From the IMG/VR virus record IMGVR_UViG_3300028392_000059, positions 1-64,000 of that record: a stretch of 64,000 nt of DNA; one strand, written 5' to 3'. The notes below the pieces were generated by a model. The model saw only the letters and a list, made by a program, of their open reading frames with translations. It did not search any database and had not been told where the DNA came from. A program made the position numbers and the translations under genes. Positions 1 to 64,000 of the stretch are shown in pieces. Positions within the stretch are counted from its first letter, which is position 1. The number at the start of each line of letters is the position of its first letter. The DNA comes from a virus.

Positions 1-334
1 CAGTTGAAACAGTCACAACTTTAATTTCTTGTGACTCTAGAAGATCTTTAAGCTTGGCTTGTGCCATATAAATTGCGTCATATAGATGAACGCCACCTCC
101 AGTGACAGTACCACGCATGTGTGCAAGGCTTACAGTGTATCCACCAAACTCTGAATCGTATCCTGGAGGAAGCACTGTAATTGTCATTTGATACGATTTA
201 GCTTCCATGAACATTTTCATAAGAGCTTGATCAAGATCATTCATCTCATCGCGAGATATTGGAATTTTTGCTTGTATGAATTTCACACGTTCAGCGTGAA
301 TTGCTGCTTTGATACGTTCTTCAGCTTTTGACAT
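1..334 (-). CDS. Hypothetical protein, 3' end outside window
   Basis: The reading frame opens at an ATG that overlaps the stop of the upstream gene (TGATG) and stays open for 111 codons to the window edge, so its C-terminus is missing. The visible part is a soluble, mixed-charge protein beginning MSKAEERIKAAIHAE, with a helical first half and a glycine-rich segment (GGYTVSLAHMRG). I do not recognise the family. It is the last visible gene of the unit that starts with the holin. Confidence 0.75.
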   Translation of the reverse strand, partial: MSKAEERIKAAIHAERVKFIQAKIPISRDEMNDLDQALMKMFMEAKSYQMTITVLPPGYDSEFGGYTVSLAHMRGTVTGGGVHLYDAIYMAQAKLKDLLESQEIKVVTVST

Positions 335-606
335 CAGTTGTTTTCTCTGAAAATGAAGCTGGAACGCCATCCAGATTCTGTTGTTGCTGTGATCCATTTA
401 AGATCACTACGATCTTTGATCAAATCCCAATAAGACTTGATTGTTTGCTCAGTGGAGCCCATATTAACAACTACACGAGTGCCGTCAACATGTTCCATAC
501 TAATTTGATTATGTTTGAGACGTTCATTTGTAATTTCGGCGTTTACAAAGGTATGTAGGTTTTCAAGATACTTATTAAGCCTACAAAGAATAGTCAAGTA
601 CATCAT
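334..606 (-). CDS. Hypothetical protein (90 aa)
   Basis: This is a small soluble protein with an N-terminal hydrophobic/basic helix (MMYLTILCRLNKYLENL) and a C-terminal part rich in Trp and Ser. Its start overlaps the stop of the preceding gene (ATGATG around 601-606; either ATG could be used), with GGGAG a few bases upstream. Its stop overlaps the next start. No family recognised. Confidence 0.7.
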   Translation of the reverse strand: MMYLTILCRLNKYLENLHTFVNAEITNERLKHNQISMEHVDGTRVVVNMGSTEQTIKSYWDLIKDRSDLKWITATTESGWRSSFIFRENN

Positions 607-800
607 TGAAACAAACTCCCAATAAGCACACCAATCCCTGTGATAACAATTCCTAGCGGAATAACTCTATTAAGGTTAAAAGACCTATCAGGAATAATAG
701 CATCAAGATACGCTAGAAAACCGTTGTAAAGCACAAGAGCGATAGTAGCACCAATAAACATAAGAAATTCCTTAATTAGAAGACCAAATCCAATAGCCAT
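603..800 (-). CDS. Small membrane protein (65 aa)
   Basis: Two hydrophobic segments (about residues 3-32 and 46-62) are separated by a short charged loop (IPDRSFNLNR), so this is a two-pass membrane protein. The start lies inside the end of the preceding gene, which suggests coupled translation. It is downstream of the lysis genes but does not look like a typical holin or spanin. Function unknown. Confidence 0.7.
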   Translation of the reverse strand: MAIGFGLLIKEFLMFIGATIALVLYNGFLAYLDAIIPDRSFNLNRVIPLGIVITGIGVLIGSLFQ

Positions 801-921
801 TCGGACAAGTCAACTCAACACCTGATTGGCAGAGATGATATTGATCTACACGCATGGCATGGTCAAACAAAATAAATGAAATTGCAAAGAAGAAAAGCAT
901 CGAAAGTACATACTTGAGCAT
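772..921 (-). CDS. Small membrane protein (49 aa)
   Basis: The ATG at 921 has an excellent ribosome binding site (AAGGAG seven bases upstream) directly after the tRNA-Lys gene; a longer frame through the tRNA is excluded. One N-terminal membrane segment (residues 2-21, MLKYVLSMLFFF) is followed by a short tail with two cysteines (LCQSGVELTC), so the tail may be periplasmic. Function unknown. Confidence 0.75.
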   Translation of the reverse strand: MLKYVLSMLFFFAISFILFDHAMRVDQYHLCQSGVELTCPNGYWIWSSN

Positions 922-939
922 TTGACTTCTCCTTAAAAA

Positions 940-1014
940 TGGTGGACCAGCAAGGTTTGAACTTGCGACCTTAGAATTAAAAGTTCCACGCTCTACCAAC
1001 TGAGCTATGGGTCC
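940..1014 (-). tRNA. tRNA-Lys (anticodon UUU), possibly imperfect
   Basis: A cloverleaf can be drawn: D arm (GCTC/GAGC), anticodon stem TGGAA/TTCTA with loop CTTTTAA giving UUU, T arm GCAAG/CTTGC with a TTCAAAC loop, and an encoded CCA end. The 3' strand of the acceptor appears one base short: five good pairs (GGACC/GGTCC) are followed by mismatches. The gene may therefore be slightly degenerate. It sits between two small genes of the post-lysis segment. Confidence 0.8.
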
Positions 1015-1021
1015 ATACTAG

Positions 1022-1234
1022 TTATTTATATTCGTTATCCCAAAGGATTTTTGCAACATCACCAATATTAATGCTTTCGTGAGGAAAATAAGTGCGTTTC
1101 CACGTACGATTGTCTTGAGCGTAAAAACTACGACCTTGATCAAAGTACACAGTAGCATCGGGCATTGTACGAAAATCTTCAAATTCAATCTTGAAGCAAT
1201 GAGAATCAATCTCGGATATTTTCATGTTTCGCAT
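1022..1234 (-). CDS. Hypothetical protein (70 aa)
   Basis: A small soluble protein with aromatic residues throughout (CFKIEFEDF, TYFPHESI). ATG at 1234 is preceded by GAAAG at moderate distance; an ATG at 1225 is the alternative start. It ends just before the tRNA-Lys gene. No family recognised. Confidence 0.65.
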   Translation of the reverse strand: MRNMKISEIDSHCFKIEFEDFRTMPDATVYFDQGRSFYAQDNRTWKRTYFPHESINIGDVAKILWDNEYK

Positions 1235-1287
1235 TTGAGGTTTTCTTTCGTTCGGTTGTTAGAATTTCTTAGAGGCTTAGCGAAATA

Positions 1288-1494
1288 CTAATCATTTTGA
1301 ATTTCCTTTACAAATTCAACGCGTTGAACATAACTGTGCTGCGCAATGTAATTCATAATATCTTGAGGTTCATGCCAGGCACCTGGTACAGCATCCAGCA
1401 TGACAATAACCTTCAATTCAATCTGACGATGAATACCAGCTGCTTTATAATTATTCGTTGGAATAACCGGCGGAATATCTTTGTAAATCTTCAT
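1288..1494 (-). CDS. Hypothetical protein (68 aa)
   Basis: Start at 1494 is chosen because AAAAGGA lies eight bases upstream; a longer frame would overlap the 59-aa gene upstream. The protein (MKIYKDIPPVIP...) is soluble with one predicted helix near the C-terminus. Function unknown. Confidence 0.7.
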   Translation of the reverse strand: MKIYKDIPPVIPTNNYKAAGIHRQIELKVIVMLDAVPGAWHEPQDIMNYIAQHSYVQRVEFVKEIQND

Positions 1495-1507
1495 TTCAAG
1501 GTCCTTT

Positions 1508-1687
1508 TCAATAGCACATAAAGACAGTAGCAGCTTGACCGCAATCACGATATATTTCTGCCTCGGAAAGTGCAAGCGAAAGACTGATGAATGAAATAGT
1601 GACAGCAGTATCGTCACGCATCACAATCAGAAAGTAGCTGTGATTGATGTTTACAAACTCTTGAAAGATAGGTGCTTCAAGTTGCAT
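1508..1687 (-). CDS. Hypothetical protein (59 aa)
   Basis: A short gene that exactly fills the gap between its neighbours. ATG at 1687 has AAAGGAG ideally spaced upstream. The product begins MQLEAPIFQEFVNIN and has a hydrophobic middle (TISFISLSLAL). The downstream gene's ribosome binding site overlaps its end. Function unknown. Confidence 0.75.
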   Translation of the reverse strand: MQLEAPIFQEFVNINHSYFLIVMRDDTAVTISFISLSLALSEAEIYRDCGQAATVFMCY

Positions 1688-1711
1688 TTGATTTCTCCTT
1701 TTGCGTTTAGA

Positions 1712-1735
1712 TGACAGACTTTAACCGGTCTGTCA
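1712..1735 (-). other. Stem-loop between small genes
   Basis: A perfect 8-bp inverted repeat (TGACAGAC ... GTCTGTCA, 8-nt loop) lies between a stop codon and the next ribosome binding site. No T-run follows on the minus strand, so it is more likely an RNA-processing or stability element than a terminator. Confidence 0.4.
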
Positions 1736-1747
1736 GCGGCTTATTTG

Positions 1748-2029
1748 TTAACGATGTAAATGACCTGTTTGACCTTGGCCAGCACCATCGTATTCAGCTG
1801 GTGAATACGCCTTTGCGTCTGTTGTGTCGCCGAAAACATTTGTTGAGACAAAGTAGTCAAAGATACTCTGCTCATTGTTTTCTAAATTCACATTAAACAC
1901 ACGCAAGTCTTGAAATTTAGCACCTTCAAGCACAAGCTCGTTAATACGCTTTTCAAGCTCATTGCGATTGTTAAATGACACTGCAATAGCAGGCTCTGAA
2001 AAAGTAGCAGGCTTACAAATAAACATCAT
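1748..2029 (-). CDS. Hypothetical protein (93 aa)
   Basis: Start at 2029 (MMFICKPATF) follows GAGGAG nine bases upstream. The protein is soluble, with a helical region (NRNELEKRINELVLEG) and a Gly/Gln-rich C-terminus. It is the first gene after the endolysin. An inverted repeat surrounds its ribosome binding site. Function unknown. Confidence 0.7.
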   Translation of the reverse strand: MMFICKPATFSEPAIAVSFNNRNELEKRINELVLEGAKFQDLRVFNVNLENNEQSIFDYFVSTNVFGDTTDAKAYSPAEYDGAGQGQTGHLHR

Positions 2030-2031
2030 GT

Positions 2032-2066
2032 GGGTATCTCCTCTGAGGTATTCATATAAGATACCC
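2032..2066 (-). promoter_or_regulatory. Inverted repeat around a ribosome binding site
   Basis: GGGTATC and GATACCC can pair across a 21-nt loop in the mRNA. The Shine-Dalgarno GAGGAG runs from the loop into the 3' arm of the stem, two or three bases before the start at 2029. Folding could hide the site and reduce translation after the endolysin gene. No experimental basis. Confidence 0.35.
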
Positions 2067-2083
2067 ATATTTGCGCGTTTATT

Positions 2084-2620
2084 TTATGCTTCGTTTGTAG
2101 ACAAAACACCATTACTAGCTACAAGGTACGGCTTAACAGAATCTGGCATTGCAACTTTAAACGGTACACGGCGAGCCTTGTAAAGACGCTTCTTTAGAAT
2201 ACGGCTAATACAAACTTTATCAGACTGATTACCACCAAGTACATGATAAGCAACATCATCTTCGGCAATGTAAATACCAACGTGACCGCCACCATCACGC
2301 TTAAACGTAAGGATGTCACCTAAAGAAGGCTTGTCAGCAGCACTACCATATGTAGCCCAATTCAAAGCATACAAAGGATTCTTAGCAAGCGGCTTACCTG
2401 CACGTTGTGCCATTGTAGCAACAAACAAACCACACCAAGGTACGGAGTCATCAGTGTACTTCCAGCCAATTACATCTTGGCCAATCTCAGCAGCCCATCC
2501 CATAATTTTAGCGTTAGAAGCTTTACCGGGAGTTTCTGTAACACCAAATTCTTTTAGTGCTTCAACAACAAGACGAGGTTTGTCGAGTGTATCAAGCCAC
2601 TCGTAACCTTTAATTGACAT
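2084..2620 (-). CDS. Endolysin, NlpC/P60-like (TIGR02594 type)
   Basis: A 178-aa cell-wall hydrolase expected to cut peptidoglycan at lysis. The fold is indicated by the catalytic Cys in VPWCGLFVA (C63) and the catalytic His in GGGHVGIYI (H113), the order seen in NlpC/P60 and CHAP-like peptidases and in the TIGR02594 family of phage and bacterial proteins. There is no signal peptide, so it needs a holin. The start at 2620 overlaps the preceding small gene by 11 bases. It is the third gene after the motif at 3089-3104, directly in the lysis cassette. Confidence 0.85.
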   Translation of the reverse strand: MSIKGYEWLDTLDKPRLVVEALKEFGVTETPGKASNAKIMGWAAEIGQDVIGWKYTDDSVPWCGLFVATMAQRAGKPLAKNPLYALNWATYGSAADKPSLGDILTFKRDGGGHVGIYIAEDDVAYHVLGGNQSDKVCISRILKKRLYKARRVPFKVAMPDSVKPYLVASNGVLSTNEA

Positions 2621-2771
2621 GCTTTTTCTTCTTAAGTTCTTTGCGGATGACATCACCGACTTCATCAACAGCGAGTTCAACAAGCGGATTGTCTTTACTA
2701 ATAACATCAGCAACAGTCTTCTCAGGCTTGCTTAACAAACCAAACAGCAACTTAAAAATATTAATCTTCAT
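2610..2771 (-). CDS. Small lysis-cassette protein (53 aa)
   Basis: It sits between the holin and endolysin, overlapping both. ATG at 2771 has AAGGA nine bases upstream within the holin gene. A short hydrophobic N-terminus (KINIFKLLFGLL) precedes an acidic helix and a Lys-rich tail. The position suggests a role in lysis timing or membrane association, but no family is recognised. Confidence 0.7.
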   Translation of the reverse strand: MKINIFKLLFGLLSKPEKTVADVISKDNPLVELAVDEVGDVIRKELKKKKHVN

Positions 2772-3000
2772 GTGGAATGTCCTTCTTAGCGGCACCAAAA
2801 TACCAACCTACAATTGTGGCAATAAGTGTACCAAGAATAAATCCTAGAATTGTGTCTGCAAATCGCACATTAGTCGGCGGAATTGCATGAAACGTGATAG
2901 CTACGAGATAGGCTGCAGAGAACATCGACCAGAAATATGCAAGAACATTACGTGCATCAAACTGACGATTTTCCTCAGTACCCTTAACGAAAAGACCCAT
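2761..3000 (-). CDS. Holin, two transmembrane segments
   Basis: A 79-aa protein with two membrane helices (about residues 18-40 and 49-70) joined by a short loop (IPPTNVRFADT), a charged N-terminus and a charged tail (AAKKDIPHED). The ADTILGFILGTL...GWYFGAAKK pattern matches the common two-helix phage holin family. Holins form membrane holes that release the endolysin. It is the first gene of the lysis unit, behind the motif at 3089-3104, and the endolysin is two genes downstream. Confidence 0.8.
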   Translation of the reverse strand: MGLFVKGTEENRQFDARNVLAYFWSMFSAAYLVAITFHAIPPTNVRFADTILGFILGTLIATIVGWYFGAAKKDIPHED

Positions 3001-3088
3001 TTTATTTACTTTCTATATTTATTAGATTTAGAGGATATACACATCATCTACTATGGTTAGTATGACCCACCGGAGGTCAGCCCTATCA

Positions 3089-3104
3089 TTAATCTAACGG
3101 GTTC
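3089..3104 (-). promoter_or_regulatory. Conserved 16-bp promoter-like motif, copy at lysis unit
   Basis: Minus-strand GAACCCGTTAGATTAA matches the five-copy element GACCCCGTTAAATTAA at 14 of 16 positions. It lies in the 206-bp gene-free gap ahead of the holin, about 90 bases from its start. Further downstream is a leader stretch TAGATGATGT, also found behind the 43658-43673 copy. Read here as a phage-specific promoter; this is inference from position and repetition. Confidence 0.6.
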
Positions 3105-3131
3105 CGGTAAGGCTATCGTGCAAATTTTATA

Positions 3132-3190
3132 GTGTGGTAGCAGGCGGGTTATTGCTCACATTTGAGAACTGCAACCTGCTACGCTCACAC
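3132..3190 (-). terminator. Long stem-loop after the tail operon, putative terminator
   Basis: On the minus strand GTAGCAGG pairs with CCTGCTAC, and outer GTGTG pairs with CACAC after a 3-nt bulge. It lies right after the last tail-operon gene and before the lysis promoter motif, where a terminator is expected. The tract that follows (TATAAAATTT) is a poor T-run, so efficiency is uncertain. Confidence 0.5.
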
Positions 3191-3206
3191 CCGACATCAG
3201 ACGAGT

Positions 3207-3704
3207 CTACAAAGTCGAGTTTCGATCACCCAGCAAGCTCCTTGGATAGTTGTTTGTAAGACGTCTCAATCGCCCGCCATACTCTTGCCAGCCATTCTTT
3301 TCGAGCACTCTTGTAAACACACCCTTTGAAGGAAGATAGCTAGAAGTGATAACAACCTGAGCACCCATCTTTTGTGCAAATTCAAAATAGTGATTGTGAA
3401 ACATTACTAGCGCTTTTACAGCTTTGATACTACTTAAATTTGTGTGATAATAGATTTGCGAGAAAGCTTTGATAGATGAATGGTGTTGATCATGACCTTC
3501 TGAACAAGCCATCCATGCTACAAGCTTATCTGTATCATCAATCATAACCTTAAAGTACTTCATTCCAGACATAAAACCACTAAGCATGTTATAAGAACTT
3601 TCAGCTGTTACAGGAAACAAGGGGTCTCCATATACTTCATAAAGACCCCTTGACATTTCCGTTATAGCAGCAAAATCGCTTCTACGAACAGACCTTATTT
3701 TCAC
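3207..3704 (-). CDS. GNAT-like acetyltransferase-fold protein
   Basis: A 165-aa protein beginning with the GNAT-type segment KIRSVRRSDFAAITEM and continuing with a strand-rich core and a C-terminal portion (VFTRVLEKNGWQEYGG) that resembles the end of GNAT folds. Several phages carry such proteins beside late structural genes; T7 gp13 is a remembered comparison. A GTG at 3704 overlaps the previous stop (GTGA); a TTG at 3710 is the alternative. It is the last gene of the tail operon. The substrate is unknown. Confidence 0.65.
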   Translation of the reverse strand: MKIRSVRRSDFAAITEMSRGLYEVYGDPLFPVTAESSYNMLSGFMSGMKYFKVMIDDTDKLVAWMACSEGHDQHHSSIKAFSQIYYHTNLSSIKAVKALVMFHNHYFEFAQKMGAQVVITSSYLPSKGVFTRVLEKNGWQEYGGRLRRLTNNYPRSLLGDRNSTL

Positions 3705-4222
3705 GGCCAACCAGCATTTAAATTAACAGCAGCAAGCCCAGCCTCATCTGTACAGATGTTAATAGCTGCTTTAAGTGTAATGTTATACATAGTGACTGCT
3801 GAAATATAATCTACAGCATCATTTACCATTGCCACAAAGTCACTTCTTGTAAAGTTAATGACGTCATTATTAGCCATTACCCATTCTACAGTTTCGCTAT
3901 CACCCTGCGCATTTGCTGTTAGATACACAAGTGATTGCATATCAACTTGCAACAGACCATATGTACTGTTAAAGTTATCTCGCTTTTCTTGAAAGATTTG
4001 AGATAGCTGATTGTGCTTATGGCGTTTATGCTGCTCAAGCTCAATCATAAAAGGTGTATTAGTGAACACACCATTTTCATAATTAATCTTTGCACCTGTA
4101 GCACGAAGCTCAACTAGCTCATGGTAAGTTTCATCAAAAATTTGTACAACATCACTTGGCATTGTCTTGTGAATAGTATTTTTATAGAATGAGTCTGTTT
4201 CTTTAGAATAGAAATATGACAT
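3701..4222 (-). CDS. Tail fiber assembly-type protein
   Basis: A 173-aa protein whose first 45 residues (MSYFYSKETDSFYKN...ISYHELVEL-like pattern) resemble the N-termini of phage tail-fiber assembly chaperones: a Tyr-rich start, a 'DVVQIFDETYHELVEL' segment and a helical C-terminal half. It follows the host-recognition tail protein directly (4222/4223), the usual place for a fiber chaperone. It probably helps fold the C-terminal receptor-binding part of that protein. Confidence 0.65.
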   Translation of the reverse strand: MSYFYSKETDSFYKNTIHKTMPSDVVQIFDETYHELVELRATGAKINYENGVFTNTPFMIELEQHKRHKHNQLSQIFQEKRDNFNSTYGLLQVDMQSLVYLTANAQGDSETVEWVMANNDVINFTRSDFVAMVNDAVDYISAVTMYNITLKAAINICTDEAGLAAVNLNAGWP

Positions 4223-7200
4223 TTAATATCCAATCGCAATCCAAGAAAAGCCCAGAGCATACTTACCGGACCAACCTGTTTGCATAACAGCTTTAAATCC
4301 AGACGTTGTCCAGTTCTTATTTGTTTGGCCCCAATAGTCACCATCTGAACCTGTACTACCTGTACCAAGAACTTGTGACATAGCCATTAAACAAGCATTA
4401 GGAAATGTTAATGGAAAATTAATATCATATTCACCTTCAGGGTATGAATATGAAGAACCACCTAACATACCCCATTGCATAATAGAGCCATTAGCAAGTT
4501 CAAGATAGCCATTAGCAGCATTACTAGACGAAGCAACAGCGTCAGATGATAATTTAATACGTGTAACTTCAAGATTTTTAATCTTAGCACCAGTAATAAC
4601 AGCATCACCAATCTGAGCAGTTGTAGTGATTAACGAACCTGTCAAAGATAACTGGTCACCAGTAATAGAGTTAGCTAGAATATGATCTGCAGTAATAGAG
4701 CCATTAACAATAAGATTACCACCAACAGCTTCTCTTAACGACAATGCACCAATACGCATAACACCACTCATTGTGGTTGTTCCTGCATTGTATACACCAA
4801 AACGTACCTGAGTAGCATTAGCCGGTGTTGTTAATGCAATTGATTTAACACCAGCTGTATTAGTAGCCCATGTTAGTGCAGTAGAAGAAATGACAGTACC
4901 GTCTGCTTTGAAAAACTGTGCATATACTGATAGCGTCTGATTACTTGTATTATAAGCAGCAGCTTTCCATTCATACTGTGTGCTTGGTTTTACATCAGTC
5001 ATACCTTGCGGATAATGTAAAATACCATTACGAATACTATGTCTTGTATTCTTAGCTGCAGTATCAAGTGTGCTCGCATCAAGAACAGCGTAGTTAGTAC
5101 CAAGGTACTCGTAACCTGTAATGATTGTATTATCAGTTTGCCAAGTATTTGCTTGAAAAGGTATATAACCACCAATATCAGTACGAGTAATCAGCCAAAA
5201 ATCACTATCAATGAATGTAGGATCAGCTACTAGATTGCTTGCAGAAATTTTAATCTTGCTAGCTGTAATCGCTTCACCAGCAATTTTACTTGCAGAAATA
5301 GCACCTGCAAATATTTTATCGGCAGTGACACAATTTACAGCAAGTTGATCTGCAGTGATTGAACCATCAACAATCATTTCAGAACCATTAGCACGCATTA
5401 GCTTGATACCACCATAAGCAGCGTAACTAGCTAAAGCAGCAGTTCCATTAGCATAAAATACAAATTCAACTTTCACAAAGCATGCTGTAGCAGGTACATA
5501 AATCTTGCATTCAAGATTATAATTTGAAGTACCTGACTTAGGTGTAGTACGATAGTCCCATGTAGTAGTTCTAAGCACATGACGATTACCTGTATCGATT
5601 AGACTATCAGTCACACCACTAGGAATGCTAGAGGGTGAACCATCAGCTAATGTAGCAGAGGGTATTACTTGTGTAGTACCATCACTCGAATACCAGGTAA
5701 GTCGAATTGAAGACGCACCATTAAATGTACTACCCACACGATTTTTACAAAACAAACGAACCCAACTACCACCCTCAACAGCGATACGATCACTTCTTGA
5801 TGTTACAATCGTGCTAGAACCAGCTGTAAGAACAGTTGGTGAGTAAATAGCAGACGGCGTAGCCATTGCAACAGGTACAGAGCCTGTAGGACCAGAATAA
5901 CGGCAAGTTGTGTTACCCATATCCCAGAACGCGTCAGTACCACTAACGGGGTCTGTACTTCTATCTTGAAACATTGCATCTTGAATTAGATTAAATGTAT
6001 CAATAATAGCAAGCTTGCTTGTAACAACAGAACTTGCAGCAAGCTGGTCAGTTGTAATAGCACCAGCAGCAATTTGACCAGCAACAAGCTGACCTATGAT
6101 TTGAGTTGCATCAGCTGTATCAACAAATTGCGTACCATCTGCTCTATACAAACGCTTAGCACCAGTTAAGTAAACCATTCTACCATTTGTGTAATCTGTA
6201 CCAGCAGCAGTTAATGAGGTGAACAGCTCTACAGGTTTAATTGACGATGCGAAAAGAGTTGCATCAATTGAGTTACCAATCAAATCACCTGTGTCAGTAG
6301 CTGTTGTCCACGCACCGCTAGAATATCGATAGATTTTACCATTTGTTGTATTGTACAGAATTTTAGGACCAGTATATCCTGTTGGACTAGGCAATGTGGT
6401 AACACTTTTAACTGGCTCAAGACCCTGAACAAAGTCAGTAGTATCAACAGATGTAACGTTAATAGGACCAATACGTGTAGAATAGCTAGACTGATTACCT
6501 ACATAATCTACAGACTTTAACCAGTAGTAATATGCTAAAGTTCCATCAAGATTGCTATCAATAAAGCTACCATAATTAGCAACAGTTGCTGTACTTGGTG
6601 ATACTTTAACGGAACCAATTTTAACAGGACTGCCACTTGTCAAACTTCTATAAATATCAACACGATCAAGATCAGTAGCAGTGTCGTTTGTCCAAGTAAG
6701 AATATTAGATCTAAACGCTGATGCTGCGCTGATATTTGAAGGAGCAGCTGGTGCTGTATTGTCTACAACCGCAGCTAACGTTGCAATAGATGAATACGCA
6801 CTACGATTACCAGCGTCATCTACGGCACGTACTCGAAAGTAATATGCCGTTTTAAGTTTAAGATTCTTAGTGGCGATTGATGTTACATCAGCGGGTGTGG
6901 TACCAAGAGGTGCCCATGTACCTGTGCTTGTTTCACGCATATCAATTTCGTAATGGTTAAGATCACTGTCAGAAACAGGATCCCAATCAAATGCGCATGT
7001 GACAGAGCGATAACCATAGAAATCAACTTCAACAAGCGGTGTAATAGGTGTAGTTGCAAGTGCAGGTATAGCAGGCGCTACAGTATCAGCAGTAAGATCA
7101 GTACCTTGTTTAATAGAAAATATAGGCGTATCAGCTGTTGATGTAAAGCTGCTAGTAGTTTCGTAAACAACAACACTATAGTGCTTAATAGCAGAGTCAG

Positions 7201-9853
7201 AAAACGCGTTTACTACTTTTGTAGCTGCTGTGCCAGACGTTAATACGCCGTCAATATACCATTTATATTTAGGTACTTTGTAACCAGTAGGTGTAGCTGT
7301 AAGCGTAATTGTTGATGGTGATAATGTAGTACCAATCGTTTCAAACGAATTGTCTGTAGCTGTAAGCGTAACAGAACGTGTCCAACTATGATCTAAGTCA
7401 ATAGCGTTTGTAGGGTCAGTTGTCGTCATACGCGACATACGACCGTTACTATTTAACACACGAACACCAAAGAATGCACTTGCAGCATCAACAGCAGGTA
7501 GTGTAAATTGAGGTAATACATTTCTACCGATCTCTCGATAGATAGGAGCGCCACTGCTTTCTACATCATCAATACCTGCCTGATGAATATAGAACACATA
7601 ACCTGCAAAATCTTGAAAAGAAACAGGATCGCATTCAATACTACCAGAACTATCAATGTTCGTAGTTGTAGGTTTAACATAGCGCACAGCATTTGTCTGT
7701 GGAATAACCAAGTCATAAAGATTAGGTACATTAATATAAACGTCGTCTTTAACAGCCCAAGCAAGTTGAGAATAATCAAAACGTGATGCTGTGACTTGAC
7801 ATTGGTTATCTTTAACAACTTTTACACTATCAACACGAAGATACAACGGCGTTGTTGCACCGATTTGCATTGTATTACTTTGAAGCTGAATAAAGTCACC
7901 AGGTTCATAATAACGATCAGTAACAGTGTATGTAAATTTGTAGCTAGTAGCGCTTCTACTTGTACGACAAATTTCTTCTGCCTTAGCAAGAGCGTGGTAT
8001 GGATCAGTAACACCCTCAGCAAATAAATTAGTTTCAAGCTGTAAACCGCTATCTTCAAGAACCATTGCATCATAGACAGCTGATGTTTTGTTTACAGTTA
8101 CAAATGTGCTATAAGTAGCATCACGTGATGTCCACAATACTTTAGTAGCTGTAGATATTTTAGCAGCAACACCTTTATTCTCATTACCAGAAGCACTACC
8201 TGATAAAATTATTTGATAAATTTTATCGGCAGTTGTACTACCCATATTAAGCGTAGAAGTGGCAACGTTATCTTTATTTGATGATGTAATAGTTTTCAAC
8301 GTAGTGTTAGATGCATAATCTTTAATAACAATAGAACCACTATTGTCAGCAGCAAAATCAATATTATAAGTTACTACTGTACCTTTAGGAACACGTAATA
8401 AATAGCTAAAGCTTGTTGTGCTACTTTGATCATTCCATACACCATAGTTATTTAAAAGTCTGCCACCATTTTTGCTTTCGTCCCAAGAGCCTACGCCAAA
8501 AGAATATTTAGAACCACCAATACCTTGTAAATAACTAGCGTCGTACTTAGGTGGCCAACTTACAGTATCTTCTTTAAAATTTTCGAATTCATTATGAAAA
8601 TTAACAACAACGTAATTATAACGGTCTTGTGCAGAAGGCCAAGCAATGTCAATATCTTCACCTAGTACAAGATCATCATCAGTAATTGTACCTGCAAGAT
8701 TAATAGCACCATTGTTAGTAGGATATTGTAAAGAAAGCCTATATTGACCACCACTCCAGATAAGACGAGCGTCACCCATAGTAGAAAGTAAAGATTCAAT
8801 GTTTTCACGAACAGGTTTGCTTGTGTCAACAATAATATTACATTCATACAAAGGAAGATCACGCGTTGTTATGGGAGTTGTGCTACGCGTGGGCTGCCAG
8901 AACTTACCACCAACAGTAGCACCAGTCTGTACAATCGTATCACAAACATTAGCTGCTAGTCTGAAAGATTGTAAATCAACTTCTTCCTCAGCAAGCCCTT
9001 TACCATGAATAGGATCAAGAAGGTAATCAAGCAAACAATACGCAGGGTTGTTCTTGTAAGTACGAGTTGTTGATAACACGTTTGATGTGTTAATTGTACG
9101 TACTTTACGACCTTCAATTAGTGTTTGAACAGAAGGTACACCAGAAAACTGAGGATTATCCCGATCGAGACGAACAACAGCAGACATATACGCCATATTT
9201 GTAAACAGCGCATCATTACGGTCGCCAAAGTTAGCTGCAATAATACTATCAACTTCACCACCATCGTAGTGATAGTCAAGACGCATTGCAGCTTTAATAC
9301 CGTCATGTTTCTTAGCATTGGTTGTTTCTTCAATAGAGCCATACGTACCAAGGCCTGAATCATCAATATATCGAGAACCATCAATAATAACGTCCTTAGC
9401 ACTATTGATAGGGCCTGCACAAAGCACTTGCTGAAAGAACATATACTCATTCTTACCGCCCTGTGCACTTGCATCAAGGTAGCCGCCTGTTCGTGCAGCT
9501 ACAGCACCAGTGTTATAAACATAATCATCGTAGCCTGTACCCCAACGACTATAACCGTAATTATAAGCACCGTAGCCTCTAGAGCCTGTTGCAAATGTAG
9601 TATCTGCGTTAGATGCTACATATGTATACGCAGACGAGGTATTATGATACACACGTGTACCACCAATAAGTGCACGTCCATATACAATAGGTACATACTC
9701 AGCTTGTCCCTCTGTTACAACTTCAAAACCCTTACGAGCGTCAGCGGCAGCAAGAGCGGCAGCTTTCATCTTCTTGGCTTGAATAATTGAGTATACAGTA
9801 GACGCAGCTGCTACAACGAAAGATATAATAGCAATAATAAGTTCTAAACCCAT
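4223..9853 (-). CDS. Tail tip / host specificity protein (gpJ-like) with fiber C-terminus
   Basis: An 1876-aa tail-tip protein that should bind the receptor. A hydrophobic N-terminus (residues 2-25) is followed by a glycine/tyrosine-rich stretch, then the large central-fiber region typical of gpJ. Two fibronectin III-like modules lie near residues 940-1020 and 1035-1120 (YYFRVRAVDDAGN; YYYWLKSVDYVGN). GSITADQL-type repeats follow, and the end (MQWGML...FSWIAIGY) resembles the gp53-like fiber C-terminal domain. Start at 9853 overlaps the upstream stop (TAATG) with GGGGA upstream. Followed by the assembly chaperone. Confidence 0.85.
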   Translation of the reverse strand: MGLELIIAIISFVVAAASTVYSIIQAKKMKAAALAAADARKGFEVVTEGQAEYVPIVYGRALIGGTRVYHNTSSAYTYVASNADTTFATGSRGYGAYNYGYSRWGTGYDDYVYNTGAVAARTGGYLDASAQGGKNEYMFFQQVLCAGPINSAKDVIIDGSRYIDDSGLGTYGSIEETTNAKKHDGIKAAMRLDYHYDGGEVDSIIAANFGDRNDALFTNMAYMSAVVRLDRDNPQFSGVPSVQTLIEGRKVRTINTSNVLSTTRTYKNNPAYCLLDYLLDPIHGKGLAEEEVDLQSFRLAANVCDTIVQTGATVGGKFWQPTRSTTPITTRDLPLYECNIIVDTSKPVRENIESLLSTMGDARLIWSGGQYRLSLQYPTNNGAINLAGTITDDDLVLGEDIDIAWPSAQDRYNYVVVNFHNEFENFKEDTVSWPPKYDASYLQGIGGSKYSFGVGSWDESKNGGRLLNNYGVWNDQSSTTSFSYLLRVPKGTVVTYNIDFAADNSGSIVIKDYASNTTLKTITSSNKDNVATSTLNMGSTTADKIYQIILSGSASGNENKGVAAKISTATKVLWTSRDATYSTFVTVNKTSAVYDAMVLEDSGLQLETNLFAEGVTDPYHALAKAEEICRTSRSATSYKFTYTVTDRYYEPGDFIQLQSNTMQIGATTPLYLRVDSVKVVKDNQCQVTASRFDYSQLAWAVKDDVYINVPNLYDLVIPQTNAVRYVKPTTTNIDSSGSIECDPVSFQDFAGYVFYIHQAGIDDVESSGAPIYREIGRNVLPQFTLPAVDAASAFFGVRVLNSNGRMSRMTTTDPTNAIDLDHSWTRSVTLTATDNSFETIGTTLSPSTITLTATPTGYKVPKYKWYIDGVLTSGTAATKVVNAFSDSAIKHYSVVVYETTSSFTSTADTPIFSIKQGTDLTADTVAPAIPALATTPITPLVEVDFYGYRSVTCAFDWDPVSDSDLNHYEIDMRETSTGTWAPLGTTPADVTSIATKNLKLKTAYYFRVRAVDDAGNRSAYSSIATLAAVVDNTAPAAPSNISAASAFRSNILTWTNDTATDLDRVDIYRSLTSGSPVKIGSVKVSPSTATVANYGSFIDSNLDGTLAYYYWLKSVDYVGNQSSYSTRIGPINVTSVDTTDFVQGLEPVKSVTTLPSPTGYTGPKILYNTTNGKIYRYSSGAWTTATDTGDLIGNSIDATLFASSIKPVELFTSLTAAGTDYTNGRMVYLTGAKRLYRADGTQFVDTADATQIIGQLVAGQIAAGAITTDQLAASSVVTSKLAIIDTFNLIQDAMFQDRSTDPVSGTDAFWDMGNTTCRYSGPTGSVPVAMATPSAIYSPTVLTAGSSTIVTSRSDRIAVEGGSWVRLFCKNRVGSTFNGASSIRLTWYSSDGTTQVIPSATLADGSPSSIPSGVTDSLIDTGNRHVLRTTTWDYRTTPKSGTSNYNLECKIYVPATACFVKVEFVFYANGTAALASYAAYGGIKLMRANGSEMIVDGSITADQLAVNCVTADKIFAGAISASKIAGEAITASKIKISASNLVADPTFIDSDFWLITRTDIGGYIPFQANTWQTDNTIITGYEYLGTNYAVLDASTLDTAAKNTRHSIRNGILHYPQGMTDVKPSTQYEWKAAAYNTSNQTLSVYAQFFKADGTVISSTALTWATNTAGVKSIALTTPANATQVRFGVYNAGTTTMSGVMRIGALSLREAVGGNLIVNGSITADHILANSITGDQLSLTGSLITTTAQIGDAVITGAKIKNLEVTRIKLSSDAVASSSNAANGYLELANGSIMQWGMLGGSSYSYPEGEYDINFPLTFPNACLMAMSQVLGTGSTGSDGDYWGQTNKNWTTSGFKAVMQTGWSGKYALGFSWIAIGY

Positions 9854-10440
9854 TACGAGCGTCCCCACTTAAGAATTAGTGTCCCGGAACCTTCGTAGAT
9901 TTGATCACAGCAGCCATCATTTGGGTCATTACCGCGTATAACGTCTCTACTAAGATACAAGCCTTTACGCATATCAAGAGATAGCATAGGACTTGCACAC
10001 GATATATTAAATAATGATTCACCAATCTCATCTGTTGTTATTTTAGAGGAAGCGCCATCAATGCGACCTTTATAAACAACAAGAGAATCTACGATATTAA
10101 GTAAAGGTAATCCTGTTGCAGGATCAATAAAGCCAAGACGAGCTTCTACAAGCTTACCAACATAAACGTTGTCAGCTTGTGCAGCACTGTCAAATGTGTT
10201 ATCAGCTAAGATAATTTTATATTGTTCGCGATCTACTGTAGTGCTAAGCTGCGGTGGATCAACTGAAACAATAAAATCATCAGCCACATACACAATATTA
10301 TTTGACATTGTCATAGTAGAGTGGTGCGTGGTAGACGCCCTAAAGAGACTACCATCACCATTTTTAATCCAAAGATTGTAAAAGATTTGACCCTGATTTG
10401 CAGCCAGAATGTTTTTGATATTAGTGCTAAATGTAAGCAT
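9853..10440 (-). CDS. Tail assembly / tip protein (DUF2163-like)
   Basis: A 195-aa protein between the tape-measure-proximal tail gene and the gpJ-like gene. The central segment (VVYKGRIDGASSKITTDE, then a strand with SLFNISCASP) and the C-terminal CCDQIYEGSG resemble tail-assembly proteins of the DUF2163 kind, which carry a 'GrIdg' strand and late cysteines. It probably joins the distal tail and the tip. Family assignment is tentative. Confidence 0.55.
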   Translation of the reverse strand: MLTFSTNIKNILAANQGQIFYNLWIKNGDGSLFRASTTHHSTMTMSNNIVYVADDFIVSVDPPQLSTTVDREQYKIILADNTFDSAAQADNVYVGKLVEARLGFIDPATGLPLLNIVDSLVVYKGRIDGASSKITTDEIGESLFNISCASPMLSLDMRKGLYLSRDVIRGNDPNDGCCDQIYEGSGTLILKWGRS

Positions 10441-11033
10441 TATACTTTCTCTATCAGTTTTACAGTCCCAACATCCATTAGCATAGCATCGTCATACACC
10501 ATACCTGTTACAGTATCTGTATCATAATAGCATGACATGACAACATTATCTCGATGTTGAAATGTATTAGCATTTTGTGCTACTCGAAGTGTTGGAAATA
10601 TATTTAATGACCCTGTGCCGTTCAAATCAGCGGTAGTCATATAAATTTTAGAATGATTTGTGAACTTGATAAAAGTACCACGAGGAATTAACCCTGTGTT
10701 ACCTGCAACCGTAACAGCACTAGCACCTGCTGCGCCAGTACATGTTGGATTACTTGTCGAAGTACGTGCTTTTAATACGCCAGTGTTTTGAGGTACTAAA
10801 ATTGTAATTACTTCAGAATGCCCATTCACCACAAGATGCGCCATTAAATTTTGCGCACCGACCGTAAGAGGCTCAAGTTTGGTTTCTAACTCCCAACGTT
10901 GAGCACTCCTACGACCGATATTTCTCTTAAGGGAAAGGGTATCCGAAATAAAAACAGGCACATTAGAACGCATTGTCATCGGAGTAACAAATTGCGCAAT
11001 TACTGTACTGTTTTCATAGATACCGTAAGGCAT
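10440..11033 (-). CDS. Minor tail protein, probable distal tail protein
   Basis: A 197-aa β-rich protein directly after the tape measure gene (stop and start share base 11033), the position of distal tail proteins such as λ gpM or Dit. The N-terminus has a strand-rich fold and RRSAQRWELETKLEPL; the middle is Thr/Gly/Ala-rich. Function is inferred from position. Confidence 0.6.
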   Translation of the reverse strand: MPYGIYENSTVIAQFVTPMTMRSNVPVFISDTLSLKRNIGRRSAQRWELETKLEPLTVGAQNLMAHLVVNGHSEVITILVPQNTGVLKARTSTSNPTCTGAAGASAVTVAGNTGLIPRGTFIKFTNHSKIYMTTADLNGTGSLNIFPTLRVAQNANTFQHRDNVVMSCYYDTDTVTGMVYDDAMLMDVGTVKLIEKV

Positions 11034-14000
11034 TACTTATACCCTTTTTCCTTGTTATGTGCGTTAACACCAGCCGCGATTTGCGGAAGTAGATTGTAGA
11101 TTTCAGCTCTAGTTTGACGACTGATATCGCCTGTAATACCAAGATTAATTTCAGTTTTACCGCCATCAGCTTTAGCTGTAAGTTTAGACTGATCAATTGT
11201 AGACATTGTAGGCAATGCAAGTATAGGTGCACCTAAGTTATTACCGCTAGCAGGGCCACCTTTAGCAAGCTTAGTGATCGTACCACTGTTGATAGCTCTT
11301 AAAAGATTACCATGCTTCTTTGTAGCCTTAGCATTTACAACAAATTCACCATCAGACAACATTGCTGGAATGCTATCACTTGTGCCAGTTCCCGGACCGC
11401 TCACGTGGCCGCCATCAGCAAAGAAGGAACCAATCAGAGTCCCAAAGAGAGCACCAAGACCGCCAGCGGCACCCGCAAGTCCACCCATGCCGCCTCCAGC
11501 GCCTCCGAGACTCTTACCAATACCCTTTGTGAGTGTATCAGTGCTTGTCTTAAAAGTATCACCTAAACCCTTGGTAAGTGCATCGGTACTACTACCAAAC
11601 GTACTCCCAAGAACGTCAGCACCATCTGTAAGACTGCCAGTAATATCACCACCAAGTGCTGCACCACCTTTACCAAGCAAACCACCAATACCGTTTGAGA
11701 TAGGCGCAATAGAACCAGACATATCAGGAAGACTGGTTAAGCTATTACCAAGCGCACCAAAATCACTTGTAAGATTACTACCAACATCAGGAAGACCTGC
11801 AAGGCTCATAGCACCACTACCACTAGGATCAAGACCCTGGCCAAATGTCCAAGGAGTTTTACTGCTAGCGTCAAATGCTGATACAGTATCAAACAATGAA
11901 CCTACACCTGAAGTGTCTTGCTTTTGACCACCAAAAATACTACCATCAAACACACCTTTAATAGCTTTTGTAATGAAGCCATTTTCACCTGTAATAGAAT
12001 CAGTCATGCTATTTACAATTGTGTGAAGAATATCACTAGAAAGACCATCAAAGATTGTTTTAAAGAAATCACCCTTACCTGTGAAAGCATCGTAAAGTGC
12101 TGTTTTAAGATTAGAGTCAAGGCTGGTTGCAATGGTGTCACCAAGCTTCTTGAAGATACTATCAGCGTTTAAGATACTATTTGAAAACTTGTCAAGGTCT
12201 TCACGCATATCTTTAAGCTGTTTTGCCAACTTGTCTGTAGGCAGACCATTAGCAACTGCAGTATCAATCTCTTCCATCTTAGCACGAATATCATCAGCAG
12301 CCTTGTTCAGCTTAATTTGCTGCTTAGGCGACGCTGCAATACGTGTAGCTTCAGGAATTAAATCAGCACGACCTGCAGCAAGTTTATGATCACGAGCAGC
12401 AAGTAATGCATCAGACGCTCTAAACAGGTCATGAGGCTTATTCGCATAATCAATAGGCTTAGGTGTATCTATTGTAGCAATCTGTGGATCAGCTGTAGAT
12501 GTTTGGCGAGTATCTGCAAAACCAAAATGAATATGATTTTTATGGCTCTTATCGTTAATACCATGTGGTCCCATATCAGGACCAAATACTTGCTTAGTAC
12601 CGCCAGCATTATAACGTGGCTTGATACCATACTTAGCAAGAGCAGCTTCTACAGCCTTTGTTGTAAGACGAACACCCGGAACACTAAAGTCTAAAGCATG
12701 CGGATCAGGCCCATAATGATCTGATACATTACCGTCTGCAGTAAGCCTTTTATGTTTAGCAGGATCTTTGATGATAGCAGTTGGCCATTCAGCTTTAATA
12801 GCCGACGCTACGTCTTTTGCAGTAAGTGTTGTGGTTTCACTAGTATTAAGTTTACCAAGAAGAGCTTTAGTATTATCTTCAGTAGCCTTAGTGTTCTTAT
12901 CAAGAGGCGTAGCAAGGAAATCTTTGAGGTCTTGCCCAAATTCCGTTTTGAACAATTCTTCAAAACTCTTACGTAAAGCTTCTAGATCAGCACCAGGTTT
13001 AAGAAAGGCATCGTTAATGATCTTACCAAGTCCGGGTGTAAGATTAGGAAGTTCCAAAGCCTTGCTAAAGAAGTCAGTATTAACAGCGTCACTTGTGATC
13101 TTTTTACGTTGATCTTGAGGAAGCTTATTAAATTGACGTTCATTTAAATCAAAGTTAGGGAAGATTTCCTTGATCTTAGCAAGACCAGTTTTAGCGCCAC
13201 GCTCCCAAGCATCAGCAAAGCTATTTGAAATGTCGCTAAACAATGAAATGTATTCGCCAGTTTGTTTAAGCTTACGCGCAAAAGCAAACGAACTAACACC
13301 CGCATCAGCAAACGCTTGAAGCTTAGCTTTTACAGCATCAGCAGCGTTAGCAAGGTACGCAGAAAATTGAACACCAAAAACACCAGTGTTAACAGCATCA
13401 AGTGATGTGCTAAAAGCTTCATTAATACGCTCAGCATACTTGTCAGCTGAAATAGTAAGCTTTTGAAGCATAACATCACGTTCACGCTCAAGCTTTAACG
13501 CCTCAGCCTGAAGTTGGATAGCTTCTTGAAGATTACTAGTGTCATCAGCCTTTAACTTCTTAAGTTGAATTTTCTTATCAAGCTCAACAAGCTGTTGTAA
13601 CTGCTGCGTATCAATACGAGCAATAGTAGCTGCATCAGTAAGTCCACTACGAGAAAGACTATCAAAGAAACCCTTACCGGTGTTACTAAAAGATGCCACA
13701 AGCTTTTCACGAATTTTACCAAGCAACTCGGCTTTCTTTGTGAGTAAGCTAGACACATCTTGAGTAGGTGCGGCCTTCTTTAAGGCTTCTTCAATTTTAT
13801 GAATTTCAGCAGCAACACTAGAAACATTAGAACGTGCATCTTGGCTTAAACGAGCAAAACTAAGAGCATTGATTTCAATACCAGCTTCATTAATATCAGC
13901 AAGTAATTCTTTAAAACCATAACGATCTTTATGTCGGCTTTCACCACCACTCTTTGTACCTAACGCACTCAGTGCCACTTGTGCTTGTGCAGCTTTGTTG

Positions 14001-17000
14001 GCATTTTCAGTGAGGCTATCCGAAGCCATTTTAATGTACTTAGGATCAACCTTGCCCTGATTGTCGTTAATATACTTCTGCTGTGAGTAAGCATTAACAT
14101 TAGCATCACTGATTGTCTTCTGAAGCTTAAGTGCTTTTGTAGAACGTACATTGCTGCTAAGAATGTTAGGATCAGTAATACCTGCAAGACTTGCGCCTGC
14201 AGCACCACTAATACCATTATCGGTGATTGTTTGAATAGAACGACTTAAAGCGTTTGCAGATGCAATCTTAAGATCGTAAGTATCAGAAATAACTTGGCGA
14301 AGTTTAGCTTGATAATTCTCTAAAGCAGATGGATCACTACCTAGTTTATTTAAGGCGTTATTAGCATCTACAGAGGCTACGTTTACTTCTTGAATTTTCT
14401 GAGTAAGATCAACAATATCTTTTGTTGGTAAATTAATATACTCAGACATACTAAGAGTAGGTACGTCAAACTTCTGAAGAGCAGAATTAATACCTTCAAG
14501 ACTAAAATCTTTAGGTGCCATTTTCTGAAGTGACAGACGAGCATCATTAGCTTTGTTACGTAAATCTTGAAGATAAGCAGGAGCAGCATCCGACGGTGCA
14601 CTATCAAGCTCAGCTTTAAGACGTAAATATTCACTAGAAGCTTCTGAAAAAGCTTTAGACGCTTTGTCACCAGAAATCTTAAATGCAGTCAATGCATCAA
14701 CAGAAACAGAACCACCAAGAGCGCCACTTTGCTGTTGTGCTTGAGTACCAAGTAAGAGATCGTTAGTGTTAATGTCAATAAGAGCTTTAGCACTTGCTTC
14801 CGTGCTTGCAAGACGTTCTTGAGCAAACTTACGAGCAGATAATGTAGACGAGTCTTGAAAAGCTTTTTGAGCTTCTAAATGCTGGTCTGCATACAGTTTA
14901 TATTGTGCAAGATCTTTATCAAGACCGTTAAATTTAGACATGTCATTAGCACTAAAACCAATACCAAGATTAGCAGCATCTGTGCCAACTGATTTTAAGC
15001 GTTCAGTTTGTTTAGCAATATCAAGTTGATGTTTACCAAGATCAACAACAGCTTTAGCAGCCTTAATCTTAGCAAGGCCTGCTTGGTCTGCGATAGTTTT
15101 CTCACGAAGACTACGTTTAATAAAGTCAGCTTGGCTATTATCACCCTCGTAGCTACGATAGCCTTCACGTGTAGTTTTAAGAACTCGCGCGCTAGCTTCA
15201 TTAAACTTCTTTGCAGCGATATCATAATTTACTTGAGCTTGTGACTTATTTACTGCATCAGGATTAGCTTGATCATACGCAAGCCTAGCTTTACTCTTTG
15301 TAGGTTCATATGCGCCAGGCTTAGCAAACTTATAGTACTTTTCAGCTTCTTTAGAAATGGCAGCATCAAAAGTATTATAGCGTTGCGCTTGTGCAATCGA
15401 AGGATCTTTGATACGATCACGCACTCCATCGTACAACGAAGAAATACCGCTACCAAGACCTGTAAGTACATCAATAACAGATGTAACACCTGTAACGTCT
15501 TGCACAAACTTACTAATATCTGAATTCAAAAACGTTTTAGCAAGATTAAGAAAACCAATACCAAGCTGTTCAGCAGCCCACGCAAGTCCACCTACAACAG
15601 CCGCTGTATCAACATACAGTTCATGCCCAACAAGCTTCATTGCATCAGAAATACCTTTACCCATTTTGTAGAAGACGGCCTCAACGAAACCATCACCACC
15701 GGGACCAAAGATAAGTCGACTAAAGTTACCTGTTAACGAACTATCACCACCGGCAATATTCTGTTGAGCAGCAGCGACACGCTGTTGTGTAACCTCATTA
15801 CCAGTTTTACGATTAGGATCAATTGTAGCGTATCTAGCAAGGCGATCAAGAACTTCATTATATTGTGCTTGCGCAAGAAGCTTAGTCTCTTCATTATTAC
15901 CACTCTTTGCTTTCTCAGCAAGATTAGCAAAGGCGTCTTGCGCTGTTTTTAAGTAACTATCAAGAGCAGCTTGCTCATCAGCTGACAATTTACCTAAGTC
16001 AATATTTTGAAGTTCATTAGCATAGTTAAAATCTTGACCAGCAACTTTATTTTTACCGTAATCAGTAGCAAGCTTGCTAGATTTACCAACGTCAGTTTTA
16101 GCTTCAACACCAAAAAGACCAAGGACATTATCGCCAAGCCATTTAATATTGTCACTAAACTTGTCGAAGGGGCCAATAAAACCTACAAAAGCAGCAGCAA
16201 GTAATGCACCTGTTACAGCAATAGGTACCCAAACGTCAGCAGTAACACCTAATACTACTTCTACTAAACCAGCAAATGCGCCCCATACAAGACGACCTGC
16301 TCCAAGTAGCATTGCACCAAAACCACCAAGCATACCAAGCAAAGGCTTAAGAAGCTTACCAAACGAAGCACTGATACCACCTGCAGCGCCTGCAGCAATA
16401 TTATCTGTAACAGCGCCTTCAACAGCGCTTACAGGATTTGCTTTATTAGGTTTAGCAATATTCTTAAGAACATCAGCAAGTTTACTAACACCACCAAGCG
16501 CATTTTCAACTGTCATTGCAGCCCAAAATGCTTTAACAGCTTTCATTCGTTCACCCCACCATGCGGTAGAGAAGATTGGTGAAGCTGTGATAGTCCCTAT
16601 GTACGTTTTGACATCAGCAGTAGCAGCTTTCCAGCCAGCAGCATTTGCGCCGGGAACAAGGGATTTGGTAAGTTCAGCACGTTTAGTAGCAAGTTCAGTA
16701 GCCTGATCAGCATTAATCTGTTTAATAAAGCCAGTGCGTGAAGGAAGCCCTTGTGCTTTACGATCTTTCTTTGAAATCTTATCGTAATCGTCAAGAGCAT
16801 ACATTTTCTTTTCGCGCTGTAAAGACTTAAAATCTTCTAATTTGCCACCAACAGAATCATTGATGAATGAATTCTTCGTTGATTTAAAAGTAGAGAAACC
16901 TTTCCATACAGCAGAAAGACCACGCAATGCAGCAGTCAGCACAAGCGTAGATACAGCAATTGTACCAATGCTAGAACCAAGGTTACTAAAGGCACCACTT

Positions 17001-20000
17001 GCAGAAACAGCAGCCTGTGCAGTCCCAGCAAGGCCAATAGTAACACTAATCGCAGCAGCAACAAGAAATAACTTGCTCTTAAGTAATGTACCAAGGCTCT
17101 TAAAGTAAGGCTCAACAAAAGCAAAGAACCTAATCATACTTGCCTTAAGTCCGGAAAGAGTATTTGCAATTAGTTCTACAAACGTAGCACCAATAATAGC
17201 ACTTCCAGACTTGATGATAGCAACAAGTTTGATCAGTTTTTCTTTTGTAGACTTACTAATATCACCAACGGATAATGTAGGCGTAATGTTAGTGCCTTTT
17301 ACACTATCTTTCAAATTACGGAAAGACTTCTTAAAATCTGTCTTTTCAAAAGTAGGAATACCACCAGCATTACCCGTTTGTCGCGTAAACAACATGCTTT
17401 TGAGATCAATTTCACCAGCAGCATACCGTTTACGATTAGCAATAATATTATCAAAGACATTCTTGAAGTCATTCTTTACTTCATCAAGTGCCTTTGCGAT
17501 TGGCCCTTTCTGACGACGAGTAGATGCAGACAACGAAGTAAAAATACCGTCAAAAGAATTTGTAAATTTATCTATAGCAGTTTGTGGAAGAGCAGCGTGA
17601 ACTAGTGCAGAGCCAAGTGTACCAACAACGTCACCAACAAGCTTAAGACCTATTGACGAAACGTCTTTAAGAAACCTAGCACCACCGTCTTTACCAAATA
17701 TTGCAATGGCAAGAAAAGGAATAGCTGCTTGACTTACTTCAGTAAGTTTAAATGCATCTGTAAAGCCAAGAGAAATGATACCAGCAGCAAGCGCCGCAAA
17801 CTTAGGCTCATCAAAGAAATCTGTAGCTAGACGCTTAGTGATATTGAGCTTGGACGCATTACCAATTAATGGTCCTGCATAACCTTGAAACAATGCATTA
17901 AAAATACCAGCTTTAGGTGCTCGCTTTTCTGTACCTGGACGACCAAAGATAACAGTGAAGATATCTTTAAACTTCATACCAGAGAATTTAGCATATGCAA
18001 GTGCAATTGCTGCAATAGAACCAATAACACCGTTTGAAAAGATTGGAATGAGATTATCAAAGAAGTTTAGTGGACCTTGCAGAGCAGGTACTAAACCAAC
18101 TAAAAAGCTCTCAAGAATACGCGGAAGTGCTTTACCAACAAGAATAATATCTTCAAGCATTGCAGTAAATAAATGCTTAGCAAATTCTGCACCAATCTTA
18201 CCTGCAGCATCACCGATGCTAGGGGCAAGCTTTGCAACGGCACCGCCAGTTGCTGTGTCAATAACGCTAAGTAAATACCCAATGGCAAATACTTTTCCAA
18301 CACCTTCAGATTTAACTAAAGCAAATGCAGCATAAAGAATAGATACAAAACTATTTGCAATATTTTTAGCAGACTCACCCCAATTAATAGACTTGATTGT
18401 AAATGCAATTTCAGAGAAAGAAGAACCAAATTTACCAGCAAATGTTTGTACTTTTTCTAAAAGCTTCTTAAAGACATTAATGATAAAGTCTTTAAATTTA
18501 CCGATGTAATCTGTAGACGATGATAAACGAGTAGTGTGCTTGTTTACACCATCAACAAGATCGGGCCAGTAGGAGTGACCAACAACTTTATCCCAGATGT
18601 CATAAAAGACACCCTTTACATAAGTGCCAAACTTTTGAATGCGAGATTCTACACCACCAAGATGTGAGTTAGCATAGTTAAGCAGAGACTTAAACATCTG
18701 AATAACATAACCAATAGCAGCATTAGCAGCATTTTTCAAGCTATCAAAAACAGCACCGTAATCGATTGTAGTGAGTTGTTTGTAAATTTCTGAAGCAACA
18801 CCTGTAAAGACACCAACAACACCTGCAGCAATAGACTTCAAAAGACCTAAAACAATACCGACGATAGCTTTACCAAGGCCCTTAGAATAACCGTCCAGTG
18901 AAGACGATTTTTCTACAATGCCTGTAAATAGAGAAGCTAGACCTTTTGTGCCAGCTACAATACCATCTACTAAGCTTTTACCAAAAGCAACACCACGTTT
19001 AAAGCTAAAGGAAGCCTTAAAGGTATCACTAACAGTCTTCAAAACAACATACAAACTAACTTTGATGTTATAGATGAATTTAGAAAGGTCAGGTGCAATT
19101 AAGTCGTCGTACAAACGTTTAGCCGCATCGCCAGCAAGACGGAAATACTGCGCAAGGCGGTCAAGGCGTGTATCACGAATACGAATAAGCTGATTGTCAA
19201 TAAGGCCAAGTTTGATTAAGAATGTCTGAGCGGGCCATACCCAACTCTTAAAAAGAACACGCTCTTTTTCTTTAAAGATGTAATCCCAGTTATCAAGTCG
19301 AATAAGATGATTGTCAATAATGTCATTAACTTTAGATAAATTAGCAGCAAATTCTACAATACTACGCGATTTAAATAAATCAACAAGAGCACGACCAGCA
19401 AAGTTATCGCTGAAAGAGCCTAATGTAAGAGTTTCAGCAACAGCCTCAAGAGAGCGATTTAATGGAAGCAGTGATTTGTAAATAAACACATCAACAGCTT
19501 TACCGCTCTTTGCAAAATTAGCAATGATTGTTTCTTTAAAACGAACAAAAGGTAAAGTAATGTATGGAACTGTACGTGCAATATTACGCACAAAGATTTC
19601 GAATGTACGTGCAAATTGCGCAAGTGTATCAACAATTGCTTCAACACTCTTACGAGTATCACCAACATCAAAGAAGCTATTTTCCTTAGTTGGCTTCTTT
19701 ACACGAGAGAAAAGTTTTTGAATTAAGTTAGGCGGAACAGCAGCTTCTTGCGACTTACCAAAGAACGCTTTGAATTCTTGCAAAATTAATGCGGACTGCT
19801 TTTTAAGTTCAGTCTTTGTAGAGCTAACGTTAAATACATCACCAATGTTGAATTTATGCTTATTAAGCATATCAAGATTAGCAAGGTAGTTGTTAAAAGC
19901 ATTCTTTACAGTAAGCAGCTTTAGCGTGATGCTATCAGACGAGCCACTAATACCTTTAGCCATGCTTGCAAAGCTAGAGCCAAGCTTACTTGAAAAACCG

Positions 20001-20899
20001 ATTGCAAGATTGATATCACCAAAGAAATAGCTAAGTGACTGCCTAAGCATATTAAAGCCAGCAGCAGCACTTACAGTAGTTTTGTTAAAATCTTTATCGG
20101 TAGAGTCAGCCATCTTTTCGATAGCTGTAATAACTTGGTCCGCTGTCAACTGCCCATTAGCAGCAAATTGACGCATTTGCCCAACAGTCAAGCCTAATGA
20201 TTTTGCAAGACCTTGACCTAAATAGGCCATCTGCTCCATGACAGAGTTGAGCTCTTCACCGCGCAGCGTACCTGAGCCAATACCCTGACCGAGCTGCACA
20301 AGAGCCGCATTAACAGAGTCAATAGAAGAACCAGACAACGTACCAGCTTGCTGAATTGTCTTTGTAATCTTAAGAATACGCTGTGAACTTACATTAGCAC
20401 TTTCAAGCGACTTAGAAAACGTTGTGTAAATAGCAGCATTAGAAGCTAATGACGTACGCGTATCTTGCGATACTTTAAATAATTCACGTTGACGCTGTGT
20501 CAGCTCATACGTATCTTTTGTAACAAGTTTAAGACGATTACGAATAGTGTTAAGATCGTCACCTGCTTGTGCAAATAGCTGTGTACCCTTTGTAGCAGCA
20601 AATGTTGCAGCAATTGTAAGGATAGAGCCTTTAAGCAGACTTAAATTTGCACGCAAATCTGTACTATCACTTGCAACGGCGCGTAAAGAAGAACTACCAC
20701 TGCTACGAAAGTTACGAAATACTGAGCTAGATTCGTTAACAGTACGATTTAGGTCTTTAAAAGGTTTAGTGTCCACATTGCCAATGTTGTTAGCTTTTGA
20801 TCCAGTAAGAATCATTTGTGCTAACGAACGATTAAGACTTTTTAAGTCCTGTTGTGCTTTTGTGGAATTTGTATCGACGTCAATTACAATACCCGACAT
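11033..20899 (-). CDS. Tail tape measure protein with M15-like peptidase domain
   Basis: A 3288-aa protein that sets tail length and reaches the cell envelope during injection. The N-terminus (about 60-260) matches the TIGR02675 tape-measure domain (FAATKGTQLFAQAGDDL, SLASNAAIYTTF). Long helical and Ala-rich hydrophobic stretches follow. Around residues 2690-2800 the motifs SDHYGPDPHALDF and NHIHFGF match zinc-dependent D,D-peptidases of family M15. The C-terminus has the usual GG-x-V-x-GPGTGTSDSIPAMLSDGEFV signature. ATG at 20899 has AAGGA upstream. A terminator separates it from the preceding gene. Confidence 0.93.
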   Translation of the reverse strand: MSGIVIDVDTNSTKAQQDLKSLNRSLAQMILTGSKANNIGNVDTKPFKDLNRTVNESSSVFRNFRSSGSSSLRAVASDSTDLRANLSLLKGSILTIAATFAATKGTQLFAQAGDDLNTIRNRLKLVTKDTYELTQRQRELFKVSQDTRTSLASNAAIYTTFSKSLESANVSSQRILKITKTIQQAGTLSGSSIDSVNAALVQLGQGIGSGTLRGEELNSVMEQMAYLGQGLAKSLGLTVGQMRQFAANGQLTADQVITAIEKMADSTDKDFNKTTVSAAAGFNMLRQSLSYFFGDINLAIGFSSKLGSSFASMAKGISGSSDSITLKLLTVKNAFNNYLANLDMLNKHKFNIGDVFNVSSTKTELKKQSALILQEFKAFFGKSQEAAVPPNLIQKLFSRVKKPTKENSFFDVGDTRKSVEAIVDTLAQFARTFEIFVRNIARTVPYITLPFVRFKETIIANFAKSGKAVDVFIYKSLLPLNRSLEAVAETLTLGSFSDNFAGRALVDLFKSRSIVEFAANLSKVNDIIDNHLIRLDNWDYIFKEKERVLFKSWVWPAQTFLIKLGLIDNQLIRIRDTRLDRLAQYFRLAGDAAKRLYDDLIAPDLSKFIYNIKVSLYVVLKTVSDTFKASFSFKRGVAFGKSLVDGIVAGTKGLASLFTGIVEKSSSLDGYSKGLGKAIVGIVLGLLKSIAAGVVGVFTGVASEIYKQLTTIDYGAVFDSLKNAANAAIGYVIQMFKSLLNYANSHLGGVESRIQKFGTYVKGVFYDIWDKVVGHSYWPDLVDGVNKHTTRLSSSTDYIGKFKDFIINVFKKLLEKVQTFAGKFGSSFSEIAFTIKSINWGESAKNIANSFVSILYAAFALVKSEGVGKVFAIGYLLSVIDTATGGAVAKLAPSIGDAAGKIGAEFAKHLFTAMLEDIILVGKALPRILESFLVGLVPALQGPLNFFDNLIPIFSNGVIGSIAAIALAYAKFSGMKFKDIFTVIFGRPGTEKRAPKAGIFNALFQGYAGPLIGNASKLNITKRLATDFFDEPKFAALAAGIISLGFTDAFKLTEVSQAAIPFLAIAIFGKDGGARFLKDVSSIGLKLVGDVVGTLGSALVHAALPQTAIDKFTNSFDGIFTSLSASTRRQKGPIAKALDEVKNDFKNVFDNIIANRKRYAAGEIDLKSMLFTRQTGNAGGIPTFEKTDFKKSFRNLKDSVKGTNITPTLSVGDISKSTKEKLIKLVAIIKSGSAIIGATFVELIANTLSGLKASMIRFFAFVEPYFKSLGTLLKSKLFLVAAAISVTIGLAGTAQAAVSASGAFSNLGSSIGTIAVSTLVLTAALRGLSAVWKGFSTFKSTKNSFINDSVGGKLEDFKSLQREKKMYALDDYDKISKKDRKAQGLPSRTGFIKQINADQATELATKRAELTKSLVPGANAAGWKAATADVKTYIGTITASPIFSTAWWGERMKAVKAFWAAMTVENALGGVSKLADVLKNIAKPNKANPVSAVEGAVTDNIAAGAAGGISASFGKLLKPLLGMLGGFGAMLLGAGRLVWGAFAGLVEVVLGVTADVWVPIAVTGALLAAAFVGFIGPFDKFSDNIKWLGDNVLGLFGVEAKTDVGKSSKLATDYGKNKVAGQDFNYANELQNIDLGKLSADEQAALDSYLKTAQDAFANLAEKAKSGNNEETKLLAQAQYNEVLDRLARYATIDPNRKTGNEVTQQRVAAAQQNIAGGDSSLTGNFSRLIFGPGGDGFVEAVFYKMGKGISDAMKLVGHELYVDTAAVVGGLAWAAEQLGIGFLNLAKTFLNSDISKFVQDVTGVTSVIDVLTGLGSGISSLYDGVRDRIKDPSIAQAQRYNTFDAAISKEAEKYYKFAKPGAYEPTKSKARLAYDQANPDAVNKSQAQVNYDIAAKKFNEASARVLKTTREGYRSYEGDNSQADFIKRSLREKTIADQAGLAKIKAAKAVVDLGKHQLDIAKQTERLKSVGTDAANLGIGFSANDMSKFNGLDKDLAQYKLYADQHLEAQKAFQDSSTLSARKFAQERLASTEASAKALIDINTNDLLLGTQAQQQSGALGGSVSVDALTAFKISGDKASKAFSEASSEYLRLKAELDSAPSDAAPAYLQDLRNKANDARLSLQKMAPKDFSLEGINSALQKFDVPTLSMSEYINLPTKDIVDLTQKIQEVNVASVDANNALNKLGSDPSALENYQAKLRQVISDTYDLKIASANALSRSIQTITDNGISGAAGASLAGITDPNILSSNVRSTKALKLQKTISDANVNAYSQQKYINDNQGKVDPKYIKMASDSLTENANKAAQAQVALSALGTKSGGESRHKDRYGFKELLADINEAGIEINALSFARLSQDARSNVSSVAAEIHKIEEALKKAAPTQDVSSLLTKKAELLGKIREKLVASFSNTGKGFFDSLSRSGLTDAATIARIDTQQLQQLVELDKKIQLKKLKADDTSNLQEAIQLQAEALKLERERDVMLQKLTISADKYAERINEAFSTSLDAVNTGVFGVQFSAYLANAADAVKAKLQAFADAGVSSFAFARKLKQTGEYISLFSDISNSFADAWERGAKTGLAKIKEIFPNFDLNERQFNKLPQDQRKKITSDAVNTDFFSKALELPNLTPGLGKIINDAFLKPGADLEALRKSFEELFKTEFGQDLKDFLATPLDKNTKATEDNTKALLGKLNTSETTTLTAKDVASAIKAEWPTAIIKDPAKHKRLTADGNVSDHYGPDPHALDFSVPGVRLTTKAVEAALAKYGIKPRYNAGGTKQVFGPDMGPHGINDKSHKNHIHFGFADTRQTSTADPQIATIDTPKPIDYANKPHDLFRASDALLAARDHKLAAGRADLIPEATRIAASPKQQIKLNKAADDIRAKMEEIDTAVANGLPTDKLAKQLKDMREDLDKFSNSILNADSIFKKLGDTIATSLDSNLKTALYDAFTGKGDFFKTIFDGLSSDILHTIVNSMTDSITGENGFITKAIKGVFDGSIFGGQKQDTSGVGSLFDTVSAFDASSKTPWTFGQGLDPSGSGAMSLAGLPDVGSNLTSDFGALGNSLTSLPDMSGSIAPISNGIGGLLGKGGAALGGDITGSLTDGADVLGSTFGSSTDALTKGLGDTFKTSTDTLTKGIGKSLGGAGGGMGGLAGAAGGLGALFGTLIGSFFADGGHVSGPGTGTSDSIPAMLSDGEFVVNAKATKKHGNLLRAINSGTITKLAKGGPASGNNLGAPILALPTMSTIDQSKLTAKADGGKTEINLGITGDISRQTRAEIYNLLPQIAAGVNAHNKEKGYK

Positions 20900-20912
20900 C
20901 TCAATTCCTTAA

Positions 20913-20955
20913 ATAAAAAGCCCCCACCAAGTCCGGTTAAGGAGCCTAGTGAGGG
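20913..20955 (-). terminator. Intrinsic terminator before the tape measure gene
   Basis: On the minus strand a stem of about 12 pairs (GCCCTCACTAGG with CTTGGTGGGGGC, including G-U pairs) is followed at once by TTTTTATTT. It lies between the tail-completion gene and the tape measure gene inside one head/tail operon. Partial read-through would give more tail tube and capsid mRNA than tape-measure mRNA. Confidence 0.75.
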
Positions 20956-20961
20956 CAAAGA

Positions 20962-21258
20962 TCATGCAGATCTTACGATTGTTCCACTAGGGTTAATACC
21001 CTTTTGTGATAACAAAGTTTCTTCTATAAAGTAAGCAGGTGCTTGCTCAGATGAACCACTATTTAAGCGATCTATATACTCTGCGTCATTTGTGATATGT
21101 TTACCATCATGTGACCACCGACTTTCAGCAAAACCAGTATCAACAGGTGTTGCTTCTTTTAAACGTTCTACAGCCGTGTTTAAGATTTTCAGCTTTTCAG
21201 CTTTCATACGGGCGTCTACTTCTTTCTGTAGATCACCCTTCATTTTAACTGTTATCAT
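20962..21258 (-). CDS. Tail completion / HK97 gp10-like protein
   Basis: A 98-aa protein with TPVDTGFAESRW, ITNDAEYIDRLNSGSS and APAYFIEE, which match the HK97 gp10 / minor tail family (usually 'TPVDTG-LR-SW...NNa-YA--lE-Gts-q-P'). It is shorter than the usual 120-150 aa. It normally sits near the connectors; here it lies after the tail chaperones. Its start overlaps the previous stop (ATGA). Confidence 0.7.
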   Translation of the reverse strand: MITVKMKGDLQKEVDARMKAEKLKILNTAVERLKEATPVDTGFAESRWSHDGKHITNDAEYIDRLNSGSSEQAPAYFIEETLLSQKGINPSGTIVRSA

Positions 21259-21901
21259 AGACTAATCTTATCTCCTCCAACAGCATTCATCATTTTCTGG
21301 AAGAATGCTGATTGAACCAAGGTATCAGCAGGATTACCTGAGCCCTTTCCAGGATTATAGATACGATCAAGACTAGGAAATAACTTCCACGGCTTTTCTT
21401 TAACACCTTGTGCTTGAATTATTTTAGAGGCACGATCATCATCACGCCAGCCATAAGGACGACGTTCAAAATAATCATACCAACCTAATAATTCATCATA
21501 AGGCATTTCATCTTTGAGTTTGTAAACAGGCATTCCCAAATGCAAAGCTATCTCATAAAGAGATAACTCATCATCTGTTAATCGGACTTTCCCTGATCGT
21601 TACCAATACCCGAAAACTTCATGATTTCATTAGAGAGCTTCGAAAGCTCATCCATAGGCCAATTCTCAAAGTGTGCATCTTCAAGATCAGCACCACCTTC
21701 AACAGAAGCACGAATAATAGTACGAAGAATATCAAGACCTGCTTCTTCGTCAGTTTCCAGAGCCTTAGCCTTTTCCTGGATAATCTTAACTTCAGCAACG
21801 GTCAGCTTTGCAATCTTAACGTCAGTTCCAATGAACTTGACATTCTTGGTCATGCGGTGACCAATAAGAGCCATAATACCAGACTTCATAATATCAACCA
21901 T
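21255..21901 (-). CDS. Tail assembly chaperone, frameshift fusion (gpGT-like)
   Basis: Read from the ATG at 21901 with a -1 shift at GGGAAAG (21587-21593), the product is 215 aa: nearly all of the short chaperone plus a C-terminal domain (VRLTDDELSLYEIA, ELLGWYDYFERRPYGW). That domain resembles λ gpT/DUF4035-type extensions. Without the shift the -1 frame has only a TTG (21545) to start from, and no ribosome binding site is visible there. In λ the G and GT proteins bind the tape measure during tail assembly. The gene order tube - chaperones - tape measure fits. Confidence 0.8.
21578..21901 (-). CDS. Tail assembly chaperone, short form (gpG-like)
   Basis: A 107-aa, mostly helical, acidic protein (MVDIMKSGIMALIGH...) made by normal termination at 21578-21580, a few codons after the slippery site. 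ATG at 21901 has AAGGG eight bases upstream. Size, position between tail tube and tape measure, and the conserved slippery heptamer identify it by context as the short member of the gpG/gpGT pair; sequence similarity is weak. Confidence 0.8.
   Translation of the reverse strand: MVDIMKSGIMALIGHRMTKNVKFIGTDVKIAKLTVAEVKIIQEKAKALETDEEAGLDILRTIIRASVEGGADLEDAHFENWPMDELSKLSNEIMKFSGIGNDQGKSD
21587..21593 (-). promoter_or_regulatory. Programmed -1 frameshift site GGGAAAG
   Basis: In the zero frame the codons read CAG GGA AAG TCC GAT TAA, so the heptamer is G GGA AAG, the exact X XXY YYZ pattern and the same heptamer as λ G/GT. Slipping one base back continues AAA GTC CGA TTA into the downstream frame. 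Confidence 0.8.
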
Positions 21902-21902
21902 T

Positions 21903-22139
21903 TTAATTACCCTTAAACTTTTCCGAATTAGCCTGCTGAAAATCATCAAGCTGCTTACGCATTTGGTGAAGAATTGCAAGTGTGTTATAGACTTCCAAAG
22001 ACTTCTCAGGCATGCTGTCAAATTCAGCAACACGATCAAACGTCTTTCGAATACTGATATCAATACTCTTACGCATGTGCTTAGCAGTTGTGCCAAGCAC
22101 GTAACTCATATCGAAGGGCCGATTGGCTTCTTCAGTCAT
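21903..22139 (-). CDS. Hypothetical protein between tail tube and chaperones (78 aa)
   Basis: A soluble helical protein (MTEEANRPFDMSYVLG...QMRKQLDDFQQANSEKFKGN) with a good ribosome binding site (AAGAGAG). The position suggests a tail assembly factor. No family recognised. Confidence 0.65.
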   Translation of the reverse strand: MTEEANRPFDMSYVLGTTAKHMRKSIDISIRKTFDRVAEFDSMPEKSLEVYNTLAILHQMRKQLDDFQQANSEKFKGN

Positions 22140-22156
22140 AATCTCTCTTTCTAATT

Positions 22157-22181
22157 GGGGACGCCCTTGTGAGACGTCCCC
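22157..22181 (-). terminator. Hairpin after the tail tube gene
   Basis: A perfect stem GGGGACG/CGTCCCC with an 11-nt loop lies 9 bases beyond the tail tube stop. On the minus strand an A-run precedes it and AATTAG follows, so the T-run is on the opposite side. It may be a partial terminator or an mRNA-stabilising hairpin for the abundant tube transcript. Confidence 0.5.
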
Positions 22182-22190
22182 TTTTTAACA

Positions 22191-22778
22191 TTAGATGGTG
22201 TAAGCACCCCAGAACTGACCCTGAATAGACAGAGTCAGCGTAGCAGTGTTTGCATCAGTAAGCTGCGGAGCAACAGTGAGCGCTTCGAACTTACCAACCC
22301 AGTAATACTGCGAGTTTTGCACAGTACCAATACCAGCAGCGGTAGAAGCATAAGCTGTTGCAGTAGTACCAGTCGGCTTAGCATTCATAACCGCAAGGCG
22401 GAAAGGATACTGCTTACCGTTACCAACCAGCGGAGCAAGAAGCGAAGTGCTATCAAGACCCCATTCGTTGGAAACATAGTTCAGTGTAAGCTCAAGCGAA
22501 GGTGCATCCGCCTGACCCTGAACCTGCGAAGACGTTGCCTGACCATAGGTAGGAACGTTAACAATATTAGCAGGTGTACCAATCGGAGGATACTCACGAA
22601 TGTTGTCCATGCTGACAAACGTACCAGCAGCACGCGTACCACCAACAGTAGGGATTTCAGTAACAAAGAGAGCCTGCCAACCAGCAGCAGTAGTCGGAAA
22701 GGTGGTAACGTCAGTTGTCGGAAGAGCAACGGAGAGATCAGTATAGATACCCGCGCCAATACCAGAGATATGTGCCAT
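22191..22778 (-). CDS. Major tail tube protein
   Basis: A 195-aa β-rich, low-charge protein (MAHISGIGAGIYTDLSVALP...) that should polymerise into the tail tube. Size, Thr/Ala/Gly-rich composition, position between the tail terminator and the chaperone pair, and a C-terminal strand segment (NTATLTLSIQGQFWGAYTI) support this. Codons use more G and C than in the accessory block, as in the capsid gene. Confidence 0.8.
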   Translation of the reverse strand: MAHISGIGAGIYTDLSVALPTTDVTTFPTTAAGWQALFVTEIPTVGGTRAAGTFVSMDNIREYPPIGTPANIVNVPTYGQATSSQVQGQADAPSLELTLNYVSNEWGLDSTSLLAPLVGNGKQYPFRLAVMNAKPTGTTATAYASTAAGIGTVQNSQYYWVGKFEALTVAPQLTDANTATLTLSIQGQFWGAYTI

Positions 22779-22780
22779 TT

Positions 22781-23188
22781 TTAATTAACTCCAAACAAAT
22801 TAAACGGTATTGTGTATTGTGAACGCACAAGTGTCTTGTTGTCACTATCAATGCCCTTAGGCACCATAGTGCTACGATCAAACTGCACGTTTCGGCTTGC
22901 AGAAATGATTACAGTTTTGTTGCACAGATAATCATCTAGCTTATCAGCTATAGCAGAAGCTCTTGACGGACCAAGGCCGCTGGCTGTATAGATATCAATA
23001 ATGACAATACCTGAAATTGAAACACGATTAATGCCCTTACCAGAAGGTATAATCGTTACTTTAACGAATTCATCACCAGCGTTTGAAGCTACAACATCTT
23101 GCGGAAATGTCTTTATATTTTCGGCTGTCCAGGTATTCAGACCAAAAATTGAAAAGATAGCTTGCTGTGTAGCACTATATCTTCCCAT
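22781..23188 (-). CDS. Tail terminator protein (gpU-like)
   Basis: A 135-aa protein with a helix-strand pattern (MGRYSATQQAIFSIFG, then GINRVSISGIVIIDIYTASG, then SRASAIADKLDDYL) typical of the tail terminator/DUF4128 group, which caps the tail before head joining. The start at 23188 has AGGGAAG upstream and lies two bases after the previous stop. It is directly ahead of the tube gene. Confidence 0.65.
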   Translation of the reverse strand: MGRYSATQQAIFSIFGLNTWTAENIKTFPQDVVASNAGDEFVKVTIIPSGKGINRVSISGIVIIDIYTASGLGPSRASAIADKLDDYLCNKTVIISASRNVQFDRSTMVPKGIDSDNKTLVRSQYTIPFNLFGVN

Positions 23189-23189
23189 A

Positions 23190-23543
23190 TTAAACTTCCC
23201 TAAAGATATTGAATATCCATACTCTTCCAGTTTCCTTGAGAGCATCACCAATACGCCACGTATTACCACTGTAAGAAAGCGTATCGTACAACGACAAACT
23301 TCCAACGTCAATGGCTTTTACCATCACCGTCTTTGTGATTGTATTGGAATTCTTTTGAGGCTTTTTCTGGTCAAGTTCAATCAATTTGATTGTAACAGGA
23401 GTGTCAGAAGTTTTAGAAAGTGTACCTGCATTAAAATCAAATGTTGCAGATAATGCCTTTGTAAATGTAGCATCTACAGCAAGATCTTTAACTTTGTTGA
23501 ATGCAGATACAACTTGCCTATCAATCAGCGCAGCATAACTCAC
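23190..23543 (-). CDS. Head-tail connector / head closure protein
   Basis: A 117-aa protein between the capsid-side adaptor and the tail terminator, the usual place of the head closure or neck protein. The start is taken as GTG 23543 because GTGA overlaps the previous stop and GGAGG lies six bases upstream; a TTG at 23555 is less likely. β-rich second half (SLYDTLSYSGNTWRIGDAL). Assignment is from position. Confidence 0.6.
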   Translation of the reverse strand: MSYAALIDRQVVSAFNKVKDLAVDATFTKALSATFDFNAGTLSKTSDTPVTIKLIELDQKKPQKNSNTITKTVMVKAIDVGSLSLYDTLSYSGNTWRIGDALKETGRVWIFNIFREV

Positions 23544-24013
23544 CAAGCCCTCCAAACGTTGAAGGCACCTTTGTTAATCAGAAGTGGTTGAAAGATACGC
23601 TTAACATGTAAGGGTATGACAGACGCATTCCTAATATTGGTAAGATTAATAGGACCAAGCTGAAGGTTTTCTACCAAACCTGTATTATCTAGAAGACCAT
23701 CATTGTTTAACAAATGATAGCTAAGCTCATAAGTAGCTGTTAGAATACGCGTTGGCGTAGTATCAGTATTTACTTGCCTACCTAGACGAGGATCAAAGTA
23801 TGAGATTATACGCGGAAATGCCAGAAGTTGAGTGTCACTTACAGCAAATCCATCCCATGTCAGATTGTCAAGTAAAGCCGTTGCAGTGACCAAAGCTTGT
23901 GCTTTTTGTGTATCACTTGCTTGTTCCCAAGCAGCAACGTCTAAACGGTCTGCAAAATAACTATTGGCTTCATCAACCGTAACATAGCTATTAACATTTT
24001 TGGAAAGTGCCAT
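23540..24013 (-). CDS. Head-tail adaptor (DnaT_2-like, gp6-like)
   Basis: A 157-aa helical protein whose opening (NSYVTVDEANSYFADRL-like spacing, then AAWEQASDTQKAQALVTAT and AFPR) matches the family labelled 'DnaT-like ssDNA-binding' (DnaT_2) that occurs as a head-tail adaptor after capsid genes. The family name is misleading; the position right behind the major capsid gene supports an adaptor role. Confidence 0.75.
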   Translation of the reverse strand: MALSKNVNSYVTVDEANSYFADRLDVAAWEQASDTQKAQALVTATALLDNLTWDGFAVSDTQLLAFPRIISYFDPRLGRQVNTDTTPTRILTATYELSYHLLNNDGLLDNTGLVENLQLGPINLTNIRNASVIPLHVKRIFQPLLINKGAFNVWRAW

Positions 24014-24027
24014 AAGTGACTACTCTA

Positions 24028-25215
24028 TTACTGGTGGAAGATCGGCAGAATACCGAGCGACAGAGCAGACATAGCCTTACGCTGCCAAATGCCACGCACG
24101 TTGGCAATGTTAGCATCAACCATACCAGCGACTGTACGCTTAGTAGTACCATCCATAACCGACATATAGTCAGCATCCGACGGGAAAGCTTCTTCAGGAC
24201 CGGCCCAGCTATAACCAGCAGGAGCGACCACATAACCCCAACGATGCCACACTTCAGTGGTACCACCACCCTGATAAGCACCCGGATTACGGAAGATTTC
24301 AGTATCATCAGGGATAGCAAGCGATTCCATCGCAAGCGCACCCGGAAGCACGATAAACGATGTAAACGAGTTAGCCGTAATATCAACACCAGCACCAATA
24401 TTCAGCTTTGTGATTTCCGCAGAAGTCAAAGCAGTATTAGCACGCGTGTTAATCAGACGAAACTTGCCCTGGAAGATAGTCGAAAACTCGACATTACCAT
24501 CAACAACACGATCTTCATCAACAAGGTTAGCCGAACGCAGCGAAGCCATAATAGCCGGGCTGGTAACAAGGTAAGCATAATCGGGCTCATAGTCTTTATA
24601 AGCCATACCAAAGGCACGAATAAAGGCTTCAGCACGAGCAGCACCCTGCACAGCAGCAGTAGCAGCAATAACAGGAGCAGCACCAAGGTCAACATAGAAA
24701 CCATAACGACGATCAGTAGGATCATTGTAGAAGGTTTGACCACCAAGACCAGCAGAACCACTACCAGTAGCAGCACCGTTAAGCACTTCCGAAACGGCAA
24801 CACCCTTAAGCACAGACAGAATAGCGTTATGCTCATCTTGTGCATGCGTCTCACCAAAGTCACGACCAAGCTTAGCAAGACCATCAACCTGCGTCACAAC
24901 CTGCTGCAGATTAATCTTTTCATAACCATGCGTACGCACAGTCTTAATGTACTGCTGATAGTCAGAACCATAAGTGGTCTTGGTACCAGCGGTAGAGTCA
25001 GTAAGCGAGGCAACGTTAATGGTAGGGTTCAGCGGCTTAAACCAGCGCATCTGACCAATAAACGTTTCAGTAGCAGTATCAATCTGCGGGTTACCACTAA
25101 CAATAGCGGTAGACGACAGCTTCTTTGCATTAGTATAGGCTTCGTCGGAATACGCGCCAAGCGTCTCCTGAAGCACAAAGTTAGTAGCGCCAGCAGGCGA
25201 AACCGGAGTAGGCAT
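24028..25215 (-). CDS. Major capsid protein
   Basis: A 395-aa protein between the scaffold and the head-tail adaptor. It has a long E-loop-like segment, a helical spine (QGAARAEAFIRAFGMAYKDYEP), a P-domain-like region (YLVTSPAIMASLRSANLVDED) and strands near the C-terminus, consistent with the HK97 fold. Codon choice is the most G/C-rich in the window, as expected for the most highly made protein. No cleavage protease gene is evident nearby, so maturation may not need proteolysis. Confidence 0.88.
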   Translation of the reverse strand: MPTPVSPAGATNFVLQETLGAYSDEAYTNAKKLSSTAIVSGNPQIDTATETFIGQMRWFKPLNPTINVASLTDSTAGTKTTYGSDYQQYIKTVRTHGYEKINLQQVVTQVDGLAKLGRDFGETHAQDEHNAILSVLKGVAVSEVLNGAATGSGSAGLGGQTFYNDPTDRRYGFYVDLGAAPVIAATAAVQGAARAEAFIRAFGMAYKDYEPDYAYLVTSPAIMASLRSANLVDEDRVVDGNVEFSTIFQGKFRLINTRANTALTSAEITKLNIGAGVDITANSFTSFIVLPGALAMESLAIPDDTEIFRNPGAYQGGGTTEVWHRWGYVVAPAGYSWAGPEEAFPSDADYMSVMDGTTKRTVAGMVDANIANVRGIWQRKAMSALSLGILPIFHQ

Positions 25216-25228
25216 TTAATTAATTCCC

Positions 25229-25924
25229 TTAGGCACGCTTACGGAGATTTCCTTCCGCAGCAAGTTTCAGAACATCAGCCTGAGACATACCAAAGAGTGA
25301 CTTACCCTTTGTATCTGCAGGTGTTGTAGTTGTTGTAGTTGTTGATGTACCGCCACCAGACGAACGCTTAGCCTTAAGCAAGAATGAATTGTCATCGTGC
25401 TCTAAGAAAGACTTAACGAATGCTGCAATAGTAACACCGCTCCTATGAACCCATTCACCAGCATCATTCTTATGAAGTTCAGATGTAATGTCACGCTTTG
25501 CCATTTCAGCAGCTTTGGCATTTCTGAATTCGTATCCTGCAAGAACATTGCTAACGGCAATATCGCGCGTGTTCACTACATCACGCTCTTCAAGCTCACG
25601 AATCTTAGCTTCCATGTCGGCACGCTCACGTTCGAAAGCTTCTTGCAATTTACCTTCATCTTTAAGACGCTGAGTCTCACGATCACGATCAGCCTTTTCA
25701 CGTTCAGCAAGCTTCTTTGCGGCATCATCACGAGCAGCATAGGCAGCATCAAGCTTACGCTTCATATCTGCTTTAGCTTCGTCAATCGCCTTTTGAACTT
25801 CTGTACGCTTGTCTTCAGCTTCAACGGGAGTACCATCTTCGTTCTTTGTCGGATCGTAGTCAGGATTATCAATCATCTGACCTTCATTTTCAGGATCAGG
25901 GATTTGCTTAGGATTAACTAACAT
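25229..25924 (-). CDS. Capsid scaffolding protein
   Basis: A 231-aa, highly charged, helical protein. A Pro/Asp-rich N-terminus is followed by a long coiled coil (about residues 40-115, with VQKAIDEAKADMKRKLDAA and ERADMEAKIRELEER) and a poly-Thr linker (around 200-207), then a basic C-terminus (LRKRA) that would bind the capsid shell. It immediately precedes the capsid gene. First gene downstream of the motif at 26036-26051. Confidence 0.85.
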   Translation of the reverse strand: MLVNPKQIPDPENEGQMIDNPDYDPTKNEDGTPVEAEDKRTEVQKAIDEAKADMKRKLDAAYAARDDAAKKLAEREKADRDRETQRLKDEGKLQEAFERERADMEAKIRELEERDVVNTRDIAVSNVLAGYEFRNAKAAEMAKRDITSELHKNDAGEWVHRSGVTIAAFVKSFLEHDDNSFLLKAKRSSGGGTSTTTTTTTPADTKGKSLFGMSQADVLKLAAEGNLRKRA

Positions 25925-26035
25925 TATTCTTAGTCCTTTGAGTACAACTCATGAAATACAAGAGCACGGCTCTTATACTAAACTATGTAGATATAGGTCA
26001 TTTCAACACACAAGTTTTCCTGACCCATACCTGGG

Positions 26036-26051
26036 TTAATTTAACGGGGTC
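26036..26051 (-). promoter_or_regulatory. Conserved 16-bp promoter-like motif, copy at capsid/tail unit
   Basis: Minus-strand GACCCCGTTAAATTAA is an exact match to the five-copy element. It lies 5 bases beyond the stop of the polymerase gene, in the 131-bp gap ahead of the scaffold gene. A short inverted repeat follows directly (CCCA ggta TGGG). Proposed promoter of the capsid-tail unit. Confidence 0.7.
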
Positions 26052-26055
26052 TGCA

Positions 26056-29000
26056 TTACCCGACGCCATACCATCCATGATTCTGCTCAAAATCATACGG
26101 AGCGTCTTCTAAGATATCCTCAACAGTCAATATGTCTTCTTTGGTAAGAATACGATCACCAACTTTTGATTTACCGGCGACAGGTATCAGTCCTTTATCA
26201 ATTGCTTCTTGCAAGTAAGCATCGTAACTTGCTTTTGGAAGACCTCTAGCAAGCATTTCATCTAGTGTCATTTTAACAACATTGTTAGTTAGCGTCTCGG
26301 CGTAAATACCACGAAGGGCTGTACGTCCAGGAAGCAAATCTGCAATGTTAGTAAAGAAAGCATCGTGAATAGTGCTCGTAGGAACATTATTACGTTTGCC
26401 CCATAAATGAAACTTCTTTACAATTACAGCGTCATTAGAGTGATTACCATTAACAGCAAATGCAGTACGTGCTTTAGTAGCATCTGCAATGTCGTTAATT
26501 TTACCTTCTTTGTTAAGAACCTCATCCCACCAGCTAGCAGTAGTCTTTTGAGGTACCATCAGAATATTAGTAGTCCAATTACCGTTTGCATCTTTGTAAA
26601 CAAGACGCTCTTCAAACGTCTGCGTGAAATTCTGCTCAATTACTTTACCATCAAAGTTTACCCAAGGAACATTTGTCCATGATTTAGGTAGATCATTCAT
26701 ACTTGTATAAGCAACAGACACTTCACTAGCCTTAGAAACATCTTTAAGTGTAGTGATACCAAGCTTGCTAGCTACATCACCAGCTACACCAAAATCTAAC
26801 TTCCAAAGCTTACGACCTACAGCACGGTCTTCAGGTATGTCAACACCAAGCAGCAAATCAGCAAGTCCGCTGTTAGGGTTCCATTTAGAAAATACCTTCT
26901 GCAATAGCTGTTCTGTAACAGGTGTATTTGCTGGTAAGCCAAGTACTTGTGATAACACTTTAGGCAGACGATAACCTTTACTGCGTTTACCACGAAGTGC
27001 AAGAGTTGCTACTGTCTTCCAACTGATATTAGCATTTGAAGGTTTAGCATTCGTAAGGTACTCTTGTGCCAACCTGCCAAAGAATTTTGTAAAGTCCTTA
27101 AGAATAGGAACCTGTTCAGCAAGATGATCACTCATGATATTAGCTATCTGTTTGAAGTCATCAGGTGTTACAATGCGTTCATACGACTGAGAAAGCTTTT
27201 CAACAATATCTTTTGTAGCAGGATCAAGAAACCAAAGTTGTTCCATTATCTGGTCGCCAGGGTCTTGTCCTTTGTTAAAGATATCTCTAACATCATCACG
27301 TAAAGAACGTAGCAGTTGTTCGCCCTCAGGGTCATATCGTGCTACACGTGCAATACGCGCATCAATTTCGTTGAGAACTTTTTGACGATCTGTAGCAGTA
27401 ACAACAAGTGTCCCTGAGTCTTTACCAAGCACTTTACCAAGCTTACCTTCTACGTTAAGAATACCAGTACGTTCACCAGCACCATAGAAAGTAACCATGT
27501 TTTGGGCTTTAGCAGCTTTCTGCAAGTCTTTAAGACCAAGTCCTAACTTTTCATTAATCTTTTTAAAGCGAGGATCATTATATGTTGATGCTGCAATTTC
27601 ATCGTATAGACGACGTTTTTGATTAGTCAACACAACATTAGAAAGGCCAGCTAATTGCTTATTACGCGTAGTAAGTGCAATAATCTGAGCGCCAGATGAA
27701 CTAGCGTCTTGTTCCATTGCAAGCGCAGTTTCAAACGTATCTAATGTGCCACCAGCAGCAAGATGACGATCTATTTTAGCTGTCTCAATTGCAAAACGAA
27801 AGAACTTACCTAACTCTTCACCATCAACACGCTGTACTGTAGGGTCTTCGAGAATAGCGCGTATATCAGCAGGCTTTGCACTGATCATACGTTCACCAAT
27901 TTCTCGAAGCTTAGGTCTCCAAGTAGCAGCAATCTTACGCCTACCCGTAAATGTAAGACTATCATATGGTCCTTCAAAGTGATCGCTAAGACCACCAAGA
28001 AAGGCACCAATCTGATCTGTCAAAGCGTCATTACCGTCATTACCGAGAATTTTAACTGCTTCTGTATTTAAGAAGGGCCTAAAACTCTCACCCGACTGCG
28101 GGCTTATAAGACCACGGTCATAAACGCGAGCACGATGGTCAATGAACGGATGATTGCTAAATGCAGCATCTTTCTCACGTAACCACTGCATAGATTTAAA
28201 GCGCTCGTAGGCGTCACCACGAGAACTAATGTAATGCTTGTACTCATTCAAATCATCATAAAAAGCTGCTTTACCGCGATCATCTTTGAAGTAAAGAAGC
28301 TTTTGGGTAAAGTCATAAAAGTCCGGATCAACCTTATACTTTGTTTTAGAAGCCCACGTTAGTGCATCAACGAGCTGCTTGTCAACAAACTTAACAGGGA
28401 AATCGCTATATGATGACGTAGAGGTAATTGGGATACGCGTATCATAAAGGCCGAGAACGCCCCTGTCGATGAAATACGTCTTGTAGCCTTCGCGGAATAG
28501 CAGACGATTTTTGTCATTTATAACTCCAACACGTAATCCAAGCTCAACTTGCCTTGTAAGCTTTGAATAGGCAGCAATACGAGGATCAATAACATTTACA
28601 TAATATGATACAGTGTCATAGTACGGACCGAAATATGCACCAGACAGGCGTGAACGCATTCTACGCTTTTGAACACCAAATGTATCAATCTCAAACAGAT
28701 GCCCAGCTTTCTTCTCAAGAATGTTAAGACCCGTTTGATACCATTGTTTGCGATTACCATTAAGATTTGCAAGATTATAAAGATCACGACCAAGTGATAC
28801 AGCAAGCGAGTCTCTATCAGGAGAATCAGCCATACCAAGCTTATGTGCAAATCTAAGGTAAAACTGCTGCATTTGTGAGTCGTCAATCCGACCACGTAAC
28901 CGTAAAGGGATTGTAGTGTCGAACACGCCTTTAAGTTCAGCAGCTATTTGAGGAGCTACTCTATCTTCCCATGCATTGCGTGCTACAATATTCTTAACAA

Positions 29001-30708
29001 AGTTTCTTTCAAGAGTGTCAAGCTGTGTACGACCAAGAACAGGATCAATGTAATCATCGTCTACCAGCTTTTTGAGAACATCTTGCCCTTTACGGATTTG
29101 AGTTTCAATAGCGTCAGAGACATTCATAACATCAAACTTAACTTGTGATTGCGCTACAGCTTTAAAGTTACCCCAAACTTCACGGTTATCTCGATAACGG
29201 CCGATTACAACACGAAGGTTATCAGCAATAACAGCACGCTCATTCATACTAAGCTTTAAAGAAACATCGTCAAGAACTTTATTAATGAAAGCTTTGTCAT
29301 CGTCTTTAAGGCTTACACTCTCATTTACACGACGAACAGCACCTTCAAAGACTTCAGCGTTAGGTTGATACAAACGAACGTCATCATACCTACCTGTAAG
29401 CGGATTGAAACGCAACTGCTCTTCAGTAGGAGGAGATTGGAGTACTCTACGCTTTGTAGCTTTCTTCGTATGCAAGAGTGTACCACGATAGTTTGTCAAT
29501 GATAACGTACCATCAAGCTCACCTGCTTGCAACAAATAATAGTCTACAAGAGTATTACGCATGTTATATAAATCTTCAGGCGTAGCAGCGCCAAGTTGCA
29601 TAGCATCTAGTTTAGCTTTTGCATCGGCAAATTTACGTGTATCACCAGGGATTGTATAGCTATCAGCAGTCAGCTGACGAAGCTCTTTGATACCAATTGT
29701 GTTACCGTTCGGATTGCTAAACTTGTCAACAGTCAGTTTGTTTGTATTCAAAAGATCAACTGACTTGTAATCACCAAGATGACGCAACTGTACATCCGAA
29801 GGTTGACGCTTAAGCCAATCATTATAGCTTTCTCTTAACGGTGTCTGACCGTCATAGTATGCTTGTTGCTTCGGCGTGAGGTTTGCAAGGTTTCTTTTTC
29901 TTACTTCCGCAGCACTTTCCAAAGAACCAATATCAGACCAAGACTTAAACACAGGTATAGTCGTAGAACGACAGTTCCAGTGAGCAGGCGGTAGGTGCTC
30001 CACATCACCAACGGGGTAAATAACGCCGTCCCTATGAGAGCACAGAGGAGTAGTCCTTGAATCGAGAACGGCCACATACTGCCACCCATTAAGGGCTTTC
30101 TCATTAGCTTTGTAAACTTCATGATCCGCCTGTGCATGTACTGATGTGATACTTGTAGTAACCAGCGACTGTGCTTGGAAACGTGTGATTTTGTGAACGT
30201 TACCACGACGTACATCAAGAGCAATATCAGTTGCTGTTTTACCTTCTGAGATACCTTTACGAATTACAGCTTCAATACGTTGCTTTTCAAGAACAGACAT
30301 ACCGGCCCAACTTTGTGACAATGTCTTATCATTATACAAAGGACGTTCAAGCACAACTTCTTCAGCAACACGACGAGTAGGTCTTTGTGTGCGCCAAATC
30401 TTACCCATTACAGATTCCATGTTTTGATAAGCAAATGATGCTTGATCAGCAAACAAATCTAGTAATGAACGACGGTGAGTAGATTGTAATTCGGTATATG
30501 TATCTACGAGTTCTTTATCAATTGCTTCTCGTAGTGTTTCAAGACCTTTGGCAGATGTATGAGCATCTTGAATGAGCTTGTCAAGTCTAACTGTATGGCC
30601 GTCAATAACTAACGAAACCTTACCTTGTACTCGACGCTCATAAAGACGAATCATCGCCGCTCTATCAACAGCCTTGTCGTAAAGTTGTGTGTTAGCATTA
30701 ACGGCCAC
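26056..30708 (-). CDS. MuF-like minor head protein fused to single-subunit RNA polymerase
   Basis: A 1550-aa protein. Residues about 90-260 resemble the Mu gpF/SPP1 gp7 minor head domain (ITSVHAQADHEVYK, LDSRTTPLCSHRDG, LPPAHWNCRSTTIPV). The C-terminal half carries the T7-type polymerase motifs: D857-x-R-A-R861 (T7 DWRGR), motif A D1001-A-S-S-S-G-A-Q (T7 D537), motif B K1067 with Y1075-G1076 (the same 8-residue gap as T7 K631/Y639), and motif C H1448-D1449 (T7 D812). The B-C distance is longer than in T7 and nearer to N4 virion RNA polymerase. The gene lies among head genes, upstream of the scaffold, so packaging and injection are likely. It ends 5 bp before a promoter-like motif. Function of residues 260-840 is unknown. 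Confidence 0.9.
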   Translation of the reverse strand: MAVNANTQLYDKAVDRAAMIRLYERRVQGKVSLVIDGHTVRLDKLIQDAHTSAKGLETLREAIDKELVDTYTELQSTHRRSLLDLFADQASFAYQNMESVMGKIWRTQRPTRRVAEEVVLERPLYNDKTLSQSWAGMSVLEKQRIEAVIRKGISEGKTATDIALDVRRGNVHKITRFQAQSLVTTSITSVHAQADHEVYKANEKALNGWQYVAVLDSRTTPLCSHRDGVIYPVGDVEHLPPAHWNCRSTTIPVFKSWSDIGSLESAAEVRKRNLANLTPKQQAYYDGQTPLRESYNDWLKRQPSDVQLRHLGDYKSVDLLNTNKLTVDKFSNPNGNTIGIKELRQLTADSYTIPGDTRKFADAKAKLDAMQLGAATPEDLYNMRNTLVDYYLLQAGELDGTLSLTNYRGTLLHTKKATKRRVLQSPPTEEQLRFNPLTGRYDDVRLYQPNAEVFEGAVRRVNESVSLKDDDKAFINKVLDDVSLKLSMNERAVIADNLRVVIGRYRDNREVWGNFKAVAQSQVKFDVMNVSDAIETQIRKGQDVLKKLVDDDYIDPVLGRTQLDTLERNFVKNIVARNAWEDRVAPQIAAELKGVFDTTIPLRLRGRIDDSQMQQFYLRFAHKLGMADSPDRDSLAVSLGRDLYNLANLNGNRKQWYQTGLNILEKKAGHLFEIDTFGVQKRRMRSRLSGAYFGPYYDTVSYYVNVIDPRIAAYSKLTRQVELGLRVGVINDKNRLLFREGYKTYFIDRGVLGLYDTRIPITSTSSYSDFPVKFVDKQLVDALTWASKTKYKVDPDFYDFTQKLLYFKDDRGKAAFYDDLNEYKHYISSRGDAYERFKSMQWLREKDAAFSNHPFIDHRARVYDRGLISPQSGESFRPFLNTEAVKILGNDGNDALTDQIGAFLGGLSDHFEGPYDSLTFTGRRKIAATWRPKLREIGERMISAKPADIRAILEDPTVQRVDGEELGKFFRFAIETAKIDRHLAAGGTLDTFETALAMEQDASSSGAQIIALTTRNKQLAGLSNVVLTNQKRRLYDEIAASTYNDPRFKKINEKLGLGLKDLQKAAKAQNMVTFYGAGERTGILNVEGKLGKVLGKDSGTLVVTATDRQKVLNEIDARIARVARYDPEGEQLLRSLRDDVRDIFNKGQDPGDQIMEQLWFLDPATKDIVEKLSQSYERIVTPDDFKQIANIMSDHLAEQVPILKDFTKFFGRLAQEYLTNAKPSNANISWKTVATLALRGKRSKGYRLPKVLSQVLGLPANTPVTEQLLQKVFSKWNPNSGLADLLLGVDIPEDRAVGRKLWKLDFGVAGDVASKLGITTLKDVSKASEVSVAYTSMNDLPKSWTNVPWVNFDGKVIEQNFTQTFEERLVYKDANGNWTTNILMVPQKTTASWWDEVLNKEGKINDIADATKARTAFAVNGNHSNDAVIVKKFHLWGKRNNVPTSTIHDAFFTNIADLLPGRTALRGIYAETLTNNVVKMTLDEMLARGLPKASYDAYLQEAIDKGLIPVAGKSKVGDRILTKEDILTVEDILEDAPYDFEQNHGWYGVG

Positions 30709-30712
30709 AGTT

Positions 30713-30988
30713 TTATCCTTTTAGCTTATCACGAATAACTAAGTAAAGCCAGATAATGTTACCTATTAAGAGAACAATACCGGCACTTAGTGCGAACCAA
30801 TAGTGTAAATCAGCAAAGAAGAAAATATTCCAAACGCCCCAAGCTATGTAAAAGCCTGTCATGGGCCAAGAAATACCCTTTACTTCGCGATCTTTGATGT
30901 ATTGAAATACATTCATCCAAGCGATAATTGCTCCGACACCCTCAAAGAACATTACAATTAAGTCATTGTTTAACACAATACTTTCCAT
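30713..30988 (-). CDS. Small membrane protein, PQ-loop/SemiSWEET-like
   Basis: A 91-aa protein with three hydrophobic segments (about 10-28, 44-58, 62-86). The layout NVFQYIKDREVKGISWPMTGFY...GNIIWLYLVI recalls half-transporters of the SemiSWEET/PQ-loop type, three helices with a 'KG-S/SW--' turn. The conserved PQ pair is not clear. It lies between the metallophosphoesterase and the polymerase gene and overlaps the former by 26 bases; a later start (30952) is possible. Function unknown. Confidence 0.65.
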   Translation of the reverse strand: MESIVLNNDLIVMFFEGVGAIIAWMNVFQYIKDREVKGISWPMTGFYIAWGVWNIFFFADLHYWFALSAGIVLLIGNIIWLYLVIRDKLKG

Positions 30989-32642
30989 TTATAATGTTGA
31001 TAGTTAAGCTCTGATTGTTATCAAAGAGAATAACATGAGAGTTAGTCCAATTGGTACCTGGTGATGTTACATAGAACTGCGTCCTAGGTGTACTCGTTCC
31101 TGCACGTTTTACAGTACCCCAAGTGGTAGCAGAGTGGTTATGACCTAATACACAAGGCATACCAACTTTTCTAAATTCTTTATTTGATCGAGTAGGAACA
31201 CCCTTAGGCCCAAGATCACCATGCATATTAAGCAAGTGTCCGGCAACAATATGGTTCTCAGTGCGATCAAGTGCTTTAAAGCGATCGATGTTTTGAGAAT
31301 TTAAGTATAGAGCTACAGGATCGCTAGTAGCAGCATAAACTTTAACAGGATTACGCTCTTTAATGTCAGCAACAACCATGCTAAAGAGCGTGGAGCCAAT
31401 TTCTAAATTAGCATCATCTTTAGTCCATCGCATCGTATCAATATATTCATTGACATATTCAATGTGATTAGATGCCACAACAAAGATTTCAGCGTCAGTA
31501 CGTTCTTTCATCCAATTGATTTCAGCAACAGCCGACTTCAATTCTGTATCAAGGCTGTCATAACCAAGTGGTGCTTTCCAAGCGCGTCTAGTAGCTTGTT
31601 TAATTTCCCATTTAGACACGCTGTCACAATCTACAAAATCATGTAAATATACACGTTCTGGGTTAATGGTGGGAATAAGTTGATTAAAGGTAACATCACG
31701 AACAACAGGATCAGTTTTACCTGTATGCCAGTCACCCAGAACAATAGCTTTAATAGCGTTAGTGTGTGGTTTAATTACAGTCTCACCACTATAATAGAAT
31801 GAGCCACCGCTACGATGATCTAGATCATAACAGCCATTATTTTTGTCAGCAAACAAATGATAATATTGTGTAAAACCATCACCATCGCAGTTCAGTACTA
31901 CAGCACCATACACATGATTGTGCATAGCAACAGCACCAGTGCGATCTTGTTGTCCAAGCTTGTCAAGTGTATATGTGGGATGTGTAACAGCACATGATGT
32001 CATAATAGCTTTAGGATAGCAATCAACAATCATTTGATGTTGTAATTCTGCAGCGGGTGCCGCAAAGATTTGATGTGTATTACCACCAAGTTCACACAAA
32101 GAGTCTGTAAGAAAGCGTTCTAACGTTGGACGCAAGCGTTCGGTGTTGAGATTAAAGCTGCCATTACACACAAGCATGTCGTAAAAGAGAATTTTACCCT
32201 TAAGACGATTTGGAAAAAGTTGTGTATATTTACCATCAATAAACTTAACAGGACCGTATTTGATTGGTAATACTACTAACACAGCATTTTGATGTTTGCA
32301 ATATGTTTCAAGTGTAGTAAGCCAATCATTGTTCAACGAGCCACCAAATTGAGCAGCAGTAACAACAATTTTCTTAGCGTTACGAACAAGCTTATCACTA
32401 ACCTTAAAAGCATCTAATTGACGTAAAGCACGTTGTGGTACGGGAATACCAACACCATCTGCTCTACGCCAGATCAGCTCAGGCAGCTTGTTCTTATCCT
32501 TTATTTTATTATATTCTTTTACAAGCTTGAGGATGTCTTCTTCAGGACAATCCAAAGCACGAGCAATATCATGATAGCTTGTAAACGATACAGCATCATT
32601 CCAAACCTTAACGAAAGCTTTTGCTTGATCAAGCTTCTTCAT
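30963..32642 (-). CDS. Metallophosphoesterase-type protein, T5 A1-like
   Basis: A 559-aa protein. The C-terminal half shows calcineurin-like metallophosphoesterase motifs in order: LGDWHTGKTD, then a degenerate HDFVDCD, VASNHIEYV (in place of GNHE), GHLLNMHGD and LGHNHS. The first part has a helix-turn-helix-like start (HDIARALDCPEEDILKLV) and a strand-rich domain. The arrangement resembles phage T5 A1, a pre-early DNase/DNA-transfer protein, but this one lies in the head operon. Start at 32642 is chosen for its GAGAAG and a small overlap with the previous gene. Confidence 0.7.
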   Translation of the reverse strand: MKKLDQAKAFVKVWNDAVSFTSYHDIARALDCPEEDILKLVKEYNKIKDKNKLPELIWRRADGVGIPVPQRALRQLDAFKVSDKLVRNAKKIVVTAAQFGGSLNNDWLTTLETYCKHQNAVLVVLPIKYGPVKFIDGKYTQLFPNRLKGKILFYDMLVCNGSFNLNTERLRPTLERFLTDSLCELGGNTHQIFAAPAAELQHQMIVDCYPKAIMTSCAVTHPTYTLDKLGQQDRTGAVAMHNHVYGAVVLNCDGDGFTQYYHLFADKNNGCYDLDHRSGGSFYYSGETVIKPHTNAIKAIVLGDWHTGKTDPVVRDVTFNQLIPTINPERVYLHDFVDCDSVSKWEIKQATRRAWKAPLGYDSLDTELKSAVAEINWMKERTDAEIFVVASNHIEYVNEYIDTMRWTKDDANLEIGSTLFSMVVADIKERNPVKVYAATSDPVALYLNSQNIDRFKALDRTENHIVAGHLLNMHGDLGPKGVPTRSNKEFRKVGMPCVLGHNHSATTWGTVKRAGTSTPRTQFYVTSPGTNWTNSHVILFDNNQSLTINIINGKYCVKQ

Positions 32643-32868
32643 AAGTCTTCTCAAAAATGTCAGGCTTACACGGATAGAATTCACCATTAACACCACGAAT
32701 GATGTAATCATAGAGCTTTGCTGTCATTACACCTTTAAGTGTGATAATCTGCAAACCACCACCAGGTGTATACTTAATATTATTTCCAGCAAAATCGCCT
32801 AACGCGTGTAGATTCATTCCTGTCCATTGAACAGCTTGAATCTCAACTGGTAGTTTCCGGTACCTCAT
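32629..32868 (-). CDS. Conserved phage protein (PGDYIIRGV-type, 79 aa)
   Basis: A small protein ending DYIIRGVNGEFYPCKPDIFEKTYEEA, a signature common in hypothetical phage proteins ('gD-iIrGv-GEfYPCKpdiFe-tYe'). The N-terminus is MRYRKLPVEIQAVQW. The biochemical role of the family is not known. Here it sits between a metallopeptidase and a metallophosphoesterase. Confidence 0.75.
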   Translation of the reverse strand: MRYRKLPVEIQAVQWTGMNLHALGDFAGNNIKYTPGGGLQIITLKGVMTAKLYDYIIRGVNGEFYPCKPDIFEKTYEEA

Positions 32869-33253
32869 TCTTTTTCTTTCTGACGCGTGTCACTTTAAGA
32901 CTAAGTGCGTCCATTGTAAACTCAACTAAATAATCAAGCAAATACGCATGTGCTTCTCTACCGGGCTCATACTCACCAACGTCTTCATGTATCATTTGTG
33001 TAACATGAAGGCATTCATGTGCAATCACAGAAGCAGCGTTATCAACCATATCAGGAGGAAAACGCATTACAATACACTGACCTTTAGGGCTATCAAAGTT
33101 CCATGTAGATGCGTAGCCCTGAGCCATGTCTGTTTGACGAGCATCTTTAAAGCCAACGGCTTCAAGGCCTGCATACATGGCCTCAGGGTTATCACATACA
33201 CCAACCATTGTATTATAGGGGACCGCTTGGATCCACCTAATTTTATCTAGCAT
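32843..33253 (-). CDS. Zincin-type metallopeptidase (HExxH)
   Basis: A 136-aa protein with H79-E-C-L-H83 followed by E100 in PGREAHAYLLDYLV, the zinc and catalytic residues of a gluzincin-type metallopeptidase. Proteins of this kind are often encoded beside phage portal genes. It starts where the portal gene stops (base 33253 shared). Substrate unknown; head-protein processing is one possibility. Confidence 0.75.
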   Translation of the reverse strand: MLDKIRWIQAVPYNTMVGVCDNPEAMYAGLEAVGFKDARQTDMAQGYASTWNFDSPKGQCIVMRFPPDMVDNAASVIAHECLHVTQMIHEDVGEYEPGREAHAYLLDYLVEFTMDALSLKVTRVRKKKNEVPETTS

Positions 33254-34902
33254 TATTGCTTACCTTTAAGCTTTGTATTCATTTGGTTAGCAAAATCAGA
33301 CTGTTTCTGATTAAATTGGTCTTTTGGTGTAATAATAGACTCATCTTTGCTAATTTCTATCTGTCCTTCATCATCATCATAATCGGGAGGTAACAGATCA
33401 TTTTGCTTAAGAATAAGAAGCCAGATAGTACGCGGAATAAGACCCTGTTGGTACCATTCAGTAGCTAAGCGAAGCCAATCTGCACCATGTGGCATAGGAT
33501 TGAAATCACTAGATAGCTCAAAATCAATATCAGCGGCCTTAAGCTCAATATCATAATACCAGTTAAGCATGAAGCAAATAACTTGCCGCATAGTATTACT
33601 GACTTTAAGATTTAGAGAACCAAGTTGAGCAGTTTGAGCAGCATTACGTATTTCAAGGGCTACACCTGATTGATCACCATGCTCAGGAGCAAGCATACGT
33701 ACACCAAGCTTTGCAATTTCTTCATAACCTGAAGCAATAGCCTTTTCCATGTCTTGAAGAGCGTCTGTAGGCGTCTTAAGAACATCAGCTTTGTCTTCAG
33801 GGTTAGGAAGCAAAATCCAAGAGCCTAGACCACCACTGACAATCTGGTCAAACTTTGCATCGTCCATAGATGAACAAATAACAGGTGTATAAGTAGCGGC
33901 ACCATACATAAGGTGATTACGACGAGAGATCTTATTGTAAAGCGCAATCTCTTTATCAATAATAGGAGTAAGTAGAGGAATCGTACCATCTACACTACCA
34001 TTCAAAGGCCACGCAGGAATAACCATAACAGGCTTATCATTAATGATAACAGGAATTGTGTCAATCAACTTAAACACAGGACGCTTAGCGTTGTTGACAA
34101 TTGTATGTCCACCCTGCACACCAACAGCTTCACGAGAGTCTTCAAGCTCAAATACACGAACTTGATATTTACCGTCAGGTGTTAGCTCATGTACCCACAC
34201 TGTTTCAACGTACTTAGGGTGAAACTCGTAGATATCATCATCGTATCGCTGTTGATACCCTTTTACAATGACGCGATCAAGAACAGTACGCCCATTAGGA
34301 TCAGTGCGTGTGCGAGTGTTGATAATGTTCTCAGCTCGATGAAGAACCGGATATGGTTTAATAGCTTTACGATCTTCAATTGACATTTCCTCATCAATGC
34401 GAGGATAATCTACAAAGATCCATGCTCGACTTGTTTGTACTTCTTCCCATAGTGCTGCGTCAAGAAAAGCAGACATTGCACTATCGTCCTTGCCGAACTC
34501 ATGCATAAGCCACTTTGCAGCATCTTTTTCAACATCATCAGGAAGCTTTAGTGTTGGCTGCTTACGAAGAAGGCCACCTACTAGCGTCTTGCTAAATTGT
34601 GCAGTAATACCAGGAAGTTCAGCTTCAGCCTTGTAAAAGTTATATTGTAACTGCGACATAGAAGGTGAGAAGGGAATGAGCAAGTTTGTAAAGTTAACAG
34701 TATCAATTATACTATCGAAGTCCTTCACAAACTGCTCACCATTACACACTGCGCGACTCTTAAGCCATACGTATACGAGTGAACGATACGCATCAGATGG
34801 ATCAGCTACAGTCTTTGTTTGATCAGCAGCCGAAGTCTGAACGACAGATGACTTAACAGAAAATCCAGCTGACTTTAACGAATTGAAAGTAGCCTCATCC
34901 AT
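33253..34902 (-). CDS. Portal protein (DUF4055-like)
   Basis: A 549-aa portal protein forming the DNA gate of the head. Features include a long helical core, LPGITAQFSKTLVGGLLRKQPTLKLP and GWLRLATEWYQQGLIPRTIW-like segments, and a charged C-terminal tail; these match DUF4055 portals. It follows the terminase and fiber genes and precedes the MuF-type gene, which is the expected partner: MuF proteins sit at the portal. Confidence 0.85.
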   Translation of the reverse strand: MDEATFNSLKSAGFSVKSSVVQTSAADQTKTVADPSDAYRSLVYVWLKSRAVCNGEQFVKDFDSIIDTVNFTNLLIPFSPSMSQLQYNFYKAEAELPGITAQFSKTLVGGLLRKQPTLKLPDDVEKDAAKWLMHEFGKDDSAMSAFLDAALWEEVQTSRAWIFVDYPRIDEEMSIEDRKAIKPYPVLHRAENIINTRTRTDPNGRTVLDRVIVKGYQQRYDDDIYEFHPKYVETVWVHELTPDGKYQVRVFELEDSREAVGVQGGHTIVNNAKRPVFKLIDTIPVIINDKPVMVIPAWPLNGSVDGTIPLLTPIIDKEIALYNKISRRNHLMYGAATYTPVICSSMDDAKFDQIVSGGLGSWILLPNPEDKADVLKTPTDALQDMEKAIASGYEEIAKLGVRMLAPEHGDQSGVALEIRNAAQTAQLGSLNLKVSNTMRQVICFMLNWYYDIELKAADIDFELSSDFNPMPHGADWLRLATEWYQQGLIPRTIWLLILKQNDLLPPDYDDDEGQIEISKDESIITPKDQFNQKQSDFANQMNTKLKGKQ

Positions 34903-34905
34903 GGT

Positions 34906-35085
34906 TTAGGCCTTCATTGCAGCATTGAACTCTTCGAGAGTTCCAATAAAGTTTTCACCAGACGTATGGTTGACAGCCACCAATGTGACACCATCTTCAT
35001 TGTCCATAGTGAGATTCCAGTTGCAAGGAACACGATCCTCGAACTTGGTAACGGGAGCGACAGTAATGTCCATTTCTACGGCCAT
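34906..35085 (-). CDS. Hypothetical protein (59 aa)
   Basis: A short gene filling the gap ahead of the portal gene. ATG at 35085 (10-base overlap with the upstream stop) is preceded by AGGACTAAG. The product (MAVEMDITVAPVTKFED...) is acidic with one Cys and no membrane segment. Function unknown. Confidence 0.75.
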   Translation of the reverse strand: MAVEMDITVAPVTKFEDRVPCNWNLTMDNEDGVTLVAVNHTSGENFIGTLEEFNAAMKA

Positions 35086-35624
35086 GGTTTTCTTAGTCCT
35101 TTAATGATTACTGAATCAGCTCTTGAACCTTTGTATAGAGCTGTTCTTGTGAGACTGCCCTTATAAGCAGTTACGGTTGTGCCAGAGAATGTCCAGCCGG
35201 TATTATTGCCACCATCAGTAGAATTAGCAGCAAACCATGTACTTGCAGGTGTTGCGTTAATATTGCTGATTGTGTCATAATTTACAGTTACAGTTCCAGT
35301 CCCTGAGTAATTTAATGTAGCATCGGTAGCATTGATAGAACGTGTTAAACTTGCGTTATTTAAACTAAAGTTTTTAACGTTCATCGCAGTAGAGCTAAAA
35401 CCATATTGAGACTTAAAGCCAAAACTAACAGTAACGCTAGAAAGTCCTGTAGTGATATTACCTAATGTTAAACCTTCATAAAGAATTTCAGTAGGTGCGT
35501 TGCTGGCAATTTCTAAAGTGACACCACTCCAGTCGCCTTGCTCAGGACCACCTATCCATAGAGTATTGCTGGCAGAGCCTGATAGTTTTAATGTGCCAGT
35601 ACCAGAAGCAGCAAGTTGTCCCAT
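35076..35624 (-). CDS. Tail fiber / decoration-type structural protein
   Basis: A 182-aa, Ser/Thr/Gly/Asn-rich β protein (GTGTLKLSG, GNITTGLSSVTVSFGF) that continues the composition of the 982-aa fiber protein upstream; stop and start share base 35624. Probably a surface fiber or decoration subunit of the head, given its place among terminase and portal genes. Confidence 0.6.
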   Translation of the reverse strand: MGQLAASGTGTLKLSGSASNTLWIGGPEQGDWSGVTLEIASNAPTEILYEGLTLGNITTGLSSVTVSFGFKSQYGFSSTAMNVKNFSLNNASLTRSINATDATLNYSGTGTVTVNYDTISNINATPASTWFAANSTDGGNNTGWTFSGTTVTAYKGSLTRTALYKGSRADSVIIKGLRKPWP

Positions 35625-38572
35625 TAGTCGCCTCCACTACTAGAATAGTAGTTTGGATCACCGCCATTTTGAAAATTGCCGCTTGTAATTTCTAACGTAC
35701 CGCTATTAAAAAAGATGTTAGTAACAAATGTGTAAGTATAAGAAATTGTGTTACACTTAAGATAAAACCCATTTAAATTAAGATGAGACACAAATGACAG
35801 TATACCGCTAGTAGTAAGATCACTAGATAGAAGAATAGTAGTACCTACAGCGTAACCTACTGTAATATTACCAAAAACCTTGCCAGAGGGAATGGTAAGA
35901 GTAGCACCAGTTAAAATTAATGTTAAACCACCAACATTACAATTGTTACCAAATATTGCAAAGCCTGTGCTCACAACTTGAAGCGTACCTGCGATAACAC
36001 CATTATAATTTGTAGAATCAAATCCCGCAACAAACTGGAAGCTATTGCTTATACTTACAGTATCCGAGCCACTATCTAAATAAAAATATAATGGATTACT
36101 TCCAGGAATAATCGTACGAGTGCCAGTTGTTGGGTTACCAGATAAGTAGATTCCTCCACTATATTGATTACCATTTCCTGAGTAAACTGTAGTATTCGTA
36201 CCTGTCAGAATGTGTTTGCTATATGCAGCACTACAGTCAAGAATACCTGAATTACTTAAAGTGGCAGAGGTAAATGTATAACCCGCATAAACAATAGTAG
36301 CACCAGCATTAACAGTAACAGTACCACTTATACTACGGTTAGCTGGTAATGTAGTTGTTGATCCAGTGTTTGCAACTAAATTTGTAATAGTTATCTGTGA
36401 ACTTGCGGGTAAAGTAAAACTTACATACCCACCAATATTCATAGTAGTTGTAGTTATTTTGTAGCTATTATATACAAAAGTTACAACAGAAGATGCTGCC
36501 AGTGTCAACGATGTTAACGTAATATTACTAGATAATGTAAAAGTAATAGTACCATTTAATGTAAGATCACTATACGTTAATGTATAAGAGCCATATGAAA
36601 TGGTAGCACCAGCAAACAGGCTTAGCGAGTAAAATGACATATCATTTGGTAATGTAAATGCTACATTTGCTGCTAATGTTAAAGAGTTAGAAGGATTTAG
36701 TACAGTATAACCACCTGTATAGAAGGTAAGGCTCACTGTATTGTTAATCTTCAAATCAGTACAAACAAGAATATTTGCAAAATAGGTACTATTATTTATA
36801 ACAGCTGTATAAACGACTACAGGATTAACACTATAGTTTATGTTACCGCCGCTAAATGTTAGAGTATTAAATGTTGTAGTTCTAGAATTAGTGTTAAGGA
36901 ATAATGTACCGCCCGTAAGTACACATTGATCAATAGTAACTGCTGACGGCGGTGAGAACGTAATTGAACTTGTAAAAGTAACAACGCCAGTCCCTACAAC
37001 AAACCCGGCAAAAGCACTACCAAATGTGATATTACTGAGTGTAAAGCTACCATTTAAATAGCCACTAAATACGCTCAAATCTAACGAACCAATAAAAGGC
37101 CCATAAATAATGGCACTACCGTTTCCACTAGCTTTAACATTAATGGCAATACTAGAAGTATACGTTCTAGCTGCAGAACCGGCACCATTACAGTTAAACA
37201 CAAAACCAGAGGGGATTGTACCACCAGTTACACTAATAACAGTGCCACTAGCACCAGTTAACGTAATACCACCGCTAGTCGCAGATATAGTGCCACCGGT
37301 CATATTAAGCGATGGTGATGTTATTGTAATTGAGCTTATATTAAACGTACCAGCACTAATAGTCAACGAGGCAAGTGTACGTGCAGTATCTGCAATAGTA
37401 GTTATACCCGATTTGCTTAAATTAAGCCCCAGCGAATACAAAATAAAAGGCAGCGTATTATTTGCCTGCGGTGACCATACAAGTGCACTTGTTGTTGTAG
37501 AACTAATAAAAGAAGGTAAGGCTGCAGTAGCAAGAGTACCAGTCATTTTACCAGAACCAGACACAACACCGTCTATACTTACACCAATGAAATTAGCAAG
37601 ATTGACAGTATCAGCAAGCGTGTTAATATACAGTACAACATCACCAGTCGTAACATTCACTGTTCGAGTACCTGTGGTACCAGTCGATGAAAACGTAACA
37701 CTCAAGTTACCGCTAGGGCGTGTACCGCCTGTAACAGTCAATGTAGCTGTACCACTACCACCTGAACACGTAACAGTATTAGAGCCCATTGTAAGGACAC
37801 CACCTGTTTGTGAAAAAGTGTTACAAGTTAAATTACCATTAAATGTAATATTACCCGACACAATACTAATAGGAGCAGTTGTTGTGATACCACCAGAAAA
37901 TGTAACAGTATTACCTCCACCAGCGTCTACAGTAACACTACATGTTAATGACGCCGTAGGTACAGTAATAGAACAAGCGGTAGATACGAGTATAGCTGAT
38001 GACGTTGCAGTACCAGCAATTTTACTGCTAACCGTCGTTACAATACTTAAACCACCCGCTTGTAGCGTAAGTATATCTGCTGAGCCTAGTGTAAGTGTTA
38101 CAGGTCGTTTAGTACCCGTATTGTCTGTTGTATCAACGATACTCAAACCATAGATAGTACGAGACACTGTAGTGTTCATTGCAACAGATTGTGCTAACGA
38201 AGCGTTTGTAGTTACATAACACATATCACCTGTAGTAGGTGCAGAAGCAGCAGTAGCTTCAACAGCTAAAATAGGTTGCGATGTAAAGGCAGCTGTACTT
38301 GCAGTTAATGTATACGTACCTGTACCATCCGAATTTGCAGCTGTATTGGATGAGATAATACCACAAGCAACCATTGCTGTAGCAGTGTTATACCGATACA
38401 GACGATAGCCATTAGGTAGTTTACCGTTACCATCACCAGCGGTTACAGTTAATGATGTACCTGTAGTATTGATTTGAGCAGTCACGCGGCGAGGACCATT
38501 AGCAAACCAGTTTGTAGTACTTGAAATAGAAGCAGATGTATTAGCAAGCATGAACAGATATCTATCAGCCAT
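35624..38572 (-). CDS. Large Ser/Thr-rich fiber protein, β-helix-like
   Basis: A 982-aa low-charge protein made almost entirely of alternating Thr/Ser/Gly/Ile strands (SLTLAANVAFTLPN, TISYGSYTLTYSD), which suggests a β-helix or stacked β-strand fiber. It ends GGDPNYYSSSGGD. It sits in the terminase-portal region rather than in the tail operon, so it could be a head fiber or a side tail fiber. A long opposite-strand frame over it is a composition artefact. Confidence 0.7.
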   Translation of the reverse strand: MADRYLFMLANTSASISSTTNWFANGPRRVTAQINTTGTSLTVTAGDGNGKLPNGYRLYRYNTATAMVACGIISSNTAANSDGTGTYTLTASTAAFTSQPILAVEATAASAPTTGDMCYVTTNASLAQSVAMNTTVSRTIYGLSIVDTTDNTGTKRPVTLTLGSADILTLQAGGLSIVTTVSSKIAGTATSSAILVSTACSITVPTASLTCSVTVDAGGGNTVTFSGGITTTAPISIVSGNITFNGNLTCNTFSQTGGVLTMGSNTVTCSGGSGTATLTVTGGTRPSGNLSVTFSSTGTTGTRTVNVTTGDVVLYINTLADTVNLANFIGVSIDGVVSGSGKMTGTLATAALPSFISSTTTSALVWSPQANNTLPFILYSLGLNLSKSGITTIADTARTLASLTISAGTFNISSITITSPSLNMTGGTISATSGGITLTGASGTVISVTGGTIPSGFVFNCNGAGSAARTYTSSIAINVKASGNGSAIIYGPFIGSLDLSVFSGYLNGSFTLSNITFGSAFAGFVVGTGVVTFTSSITFSPPSAVTIDQCVLTGGTLFLNTNSRTTTFNTLTFSGGNINYSVNPVVVYTAVINNSTYFANILVCTDLKINNTVSLTFYTGGYTVLNPSNSLTLAANVAFTLPNDMSFYSLSLFAGATISYGSYTLTYSDLTLNGTITFTLSSNITLTSLTLAASSVVTFVYNSYKITTTTMNIGGYVSFTLPASSQITITNLVANTGSTTTLPANRSISGTVTVNAGATIVYAGYTFTSATLSNSGILDCSAAYSKHILTGTNTTVYSGNGNQYSGGIYLSGNPTTGTRTIIPGSNPLYFYLDSGSDTVSISNSFQFVAGFDSTNYNGVIAGTLQVVSTGFAIFGNNCNVGGLTLILTGATLTIPSGKVFGNITVGYAVGTTILLSSDLTTSGILSFVSHLNLNGFYLKCNTISYTYTFVTNIFFNSGTLEITSGNFQNGGDPNYYSSSGGD

Positions 38573-38576
38573 CTTA

Positions 38577-38960
38577 CTATCCCATCAGTGTATAAAGAAT
38601 GGACCCTGTAGCAGGTGCTGTACCAAAGTTGTTAACAATGATAGCATTAGCTGACGAAGGATACCAATCACAATAGATAGGGTAACCCGTTGTAGAGTCT
38701 CTAAAAGCCATAAGTAAGCTAGTAGTATTTAAATTATGAGTAATTGTAAATGTTACAGCACTACCATTACCTATGCTACCAGATAAGATCGATACAGCCC
38801 TAGATGGAATCCATTTAGTGCCATCCCATTGAATACGATCACCAGTAGCAGGTGTGCCTGTAACCTCAATTTTGTCAGTATTTAAATTACTAAAATTACT
38901 ATCGACTTCAGTATTCGTCAACGGAGAGCCTTTAGTAGCTCTACTGACAATTGTAGACAT
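38577..38960 (-). CDS. Fiber protein with tail-collar-type N-terminus
   Basis: A 127-aa protein starting MSTIVSRATKGSPLTNTEVDSNFSNLN, the 'KGSPLTN-EVD-NF--LN' signature common at N-termini of phage fiber proteins. The rest is β-rich. Start at 38960 overlaps the preceding stop (TAATG). It directly precedes the 982-aa fiber gene. Confidence 0.75.
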   Translation of the reverse strand: MSTIVSRATKGSPLTNTEVDSNFSNLNTDKIEVTGTPATGDRIQWDGTKWIPSRAVSILSGSIGNGSAVTFTITHNLNTTSLLMAFRDSTTGYPIYCDWYPSSANAIIVNNFGTAPATGSILYTLMG

Positions 38961-39409
38961 TACTGTGCTGTAACTTTCCAAGTAACAGTCAGCGAGTCAC
39001 TAGCGCCCTTATTTTGCACAGAGAACACAGTACGATTAAGCATAGTGCCTGCGCTAGAGGCATTAAAGATACCAGCTTCAGTAATAGCACCAGTAGCCGT
39101 ACCTGCAGGAAATGTAGCTACATACTGAACACTATCATTTGCTACGTTTGTAGTAACAATTGTTGTGCTTGTAAGAGCAACACGAGCAAGTTCTGTAACA
39201 AGTGCAGATTGAGTTGCACCTGCAGCAGTGGCACTTGTACCAACAGCCATATGTGACATTGCAGTAGCTGTGGCATCTTTCATACGACTGGCAATATACG
39301 CAAAGCCACCATTAACAATCAAATTGTTGTAATTGTATTCATCCACGCTGCCATCTTCACGTTCGAAGCGCAACGTAAGCTCACCCTTAAGTTCAAGGTT
39401 GTCAAGCAT
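38960..39409 (-). CDS. Fiber/structural protein (149 aa)
   Basis: An Ala/Thr-rich protein with LKGELTLRFEREDGSVDEYNYNNL, AYIASRMKDATA and AITEAGIFNASSAGTML, resembling phage virion proteins of the type 'iv-NGG-aYIa-RM---taaamshMAVGT'. AGGATAC precedes the ATG. Part of the head-fiber cluster. Confidence 0.65.
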   Translation of the reverse strand: MLDNLELKGELTLRFEREDGSVDEYNYNNLIVNGGFAYIASRMKDATATAMSHMAVGTSATAAGATQSALVTELARVALTSTTIVTTNVANDSVQYVATFPAGTATGAITEAGIFNASSAGTMLNRTVFSVQNKGASDSLTVTWKVTAQ

Positions 39410-39411
39410 TA

Positions 39412-40203
39412 TTAGGGTATCCTTAATATTGTGCCTACGTAATCGCTCTCAAAGTAAGAAGCAGACGTATAGGATTGATTTATCAAAACAAGCGTTTCAC
39501 TTGCTGTTGTTGTTTCGTTTATAGCTTTACCAAATGTAAGCGTAACACCATCACTCATACTAGTAGATTCTTGCGTACTAGTAGAAAGCGCCGTACCTGC
39601 ACTCACAAGGTTATTGCTAACGATTTCGCTAATGTTTGTATAATCAATGAGAACCATTGACTTGTCAAACACAATGGTATCTGATATGGTAGATGCATCT
39701 GTTTTTGTAGAAGCAGTGTTTATTGACACAACTTCTGTAGATGTAACATAATCAGTAATGCTTTTAGCAGTATCAAATGTCAAATAATCATTTGTACCTA
39801 CAGTGTCATTAATGATTTTTGAAACATCAAACACAACAAGCTCATTGTTTGAAAACACATCAGTATAAACTTTGCTTGCACTAAATGTAATAATTTCAAC
39901 AGGGTCAACAATATCTACAGTACCGCTAGGATTAGACAGTTCAGGAAACCGCTGACTGGCATTATCAATGTCAATATTAAAAGTGTTAGTGTTAGTGTTT
40001 GTATCGACTTGATAACCTTTTATAGTAACACTAACAGCTTTTGATTGAGCATCAGCAACGACAGGCTTTGTTTTAAAATCAGGTAAAACATTAACCTTGT
40101 CAGCCTTAGTAGCGACTACGGGTGTGGTTACAGCAACAGCTAAAGTAGGCGAGGCTACAGTTGAAGCTAATTGCTTGTTGCCTATTGTTACCTGATTAGC
40201 CAT
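39412..40203 (-). CDS. Repeat-containing structural protein (263 aa)
   Basis: From about residue 95 the sequence is a chain of degenerate repeats of about 22 residues, of the pattern D-x-hydrophobic-x-x-x-E/D-x-hydrophobic-x-F-D-x-x-K (FDVSKIIND, FDTAKSITD, FDKSMVLID, FGKAINE). The N-terminal part is Val/Ala/Thr-rich. It probably forms a repetitive virion spike or fiber. Confidence 0.6.
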   Translation of the reverse strand: MANQVTIGNKQLASTVASPTLAVAVTTPVVATKADKVNVLPDFKTKPVVADAQSKAVSVTIKGYQVDTNTNTNTFNIDIDNASQRFPELSNPSGTVDIVDPVEIITFSASKVYTDVFSNNELVVFDVSKIINDTVGTNDYLTFDTAKSITDYVTSTEVVSINTASTKTDASTISDTIVFDKSMVLIDYTNISEIVSNNLVSAGTALSTSTQESTSMSDGVTLTFGKAINETTTASETLVLINQSYTSASYFESDYVGTILRIP

Positions 40204-40205
40204 GT

Positions 40206-40790
40206 TTACACCACGTCAGTAGGACTGAATTGAATTTCAATCATACCCCTAAGCGGCTTCCATGTTTTGACAATAATAGAGTTAGTAGGTTCAGTGACAC
40301 GAAGTTCAAAGAAGCCATACACATGCGACATTACTGTAGGAGCAACACCCCAAGTATTACCTAGTGTAGACGGGAATTGCACATACACATAGTTAAGCTG
40401 TGTCTCTTGCCAGTATGGATCAACATCAGGCGTAGTAGCACTGACACGATTAACACCAGTAAGGAGCTTGTAATACTTGCTATTGTACAAAACAACATTC
40501 TCAATGCTGTAAGATGTAGCAGCCGCCCAATTACCACGTAGCGTAGGCACACGAACAGTAAGTGTAGTCTGTACACCACTAGGCTTTACTGTAGAAGGCT
40601 TATCGGACTGTGCAGCAACATTATCTGCCTCAATCACAACAGCTTCATAGGTGTACCCAGCAGTGGCATCAGTAAGAAAGTTCAAAAGAATAGGGTACTC
40701 TAGTTGCTCGCCTTTGACGAACGACCATAAAACAGAACCACTATCAGAGATAAGGTCTGTCTTGATGTCATTAAGTTTACTGCGTGCCAT
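40206..40790 (-). CDS. Structural protein with carbohydrate-binding-like motif (194 aa)
   Basis: A β-rich protein with WAAATSYSIENVVLYNSKYYKLLTG-type spacing (W-A-x-x-x-x-Y, VVLYNSKYYK), like small chitin/cellulose-binding modules on phage decoration proteins. It sits in the fiber cluster, so a surface-adhesive decoration role is plausible. Confidence 0.55.
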   Translation of the reverse strand: MARSKLNDIKTDLISDSGSVLWSFVKGEQLEYPILLNFLTDATAGYTYEAVVIEADNVAAQSDKPSTVKPSGVQTTLTVRVPTLRGNWAAATSYSIENVVLYNSKYYKLLTGVNRVSATTPDVDPYWQETQLNYVYVQFPSTLGNTWGVAPTVMSHVYGFFELRVTEPTNSIIVKTWKPLRGMIEIQFSPTDVV

Positions 40791-40974
40791 GTGTTTGTTC
40801 CATCACAGTTAAAAGGCATGGACCATCAAGATTGACAATCGTGCCATTTTCTAGATGGACAGGATAAGTCCAAGATCGATCGTCGGTAAGTAGATGAACA
40901 CCAGATTTGATATCATCAACACAAAGACGACCATACGCTGTATCACGATATTCGGGAAACAAAGAAAGTTGCAT
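40777..40974 (-). CDS. Hypothetical protein (65 aa)
   Basis: A small soluble protein (MQLSLFPEYRDTAYGRL...) whose end overlaps the next start by 14 bases. It lies between a membrane-anchored coiled-coil protein and the decoration-type gene. No family recognised. Confidence 0.7.
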   Translation of the reverse strand: MQLSLFPEYRDTAYGRLCVDDIKSGVHLLTDDRSWTYPVHLENGTIVNLDGPCLLTVMEQTHGTQ

Positions 40975-40976
40975 AA

Positions 40977-41306
40977 TTACACCTTATCTTGCTTCTTATC
41001 CAACTTAGCGTAAATTGAATCAAGCTTAGTCAGCAAAGGTACCAATGCCTCCTTTAGCTCATTTTTGGTTACGTATTGCTGTGCTAGAAGCAGTTCTAAA
41101 TTGCCAATACGATCTAAGCGTTCAAGTATCTCATGACGAGTCCTGTCGCTTTCTATGTTGGTACGGTACTCAGACACAAGCTTAAGCTCTAGGCTGTTAA
41201 TCCTATTATGGTCTCTTTGCTGCTGTCCCCAGACGGTATTAACCCACCAAGTAACACCAGCAAGAATAATAGCTAACATCCCAGAGAAAATGGTTTGATT
41301 GTCCAT
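40977..41306 (-). CDS. Membrane-anchored coiled-coil protein (109 aa)
   Basis: One N-terminal membrane segment (residues 6-26, FSGMLAIILAGVTWWVNTVWG) is followed by a coiled coil (about 30-105: RINSLELKLVSEY, RHEILERLDRIGNLELLL). The layout resembles XhlA-like or DUF2730-type phage proteins. The ATG overlaps the TerL stop (TGATG). It could be an accessory lysis or virion protein. Confidence 0.65.
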   Translation of the reverse strand: MDNQTIFSGMLAIILAGVTWWVNTVWGQQQRDHNRINSLELKLVSEYRTNIESDRTRHEILERLDRIGNLELLLAQQYVTKNELKEALVPLLTKLDSIYAKLDKKQDKV

Positions 41307-42631
41307 CAAAAATTAAATCCTCTAGAAGAAGCTCGCTTAGCCGACCTAATAGGAAATCGGTATTCTGTAGCGTAACGAACACCATCAGAGAAGTGCTCAA
41401 CACCCTCCTTCTTATCGATGGTAGCAGTATTAGAATTATTGTCCACCCACTTTGTACGCTCCATAGAAGATATGAGATTTGTACATTTAGGATCAAAGAA
41501 CATAGACATTTCACCAGCAGCTGTCATTAGCTGAGCATTGACTGCATTAACAGAGTCAATCATACCTGGTGCTTTATTATGTGCTAAGCAGACAATACCT
41601 TGTGATTCTAAGATAGTAAAATCGGATCGACCAACAGGTGCAGAAGACTGACGTCTACGACCAGTAGGATCGGGATAAGCAAATATTTTATTAGTAGGGT
41701 ACCTACCCCGAAGAGCAATAGCAAGCTGTTCTGTATCAGGATGACCCATGAGCTCATCAAGGTAATGTGTTTGTTTACCTCGTATAGCAAATACTGAAGA
41801 AGCTTGGATACCCACGTTAAAGTCGATACCAACATGTACATCTTCTTTCTCGCTGAATGGCTCAAGTGTACGCACATGTTTTTTACGATCAAAACAATAA
41901 AACACACTATTACCAGAGTCTTTGAACTGAGCAAGATACTCAGAGGCAAATGAACGAGGATCAATAGTGTGTCGTAACGATTCAATTTCTACAGGATCTA
42001 GGAAAGGCGACCCTGTATAGTCGTAATGGTAAGATCCCCAAGCAGGATCCTTCTCGCTGTAGTGATGGATTTCATGGAAGAAATCGTAGCCATTAGGTGT
42101 TGACGCGATAAGAGCGCGACCTGGAGAGCGAGCACCATATCGTAAAGCATTTTGTGGGCTCCAACGTGTTGATATGCATGGACGGATAACAGACTCCCAA
42201 GCTTTCTTAGGAGCAATACCACGTGTACATGATGTGATTTCGTCCCAGCCTACAAAGTAATAACCTTTACCACGCATACGCTCAACAGCCTCATAAGACA
42301 ACAAACGAAGCTCTACATTATTTGGTAGAACAAAACGTCCTTGGTCTTGTGAACTCTTAATTGCATACTGCTCAAGGCCCATATCGTAGGCAAGGACAGG
42401 ATAGTAGATATCAGTCACCTGATCATACGTAGGAGCAATAATAGCAACACGTTTGTTAGGGACATCGGCTGGTAATGCCATAAGTTCGAAAGCAGCAGTT
42501 GTTGCAGCTGTAGCAAGGAAGTAGGATTTACCCCAACCACGAGCACAGCAAACAGATATAAACCGATGCTTCATGTCAATAAACATGTCTTCAAAGGCTT
42601 CTGTTTGACCTTCGTGTAAATATACGCTCAT
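41306..42631 (-). CDS. Terminase large subunit (TerL)
   Basis: A 441-aa DNA packaging motor. Walker A is CARGWGKSY (about 29-37), Walker B GYYFVGWDEI (about 125-133), and the nuclease domain shows VGIDFNVG, YPDPTG and HFSDGVRY with the expected Asp residues. It follows the putative small subunit and Cys-rich gene, and precedes the portal by several fiber genes. Confidence 0.92.
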   Translation of the reverse strand: MSVYLHEGQTEAFEDMFIDMKHRFISVCCARGWGKSYFLATAATTAAFELMALPADVPNKRVAIIAPTYDQVTDIYYPVLAYDMGLEQYAIKSSQDQGRFVLPNNVELRLLSYEAVERMRGKGYYFVGWDEITSCTRGIAPKKAWESVIRPCISTRWSPQNALRYGARSPGRALIASTPNGYDFFHEIHHYSEKDPAWGSYHYDYTGSPFLDPVEIESLRHTIDPRSFASEYLAQFKDSGNSVFYCFDRKKHVRTLEPFSEKEDVHVGIDFNVGIQASSVFAIRGKQTHYLDELMGHPDTEQLAIALRGRYPTNKIFAYPDPTGRRRQSSAPVGRSDFTILESQGIVCLAHNKAPGMIDSVNAVNAQLMTAAGEMSMFFDPKCTNLISSMERTKWVDNNSNTATIDKKEGVEHFSDGVRYATEYRFPIRSAKRASSRGFNF

Positions 42632-42960
42632 TACCGAAACATTCGTTCATACTCTTCAAAAGGCATACTCATTGTAACAGTAAGGCCTTCTTTACGATGC
42701 TTCATACGACGAGGGCTGTCATGAACGCCAGAACAATAACCATTACACATGTCATTACCTGGACGACAGTCTTTGCCACATACAGCAACACCATTCACAA
42801 CTTGATGTGGACCTCTAACAGTAATCTCAACATCATCACCTTTACGGTTAATGCTGACGTATTCAGGATAGAAACTATTAGGTGCTGTATACGCAGCTAT
42901 GTTCTTTAAACCACACATATCACATGCCTTTGCAGAGCAATTACGACAATGATCAACCAT
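42631..42960 (-). CDS. Cys-rich, probable zinc-binding protein (109 aa)
   Basis: Nine cysteines in two groups (HCRNCSAKACDMCG near the start; CGKDCRPGNDMCNGYC near 75-90) suggest two zinc sites. Start at 42960 (third of three tandem ATGs) gives best spacing from AAGGAAG. It is encoded between the putative small terminase and TerL and may bind nucleic acid or packaging proteins. No family recognised. Confidence 0.7.
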   Translation of the reverse strand: MVDHCRNCSAKACDMCGLKNIAAYTAPNSFYPEYVSINRKGDDVEITVRGPHQVVNGVAVCGKDCRPGNDMCNGYCSGVHDSPRRMKHRKEGLTVTMSMPFEEYERMFR

Positions 42961-43381
42961 CATCATCTTCCTTATCGCCAGTGTGATAAACAACACCTTT
43001 TTGAGTTGTATGGACAACAAAAGCAGGAAGTACTTTCTCTTCAACAACATTATGTTCAGGCACACGGCCATAGCCATAACGAAGGAGATTGTTAGCAATC
43101 CGCTCTTTCTTGTCTAATAGATTGTTAAGTAGATCAGATCGCCATGTTAATGGTTTCTGTGTAGAAGCACTATACACAACGATCTTCCCATCGCGAATGT
43201 CGTATTCACGCTGAATGAGCTGTTCTATCTCACGATACGTCTTAACAAGTTCGCCAATGGGATCATAATTTAACACACGAAGACGATCTTTAGACCTTTC
43301 GCTACCACCATGATAGCGCATAGCCTTTGTACCGTTACCGTATGCTCCTGGTTGTTCAATAACAATGTCTGCAGCTGACAT
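42953..43381 (-). CDS. Putative small terminase subunit
   Basis: A 142-aa protein with a long helical centre (GELVKTYREIEQLIQREYDIRDG, LLNNLLDKKERIANNLLRYGYG) and an acidic C-terminus. It is the first gene of the packaging operon, two before TerL, the typical TerS place, but I see no clear sequence match. First gene behind the motif copies at 43447 and 43658. Confidence 0.5.
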   Translation of the reverse strand: MSAADIVIEQPGAYGNGTKAMRYHGGSERSKDRLRVLNYDPIGELVKTYREIEQLIQREYDIRDGKIVVYSASTQKPLTWRSDLLNNLLDKKERIANNLLRYGYGRVPEHNVVEEKVLPAFVVHTTQKGVVYHTGDKEDDDG

Positions 43382-43446
43382 GGGACTCGTTTCTCAGTTC
43401 GACGATGGAGGAAAAATCAACTAACAACTAAACTCGACAGAGTTCA

Positions 43447-43462
43447 TTAAGTTAACGGTGTC
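43447..43462 (-). promoter_or_regulatory. Promoter-like motif, copy 2 ahead of packaging operon
   Basis: Minus-strand GACACCGTTAACTTAA, two mismatches to the consensus. About 65 bp from the first start codon at 43381. The flanks match the other copy at 43658 (GTTGGT before, TGA after). Confidence 0.6.
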
Positions 43463-43657
43463 GACCAACAATTATGCACATATTTCTTTGTACCTTGCAG
43501 TGTACAGTTTGAGAATAACATGAATTTATCCACGTTTGTACCACTTATGGCCTTAGACTTTGTACCTTTTAATAGTTATATTATATATTTATATTAAGGA
43601 GGATACATCATCTACAACTTAACATTGAGGGTGAACCCCCCAGCGGGCAGCTAATCA

Positions 43658-43673
43658 TTAATTTAACGGGGTC
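43658..43673 (-). promoter_or_regulatory. Promoter-like motif, copy 1 ahead of packaging operon
   Basis: Minus-strand GACCCCGTTAAATTAA, exact consensus. The flank TGTGCACAAATGTTGGTA resembles that of the copy at 43447. Lies about 60 bp after the T-run of the terminator. Confidence 0.65.
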
Positions 43674-43730
43674 TACCAACATTTGTGCACACATTTTCAA
43701 TACAAAAAATTCGCGTTATCGGCCAGAGCG

Positions 43731-43806
43731 AAAAAAAAAAAAGATTGTGTCCCCAACACACCACTCAACCAACCCGCAATGGGGTCAATCAAATGGTGTG
43801 TTGGGG
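43731..43806 (-). terminator. Strong intrinsic terminator ending the accessory block
   Basis: A 13-bp perfect stem (CCCCAACACACCA / TGGTGTGTTGGGG, 43751-43806) with a loop of about 30 nt is followed on the minus strand by a run of 12 T (43731-43742) after 8 other bases. On the plus strand a TTTT follows the stem, so it may work both ways. Confidence 0.85.
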
Positions 43807-43811
43807 TTTTG

Positions 43812-44006
43812 TTATTGTGTTTGCGCCGCTAACTTAGCAGCTTGTATTGTCATGTGTTCTGTTACAACACCTTTTGGTGATGCCAACCTAACAGGTGTTT
43901 TTGAATTAAGTTGAAATATCTCCCAACCATTTTTTATTTGTAGTTCGTTGTATGGTCCTTCGTTTATGTCACAACGCCAACCATCAGATGACATCATCCA
44001 ACTCAT
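43812..44006 (-). CDS. Hypothetical protein (64 aa)
   Basis: The last gene of the accessory block, directly before the terminator. Start overlaps the previous stop (ATGA). Sequence MSWMMSSDGWRCDINEG... has an N-terminal Trp/Met-rich segment and a helical Ala-rich end (QAAKLAAQTQ). Function unknown. Confidence 0.7.
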   Translation of the reverse strand: MSWMMSSDGWRCDINEGPYNELQIKNGWEIFQLNSKTPVRLASPKGVVTEHMTIQAAKLAAQTQ

Positions 44007-44164
44007 GGTAAAGCTAAACGAGCAACAAGTGCAGCCTTGTATGACGACATAGCAGCTTGCTGAAGATACAGTAGCCGACGATGCTCATTTGAAAGCTCAG
44101 AGGTATTAAGAAAGTTTTTAAGCTTTACAAGCTTGTCAGACAAATCTTCAAGCTCTTTATTCAT
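44003..44164 (-). CDS. Hypothetical protein (53 aa)
   Basis: A short helical protein (MNKELEDLSDKLVKLKN...YLQQAAMSSYKAALVARLALP) that exactly fills the gap: start overlaps the previous stop (ATGA) and stop overlaps the next start. Function unknown. Confidence 0.72.
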   Translation of the reverse strand: MNKELEDLSDKLVKLKNFLNTSELSNEHRRLLYLQQAAMSSYKAALVARLALP

Positions 44165-44337
44165 CCCCAGCCCCCAAGCCATAGTTCAAGCACAACAGAG
44201 ACGTATGTAAGTGCACCAAGAATGATACCTGCTTGCCACTTACCTTCTGTAAATGCAATAAGGGTTGCAAAGAAAGCGATAAAGATAAAGAATGCAACTA
44301 TAACCATTGCAAGAATAAGTGCTGCAAGAAGAAACAT
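44161..44337 (-). CDS. Small membrane protein (58 aa)
   Basis: Two hydrophobic segments (about 2-28 and 37-55) with a short charged loop (TEGKWQAG). It begins two bases after the previous stop and overlaps the next start. It is the second of two adjacent membrane genes; both may act on the envelope during infection. Confidence 0.72.
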   Translation of the reverse strand: MFLLAALILAMVIVAFFIFIAFFATLIAFTEGKWQAGIILGALTYVSVVLELWLGGWG

Positions 44338-44339
44338 AA

Positions 44340-44543
44340 TTACACCTGTTCGTGATAAACGATGATACCCTTGATAGCATAAATAAGCATCATGGTGTCA
44401 CCAATCAATAGCATAAAGCCAAAGATACCAGTAAACCATTCATCCTTACCAAGTGCATCAAATATTGCATAAATAAAACCCCAACCAAGCAGTACTGCAA
44501 GAACAACACCAATAATCGAAAGTGCGAGAAGAAATACAATCAT
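44340..44543 (-). CDS. Small membrane protein (67 aa)
   Basis: Two long hydrophobic segments (about 2-30 and 40-61) with a loop FDALGKDEWFTG. Start overlaps the preceding stop (ATGA). Function unknown. Confidence 0.72.
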   Translation of the reverse strand: MIVFLLALSIIGVVLAVLLGWGFIYAIFDALGKDEWFTGIFGFMLLIGDTMMLIYAIKGIIVYHEQV

Positions 44544-44686
44544 TTTTTAATCCTTTTAAATACACAAAACCATGTGTGCTCTCTAAGTGTAAAATTTACA
44601 AGTTCCCAGCCGTCGTCACCAAGTTTATTTAACTCGGTCGTGTATGGTCGGCCTTCAAAACTTACGATCTTATATTCAAACTGCAT
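44540..44686 (-). CDS. DUF4177-like small protein (48 aa)
   Basis: A 48-aa gene (MQFEYKIVSFEG...) with LNKLGDDGWELVNFT and a C-terminal FCVFKRIKK. This matches the short DUF4177-type pattern 'y-vv--------LN-lg-eGWelv-----FkR' seen in many bacteria and phages. Start lies within the end of the preceding gene. Role unknown. Confidence 0.75.
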   Translation of the reverse strand: MQFEYKIVSFEGRPYTTELNKLGDDGWELVNFTLREHTWFCVFKRIKK

Positions 44687-45290
44687 TATGAATTGCAATT
44701 TCAATACCATTTAGTTGTTGACTAATTTCAAGATTGTAGTAAAAGTTGCCATTATGTGAAAACACAACAGGCGCTTTTGGAGAGTGCTTTTGAAGTTCTT
44801 CAATAAGTGTTTCTACTGTATAACGCTTGTCTATAACAATCGAAAACTTTCCACCGTCATCGATAATCTTTACAATACCACACGTGTTAGCTCGAAGTTC
44901 ATTCAACAGCTCTTCAACAGCAGCTGATTCATCTACTACACTAACAGGCTTTTTATCATTAGCCCCACGTGGTGTGTACGACTTAGTTTCAATTTTAGAA
45001 AAATCAAGATCAAAGATCATAATTTCATTAGTGGAATCGCATTCAATAGGTGTTTTTCCAAACTTAAAATCAAGACCTATTGTTCCTGGAATAGCTGGAC
45101 GACACACATAACCACCTTTACTAGTCTTGTAAAAGGAAACAGCTCTCTCTACACTATAAGACTGGCGCTTCTTATAAAGATAGAGCTTTCCATCAATTAC
45201 AGTGCAAAATACGGTGTTGTTTTCATTACCGAAATTTTCATCGGCATAAATTGAAATACCAGCTGTAGTATTAGAAATAAAGAAATTCAT
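44676..45290 (-). CDS. Hypothetical protein (204 aa)
   Basis: A soluble α/β protein. It begins MNFFISNTTAGISIYADEN, has a KLYLYKKRQSYSVERA segment and ends with NGIEIAIHNAV. Start and preceding stop share base 45290. No family recognised. Confidence 0.75.
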   Translation of the reverse strand: MNFFISNTTAGISIYADENFGNENNTVFCTVIDGKLYLYKKRQSYSVERAVSFYKTSKGGYVCRPAIPGTIGLDFKFGKTPIECDSTNEIMIFDLDFSKIETKSYTPRGANDKKPVSVVDESAAVEELLNELRANTCGIVKIIDDGGKFSIVIDKRYTVETLIEELQKHSPKAPVVFSHNGNFYYNLEISQQLNGIEIAIHNAV

Positions 45291-46000
45291 CAGAAAAGAT
45301 CCTTCAAAGAAATATGAAAACGATACTCTTCAGGAATAATATGCCACACTTTCATAAAGAGTGCACGATTGCCACGTGTGAGTACTTGCATCAAGTCGAC
45401 CTTCTCACGAAGATACATTGAAGCAAATTTAGCATCGGCTTCTGCAATATCACGTGTGTTAGAATACAAATCAGCAAGCTTAATTGTATGCACTTCAGAA
45501 GGTGCACTAGCAAGCCTAACTTTGGAAGCAAACTTACGTTCTGAACGATTACCTTCTTCCATGTCAGACAGATAGCGAACATAAGATGCTACATCAGTAC
45601 CGAACATGCTGCTGATTTCATCATACGTGACACCACAATCTTCAATGACATCGTGAAGAACGGCAGCACACTGCATATCTTCATCACCACCATATTCACG
45701 CACAAGCATCATAACTTCGATGGGATGAACAATATAAGGTTCACCTGTATATTTACGCTGCTGATTTTTATGAGCCTGAGCAGCAAATACAACTGCATTA
45801 TTAACGCGTTCCATAGGTGTCTCCTTTTGTAGAATGTCTTTTACAATAAATAGAGCATCGCTTCCAATATCGCCAATGACATAGCGTAGAATATCACTAT
45901 GCGAATGTTCATCTGTGAAGAATATAACGAGTTCATCTGTTTTATTCGTGAAAACGCTCCCTGGTGGTATAACACCAGGGCATAGTTTAATTTCGCTCAT
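45290..46000 (-). CDS. HD-domain alarmone hydrolase, MESH1/SpoT-like
   Basis: A 236-aa protein that should hydrolyse (p)ppGpp or related alarmones. From about residue 66 it follows the RelA/SpoT HD domain: H77 (AHKNQQRKYTGEPYIVHP, with H92), H116-D117 and E120-D121 in LHDVIEDC, then RK and KLAD177LYSN181TRDI, the D-x3-N pair. There is no synthetase domain, so it is hydrolase-only. About 65 residues precede the core and are unrecognised. Start 46000 overlaps the previous stop, with GGAGG six bases upstream. It is adjacent to the HslV-like gene. Confidence 0.85.
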   Translation of the reverse strand: MSEIKLCPGVIPPGSVFTNKTDELVIFFTDEHSHSDILRYVIGDIGSDALFIVKDILQKETPMERVNNAVVFAAQAHKNQQRKYTGEPYIVHPIEVMMLVREYGGDEDMQCAAVLHDVIEDCGVTYDEISSMFGTDVASYVRYLSDMEEGNRSERKFASKVRLASAPSEVHTIKLADLYSNTRDIAEADAKFASMYLREKVDLMQVLTRGNRALFMKVWHIIPEEYRFHISLKDLF

Positions 46001-46425
46001 TGTAGCCTCCACACCTCAACAGGAAGGTCGCTCCAAACATCAAAGTAACAGGATACCTCAACAGCTTTTTGAGCAGAGGCACCCATTTCCATTGCGCCAA
46101 GAGCAAAGTCACAACCTGAACCGATAGCAAAGAAATCAGCCTTTAGCGGGCCTGATAGCATTTTATGATCGGTTGCAAAGAAAACATCACCATTTAGATG
46201 TACAGCAAGTAATGAAAAAGCATCAGGTAGAATGAGACTACTGTCCTGTGTTTCGTACCAATTAGCTACATATTCACCACCACCTGGTGTTGTAGAACTA
46301 ACACCAATCAACGTACCGTTTTGTAAACGTTTGATCTTCGATTTACGGCCAATCGGATATTTTGAACCTGAATAAGCTCTTGTATCACCAGCCATAAGAC
46401 CATTTCTATAAGCAATAGTAGTCAT
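45997..46425 (-). CDS. HslV/proteasome-like Ntn peptidase
   Basis: A 142-aa protein with the proteasome β-type layout: MTTIAYRNGLMAGDTR (candidate nucleophile T2 after removal of Met, D14), K28/K30 in GRKSKIKRL, IGSGCDFALGAMEMGASAQKAVE, and ending after SDLPVEVW. HslV normally works with the ATPase HslU, and no ATPase is encoded nearby, so this may use a host partner or act alone. Starts two bases after the preceding stop. Confidence 0.8.
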   Translation of the reverse strand: MTTIAYRNGLMAGDTRAYSGSKYPIGRKSKIKRLQNGTLIGVSSTTPGGGEYVANWYETQDSSLILPDAFSLLAVHLNGDVFFATDHKMLSGPLKADFFAIGSGCDFALGAMEMGASAQKAVEVSCYFDVWSDLPVEVWRLQ

Positions 46426-46426
46426 A

Positions 46427-46762
46427 TCAACCTATCAGTTCAAAAATGTGACCTTTAGCGTTAGTTTCCCAACCTTCAATGTCAGCAATCTTTTCTACAG
46501 TACGCCGAAATGCACGTATTTCGTATTGTTTAAGCGCTTCACGTAAATGCTGAATTATTGTAATATTTTCTGCACAAGGAGCTTGTACATTTAGAAATAG
46601 TTGGCGATCAATCAATGCTCTAATAACTTCTTGTGATGAAGGCCCAGGAGAGTCACCATATTCTGGGTTGATTGTACCATCACAATAAAACATTAGCTGA
46701 TATTTTGTTGATGCTTTTAAATCATCAAGCTCATAATGATGACCTGGTACTATAACTTTCAT
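46427..46762 (-). CDS. Conserved phage protein (111 aa)
   Basis: A protein with PGHHYELDDL near the N-terminus, then SSQEVIRALIDRQLFLN, CAENITIIQHLREAL and IRAFRRTVEK. These recur in a family of small phage proteins ('GH-Y-L---G---Q-l-F---------T-qEvlRaLIdR--yL---i---EN--ii--LR-al---E-RA'). The molecular role is not known to me. Start overlaps the previous stop (ATGA). Confidence 0.75.
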   Translation of the reverse strand: MKVIVPGHHYELDDLKASTKYQLMFYCDGTINPEYGDSPGPSSQEVIRALIDRQLFLNVQAPCAENITIIQHLREALKQYEIRAFRRTVEKIADIEGWETNAKGHIFELIG

Positions 46763-46926
46763 TTGGGTTTCTCCGGTAGGTCTTGGATGATTTGTTTCAT
46801 CTTATCTAAGCAGTGTAGTAACTTTGTTTTAATCTCTGTATTCATTCCACGGTGAATAAGAGCATTGTGAAATCGCCAAAGAACTTCGCTTAAATAACCA
46901 TTAAAAGTTGATACAGCTTCTTCCAT
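46759..46926 (-). CDS. Hypothetical protein (55 aa)
   Basis: A short gene (MEEAVSTFNGYLSEVLWRF...) with AAAAGGA ideally placed before ATG 46926 and a stop that overlaps the next start. Mostly helical and basic near the C-terminus. A hairpin lies just upstream. Function unknown. Confidence 0.78.
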   Translation of the reverse strand: MEEAVSTFNGYLSEVLWRFHNALIHRGMNTEIKTKLLHCLDKMKQIIQDLPEKPK

Positions 46927-46940
46927 AGGATATTCCTTTT

Positions 46941-46968
46941 GAGGGTGATCCTATTAAAGATCACCCTC
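46941..46968 (-). other. 10-bp hairpin between small genes
   Basis: A perfect stem GAGGGTGATC/GATCACCCTC with an 8-nt loop (TTTAATAG) lies between a stop and the next ribosome binding site. It is followed by AAAAGG rather than T, so it is more a processing or mRNA-stability element than a terminator. Confidence 0.5.
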
Positions 46969-46977
46969 TGAAGTTAA

Positions 46978-47379
46978 TTAGTCGAGTGCAGCAAGCTTAC
47001 GCTCAAGTTCTTCAAGAGAAGCTTCCGTAAGCTGTGCATCCTTCTTTGCACCAATAGCATCAAGAAGCTTACGACGCTCTTCAGTACGCTCACGGCGACG
47101 AGCAGCTGCAGTCTTCTCTTCAAGCTTCACAGCAATGATATACTTAACGATTTCAAGCTTAGTCTCAAGCTCAACCTTTTCATCACTGTTAGAGCTAGGC
47201 TTTACGAACGACTCTTCACTAATTTCCTTGAGATTAGCATTGATGCCACGTGCAACGGTATCAAGATTAAACCCATCAGCACTTTCAAGCTTAAGATCCC
47301 AAAGTTGTTCAGTAGTGATAATACCACGAATAGTAGTATAACGGTACTTGTTACGAAGTGCGGTTTCAAACATGTTCAT
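46978..47379 (-). CDS. Conserved phage protein (133 aa)
   Basis: A helical protein starting MNMFETALRNKYRYTTIRG, with TTEQLWDLKLESADGFNLDTVA and a long charged helix (KLEIVKYIIAVKLEEKTAAARRRERTEERRK) followed by LTEASLEELERKLAALD. This is a family seen in many large phages with no known function. The ATG at 47379 is preferred over 47391 because the ATGGAG before it provides the ribosome binding site. Confidence 0.8.
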   Translation of the reverse strand: MNMFETALRNKYRYTTIRGIITTEQLWDLKLESADGFNLDTVARGINANLKEISEESFVKPSSNSDEKVELETKLEIVKYIIAVKLEEKTAAARRRERTEERRKLLDAIGAKKDAQLTEASLEELERKLAALD

Positions 47380-47390
47380 TTTATTCTCCA

Positions 47391-47549
47391 TTATGAAAGT
47401 TCATATGCATTATCAAAATCACCCCTAGGGTCTACAGTAGCATAAGCATCTGCGTATCCCTCAGAATAATTACAGTCTTCATTTAAACAAACATCTGCTC
47501 TCATTGATTGAGCAAGTGTGTTTTGATTACATTGTGGGCATCTTGTCAT
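47391..47549 (-). CDS. Zinc-ribbon-like protein (52 aa)
   Basis: A short gene (MTRCPQCNQNTLAQSM...) with cysteines C4-x2-C7 and a later pair (CLNEDC), a zinc-ribbon arrangement. It fits exactly between its neighbours with TGATG and TAATG overlaps. Zn-ribbons of this size often bind nucleic acid or proteins. Confidence 0.75.
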   Translation of the reverse strand: MTRCPQCNQNTLAQSMRADVCLNEDCNYSEGYADAYATVDPRGDFDNAYELS

Positions 47550-47767
47550 CAGCTTTTACAATCACAAACAACACATTGAAGATTAATTTCAATGACATTG
47601 ACAGCAGAGTCACGATCAAACATCATATTCTTTACATCTTCAAGTGTACAATCACTGAAATTTTCTTCAAGAGCTACATTGATTGCTTCAACTTCGTTTT
47701 GTGCTTTGACCTCTTTAAGCTTTAATTCATTATCAAAGAAGTCAATATATGCTACGATGTACCTCAT
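47549..47767 (-). CDS. Hypothetical protein (72 aa)
   Basis: A small α/β protein (MRYIVAYIDFFDNELKLKEV...) resembling phage proteins with a 'vkAqn-veAi--al' segment, ending CVVCDCKS with three Cys. Start overlaps the previous stop (ATGA). Function unknown. Confidence 0.72.
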   Translation of the reverse strand: MRYIVAYIDFFDNELKLKEVKAQNEVEAINVALEENFSDCTLEDVKNMMFDRDSAVNVIEINLQCVVCDCKS

Positions 47768-49731
47768 CCGAATACTACCTCAAATGGACGCTTGTCAACA
47801 ACAATTATCGCCGAGTCCTTTTTAGTGGAAGAGAATCCAAGGCCACTAAGCTGGCTCTCTGAAGGAGGACACTTGGTTTTGTCAGCAAGTACTTCAAACA
47901 CCTTGCGATGAGCATCAAGATCGCCACGAAGAAATTCATTATAAATTCCCCGCGCGGCATCGTCTGTCTTGCATCCTTCCAGAAGGAAAAACCAATGCTT
48001 ATTCCCAACAGCATTATCATCCCAATAATTAGGGCTAAGCATGATCGAATTAATATTGACCAGATTTCCACTAGTAAGTCCCCACTTAGTTTGAGCAATA
48101 CCCTCGTTTGTGACATCAGGTGCATTCTTAAGGCTTGTAATTGCATTGTTCTTTACATCGAACGTTGCAATTTCTTGATAACCACGTACAGGTTTGTTAT
48201 ACACAAACTGCTGCTTAGTGCCAATACCCTCAATATCAACAGTACAACCAACGTCAATAGATTCACGAGGTGTGAAGTTATGAACAATGATTTTATATCT
48301 ACCATCAACCATCTTGGTGAAATGAATGTTTTCAACAGCGTCTCGACGATCACCACTAATGTTCATATCAACGTCAAGAATACCATATCGGCCATATTTT
48401 CTCTGATAACTAATACGATCGACCGGTGTTTCAATGTGGATATCAAGGTCGTCTGTGTTGAACCAAGCAAGAGATACACGGAACAGTGCATCAACATTGC
48501 CACCAGCAGCTTTAACGCGAGCCTTTACAGAGTCAGCAACGTTACCGTCGTATGACCAAGCAAAGTTGTTATTCCACTTAAACAAAGGTGCACCCGTCTC
48601 ACCATCTGCTGTAGTGATTGTTACGAAGTTACCAAAATGTTGGGGCTCAACAAGCAGCTGAAGTTCTTTCTTTCCAGGAAGAACGTGCTCAAAGAAATCA
48701 CTAACACTAACCTTTGTAGGTGATTCAATTTTAATATGATTAGCCGGTTTGATCTGATCTGCAAGAAGATCATGAATACCACCCTTCATATTACCAACCA
48801 CACGGTTAGAAACATAAAGAACATTATTCACTGAAACATCAGAAATGTTTGCAAGGCGACGCTTAATATTTACGCCAAGCTTTTCAATCTTTTCTGCCGC
48901 TTCATTGATCATCTTTGTAGTAACAAGAGACTTTGGCCGCTTATAATTTGTAGGCGCAACCATTGCTTCGTACTTACTAACAGCAACTGCAAGATCGGTA
49001 CCCTCGGAGATAGCGACAAGCAGCGTACCAATACTGGTACCACGAATATGCGCAATGTTATTATACTTTTCAAGATTTGCCCACACCCACATTGTCTTTT
49101 GAAATGTTGCGTTGTAAGCAATAAGAGCTTCTCGGAGAGACCTTAACGATCGAATATTTTCCATACCACGATAAATATCGTTATTATTTGTTAGTTCAAT
49201 AACGGTATTAACAGTCTCAACGCTAATTTCATTCAGCGCACGTTGAAAGACATTAAAAGAAGTATTAATGCTACCACGATCAGCATCAGGTTTAACAGAA
49301 TAATGCTTACGACCGACAGCGCCATGGAAGTGATTCCACTTACGCGAAGTCTCAGTGTCGTAATTATATTCAACACCGTATTGGCGCTCCTTAGTACGAT
49401 ACACAGAGACAATAGGTGCTTGACGCACAATGTCGCGCATTGTTTCAGCAACAACATTGTACGGGTACGGCAGTGTGTTGTAATTATCCCAGACAGTAAT
49501 AATTACGTCGCCGTCAATAGAAACAACAGTGCCAAGATTGCGAATGAAATTCTTACAACAGTTACAGTCGTGTTCGGTGCGTTGACGAAATACTTCATTT
49601 GTTCCCTCCGGAAAAGCTGCAAGATACGATGCAAAGATGTCTTGAACGTCTACTTTATAGAGTTCTTGTGAAGACATCTGCGTGTACTGATCATGAACGC
49701 TCTTTGAGAATGTAGGAAAATCAGCCGACAT
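47764..49731 (-). CDS. Conserved large phage protein with YfaP-like domain (655 aa)
   Basis: A large protein, the biggest of the accessory block. The N-terminus has HDCNCCKNFIRNLG. Around residues 405-530 the pattern LFRVSLAWFNTDDLDIHIETP ... GILDVDMNI ... RDAVENIHFT ... GRYKIIVHNF matches the YfaP/DUF2135 β-domain (L-W-ntnDLDlHv ... G-LDvD-N ... ENi--------G-Y-v-v--f). The rest is unrecognised. Encoded among early accessory genes rather than virion genes. Confidence 0.7.
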   Translation of the reverse strand: MSADFPTFSKSVHDQYTQMSSQELYKVDVQDIFASYLAAFPEGTNEVFRQRTEHDCNCCKNFIRNLGTVVSIDGDVIITVWDNYNTLPYPYNVVAETMRDIVRQAPIVSVYRTKERQYGVEYNYDTETSRKWNHFHGAVGRKHYSVKPDADRGSINTSFNVFQRALNEISVETVNTVIELTNNNDIYRGMENIRSLRSLREALIAYNATFQKTMWVWANLEKYNNIAHIRGTSIGTLLVAISEGTDLAVAVSKYEAMVAPTNYKRPKSLVTTKMINEAAEKIEKLGVNIKRRLANISDVSVNNVLYVSNRVVGNMKGGIHDLLADQIKPANHIKIESPTKVSVSDFFEHVLPGKKELQLLVEPQHFGNFVTITTADGETGAPLFKWNNNFAWSYDGNVADSVKARVKAAGGNVDALFRVSLAWFNTDDLDIHIETPVDRISYQRKYGRYGILDVDMNISGDRRDAVENIHFTKMVDGRYKIIVHNFTPRESIDVGCTVDIEGIGTKQQFVYNKPVRGYQEIATFDVKNNAITSLKNAPDVTNEGIAQTKWGLTSGNLVNINSIMLSPNYWDDNAVGNKHWFFLLEGCKTDDAARGIYNEFLRGDLDAHRKVFEVLADKTKCPPSESQLSGLGFSSTKKDSAIIVVDKRPFEVVFG

Positions 49732-50110
49732 CTGTTTGTTCCTCTAGCTTCGTTGTGTCAAGGCTGTAATGATAAGCAATAATACGCATTCCACTAATAA
49801 ACTTTTCCATAAATAATCCTGCGCTTCGAGCAGCATTGTCATGGACATTTTGAAGCCGTGATAGGAAATCAAGATTATTCGTAGTGGATTCTATACCAGC
49901 CGCATCAACCATAGGCTTCGGTATATTTCTAATACCACACAGCTTATCTTTCCACATATCAATTTGGTCATCAGGAACAAGAACGCCTACAGCACAACGT
50001 AATTTATCATCTGTGAGATAATAACACTTACCAGTTGCTGAGATTGCTGGCTTGCCTTGTGCAAATATCTTTTCAACAACAGTGTCAAACCACTTTTGGT
50101 ATTTATTCAT
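49721..50110 (-). CDS. Hypothetical protein (129 aa)
   Basis: A soluble protein with KCYYLTDDKLRCAVGVLVPDDQ, which recalls a family marked by 'C-Yr---g-kCavG-lIpD--Y'. It ends in an acidic tail and overlaps the following gene by 11 bases. Role unknown. Confidence 0.7.
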   Translation of the reverse strand: MNKYQKWFDTVVEKIFAQGKPAISATGKCYYLTDDKLRCAVGVLVPDDQIDMWKDKLCGIRNIPKPMVDAAGIESTTNNLDFLSRLQNVHDNAARSAGLFMEKFISGMRIIAYHYSLDTTKLEEQTDVG

Positions 50111-50121
50111 GGTCTTTTCCT

Positions 50122-50349
50122 TTAAAGTAGAATATCAGCAGCACTGTTTTTCTTTTGTACAGGTTTTGGGCTAGTATCAAAAAGCTGCTGAAGTTGAGTT
50201 AATACGCTAGCTTCATCAAGTCGACATTGAACAAGATCAATACTATTATCAGCATCAATTACAGCAACAACATCAAGATGCTGAAGCGCAATACTGTACA
50301 ATGTCACTTGGAGATACCTCTCACGGCTAATAATAAGCCAATTAAGCAT
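50122..50349 (-). CDS. Hypothetical protein (75 aa)
   Basis: ATG at 50349 (MLNWLIISRERY) directly follows GGAGGAAGCTG, which decides this start; the longer frame would overlap the upstream gene. Soluble, acidic middle, basic C-terminus (PKPVQKKNSAADILL). Function unknown. Confidence 0.75.
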   Translation of the reverse strand: MLNWLIISRERYLQVTLYSIALQHLDVVAVIDADNSIDLVQCRLDEASVLTQLQQLFDTSPKPVQKKNSAADILL

Positions 50350-50516
50350 CAGCTTCCTCCTATGATTTTTCCATCTACTTTGAAAGTGGTTGCTCGTGGG
50401 TATACGTTCACGGTTGCTACACCGCAAGCAATATCTCGGGTATCTCGAAAGTCTATTTTGACGTTTAGGTGTTCGGGTATTTGTTTAAGTTTCTGAATTA
50501 ACTCGTTTAATAGCAC
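50349..50516 (-). CDS. Hypothetical protein (55 aa), GTG start
   Basis: A short frame (MLLNELIQKLKQIPEHLN...YPRATTFKVDGKIIGGS) that overlaps the end of the upstream gene and hands over to the next (TGATG). GTG is the only start codon after the upstream stop in this frame. Moderately supported by exact gap filling; function unknown. Confidence 0.6.
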   Translation of the reverse strand: MLLNELIQKLKQIPEHLNVKIDFRDTRDIACGVATVNVYPRATTFKVDGKIIGGS

Positions 50517-50709
50517 GACGTTTCTCGCTCAAGAGTTTCTTTATTTGTGAAATAGCTTGTGCAAGTGTATTACCATAAGCATACACGAACCTGATATCAT
50601 CCGCCCATACTTCAATAATAAATTCCCCATTATATCCAATACTAGCACGTGTAGCTTTAAACATTTTAGTCAATTTGACTATATCTGCACCAACAATTTT
50701 AGTGTACAT
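50485..50709 (-). CDS. Hypothetical protein (74 aa)
   Basis: A small soluble protein starting MYTKIVGADIVKL with a WADDIRFVYAYGNTLAQAISQIKKLL segment. It begins one base after the preceding stop. No family recognised. Confidence 0.72.
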   Translation of the reverse strand: MYTKIVGADIVKLTKMFKATRASIGYNGEFIIEVWADDIRFVYAYGNTLAQAISQIKKLLSEKRRAIKRVNSET

Positions 50710-50710
50710 A

Positions 50711-51301
50711 TCAAAACTCTATAAAGTAATTTGTGAACTCTTTTCCATTCTTAACGCTTACACGTGCAGACCAGAAACCACGAAGGTCACCCTCTTTAAG
50801 GACAACACACGCCTCTTTATAAGAAATACGTGCTTGGTCCATCAAAGCCTCTGTGAACAAACGGTGTGTGAGAGCAGAGTCACCCAAGATACGCTTTGCA
50901 CAAGCAAATAGCCGCCGCCTATCAAGGCCAGCCAAGGTATCAGTAAACTCGCGAGAAACAGTTTGATACTCATCGTTTTCATCTTTCGACCAGTACCTTC
51001 GTCGTTCACCCTCATTAATAAGCTCCGCACTCTTTTCATCAGTAAGTTCAAATTTCTTTGCAACTTCACTAATAAGTTTTTCATAAGTATAAGGACCAGC
51101 GTCAACAACGTCTTTGATGTTAACAAGTTTAAACGGCAGAGTAACATTATCTTTTGAAATCTCAAGAATAACGTATTCACCACCACTGTCAAGTGACAGC
51201 TTAGCTTTTTCTAGAACAGTATTAATAAACGTTTCATTGAATATGCTCATTACTGCTGGCTCTTGTTCTACGTACTGATACGTAACTGACCAATCGTACA
51301 T
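50711..51301 (-). CDS. Hypothetical protein (196 aa)
   Basis: A soluble protein (MYDWSVTYQYVEQEPAV...). The C-terminal half is helical and ends with a strand (FWSARVSVKNGKEFTNYFIEF). ATG at 51301 overlaps the preceding stop (TAATG); an ATG at 51313 is less likely. No family recognised. Confidence 0.75.
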   Translation of the reverse strand: MYDWSVTYQYVEQEPAVMSIFNETFINTVLEKAKLSLDSGGEYVILEISKDNVTLPFKLVNIKDVVDAGPYTYEKLISEVAKKFELTDEKSAELINEGERRRYWSKDENDEYQTVSREFTDTLAGLDRRRLFACAKRILGDSALTHRLFTEALMDQARISYKEACVVLKEGDLRGFWSARVSVKNGKEFTNYFIEF

Positions 51302-51537
51302 TATGGGTTCCATCGAACATGAGTGTGATCACCAGATTCAAAAGTCTTTAGCATTGCAGCAGCTTCTTCCTCTGTACGAAAGTAACCGCTATCTCGTGAG
51401 CCTGGTTCATCAAAACCAAATTCAGAATTATGGTAAGTTGTACCAACATAATAACCTGCTGGAGACTTCATTACTTTTAATTCGCTGTAACTATCAGCTT
51501 CTTCTAGATCAATTCGTGTTACTTGCAAACTTTTCAT
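51301..51537 (-). CDS. Hypothetical protein (78 aa)
   Basis: A soluble protein (MKSLQVTRIDLEEADSYSELK...) with AGYYVGTTYHNSEFG and an acidic GYFRTEEEAAAML helix. ATG overlaps the preceding stop (ATGA). Function unknown. Confidence 0.75.
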   Translation of the reverse strand: MKSLQVTRIDLEEADSYSELKVMKSPAGYYVGTTYHNSEFGFDEPGSRDSGYFRTEEEAAAMLKTFESGDHTHVRWNP

Positions 51538-51707
51538 GGCTTTTCTTCATGAGTATATTCAACATAAACACACTTCATAACATAGGCTTTCTTTACATTT
51601 TGCGTGACAGCCCTAACGCGTGCTTCGCCAGCTTGGCATTCAAAAAGAGTTTCATAAGCGTGATACTGAGGTTGAAAACCAAGTATAAGTACTGCTGTTA
51701 ACCACAT
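51534..51707 (-). CDS. Hypothetical protein (57 aa)
   Basis: A short gene (MWLTAVLILGFQPQYHAYETL...) that fills the gap with overlaps at both ends (TAATG upstream, ATGA downstream). The first dozen residues are hydrophobic like a short signal or anchor, and there are two Cys (FECQAGE, MKCVYV). Function unknown. Confidence 0.75.
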   Translation of the reverse strand: MWLTAVLILGFQPQYHAYETLFECQAGEARVRAVTQNVKKAYVMKCVYVEYTHEEKP

Positions 51708-51913
51708 TACGAATTCCTAATATCTGGAAGAAAGGGAACTTCAGATTCACCCCAAAATGTCCAACGCCACTTAGTGAAGCCTTTTTCACCGTCAGAAAGG
51801 TATGAACTATCAATCATACACTCAACACTTTCTGAACGTCGTTTAAGAAAACGAACAGGCAATGGCGGAACAGTAATAGTTTCAAGTGGTGCACCAAAGT
51901 CAAGTTGCGGCAT
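51707..51913 (-). CDS. Hypothetical protein (68 aa)
   Basis: A Pro-rich start (MPQLDFGAPLETITVPPLP), then a Trp-rich centre (KWRWTFWGE). AAAGAAAA precedes the ATG at 51913. No family recognised. Confidence 0.7.
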   Translation of the reverse strand: MPQLDFGAPLETITVPPLPVRFLKRRSESVECMIDSSYLSDGEKGFTKWRWTFWGESEVPFLPDIRNS

Positions 51914-51949
51914 AGATTTTTCTTTCAATATTTACGTTGATTTCTTTTG

Positions 51950-52543
51950 TTACTTAACCTCATTAACTGCGTGCTTAATCTTCACATTTGCAGCAGCAAT
52001 ATCATTCGGGCAAGCTACACTAACAACAGTAGCAGGTAGACGATAGGGCGATGTAAACAGATTAGGCTCAGACATGCTAGTAGAAGCTTCACCTGTTTCG
52101 GGATCAATCATCTTGATAACGCTAGCCGAACCTGAAGACGGGTGGTAAAGACCATCAGGATCAGGCTGCGCCATCATGTATGTACCATCTGCTGTCATAT
52201 CGTCAGGACCAAAACGAAGGTACTGAGGGAACTCAGGCGCGGTAAACTGTGTACCCATAGAAATAGAATAACCTACCGCCTGACCAATACAGATGAACTT
52301 ACCGTCAAGCCCTTGCGCGTATACATACGTAAGGACAGTCTTGTCCATATCTTCGTATGCATCCTTCAGTACCTGACGCTGGGAGTAGTTGGTAACAGCA
52401 GGATAACCAACCTTACGATCACCAGCATTCATTGTACCACGAGTTGCCTTACCCTGACGCATTGCTGCAGGATCAGAAGTCTGCCAATCACCACAGGCAG
52501 AAAGAAGCGACATAAGAGCGACTGCAATAATAAACTTACGCAT
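51950..52543 (-). CDS. Lipoprotein (197 aa)
   Basis: A classical lipoprotein signal: basic start MRKF, hydrophobic core (IIAVALMSLL), lipobox LSAC with Cys at about residue 17. The mature protein would be anchored in the envelope of the host, which suggests a Gram-negative host and perhaps exclusion of other phages. The body (GDWQTSDPAAMRQGKATRG ...) is not recognised. ATG at 52543 has AAAGGA nine bases upstream. Confidence 0.8.
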   Translation of the reverse strand: MRKFIIAVALMSLLSACGDWQTSDPAAMRQGKATRGTMNAGDRKVGYPAVTNYSQRQVLKDAYEDMDKTVLTYVYAQGLDGKFICIGQAVGYSISMGTQFTAPEFPQYLRFGPDDMTADGTYMMAQPDPDGLYHPSSGSASVIKMIDPETGEASTSMSEPNLFTSPYRLPATVVSVACPNDIAAANVKIKHAVNEVK

Positions 52544-52545
52544 GA

Positions 52546-52854
52546 TCAATATTCCTTTGCTTCAGTGATGCAAGTCTGGTTATCAGGGAGAACGATACCT
52601 TTGAAAGTATCTGCAGTCGTTCGAATGAGTGCTGCAAGTCCCTTCTTGTTACTGTCTTCCTTGTGAAACTCATAGCAATAATGTGAGAGATCGCGATTGA
52701 CACCTTCATTATATTCACGACTAGTGTCGTAAACTTGTGAACGTGTTTCTTCACGAACCTTTTGAATCTGTCGATCTGCAAAAAGGCCAAAGGATGTAAG
52801 TGCAAACCAAACAACGATAACAGCAAAAATGCCGAGGATAACATTTTTAATCAT
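52546..52854 (-). CDS. Membrane-anchored protein (102 aa)
   Basis: An N-terminal membrane segment (residues 4-24, ILGIFAVIVVWFALTSFGLF) is followed by a charged domain with KVREETRSQVYDTSREYNEGVNRDL. This resembles a family of one-helix phage proteins. ATGA overlap with the upstream gene. It precedes the lipoprotein gene; the two could work together at the envelope. Role unknown. Confidence 0.75.
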   Translation of the reverse strand: MIKNVILGIFAVIVVWFALTSFGLFADRQIQKVREETRSQVYDTSREYNEGVNRDLSHYCYEFHKEDSNKKGLAALIRTTADTFKGIVLPDNQTCITEAKEY

Positions 52855-53117
52855 ACAAGCTCCGTCCGTGTAACTGCATTTGTTTCAAGCACTTCAAGTG
52901 CCTGGAGAACATAAAACTTTTGGCCAGGGTTGTTGGCAGCTAAGCGTGTAGCTTCTGTAACAGCCGCTGCACGTGACTGATGGCGAACAGCAGGTGCTCT
53001 TCCACCTTCACCATACACCATGTAAAATGCTCGTGTCATAGTTTTCTTTTTCCTTTCTTCTGCCATACGCTCATTAAAATCGTATAGTGCTTGAACAGCA
53101 AGTGGATTAATGTCCAT
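52851..53117 (-). CDS. Hypothetical protein (88 aa)
   Basis: A basic helical protein (MDINPLAVQALYDFNERMAEERKKK...) with TRAFYMVYGEGGRAPAVRH and an Ala-rich helix. ATG at 53117 lies ten bases inside the end of the upstream gene. No family recognised. Confidence 0.68.
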   Translation of the reverse strand: MDINPLAVQALYDFNERMAEERKKKTMTRAFYMVYGEGGRAPAVRHQSRAAAVTEATRLAANNPGQKFYVLQALEVLETNAVTRTELV

Positions 53118-53340
53118 TGAACAAGCTTTCAATAGTGTTAAGACTCGTACGAAATGCTTCAAGAGGAATAGTGTTAGCAAAAGTAATCACAATATCAGGC
53201 TCTACAACAGGCGCAAACAAACGTTCGCCTACTACGGCAAGTTCTTCATTCTTAAAGAACATGATAGCAGGCTGCATTTCACCATGATAACCTGCAACAA
53301 GCGTCCATTCACCGTTACCAACATTAATTTTAGTTTGCAA
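53107..53340 (-). CDS. Hypothetical protein (77 aa), TTG start
   Basis: Begins with TTG at 53340, eleven bases inside the end of the upstream gene, with AGGA about 9 bases upstream. Soluble β-rich start (KINVGNGEWTLVAGYHG). Function unknown. Confidence 0.7.
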   Translation of the reverse strand: MQTKINVGNGEWTLVAGYHGEMQPAIMFFKNEELAVVGERLFAPVVEPDIVITFANTIPLEAFRTSLNTIESLFNGH

Positions 53341-53815
53341 GCATATTTCCTAACGCAATAGCTGAGAGAATAAGTGCGACAATATAAGGCCACACTGGTG
53401 GTTCGTTTGGTGGAATTGTTGTAACGTCTTTATAGTGTTTAAAGAACACTTTGCCTTCATTATTATATTCTACAGTTATACAATTACTATCTGTAGATTT
53501 TTTAGGACGAAACAACATGCCATTAAAGAAACAATCGGAACGCGATTGATATGCTTTTTGCCACTTGATACCGTTGTCTAATGTAGCATCATGTTCTTTT
53601 GTTTCATGTACCAGGTTAGCACGTGCTTTATCACACTCTGTTTTGTAATGTGCAACAAGTGTTTGAAGACTAATAAGATGATTTGTGAGAAAATTCAAAA
53701 CATAGTACATTGTCAAATGACTTTGAACAACTGTACCATTGTTTGAAATTGTAAATTCTCGTCTACCTTCAATCTCTATTAACTCTCCTGAAGTAGTTTC
53801 AAAGGCTACTTTCAT
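53330..53815 (-). CDS. Membrane-anchored protein (161 aa)
   Basis: A soluble N-terminal domain (MKVAFETTSGELIEIEGRR...) with a coiled helix, and a C-terminal membrane segment (PYIVALILSAIALGNMLAN). ATG at 53815 follows GGAGAAAA and overlaps the previous gene. Likely tail-anchored in the inner membrane. Function unknown. Confidence 0.72.
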   Translation of the reverse strand: MKVAFETTSGELIEIEGRREFTISNNGTVVQSHLTMYYVLNFLTNHLISLQTLVAHYKTECDKARANLVHETKEHDATLDNGIKWQKAYQSRSDCFFNGMLFRPKKSTDSNCITVEYNNEGKVFFKHYKDVTTIPPNEPPVWPYIVALILSAIALGNMLAN

Positions 53816-54110
53816 TGATTTTCTCCAGATACCAAAGATATGCTGTTGTTGCACCAATCAAACCTACCTTCCACCCTAGAAGCTTACCTTTCTTGTAAGC
53901 ATGGAGCGTCGGAGCAGCTACGATTTTACAACGATGCGCAATATCCGCGTAAGTATCAATATCAACTGTATAGATATCAGTCTCGACAATTTTAAGCCGA
54001 TTGAACAAATCCACTGAAGGACTTGCCCAATCGGCCCAAAATAATACTAAAGCTGTATCTAACGAAGATATTGTACTATCAAACGTATCAGATACAAGCG
54101 GTTTAAGCAT
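53799..54110 (-). CDS. Thioredoxin-fold protein lacking the CxxC
   Basis: A 103-aa protein with the thioredoxin layout: a strand LVLFWADWASPSVDLFNRL where WCGPC is replaced by WASPS, then IYTVDIDTYADIAHRCKIVAAPTLHAYKKGKLLG with the cis-Pro loop (AAPT) and the C-terminal helix. It cannot act as a disulfide reductase by the usual chemistry and may instead bind a partner, as T7 polymerase uses host thioredoxin. Adjacent to upstream stop. Confidence 0.75.
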   Translation of the reverse strand: MLKPLVSDTFDSTISSLDTALVLFWADWASPSVDLFNRLKIVETDIYTVDIDTYADIAHRCKIVAAPTLHAYKKGKLLGWKVGLIGATTAYLWYLEKINESSL

Positions 54111-54410
54111 TTACAGTGTCTTCAACACTTCATCAACGTTTGCAAAAAGCGGATGGTTAGACTGCTCCAAAGCCTTGCGAATGACTTCCTGACGCTTATC
54201 AGAAGGCCAATTAATAGAACCTTGAATGACCACATTAAGAACGTCGGCAATCACTTCGATAGTGTTCTCAGGATGGATTGCGAAGTGCGCGGCCATAGTG
54301 TCTACTGAACTATTGACGTCAGAGGGTGTGACGACGACCGCCGGAGCACTGGAGGCATCCGCAGGTGCATTTCCCGCACCGTTGTCTTCCACGAAAAATT
54401 CTTCAGCCAT
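54111..54410 (-). CDS. Hypothetical acidic protein (99 aa)
   Basis: An Ala/Asp/Val-rich acidic N-terminal half (VEDNGAGNAPADASSAPAVV) is followed by a helical domain (EVIADVLNVVIQGS, RQEVIRKALEQSN). Function unknown. Confidence 0.7.
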   Translation of the reverse strand: MAEEFFVEDNGAGNAPADASSAPAVVVTPSDVNSSVDTMAAHFAIHPENTIEVIADVLNVVIQGSINWPSDKRQEVIRKALEQSNHPLFANVDEVLKTL

Positions 54411-54603
54411 TAATCAATTCCTCTTCATTGGTGAAATCAAGATAATCATTGCGCATTGCAATCTTATCTTCTAGTGGCGCATTTAGATAGCCGTTGAAAC
54501 CATCTATATACTCTTGTGGTTTAGTGGATAGCAGCGGATTAAGCCCAAGATGAGCAGCATTCCATCCACTAGTGTATGTATCAGAAAATGGTGGCGTTGG
54601 CAT
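54403..54603 (-). CDS. Hypothetical protein (66 aa)
   Basis: Contains SGWNAAHLGLNPLLS and YIDGFNGYLNA, resembling small 'aW-aG-----NPy----' proteins such as ribosome-modulation-like or Rmf-type. Overlaps the upstream gene by 23 bases. Function unproven. Confidence 0.6.
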   Translation of the reverse strand: MPTPPFSDTYTSGWNAAHLGLNPLLSTKPQEYIDGFNGYLNAPLEDKIAMRNDYLDFTNEEELING

Positions 54604-54997
54604 ACGTTACACCATTATACCTAATTTTGAAAGTAGCACCTTCGTTATTCAACGCGTCTACAATACCATGAATATTAAAACGTGATACATGAATATAGAG
54701 TGTATTCAAAATATCTTGCACATCACGTTTTCTATCATCATTCAAAATGTTGTAACGCAACACGAGCGCATGAATAAGAGCATACAACGCTTTGTTAAGG
54801 TCGTTTACACCTTCATTTGTGACTTTGGAACCGTTACCCCATTTTGCATTTTTAAGTACCGTGTTTGCGACCTTAGTTGCAGCACGATACAGATGATTAG
54901 TGTCCATAGAGTATGGATCATTTAGGCGACCATTGCTGTCTACCCATTTAAAATCATGCGGGATTTTACCCTGCAAGATATGTGTGTTAATGAACAT
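54581..54997 (-). CDS. Hypothetical protein (138 aa)
   Basis: A helical protein (MFINTHILQGKIPHDFKWVD...LYRAATKVANTVLKN) with AGAGGATAC before the ATG. It is the first gene after the tRNA pair. No family recognised. Confidence 0.7.
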   Translation of the reverse strand: MFINTHILQGKIPHDFKWVDSNGRLNDPYSMDTNHLYRAATKVANTVLKNAKWGNGSKVTNEGVNDLNKALYALIHALVLRYNILNDDRKRDVQDILNTLYIHVSRFNIHGIVDALNNEGATFKIRYNGVTYANATIF

Positions 54998-55012
54998 AGT
55001 GTATCCTCTAAA

Positions 55013-55086
55013 TGGTGCTCTTACTCAGAATCGAACTGAGATATCCGCGTTACAAAGGCGGCGCTCTACCATTGAGCTATAAGAGC
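55013..55086 (-). tRNA. tRNA-Thr (anticodon UGU)
   Basis: A complete cloverleaf: acceptor GCTCTTA/TAAGAGC, D arm GCTC/GAGC, anticodon loop TTTGTAA giving UGU, T arm CTCAG/CTGAG and encoded CCA. The anticodon stem has one C-C mismatch at its base. It would read ACA/ACG. It is one base from the tRNA-Leu gene. Confidence 0.9.
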
Positions 55087-55087
55087 A

Positions 55088-55173
55088 TGGTGCGCATGAC
55101 TGGACTCGAACCAGCACGTCTAAAAGACACAAGATTTTAAGTCTCGGGCGTCTACCAATTCCGCCACACGCGC
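55088..55173 (-). tRNA. tRNA-Leu (anticodon UAA)
   Basis: An 86-nt class II tRNA: acceptor GCGCGTG/CATGCGC, long variable arm (TGTCTTTTAGACG region), anticodon loop CTTAAAA giving UAA, T arm GCTGG/CCAGT and encoded CCA. It would read UUA/UUG, frequent codons in this AT-leaning genome. Directly upstream of tRNA-Thr in transcription. Confidence 0.92.
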
Positions 55174-55179
55174 ACTGAG

Positions 55180-55560
55180 CTATAAGATCAAAAGCTTTTT
55201 ATACCAATCAGAGATATATGTGTAGATACTTGGAGCACATTCTCTTAAACGTGCCCTTCCTGTACCTATACCATCTTCTGGCCAGTAGACTGTTTTACCT
55301 GCTTTTAAATGACGTTGCAACTTCAAAAAAGCTGTATCAATTTTCACTTGCACTTTAAAGAAATCATCTTCAGAAAAGAATGCTTCAGCTTTATTACTCG
55401 GCAACCATTTTGTTGGGATACCTACAGTATTAGGCTCACCGCATGCTTCTTTAGCTTGACCACGCCACCCGTTACCTTGCATATTACTACCATACACAAA
55501 AATATCGTCTGGATGTGCTCTAATAAATTCTCTAGTGTAGTGTTTGATTTGCTTAATCAC
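55180..55560 (-). CDS. Conserved protein with VYGSN..GWRGQA..PNTVGIPTK signature (126 aa)
   Basis: An α/β protein with DIFVYGSNMQGNGWRGQA, EPNTVGIPTKW and the C-terminal YWPEDGIGTGRARL. This set recurs in a phage/bacterial family that I associate with a macro-domain-like fold (DUF7831-type), but the function is unproven. ATGA overlap with the upstream cupin-like gene. The two tRNAs follow. Confidence 0.7.
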   Translation of the reverse strand: MIKQIKHYTREFIRAHPDDIFVYGSNMQGNGWRGQAKEACGEPNTVGIPTKWLPSNKAEAFFSEDDFFKVQVKIDTAFLKLQRHLKAGKTVYWPEDGIGTGRARLRECAPSIYTYISDWYKKLLIL

Positions 55561-56112
55561 GCAGCTAACGACGCACTATTTGCATGATACGCAGTCGAAT
55601 GAATGAAGCCTGTCTCAGTGTAAAAACCCCAATCACGGTCTTTTTGCAATGATGCAAACACAGTCAAACAACCTGGCGATGTATCTACAATAGCATGAAC
55701 AGAACTACTATCACGTAGAATGATATCACCCTCATGGCGTCTTTCGACGCCAATGAACTTATTGCTACCTGTTTCATACACATTTTCATCGTACCAACCA
55801 GATACAATTAAAGATGCATTTGGCCACGGATGGCAATGAGGGTCATCACGATCAGGGCGCGCGTATTGATGAATATAAATGTTTTCTACTTCTGACGCCA
55901 TCACACCAAAGTAATGCAAAGGCATAGAAGGGTCATCATACACAGGTACCATAGCCTTACGACTCAACATCCATCGGTTAATGTATGGTGAACCGTTACG
56001 ACTAATGATTTGATTAGGCGTTCTACTATTAACAATGCCGCTAACAAAGTTTTGAGCAAAAACCTAAAAGGATAGGTGGAAGTGCTTCTCGCACAACAGT
56101 AAAGTCAGTCAT
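55557..56112 (-). pseudogene. Cupin-like protein interrupted by a one-base frameshift
   Basis: The ATG at 56112 overlaps the previous stop (ATGA) and starts MTDFTVVREALPPILLGF; this frame stops after 23 codons. The next frame continues as AQNFVSGIVNSRTPNQ ... SPYINRWMLSRKAMVPVYDD, then the metal-binding-type HCHPWPNASLIVSGWYDE and HEGDIILRDSS. These form one cupin-like protein of about 184 aa. The shift falls on a run of five T (56058-56062 on the plus strand); removing one T restores a single frame. It may be a real +1 shift, a pseudogene or a sequencing error. The ATG 55970 is an internal fallback start. Confidence 0.75.
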
Positions 56113-56285
56113 TCAACAACCTTTAGTGGAGGTAGGCTTGCGCGTAATTCTCGACGCTCACTCCTAAGTCTTTGAAGTTCTATCGAAGCATCGTAATTAG
56201 TAGCCTTACCATCGCGCTGCTCTTTCTTGACAAACAGAATTCGATCTGATATTTGGTTTAATCTTTTGAGAGTATCCGTGACCAT
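56109..56285 (-). CDS. Hypothetical protein (58 aa)
   Basis: A short gene (MVTDTLKRLNQISDRILFV...) with GAGG about nine bases before ATG 56285; its stop overlaps the start of the cupin-like gene. A charged helix (ELQRLRSERRELRASLPP) dominates. It overlaps in another frame with the uncertain frame at 56206-56454. Function unknown. Confidence 0.72.
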   Translation of the reverse strand: MVTDTLKRLNQISDRILFVKKEQRDGKATNYDASIELQRLRSERRELRASLPPLKVVE

Positions 56286-56454
56286 ACATTAGCCTCTTAG
56301 CTTCGTCTCTACTAACACCTAAGTCTTTAGCAATGATATCATAAAAGCTTTTACCATGACAACGCACAGGTAGCATAATTTCTGCACAGGGATTTGTTTC
56401 AATCTGAGCAGAGCGACGATCACCAGCATTGTAAATAGCTTCGTATTCTTGCAT
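56206..56454 (-). CDS. Uncertain frame, possible polymerase/exonuclease remnant
   Basis: The 82-aa frame from ATG 56454 (RRSAQIETNPCAEIMLPV, SFYDIIAKDLGVSRDEAKRLMYGHGYSQ) has no good ribosome binding site. Without stops, the frame continues upstream to about 56590 and reads LTWDFESYSFNRD and YRKYCIDDV. SRDEAKRLMYGHGY resembles the O-helix of family A DNA polymerases and YCIDDV their exo III motif, while ETNPCAE resembles reductase motifs. It cannot be a complete enzyme. Treat as a remnant or chance frame. Confidence 0.35.
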   Translation of the reverse strand: MQEYEAIYNAGDRRSAQIETNPCAEIMLPVRCHGKSFYDIIAKDLGVSRDEAKRLMYGHGYSQKIKPNIRSNSVCQERAARW

Positions 56455-56537
56455 AAACCTTACATCATCAATGCAATACTTACGATATTCATCAACCCAA
56501 ACGTCACGATTAAAGCTGTAAGACTCAAAGTCCCAAG

Positions 56538-56810
56538 TTAGAAAGGGCTGCCAACAAGTTCGTTTACCTCTTTTTCGAAAGTAGTAATAGAATCAGTATC
56601 GAGCAAATGATCATCATCATCTGTAGCGAACGAAAACAGACGCGTATTAAGATCATTGACTTCAGCCAGCTTTTCGTTAAGCCTCTTAATTTCTGCTTCA
56701 ATACTGACAACAGATTTGTTCAAACGAACATGAGAGGCCTCAAGACGTTTAGCACCTTGATCGCGAGCGGCTTCACGAGTATCATTAAGATGTTCTTCAA
56801 AATATGACAT
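56538..56810 (-). CDS. Coiled-coil protein (90 aa)
   Basis: A charged helical protein (MSYFEEHLNDTREAARDQG...) with a heptad-rich centre (VVSIEAEIKRLNEKLAEVNDLN) and a four-Asp stretch. AAGGAAT precedes ATG 56810. Function unknown. Confidence 0.75.
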   Translation of the reverse strand: MSYFEEHLNDTREAARDQGAKRLEASHVRLNKSVVSIEAEIKRLNEKLAEVNDLNTRLFSFATDDDDHLLDTDSITTFEKEVNELVGSPF

Positions 56811-56838
56811 AAATATTCCTTTTATTTGCATTTAAAAT

Positions 56839-56864
56839 GGGGAGACCAAATTAATGATCTCCCC
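56839..56864 (-). terminator. Hairpin with conserved loop, possible weak terminator
   Basis: A 7-bp stem GGGGAGA/TCTCCCC with loop TCATTAATTTGG is followed by ATTTTAAA on the minus strand. Its loop is the same as that of the hairpin at 61449-61472. It lies between two genes, after the 191-aa repeat protein. Could attenuate transcription or stabilise mRNA. Confidence 0.5.
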
Positions 56865-56874
56865 AAGGTATTGA

Positions 56875-57450
56875 TTACGCAGTGCCAGCAGGTGCTTCGG
56901 CAGCAGCCTTAGCTTCCTTCTCAGCCTTCTGCTTTGCACGGTAGGCTTCAAGTGCATTAACAGCATTCGGCGAAACTTCACGCTTCACAACACCAGCCTT
57001 ATAAGCGGCAAGGATAGGCTCCTTGTTCTCAATGATAAAGCCAGCAAGCTTTTCATTACCGTCAGCAGCAGTCGTGAGGATTTCAAGCGCAGCAGCACTC
57101 TTCTCTTCATCAGTCATGCGCTTAACCGACGGCCAACGGAACGAAGTAGCGATAGCCTCCGAATTGTCAATAATAAACTGGGTGTCCTTAGCACCAGCCT
57201 TAGTGACAGCGGCAAGAGCTGCTTCCAGCTTCTTGATATCGCTCTTGGTAACACGCTGAATAACGCCAGCTTCAAACGCGGTTTCCACAGTTTCCTGATT
57301 ATCAACCAGCCACGAAACAAGCTTATCGTTGTCTGCGATAAACGTCTTCAGGGCTTCTGTAATCTTCGGACGACGCATAAAGGCCATAGCTTCAGCCTTG
57401 GTCTCAAAGCTCTGATCGCCAACCTGGAAAACCTGCTTAAGTTCAGTCAT
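56875..57450 (-). CDS. Three-repeat protein (191 aa)
   Basis: A soluble protein starting MTELKQVFQVGDQSF with three related units of about 45 residues: TFIADNDKLVSWL ... FEAGVIQR, QFIIDNSEAIATSF ... KR and GFIIENKEPILAAYKAGVVKR. It ends in a Lys/Ala-rich tail. It is the first gene behind the promoter-like motif at 57553, with GAGGA ten bases before ATG 57450. High-expression position. Function unknown. Confidence 0.78.
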   Translation of the reverse strand: MTELKQVFQVGDQSFETKAEAMAFMRRPKITEALKTFIADNDKLVSWLVDNQETVETAFEAGVIQRVTKSDIKKLEAALAAVTKAGAKDTQFIIDNSEAIATSFRWPSVKRMTDEEKSAAALEILTTAADGNEKLAGFIIENKEPILAAYKAGVVKREVSPNAVNALEAYRAKQKAEKEAKAAAEAPAGTA

Positions 57451-57736
57451 GTTAATGTATTCCTCTAAACGATAAAAAATATGCACCCTACAATGTGGGC
57501 ATATCATAATGAGATAAGTGAATTATCCCGAAGTCCCTATCCCACAAGTGGGTTAATTTAACGGGGTCCGGGAGGGTTGGCCACTTGGCTCGTAATCGTT
57601 CAGACAAAAGAAAGCGAGTTGCCCAGACTTATATAGCTCGCACGCTTGTAACAGATCTTTAGTATTTCGTAGCACAGCTGACGGTATATGTGTGCTCAGT
57701 GTCTAGAATACTTTAAGAAAGTTACGGGCACTTAGG
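57451..57736 (-). promoter_or_regulatory. Gene-free gap ahead of the accessory block
   Basis: About 290 bp without a supported gene, containing the promoter-like motif at 57553-57568, a short hairpin directly after it (CCCAC TT GTGGG), and an AT-rich leader before the 191-aa gene. Upstream of the motif, a TATATAAG stretch could also serve host polymerase. Confidence 0.6.
57553..57568 (-). promoter_or_regulatory. Conserved 16-bp promoter-like motif, copy at accessory block
   Basis: Minus-strand GACCCCGTTAAATTAA, exact consensus. About 100 bp from the ATG at 57450. As at 26036, CCCA follows and opens a small inverted repeat. Proposed promoter for genes 57.45-43.81 kb. Confidence 0.7.
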
Positions 57737-58018
57737 TTACGTTGTAATCTTCAACTGAGTATTGATACGATCCCTAATATCAACAGCAATCGCGTGCCAC
57801 AGCTGAGGTGACACAATTGCCATACTTTCAGGATCTTCTGGTCCAGGCGCACTAGCAGCTACCGTAGTAGAGTAATGCCGGATAGCTTCCATAATGAACG
57901 CTTGACACATACCACCATAAGGTGATACATTCATAATGTTCAAAATAAAACCTTCATTAGTATTAAAACGAGGTTGCTTTGCTCGCTCTACTCGAATTGC
58001 ATCTTGGATTGAAGTCAA
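57737..58018 (-). CDS. Hypothetical protein (93 aa)
   Basis: A soluble helical protein starting MTSIQDAIRVERAKQPRF. The last gene of the replication segment before the control gap. Start overlaps the preceding stop (ATGA). No family recognised. Confidence 0.72.
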   Translation of the reverse strand: MTSIQDAIRVERAKQPRFNTNEGFILNIMNVSPYGGMCQAFIMEAIRHYSTTVAASAPGPEDPESMAIVSPQLWHAIAVDIRDRINTQLKITT

Positions 58019-58233
58019 GTTCTTTTCCCTGCAAAGTCTTCAGGTATGATATAACCCAGCATAATACCATCGCAAAACCACATACCCCAGCCAGCTTTAA
58101 TGATTTCTTCACAAGACCATTTACGACCAGCAGAGTCAATCCAACGATAGCAATGCCAGAAGAATGCTGGAAACTTACAGTGTCGCTGGATCATATGATA
58201 AGCAATGCCGCGATAAAGCTCAGGTGAGTACAC
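58015..58233 (-). CDS. Hypothetical protein (72 aa), GTG start
   Basis: GTG at 58233 (AAAGGA about 10 bases upstream) overlaps the end of the previous gene. The product is Trp/Cys/His-rich (MIQRHCKFPAFFWHCYRW, GWGMWFCDG). Function unknown. Confidence 0.7.
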   Translation of the reverse strand: MYSPELYRGIAYHMIQRHCKFPAFFWHCYRWIDSAGRKWSCEEIIKAGWGMWFCDGIMLGYIIPEDFAGKRT

Positions 58234-58444
58234 CTACAATATCCTTTGGATGTTCTACAGAAGCCTTAATGTAAGAGCCGTCTGCAAAGTACGTGTCAAG
58301 CTTACCATTATCAGAAATGATAAATTGAGACGTTTCACTTACTTTTGCGAAGTCACGAGTGTTACGTTGACCTGCCATCTTTCGAATAACAGAGACTTTA
58401 CGACCTTCTCGTGTCTTGTACGTTTTACCAACTTCAATTTGCAT
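58220..58444 (-). CDS. Hypothetical protein (74 aa)
   Basis: A small β-rich protein starting MQIEVGKTYKTREGRKVSVIRKM, like small phage proteins with a 'GK-Y-TR-G-kV-v' beginning. ATG 58444 lies inside the end of the upstream gene. Function unknown. Confidence 0.72.
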   Translation of the reverse strand: MQIEVGKTYKTREGRKVSVIRKMAGQRNTRDFAKVSETSQFIISDNGKLDTYFADGSYIKASVEHPKDIVGVLT

Positions 58445-58763
58445 CGCGAGCATTCTTTGCAATGTCAACTGCCTTACGAGCAGTAGAAATCAGCTTATCA
58501 GTGTGCAATGCTTTAATTTCATCGAGAGCATCACGATACTTGTCGCCACGATCACGAAGCTTTACAGTTGTTTCCTTATAACCCTGCAATGTCTGTTCTT
58601 TGCTGGCAAGCCTACTTGCAAGATCGTCAATTGAAAGCTTTGTAAGACTGTGGCTTTCAATCTCTGCAAACAAGTCGTTAACAGCTTGCCTTGTGCCTCC
58701 TGAAAGAATAAAGCAGGCAACAATGAGAAAAGCAATTACGAGGCATAGTGCAAAATAAATCAT
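58434..58763 (-). CDS. Membrane-anchored coiled-coil protein (109 aa)
   Basis: An N-terminal membrane segment (residues 2-20, IYFALCLVIAFLIVACFIL) is followed by a charged coiled coil (LASKEQTLQGYKETTVKLRDRGDKY). ATGA overlap with the upstream nucleotidyltransferase-like gene. Function unknown. Confidence 0.75.
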   Translation of the reverse strand: MIYFALCLVIAFLIVACFILSGGTRQAVNDLFAEIESHSLTKLSIDDLASRLASKEQTLQGYKETTVKLRDRGDKYRDALDEIKALHTDKLISTARKAVDIAKNARDAN

Positions 58764-59740
58764 TCTTCAAATACCTTATCAATGAGAATACCAAGGTAGG
58801 TAGCGTCAACCTTACCTTCAGCATTTTTAAGTTCAGAAATTAGCTGACTCATATAAGCCATATCTACACCAATCAGCTGCTCTTTAAGTACAGACCTGTT
58901 CATAAGGTCAACGCCCTGAAGCTGAATGATAATCTTAAGCATTTGACCAGCAGAAATACGCCAGCCACGCTTGATAAACTTACGTGTACGAAACAATGAT
59001 GCAACAGGGTACAGTGAACCCTTGTACACTAATGTCTTCGAAAGCATACATTCAAGTGCTTCGGGAGCTACAGTGACTTCCTTGGTAGAGTGATCGTAGT
59101 AGCCCATTGCATGTGCAAAATCAAATGTACGGTGAATTTCTGAAGGGTTACCCCAGAAACGAATAATCAACTGAATTTTATCAGACAACGTAATTGCATT
59201 ATCTGTAAGAAACACAGGACGGTACTTAGGTTTCTTAACAGAAGGTTTCAATTCATCAGCTGCATCTTCTGCAAACCCTGCAGGGTCTTCAAGAGGTACG
59301 TCATTGCCAAGAAGAAAATCTTCTGCTTCAAATTCAGGCTGGCTCTCAAAATAGTTGTAATCTACACCTTGGTCTTCTTCTGCTGTGCCTGCAGATTGCA
59401 TCCAAATGACTACACGCTCTTCTTCTTCACCAAGGATATTCTTTACTGTAATGGTCTTAAGTTTAGGCGCGTAACCCTTAACTTTAGCCTTAAGATCATT
59501 GTTGCTATTGAACTCAGCGATATAATACTCCGCAACAGCAATAGCAGTTTCTTTGTTGCGAAAGTAAATATCGTAATCGTTTACCTTTTCACCAATCAAC
59601 ATTGATGCAATAGAACCACCTGTTACAATGGTGTTATGCTTAGCAATGTTACGGACGCTTTCATCTTTAATTGACTCTAGCCACTTATCTACTTCACGTG
59701 AAATAATGAGGCCAATTGTACGCTTACGAAGTCCACTCAT
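58760..59740 (-). CDS. Nucleotidyltransferase-fold protein (326 aa)
   Basis: A protein with the pol β-superfamily signature VTGGSIASMLIGEKVNDYDIYF (GGS followed by D-x-D), which binds nucleotide and metal. The rest is phage-type: an acidic insert around 115-175, then RPVFLTDNAITLSDKIQLIIRFWG, RTFDFAHAMGYYD and a basic helical C-terminus. Similar proteins occur in large phages; the substrate (tRNA end, small molecule or protein) is unknown. ATG 59740 overlaps the upstream stop, with AAGGA. Confidence 0.7.
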   Translation of the reverse strand: MSGLRKRTIGLIISREVDKWLESIKDESVRNIAKHNTIVTGGSIASMLIGEKVNDYDIYFRNKETAIAVAEYYIAEFNSNNDLKAKVKGYAPKLKTITVKNILGEEEERVVIWMQSAGTAEEDQGVDYNYFESQPEFEAEDFLLGNDVPLEDPAGFAEDAADELKPSVKKPKYRPVFLTDNAITLSDKIQLIIRFWGNPSEIHRTFDFAHAMGYYDHSTKEVTVAPEALECMLSKTLVYKGSLYPVASLFRTRKFIKRGWRISAGQMLKIIIQLQGVDLMNRSVLKEQLIGVDMAYMSQLISELKNAEGKVDATYLGILIDKVFEE

Positions 59741-60030
59741 TTGGTATCCTTGGGAATTACAAAGAGAAATGCGGGCGTACGACACACACTATTTCGAATG
59801 TGATACGTACGCGCTCTATACTCTGGATGCACTTGATTGTTGTTTGCACGCTCGGAGCATGTACGTCCTGTTCGTACTTTAGCTCCGTCAGGGATTTGCT
59901 CTGCTGCAAGTAGTACAGAGTTTTCGTACACTTCAAGAACACGTCGTCGTCGAAGGTCTACACGAGAAATACAACCTGTTTGTAGTACTTCATCACCAAC
60001 TTTAATTTCAGTACCTTCAAAGTCTTGCAT
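59737..60030 (-). CDS. Hypothetical basic protein (97 aa)
   Basis: Starts MQDFEGTEIKVGDEVLQTG, a small β-barrel-like beginning, then an Arg-rich centre (RVDLRRRRVLEVYE) and four Cys in total. The order and start (TAGG upstream) look genuine. No family recognised. Confidence 0.7.
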   Translation of the reverse strand: MQDFEGTEIKVGDEVLQTGCISRVDLRRRRVLEVYENSVLLAAEQIPDGAKVRTGRTCSERANNNQVHPEYRARTYHIRNSVCRTPAFLFVIPKDTK

Positions 60031-60223
60031 TACGTTCGCCTAGCATTTCATCAATCAACGTCAAGTTAGTTGTATAAAATTCATCAACTACCGTAACGTC
60101 AGAATAGCACAAAATATTATCACCGTCGCGTGTAATAAAGAATGGTCGACGCGCAATTGTCTTTTTGCGTACTTTAGCACGAACAGCGTTACCATCTTCA
60201 TCAAAGTCTACAGAAATAAGCAT
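60017..60223 (-). CDS. Hypothetical protein (68 aa)
   Basis: Starts MLISVDFDEDGNAVRAK, one base after the ligase stop (TGAcATG), with a basic centre (KVRKKTIARRPFF). A longer frame (ATG 60289) would overlap ligase by 65 bases. Function unknown. Confidence 0.65.
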   Translation of the reverse strand: MLISVDFDEDGNAVRAKVRKKTIARRPFFITRDGDNILCYSDVTVVDEFYTTNLTLIDEMLGERNARL

Positions 60224-60224
60224 G

Positions 60225-61106
60225 TCACATATCCATTTTGTCTCGAAAACCGAGTGCTCTGGCTTGTCTAGGTTTATCTTTAGCACCATGTGGAAAATGA
60301 CGAAACTTAAGGTACTTACCTTTATCTCGTGGCCAATGGTGCCAGATATCTTGAAGTTGATCTGCGGTAAAACAACCTGGAGCTACACTAATAAGGTCAC
60401 CTTTAAAGCTGACTTTAAACTTACCAGTAGAATCTGCGCCTACTTTACCTTCTTTAGATGAACTTCGTTTAGCATTACCTAGGGCATCTCTAGTTTGTTC
60501 GTTGTTATTAGTCTGTTTCTCTACAAGATCTTCTAGAATGCCTTCATCATCTTGCTCCCTCTTGATTTTGTAAACGAGTCCTTGAAGAAATGTTCCTCGG
60601 CCACATTTATAATGCCCAATAGGGCTTTTAGCAATGACGCCTTCATAACCTGCTTCAAGAAATTCTGCTTCAGCTTCTAGTAGCTCATCTTCATTTTCAA
60701 CAGAACGTTGAGGTACAAGCGTGTACACATCAAAGTCTTTGATAACTTCAAAAAGCTTCTCTAAACGCTGATAGAAAGGTTTAATTAACCAGTCATCATG
60801 CGTGTAATCGAATACATAATACGATATATCACCCGGTTTATCTCCTGACATAATATGTGATTGTGATCGATTGTACACACCGAAATCTGTAGCAACACCA
60901 GCGATTAACTCACCGTCAAGATGATCAACCATGGTGAATTCTTCTTGCACTTGCAAAGATGGAATTTCAATAAGCTTCCTAGAAAGCATTCTACCACCTT
61001 TAGTAAGACCTCTAATACCATCATACTTAGGTGATACCATAAGTGGGTATTGAAGTTTACCAAAGAAGTTAGGGACTTTCAAAGGACTTTCATTAGGTGC
61101 AAGCAT
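60225..61106 (-). CDS. ATP-dependent DNA ligase, T7-type
   Basis: A 293-aa ligase that seals nicks in phage DNA. Motif I is K27-Y-D-G-I-R (nucleotide-carrying Lys), motif III DHLDGELI, motif IV YEGVIAKSP, motif V YKIKREQDD, and a C-terminal OB-fold part. It is shorter than T7 ligase (359 aa). ATG 61106 has AAAGGA two bases upstream of its spacer and lies just after the MazG-like gene; longer frames overlap that gene. Confidence 0.9.
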   Translation of the reverse strand: MLAPNESPLKVPNFFGKLQYPLMVSPKYDGIRGLTKGGRMLSRKLIEIPSLQVQEEFTMVDHLDGELIAGVATDFGVYNRSQSHIMSGDKPGDISYYVFDYTHDDWLIKPFYQRLEKLFEVIKDFDVYTLVPQRSVENEDELLEAEAEFLEAGYEGVIAKSPIGHYKCGRGTFLQGLVYKIKREQDDEGILEDLVEKQTNNNEQTRDALGNAKRSSSKEGKVGADSTGKFKVSFKGDLISVAPGCFTADQLQDIWHHWPRDKGKYLKFRHFPHGAKDKPRQARALGFRDKMDM

Positions 61107-61113
61107 TGGTCCT

Positions 61114-61431
61114 TTAAAGAGCACAAAGCCACTCCGTATGGTACTTAAGCTTATATTCAATACGCTTAGCAATAGCGTCTTCATCAAGTCCAAGTTCTGT
61201 GATTGCCAATCCACACATTGCAATAATATCTGCAATTTCTTCCTGGAGCCACTGTCGATTAGGCTTTAGTGTAGTAGGCTCAACTTCATCAACACCTTGA
61301 ATAATACAACGACTTGCTGCTGATCCACCTTCGTTAAGCTCTTCACCTAGTTTACCAAGACAAGCCAATATTTTCTTATCTGTAATAGGCTGCCAATGCG
61401 ATGGCCTACCTTTATAATATTCTTCTGTCAT
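61114..61431 (-). CDS. MazG-like NTP pyrophosphohydrolase
   Basis: A 105-aa all-α protein with LGKLGEELNEGGSAAS (EExxE-type) and WLQEEIADIIAMCGLA (ExxD-type), the metal-binding pattern of MazG/phage dUTPase-like pyrophosphohydrolases. It should clean up non-canonical NTPs or adjust nucleotide or alarmone pools. ATG 61431 has GGAAAA upstream. A hairpin precedes it; ligase follows. Confidence 0.78.
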   Translation of the reverse strand: MTEEYYKGRPSHWQPITDKKILACLGKLGEELNEGGSAASRCIIQGVDEVEPTTLKPNRQWLQEEIADIIAMCGLAITELGLDEDAIAKRIEYKLKYHTEWLCAL

Positions 61432-61444
61432 ACATTTTCCGTTT

Positions 61445-61472
61445 AAAAGGGAGGCCAAATTAATGACCTCCC
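61445..61472 (-). terminator. Hairpin with conserved loop, possible weak terminator
   Basis: A 6-bp stem GGGAGG/CCTCCC (61449-61472) with loop TCATTAATTTGG, then TTTTAAAC on the minus strand. Near twin of the hairpin at 56839-56864. It lies between the 76-aa gene and the MazG-like gene. Confidence 0.5.
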
Positions 61473-61476
61473 TGTA

Positions 61477-61707
61477 TTAAAACTTAGTAGCTTTTACAAT
61501 ATCTTTCATAATGATTTCAACATCACTGTTGTCTAGCATCATTACATCTTCAACTGTAATAGGCTCATTATCTATTAGAGTAATAGCTGCAAGTAGTACA
61601 GCACGTTGCATAGGTAATGGTTGTTGGTTTGCAAGCAAAACATCACCATACTTAGGTCGTCTGTATTCCGCACATCTGCCATCAATTAGATAATGCGCTC
61701 CTACCAT
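61477..61707 (-). CDS. Hypothetical protein (76 aa)
   Basis: Starts MVGAHYLIDGRCAEYRRP at 61707, right after the reductase stop (AGGTGAGATG), with a helical hydrophobic centre and acidic region (ITVEDVMMLDNSDVEIIMKDI). No family recognised. Coupled to the reductase gene. Confidence 0.72.
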   Translation of the reverse strand: MVGAHYLIDGRCAEYRRPKYGDVLLANQQPLPMQRAVLLAAITLIDNEPITVEDVMMLDNSDVEIIMKDIVKATKF

Positions 61708-61708
61708 C

Positions 61709-63628
61709 TCACCTGATCGGACATGCACCTGTTGCGCATTCGTCTCCACCTTCGAATTCGGCAGCATTAACCGACTCGATAAGCCTAGTTTTCGCAACAA
61801 GCTCATTGTAAGCATCTTCAGTTACTTCTTCATACGGTGCTTGATCAAAACCGTGCCCACTGTGCAAGAGGAAAGATAAGCTCTTATGAGAACCCCGATA
61901 ATTAGCTTCAAGATACTTTCGAATCTCAGGAAGCTCTTCAAGCTTATAATATACAGTACAGCTTACACTGTTATCAGACCACTCTGCCTGAAGCTTTTGA
62001 ACAACCTTAAGCTGATCAATAGCAGACATTTCACTGGCCATAACAGCATTATCAGGGTAGCGATAAGGGAAAGTAACAATTACTGAGCCATAATCGGGTG
62101 TACCATCAAAGTTACGCTTATACTCGACAGGGTACCCATGGTCACGACAAACCTCAACAAGAGGACTATCAGATGCAACTGTGATACGACGATACATAAA
62201 GCGTGCATAGCCTGGATGACATCCAGGAAGCACACCAGGCAGAAGACTAAGAGTACCCGACGGCTTAACGGTGGTAAGCTTAATCGAGGGATTCATCTTC
62301 TTGATTTGACTATACTCAAGGTCAAAAGCACGCAAATGGTCATAGCCGTTAGAAAGCCAATTCCACTGAGCCTGACTTGCTTGAAGGACACCGGTTACAC
62401 CAATACCCATACGCATATTGCGATGCACAACAGCTTCTGTATCGCGATTGTGGCAAGGTAGCATCAGCGAATGTTTGTTGATGCGATAGATGAGTTCAAG
62501 GATATCAAGAAATTCTACGTAGCTATCGACATTAGGCATGAAAACTTCTGCTAGGCAGCACGTTTCCTTGTCTTCGAGCGACTGCTCTGCGCACGGATTG
62601 TAGCCTTGCACATTTGCATCTGGATAGTCATAGTCTCCAAGGCGGCCAACAGCCCTCGACAATTCGAGGTTGATAAGTCCATAGGGTTCGCCCTTACCTT
62701 CATACCCGTCCCAGAAATAATCATGAAGCTCTCCAATGTTAGAACATGCAACAGAATTATTAGACATAGAGCGCCACTTAGGAATGTTACCCAAGTCCCA
62801 CCGCTTAGCCAGCAAGAATTCAATATCATCAGGATCGCCAATAGCAATCTGAGCAGACCTACGAACGTTACCAGCAACAATGATCCAAGCAATGAGGTTC
62901 ATAATATCAAGTGCATCAACTGGCCTGATCTTCTTACCCGCACGCTTAATCAGAATGTTACTGATTTCGTTAATACCCCAAACGAGGTCTTCAGGCCCAC
63001 TAGCTGTACCACCAAAACCTTTGATAGGAGTACCCTTACCACGGATAGCGCCTGTCCAGTAGGTGAAATGACCCTTATCAGTCTCTTCAGACAGAAAAGC
63101 AGCCTTAAGTGTTTTGCCAAGAAACTTTACCCAACCCTCACGACTATCAGGGATGATAAAATCGGCACCAGCATCTTCAACGCGTGTGGGTGCTTTAAAC
63201 CAAGGCTTTACTTCAGGAAGTTTGTTAACGTGTTCACGCTGAATGTTAAAGCCTACACCTGAACCAAGTGCAAGCATATCCATTGCCCAACAGAATGGAC
63301 GAATAGGATGGTCAACAACTGTAAATGCACAATTCTGCAGAGAAGCAAGACCGAGACGATCTACAGTACCAGTACCAAGTTGCCAAAGAAAACGGCCAGC
63401 AACAGAGCACTTAAGCTTCAGCATATAATCGCGTAGACGATTTTCTTCATCAACTGTGAAACCAACATTAAGCTGCGTACGACAAGCATTAATAATACGC
63501 TCTACCGTGTCAGTAAACTCTTCTGTCTTACCAAGAGAATTACCATCTTCATCAAACAAAGGTCTAGCATAAGTACGCTTGTACGTAAGATATCCAACAG
63601 GACTCCAAGGCGTCTTAATATCATTCAT
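61709..63628 (-). CDS. nrdJ: Ribonucleotide reductase, adenosylcobalamin-dependent (class II)
   Basis: A 639-aa enzyme that makes deoxyribonucleotides with a vitamin B12 cofactor. Landmarks match Lactobacillus RTPR: SLQNCAF (partner Cys, near residue 100), YNPCAEQ with the radical Cys near 345 and Glu, CCLAEV eleven residues on, and C-terminal CATGACPIR (C-x4-C shuttle). Monomeric size fits the RTPR type. ATG 63628 lies two bases after the helicase stop; 63646 is an alternative. It provides dNTPs for replication. Confidence 0.92.
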   Translation of the reverse strand: MNDIKTPWSPVGYLTYKRTYARPLFDEDGNSLGKTEEFTDTVERIINACRTQLNVGFTVDEENRLRDYMLKLKCSVAGRFLWQLGTGTVDRLGLASLQNCAFTVVDHPIRPFCWAMDMLALGSGVGFNIQREHVNKLPEVKPWFKAPTRVEDAGADFIIPDSREGWVKFLGKTLKAAFLSEETDKGHFTYWTGAIRGKGTPIKGFGGTASGPEDLVWGINEISNILIKRAGKKIRPVDALDIMNLIAWIIVAGNVRRSAQIAIGDPDDIEFLLAKRWDLGNIPKWRSMSNNSVACSNIGELHDYFWDGYEGKGEPYGLINLELSRAVGRLGDYDYPDANVQGYNPCAEQSLEDKETCCLAEVFMPNVDSYVEFLDILELIYRINKHSLMLPCHNRDTEAVVHRNMRMGIGVTGVLQASQAQWNWLSNGYDHLRAFDLEYSQIKKMNPSIKLTTVKPSGTLSLLPGVLPGCHPGYARFMYRRITVASDSPLVEVCRDHGYPVEYKRNFDGTPDYGSVIVTFPYRYPDNAVMASEMSAIDQLKVVQKLQAEWSDNSVSCTVYYKLEELPEIRKYLEANYRGSHKSLSFLLHSGHGFDQAPYEEVTEDAYNELVAKTRLIESVNAAEFEGGDECATGACPIR

Positions 63629-63630
63629 AA

Positions 63631-64000
63631 TTACGGTTTCACCCATGTTGTCTCAACTTTTGTAAATTCATCTTCAACGGGAATAGCCGTCAATCGCCCT
63701 GTTGATTGATTATACATAGCACCACGAACAATACCTGTAAGACCGGTTGTACGTGCTTTCAACACTGCCATGTTAATTGTGTTTCTTGTGTTATCATCTT
63801 CTGCATTCATATCACGTGCAAAGCCAATGATATCAAAGGAAATCTGCTTGATTGAACCAGAGCCTTTGATGTCATCCATTGTAGGAATCTTACCTTGTTC
63901 AAATGATACTGCACCTTGACCTACTTTACGTAAGTGAGATACAAGACCAATCCAAACAGGGTACTTCTTTACAAGAGCAAGAAGATCGTTCATGATCTTA
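63631..64000 (-). CDS. Replicative helicase, T7 gp4-type, C-terminal part
   Basis: The last 122 codons of a helicase (the rest is outside the window; the frame is open at the edge). The text WIGLVSHLRK, TMDDIKGSGSIKQISFDIIGFARD, NMAVLKARTTGLTG is the end of the RecA-type helicase domain of T7 gp4/Twinkle proteins. It should unwind DNA at the fork, with a possible primase domain outside the window. Confidence 0.88.
   Translation of the reverse strand, partial: KIMNDLLALVKKYPVWIGLVSHLRKVGQGAVSFEQGKIPTMDDIKGSGSIKQISFDIIGFARDMNAEDDNTRNTINMAVLKARTTGLTGIVRGAMYNQSTGRLTAIPVEDEFTKVETTWVKP

Follow-up and report, generated by a model that had tools for sequence, protein, structure and literature searches.

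The window analysed here, 64,000 nt long, is the first 64 kb of a viral record of 75,364 bp, and one gene in its head operon encodes a MuF-type head protein joined in frame to a predicted single-subunit RNA polymerase (Table 1). The first-pass annotation had reported a single 1550-aa frame at this place, and the ORF is indeed intact, with zero internal stops along its whole length and a GTG start that agrees with relatives whose proteins open with M-x-x-NANTxxYDK. A split gene or an assembly artefact was ruled out, since 82 of the relative loci that we fetched form one long frame that includes the fusion, as does, in addition to these, the collinear protein of phage DSS3_VP1.

The genes run in the order terminase, portal, an ORF of the PHROG class 'DNA transfer protein', fusion, scaffold and major head protein. 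The fusion gene thus lies in a head operon beside the portal, as had been proposed, with the DNA-transfer-protein ORF and the portal on one side and the scaffold and major head protein on the other. In DSS3_VP1 the order portal, fusion, scaffold-like protein and coat protein is retained; the 'DNA transfer protein' ORF is missing from the corresponding site in this phage and in EBPR siphovirus 1. Elsewhere in the window (47764-49731, minus strand) lies a gene for a 655-aa protein of no known function (PHROG_1735, 1e-210; 46% identical in DSS3_VP1), in which a Pfam search found no domain.

Table 1. Coordinates of the features discussed, given as window positions unless stated otherwise.
Feature	Position	Strand	Basis or remark
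MuF-RNA polymerase fusion gene	26056..30708	(-)	1550 aa, GTG start, intron-free in this genome
MuF/SPP1 gp7-type head-morphogenesis part, aa 1-626 (by profile)	28831..30708	(-)	PHROG_241 'head morphogenesis', 9.2e-63
Pfam Phage_Mu_F core, aa 143-251	29956..30282	(-)	PF04233, 1.8e-13; 51.7 bits against a cut-off of 29.6
Predicted single-subunit RNA polymerase part, aa 641-1550	26056..28788	(-)	AF2, Foldseek, PF00940
DxRxR motif, D857-R861 (T7 D421-R425)	28126..28140	(-)	48-sequence alignment, T7 comparison
Motif A catalytic Asp, D1001 (T7 D537)	27706..27708	(-)	48-sequence alignment, T7 comparison
Motif B, K1067-Y1075 (T7 K631-Y639)	27484..27510	(-)	48-sequence alignment, T7 comparison; intron site 1072/1073 in relatives
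Motif C, H1448-D1449 (T7 H811-D812)	26362..26367	(-)	48-sequence alignment, T7 comparison
Portal protein	33253..34902	(-)	PHROG_145, 1.2e-48
PHROG 'DNA transfer protein', ORF between portal and fusion gene	30963..32711	(-)	PHROG_1745, 4.7e-66
Head scaffolding protein	25229..25924	(-)	PHROG_206, 6e-11
Major head protein	24028..25215	(-)	PHROG_247, 4.7e-20
Putative RNAP2-type promoter motif CCCCGTTAAATTA	26037..26049	(-)	Directly past the fusion stop, ahead of scaffold and major head protein
Putative RNAP2-type promoter motif ACCCGTTAGATTA	3090..3102	(-)	Motif search
Putative RNAP2-type promoter motif	43659..43671	(-)	Gap upstream of terminase, with a weaker copy ending at 43460
Putative RNAP2-type promoter motif	57554..57566	(-)	Motif search
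Putative early promoter motif CGCAAATATGGGTATCTTATATG, which the fusion polymerase may recognise	2053..2075	(-)	Another copy lies beyond the window, at record 74339-74361

By its sequence profiles, the region of residues 1-626 is a complete head protein of the MuF/SPP1 gp7 type. The PHROG_241 match spans this whole region, so that an entire head protein precedes the polymerase, and both marks of the MuF family were found, namely a Phage_Mu_F score above the curated cut-off and a portal gene upstream. The earlier assignment of a Mu gpF/SPP1 gp7-like domain to about residues 90-260 was therefore right as to the domain, which both PF04233 and PHROG_241 recover, and wrong as to its extent, which is much larger. 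Structural comparison did not add to this: the AF2 model of the N-terminal half was of moderate quality (pTM 0.48) and had no PDB match at E<=0.001, so the identity of the head half rests on sequence profiles.

For residues 641-1550 the models confidently give a T7-fold single-subunit RNA polymerase, for which RNA synthesis is predicted. The AF2 model of this part, built from a 48-sequence input, reached a pLDDT of 81 and a pTM of 0.81, and in a Foldseek search of the PDB its top match was T7 RNA polymerase (E 5.5e-15, probability 1.00, about 800-930 columns), with mitochondrial RNA polymerases also among the leading matches, although the query-normalised TM-scores of these T7-fold matches were no higher than about 0.40-0.49. 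Among predicted viral proteins the best match (2.6e-51) was a 1463-residue protein, the length of the DSS3_VP1 fusion, followed by phage RNA polymerases and N4-type virion RNA polymerases at about 1e-17 to 1e-11. Since phmmer with the single fusion protein found no match in the PDB, sequence identity to solved RNA polymerases being low, profile and structure searches were needed. PF00940 (RNA_pol) scored beyond its gathering cut-off in the fusion protein and reached E<=0.001 in every one of the 48 aligned members, which also all matched PHROG RNA polymerase families, and hhalign of the fusion polymerase profile gave E 6e-6 against T7 and 1e-3 against the second polymerase of the same phage (RNAP2, see below). 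The proposed comparison of this half with T7 thus recovered the expected fold by structure and by profile, and the full set of catalytic landmarks claimed for it stood up, the seven residues D857, R861, D1001, K1067, Y1075, H1448 and D1449 aligning to their T7 counterparts (Table 1) and being invariant in 48 sequences with identities down to 36%.

The spacing of the motifs had been used to place the enzyme relative to N4. The K-to-Y spacing does equal that of T7, at 8 residues, but N4 (K1667/Y1675) has the same. The two A-to-C figures, 448 residues here and 275 in T7, were likewise correct; their reading as nearer to N4 was not, the distance being about 318 in the collinear DSS3_VP1 protein and reaching 661 where relatives carry extra domains. 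For N4 we computed 392, from D559 and D951, which we take to be its catalytic residues. We therefore reject A-to-C spacing as a sign of kinship with N4, the extra length being a variable, poorly modelled insert. Membership of an N4-type family was also unsupported, as hhalign of the fusion profile against a single N4 gp50 polymerase-domain sequence gave nothing useful (E 0.18); the PHROG_2166 family, 'N4-like RNA polymerase', was weakly matched by 11 of the 48 members (best 3e-5). At the sites where the fusion polymerase carries T7-like DxRxR and HD, N4 gp50 has T-R-V-G-R and F-D, and so lacks the Asp of the first and the His of the second. Judged by sequence, the fusion polymerase is nearer to T7 than to N4 at its motifs, because it keeps the T7-like DxRxR and HD and its profile aligns with T7 but not usefully with the single N4 sequence.

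Relatives of the fusion are widespread, with at least 577 stretches encoding them in a profile scan of IMG/VR. Among sequenced phages, tblastn found full-length relatives in EBPR siphovirus 1 (56% identity) and in DSS3_VP1 and DSS3_PM1 (32%), and the fusion is therefore not a chance ORF. The last two are cultured roseophages (Naomviridae, Noahvirus), in which the protein is annotated merely as 'minor head protein-like'; across the three phages the orthologues are labelled in this way or as 'head protein'. No host could be found via prophages, the only matches in genome contigs being two contigs of one gammaproteobacterial MAG. DSS3 phages use dU-DNA (PMC12697855), which was considered as a reason for a virion polymerase and is unsupported here, because a gene of the cytidine-deaminase family, present in the dU-DNA phage DSS3_VP1, is absent from 11 of the 13 records tested, including this one. 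One relative (G010, 65195-65527) encodes a cytidine/dCMP-deaminase-family protein resembling that of DSS3_VP1.

Several relatives have an interrupted fusion gene, and several of the introns lie near catalytic motifs, for example at 1072/1073 within motif B. Rfam group I introns break the gene in L016, L042, L044 and L264 (the last on the 104-kb contig G034), and on one contig it is in about seven pieces with five Rfam introns. In EBPR siphovirus 1 (L058) the gene is broken by an HNH ORF, and gp47-gp49 probably belong to a single gene that is split at 1072/1073, a place where Rfam made no intron call. Several genomes also have an interrupted RNAP2 gene, with the break often near aa 520. In-frame insertions occur as well: one domain of about 220 aa, without a match in Pfam, is inserted near aa 1096 in L021 and near aa 985 in L030; the insert in L032, about 100 aa long, is another one. 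Inspection and the lack of an intein family match led us to reject these as inteins and to regard them as extra domains.

The phage encodes a second polymerase. RNAP2, a T7-like RNA polymerase of 746 aa, lies beyond the window (record 70771-73011, minus strand), and it accompanies the fusion in all 18 of the long, near-complete relatives tested, including DSS3_VP1, whose annotated RNA polymerase matches RNAP2.

The lineage has two conserved promoter-like motifs, each of them strand-specific. The early motif, YGCGSAAAN4GGTATCTTATATGA, occurs in 18 of 19 genomes, with 36 sites that fit the search core exactly and are all on the coding strand. Most of its sites lie no more than about 8 kb upstream of RNAP2, and a few copies lie elsewhere. 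The 98 non-redundant copies share a 24-nt consensus with fixed spacing, in which the positions left free in the search are 85-97% conserved. When contigs above 50 kb were fetched by this motif alone, 19 of 20 held the fusion and 20 of 20 held RNAP2. It does not resemble the hairpin promoters of N4. The late motif, MCCCGTTAAATTAA, precedes the later operons, including a site just past the fusion gene; searched as MCCCGTTAAATTA in the 19 genomes, it gave 82 matches on the coding strand against one on the opposite strand and two in a reversed-pattern control. In this genome it is found on the coding strand only, at the sites of Table 1 and at 70123 of the record, and in 35 of 48 relatives the fusion stop is followed by a copy with up to 3 mismatches, at a distance of 4-11 nt in nearly all cases. 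In DSS3_VP1, whose fusion is 32% identical, both motifs appear in apparently diverged form, the late one as repeated TAGGKKNCGTTAAAGARGGGGA-like sites and the early one, aligned by eye, as GTGAGAAAACTAAGGCATCTATAATGA ahead of the first genes past the tail module. From position only, we infer that the fusion polymerase would use the early motif and RNAP2 the late one; as a single lineage carries the two motifs together with the two genes, their joint occurrence does not show which polymerase goes with which motif.

The early region also holds a 27-nt H-type pseudoknot (S1-CT-S2-N-S1'-NTAAAC-S2'), at record 73715-73741 and thus beyond the window, with counterparts in the early region of relatives L155, L156, L159, L173, L190, L195, L211, L221, L232 and L238. 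A search on its invariant letters alone, over 5.8 Mb of strand, returned 19 distinct copies, all of which form both helices, with covariation. Matches in whole genomes were on the coding strand in 12 of 12 cases, often with a T-rich stretch after them, and the strict pattern was present in 6 of 19 genomes. An Rfam search gave no match at E<=0.1. The element may be a terminator or an RNA regulator; the region of the virion RNA polymerase of phage P23-45 holds an unexplained 26-nt terminator motif, with which it may be compared.

Our main reading, to which we assign a probability of about 0.78, is that the fusion is a head-delivered virion RNA polymerase that transcribes the pre-early genes, including that for RNAP2, and that RNAP2 then transcribes the rest. 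The gene context and the second phage polymerase are consistent with a packaged early polymerase. The MuF part would bind the portal inside the procapsid, and a few copies of the fusion would be packaged and would exit with the DNA, after which the polymerase part, presumably active, would initiate at the early motif and transcribe the pre-early genes; RNAP2 would then transcribe the replication and late operons, the fusion gene included, from the MCCCGTTAAATTAA promoters. For the MuF protein gp7 of SPP1, the portal brings few copies into the procapsid, and delivery to the host has been proposed for MuF toxin fusions (PMC6316719). A broader reading, for which we consider the chances even, is that of a self-contained early system. 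In it, a head-delivered T7-fold polymerase would act from a 24-nt promoter class of its own, with the 27-nt pseudoknot of some relatives as a possible terminator or RNA regulator, and would be succeeded by a second polymerase, which is T7-like and would have a different class of promoter.

An alternative, which we consider unlikely, is that packaging of the polymerase does occur, with the early motif serving as a promoter for the host RNA polymerase, so that the host starts RNAP2 and the virion enzyme pulls in the DNA, boosts later genes or acts in some similar way. The end of the motif looks like a sigma-70 -10 element and might overlap with one (some copies have TATGAT; DSS3_VP1 has TATAATGA, with TATAAT as the overlapping element). 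Against a host promoter, 24 nt are conserved at fixed spacing, including what would be the spacer, GGTATC, and a TTGACA-like -35 element is absent. A sigma-70 scan of the region found such sites no more often than in shuffled sequence and none coinciding with the motif, both copies in this genome being absent from its matches, so that the early motif as a sigma-70 promoter is unsupported. The motif is, moreover, common to relatives whose fusions are about 53-72% identical and has a diverged form in DSS3_VP1.

We regard it as quite improbable that the polymerase is made and acts late in the infected cell, with the MuF part serving only to hold it at assembling heads or on packaged DNA and the host starting RNAP2. 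The gene does sit in the late head operon, with a late promoter motif directly behind it, yet MuF proteins of the SPP1 gp7 type are put inside the procapsid by the portal (PMC6316719), and an enzyme used only late would need no fusion to a head protein, RNAP2 already being present at that stage. Least credible of all is that the polymerase part lacks catalysis and survives as a structural or DNA-binding relic: its low sequence identity to any solved RNA polymerase and the Gln that it carries at the position of T7 R627 would suit a relic, but invariance of all seven catalytic landmarks down to 36% identity would not.

The head-delivered polymerase has its closest parallel in the Thermus phage P23-45, whose virion RNA polymerase gp96, fused to the tape measure protein, transcribes pre-early genes including that of the non-virion RNA polymerase gp64, each enzyme having been assigned its own promoter motif by ChIP-seq and transcript mapping (PMC10770324). 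Both are long-tailed-phage systems in which a virion polymerase is fused to a structural protein, a second, non-virion polymerase is among the pre-early genes and there are two promoter motifs, one of them upstream of the pre-early genes. They differ in that P23-45 uses two-barrel polymerases, which are akin to the cellular RNA polymerase, and a tape-measure carrier, whereas here the fold is that of T7 and the carrier is MuF; the P23-45 relay was also established by experiment, whereas ours is deduced from sequence and models. N4 gp50 (3500 aa, Schitoviridae) is alike in having a T7-superfamily polymerase within a larger protein and a separate phage RNA polymerase for the next gene class, and unlike in that its described carrier parts are not MuF (PMC5512222). 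The T7 RNA polymerase family (Autographiviridae) and RNAP2 share the fold and catalytic motifs, but they stand alone, are not virion enzymes and measure about 750-880 aa, and the fusion domain resembles them only remotely.

On the carrier side, MuF polymorphic toxins of temperate phages (PMC5576092) and SPP1 gp7 (PMC6316719) have the same N-terminal MuF part and portal-adjacent gene, the toxins also with C-terminal cargo; here the C-terminal cargo is a polymerase in place of a toxin domain. In the main text of the survey of 1515 MuF proteins the word 'polymerase' is absent (PMC5576092). The first-pass annotation knew of no described equivalent, and our search of the open-access literature, which is mostly without subscription papers and hence not proof of absence, likewise found no MuF-polymerase fusion, the nearest case being the tape-measure-fused enzyme of P23-45 (PMC10770324). 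A virion RNA polymerase fused to another protein is thus already known, and what seems new is the combination of a MuF head carrier with a T7-fold polymerase.

Virion RNA polymerases release a phage from host transcription at entry, and few have been described, in N4-like and crAss-like phages and in P23-45; giant phages are also among the cases. In the large environmental lineage described here the carrier of the enzyme is a head protein, not a tail protein or a giant ejection protein, which suggests that MuF proteins may deliver enzymes beyond toxins. This is testable now, as two cultured phages, DSS3_VP1 and DSS3_PM1, carry the fusion unrecognised. Provided that it is active, a polymerase of such compact form, with a strongly conserved promoter of its own, would also be a potential tool.
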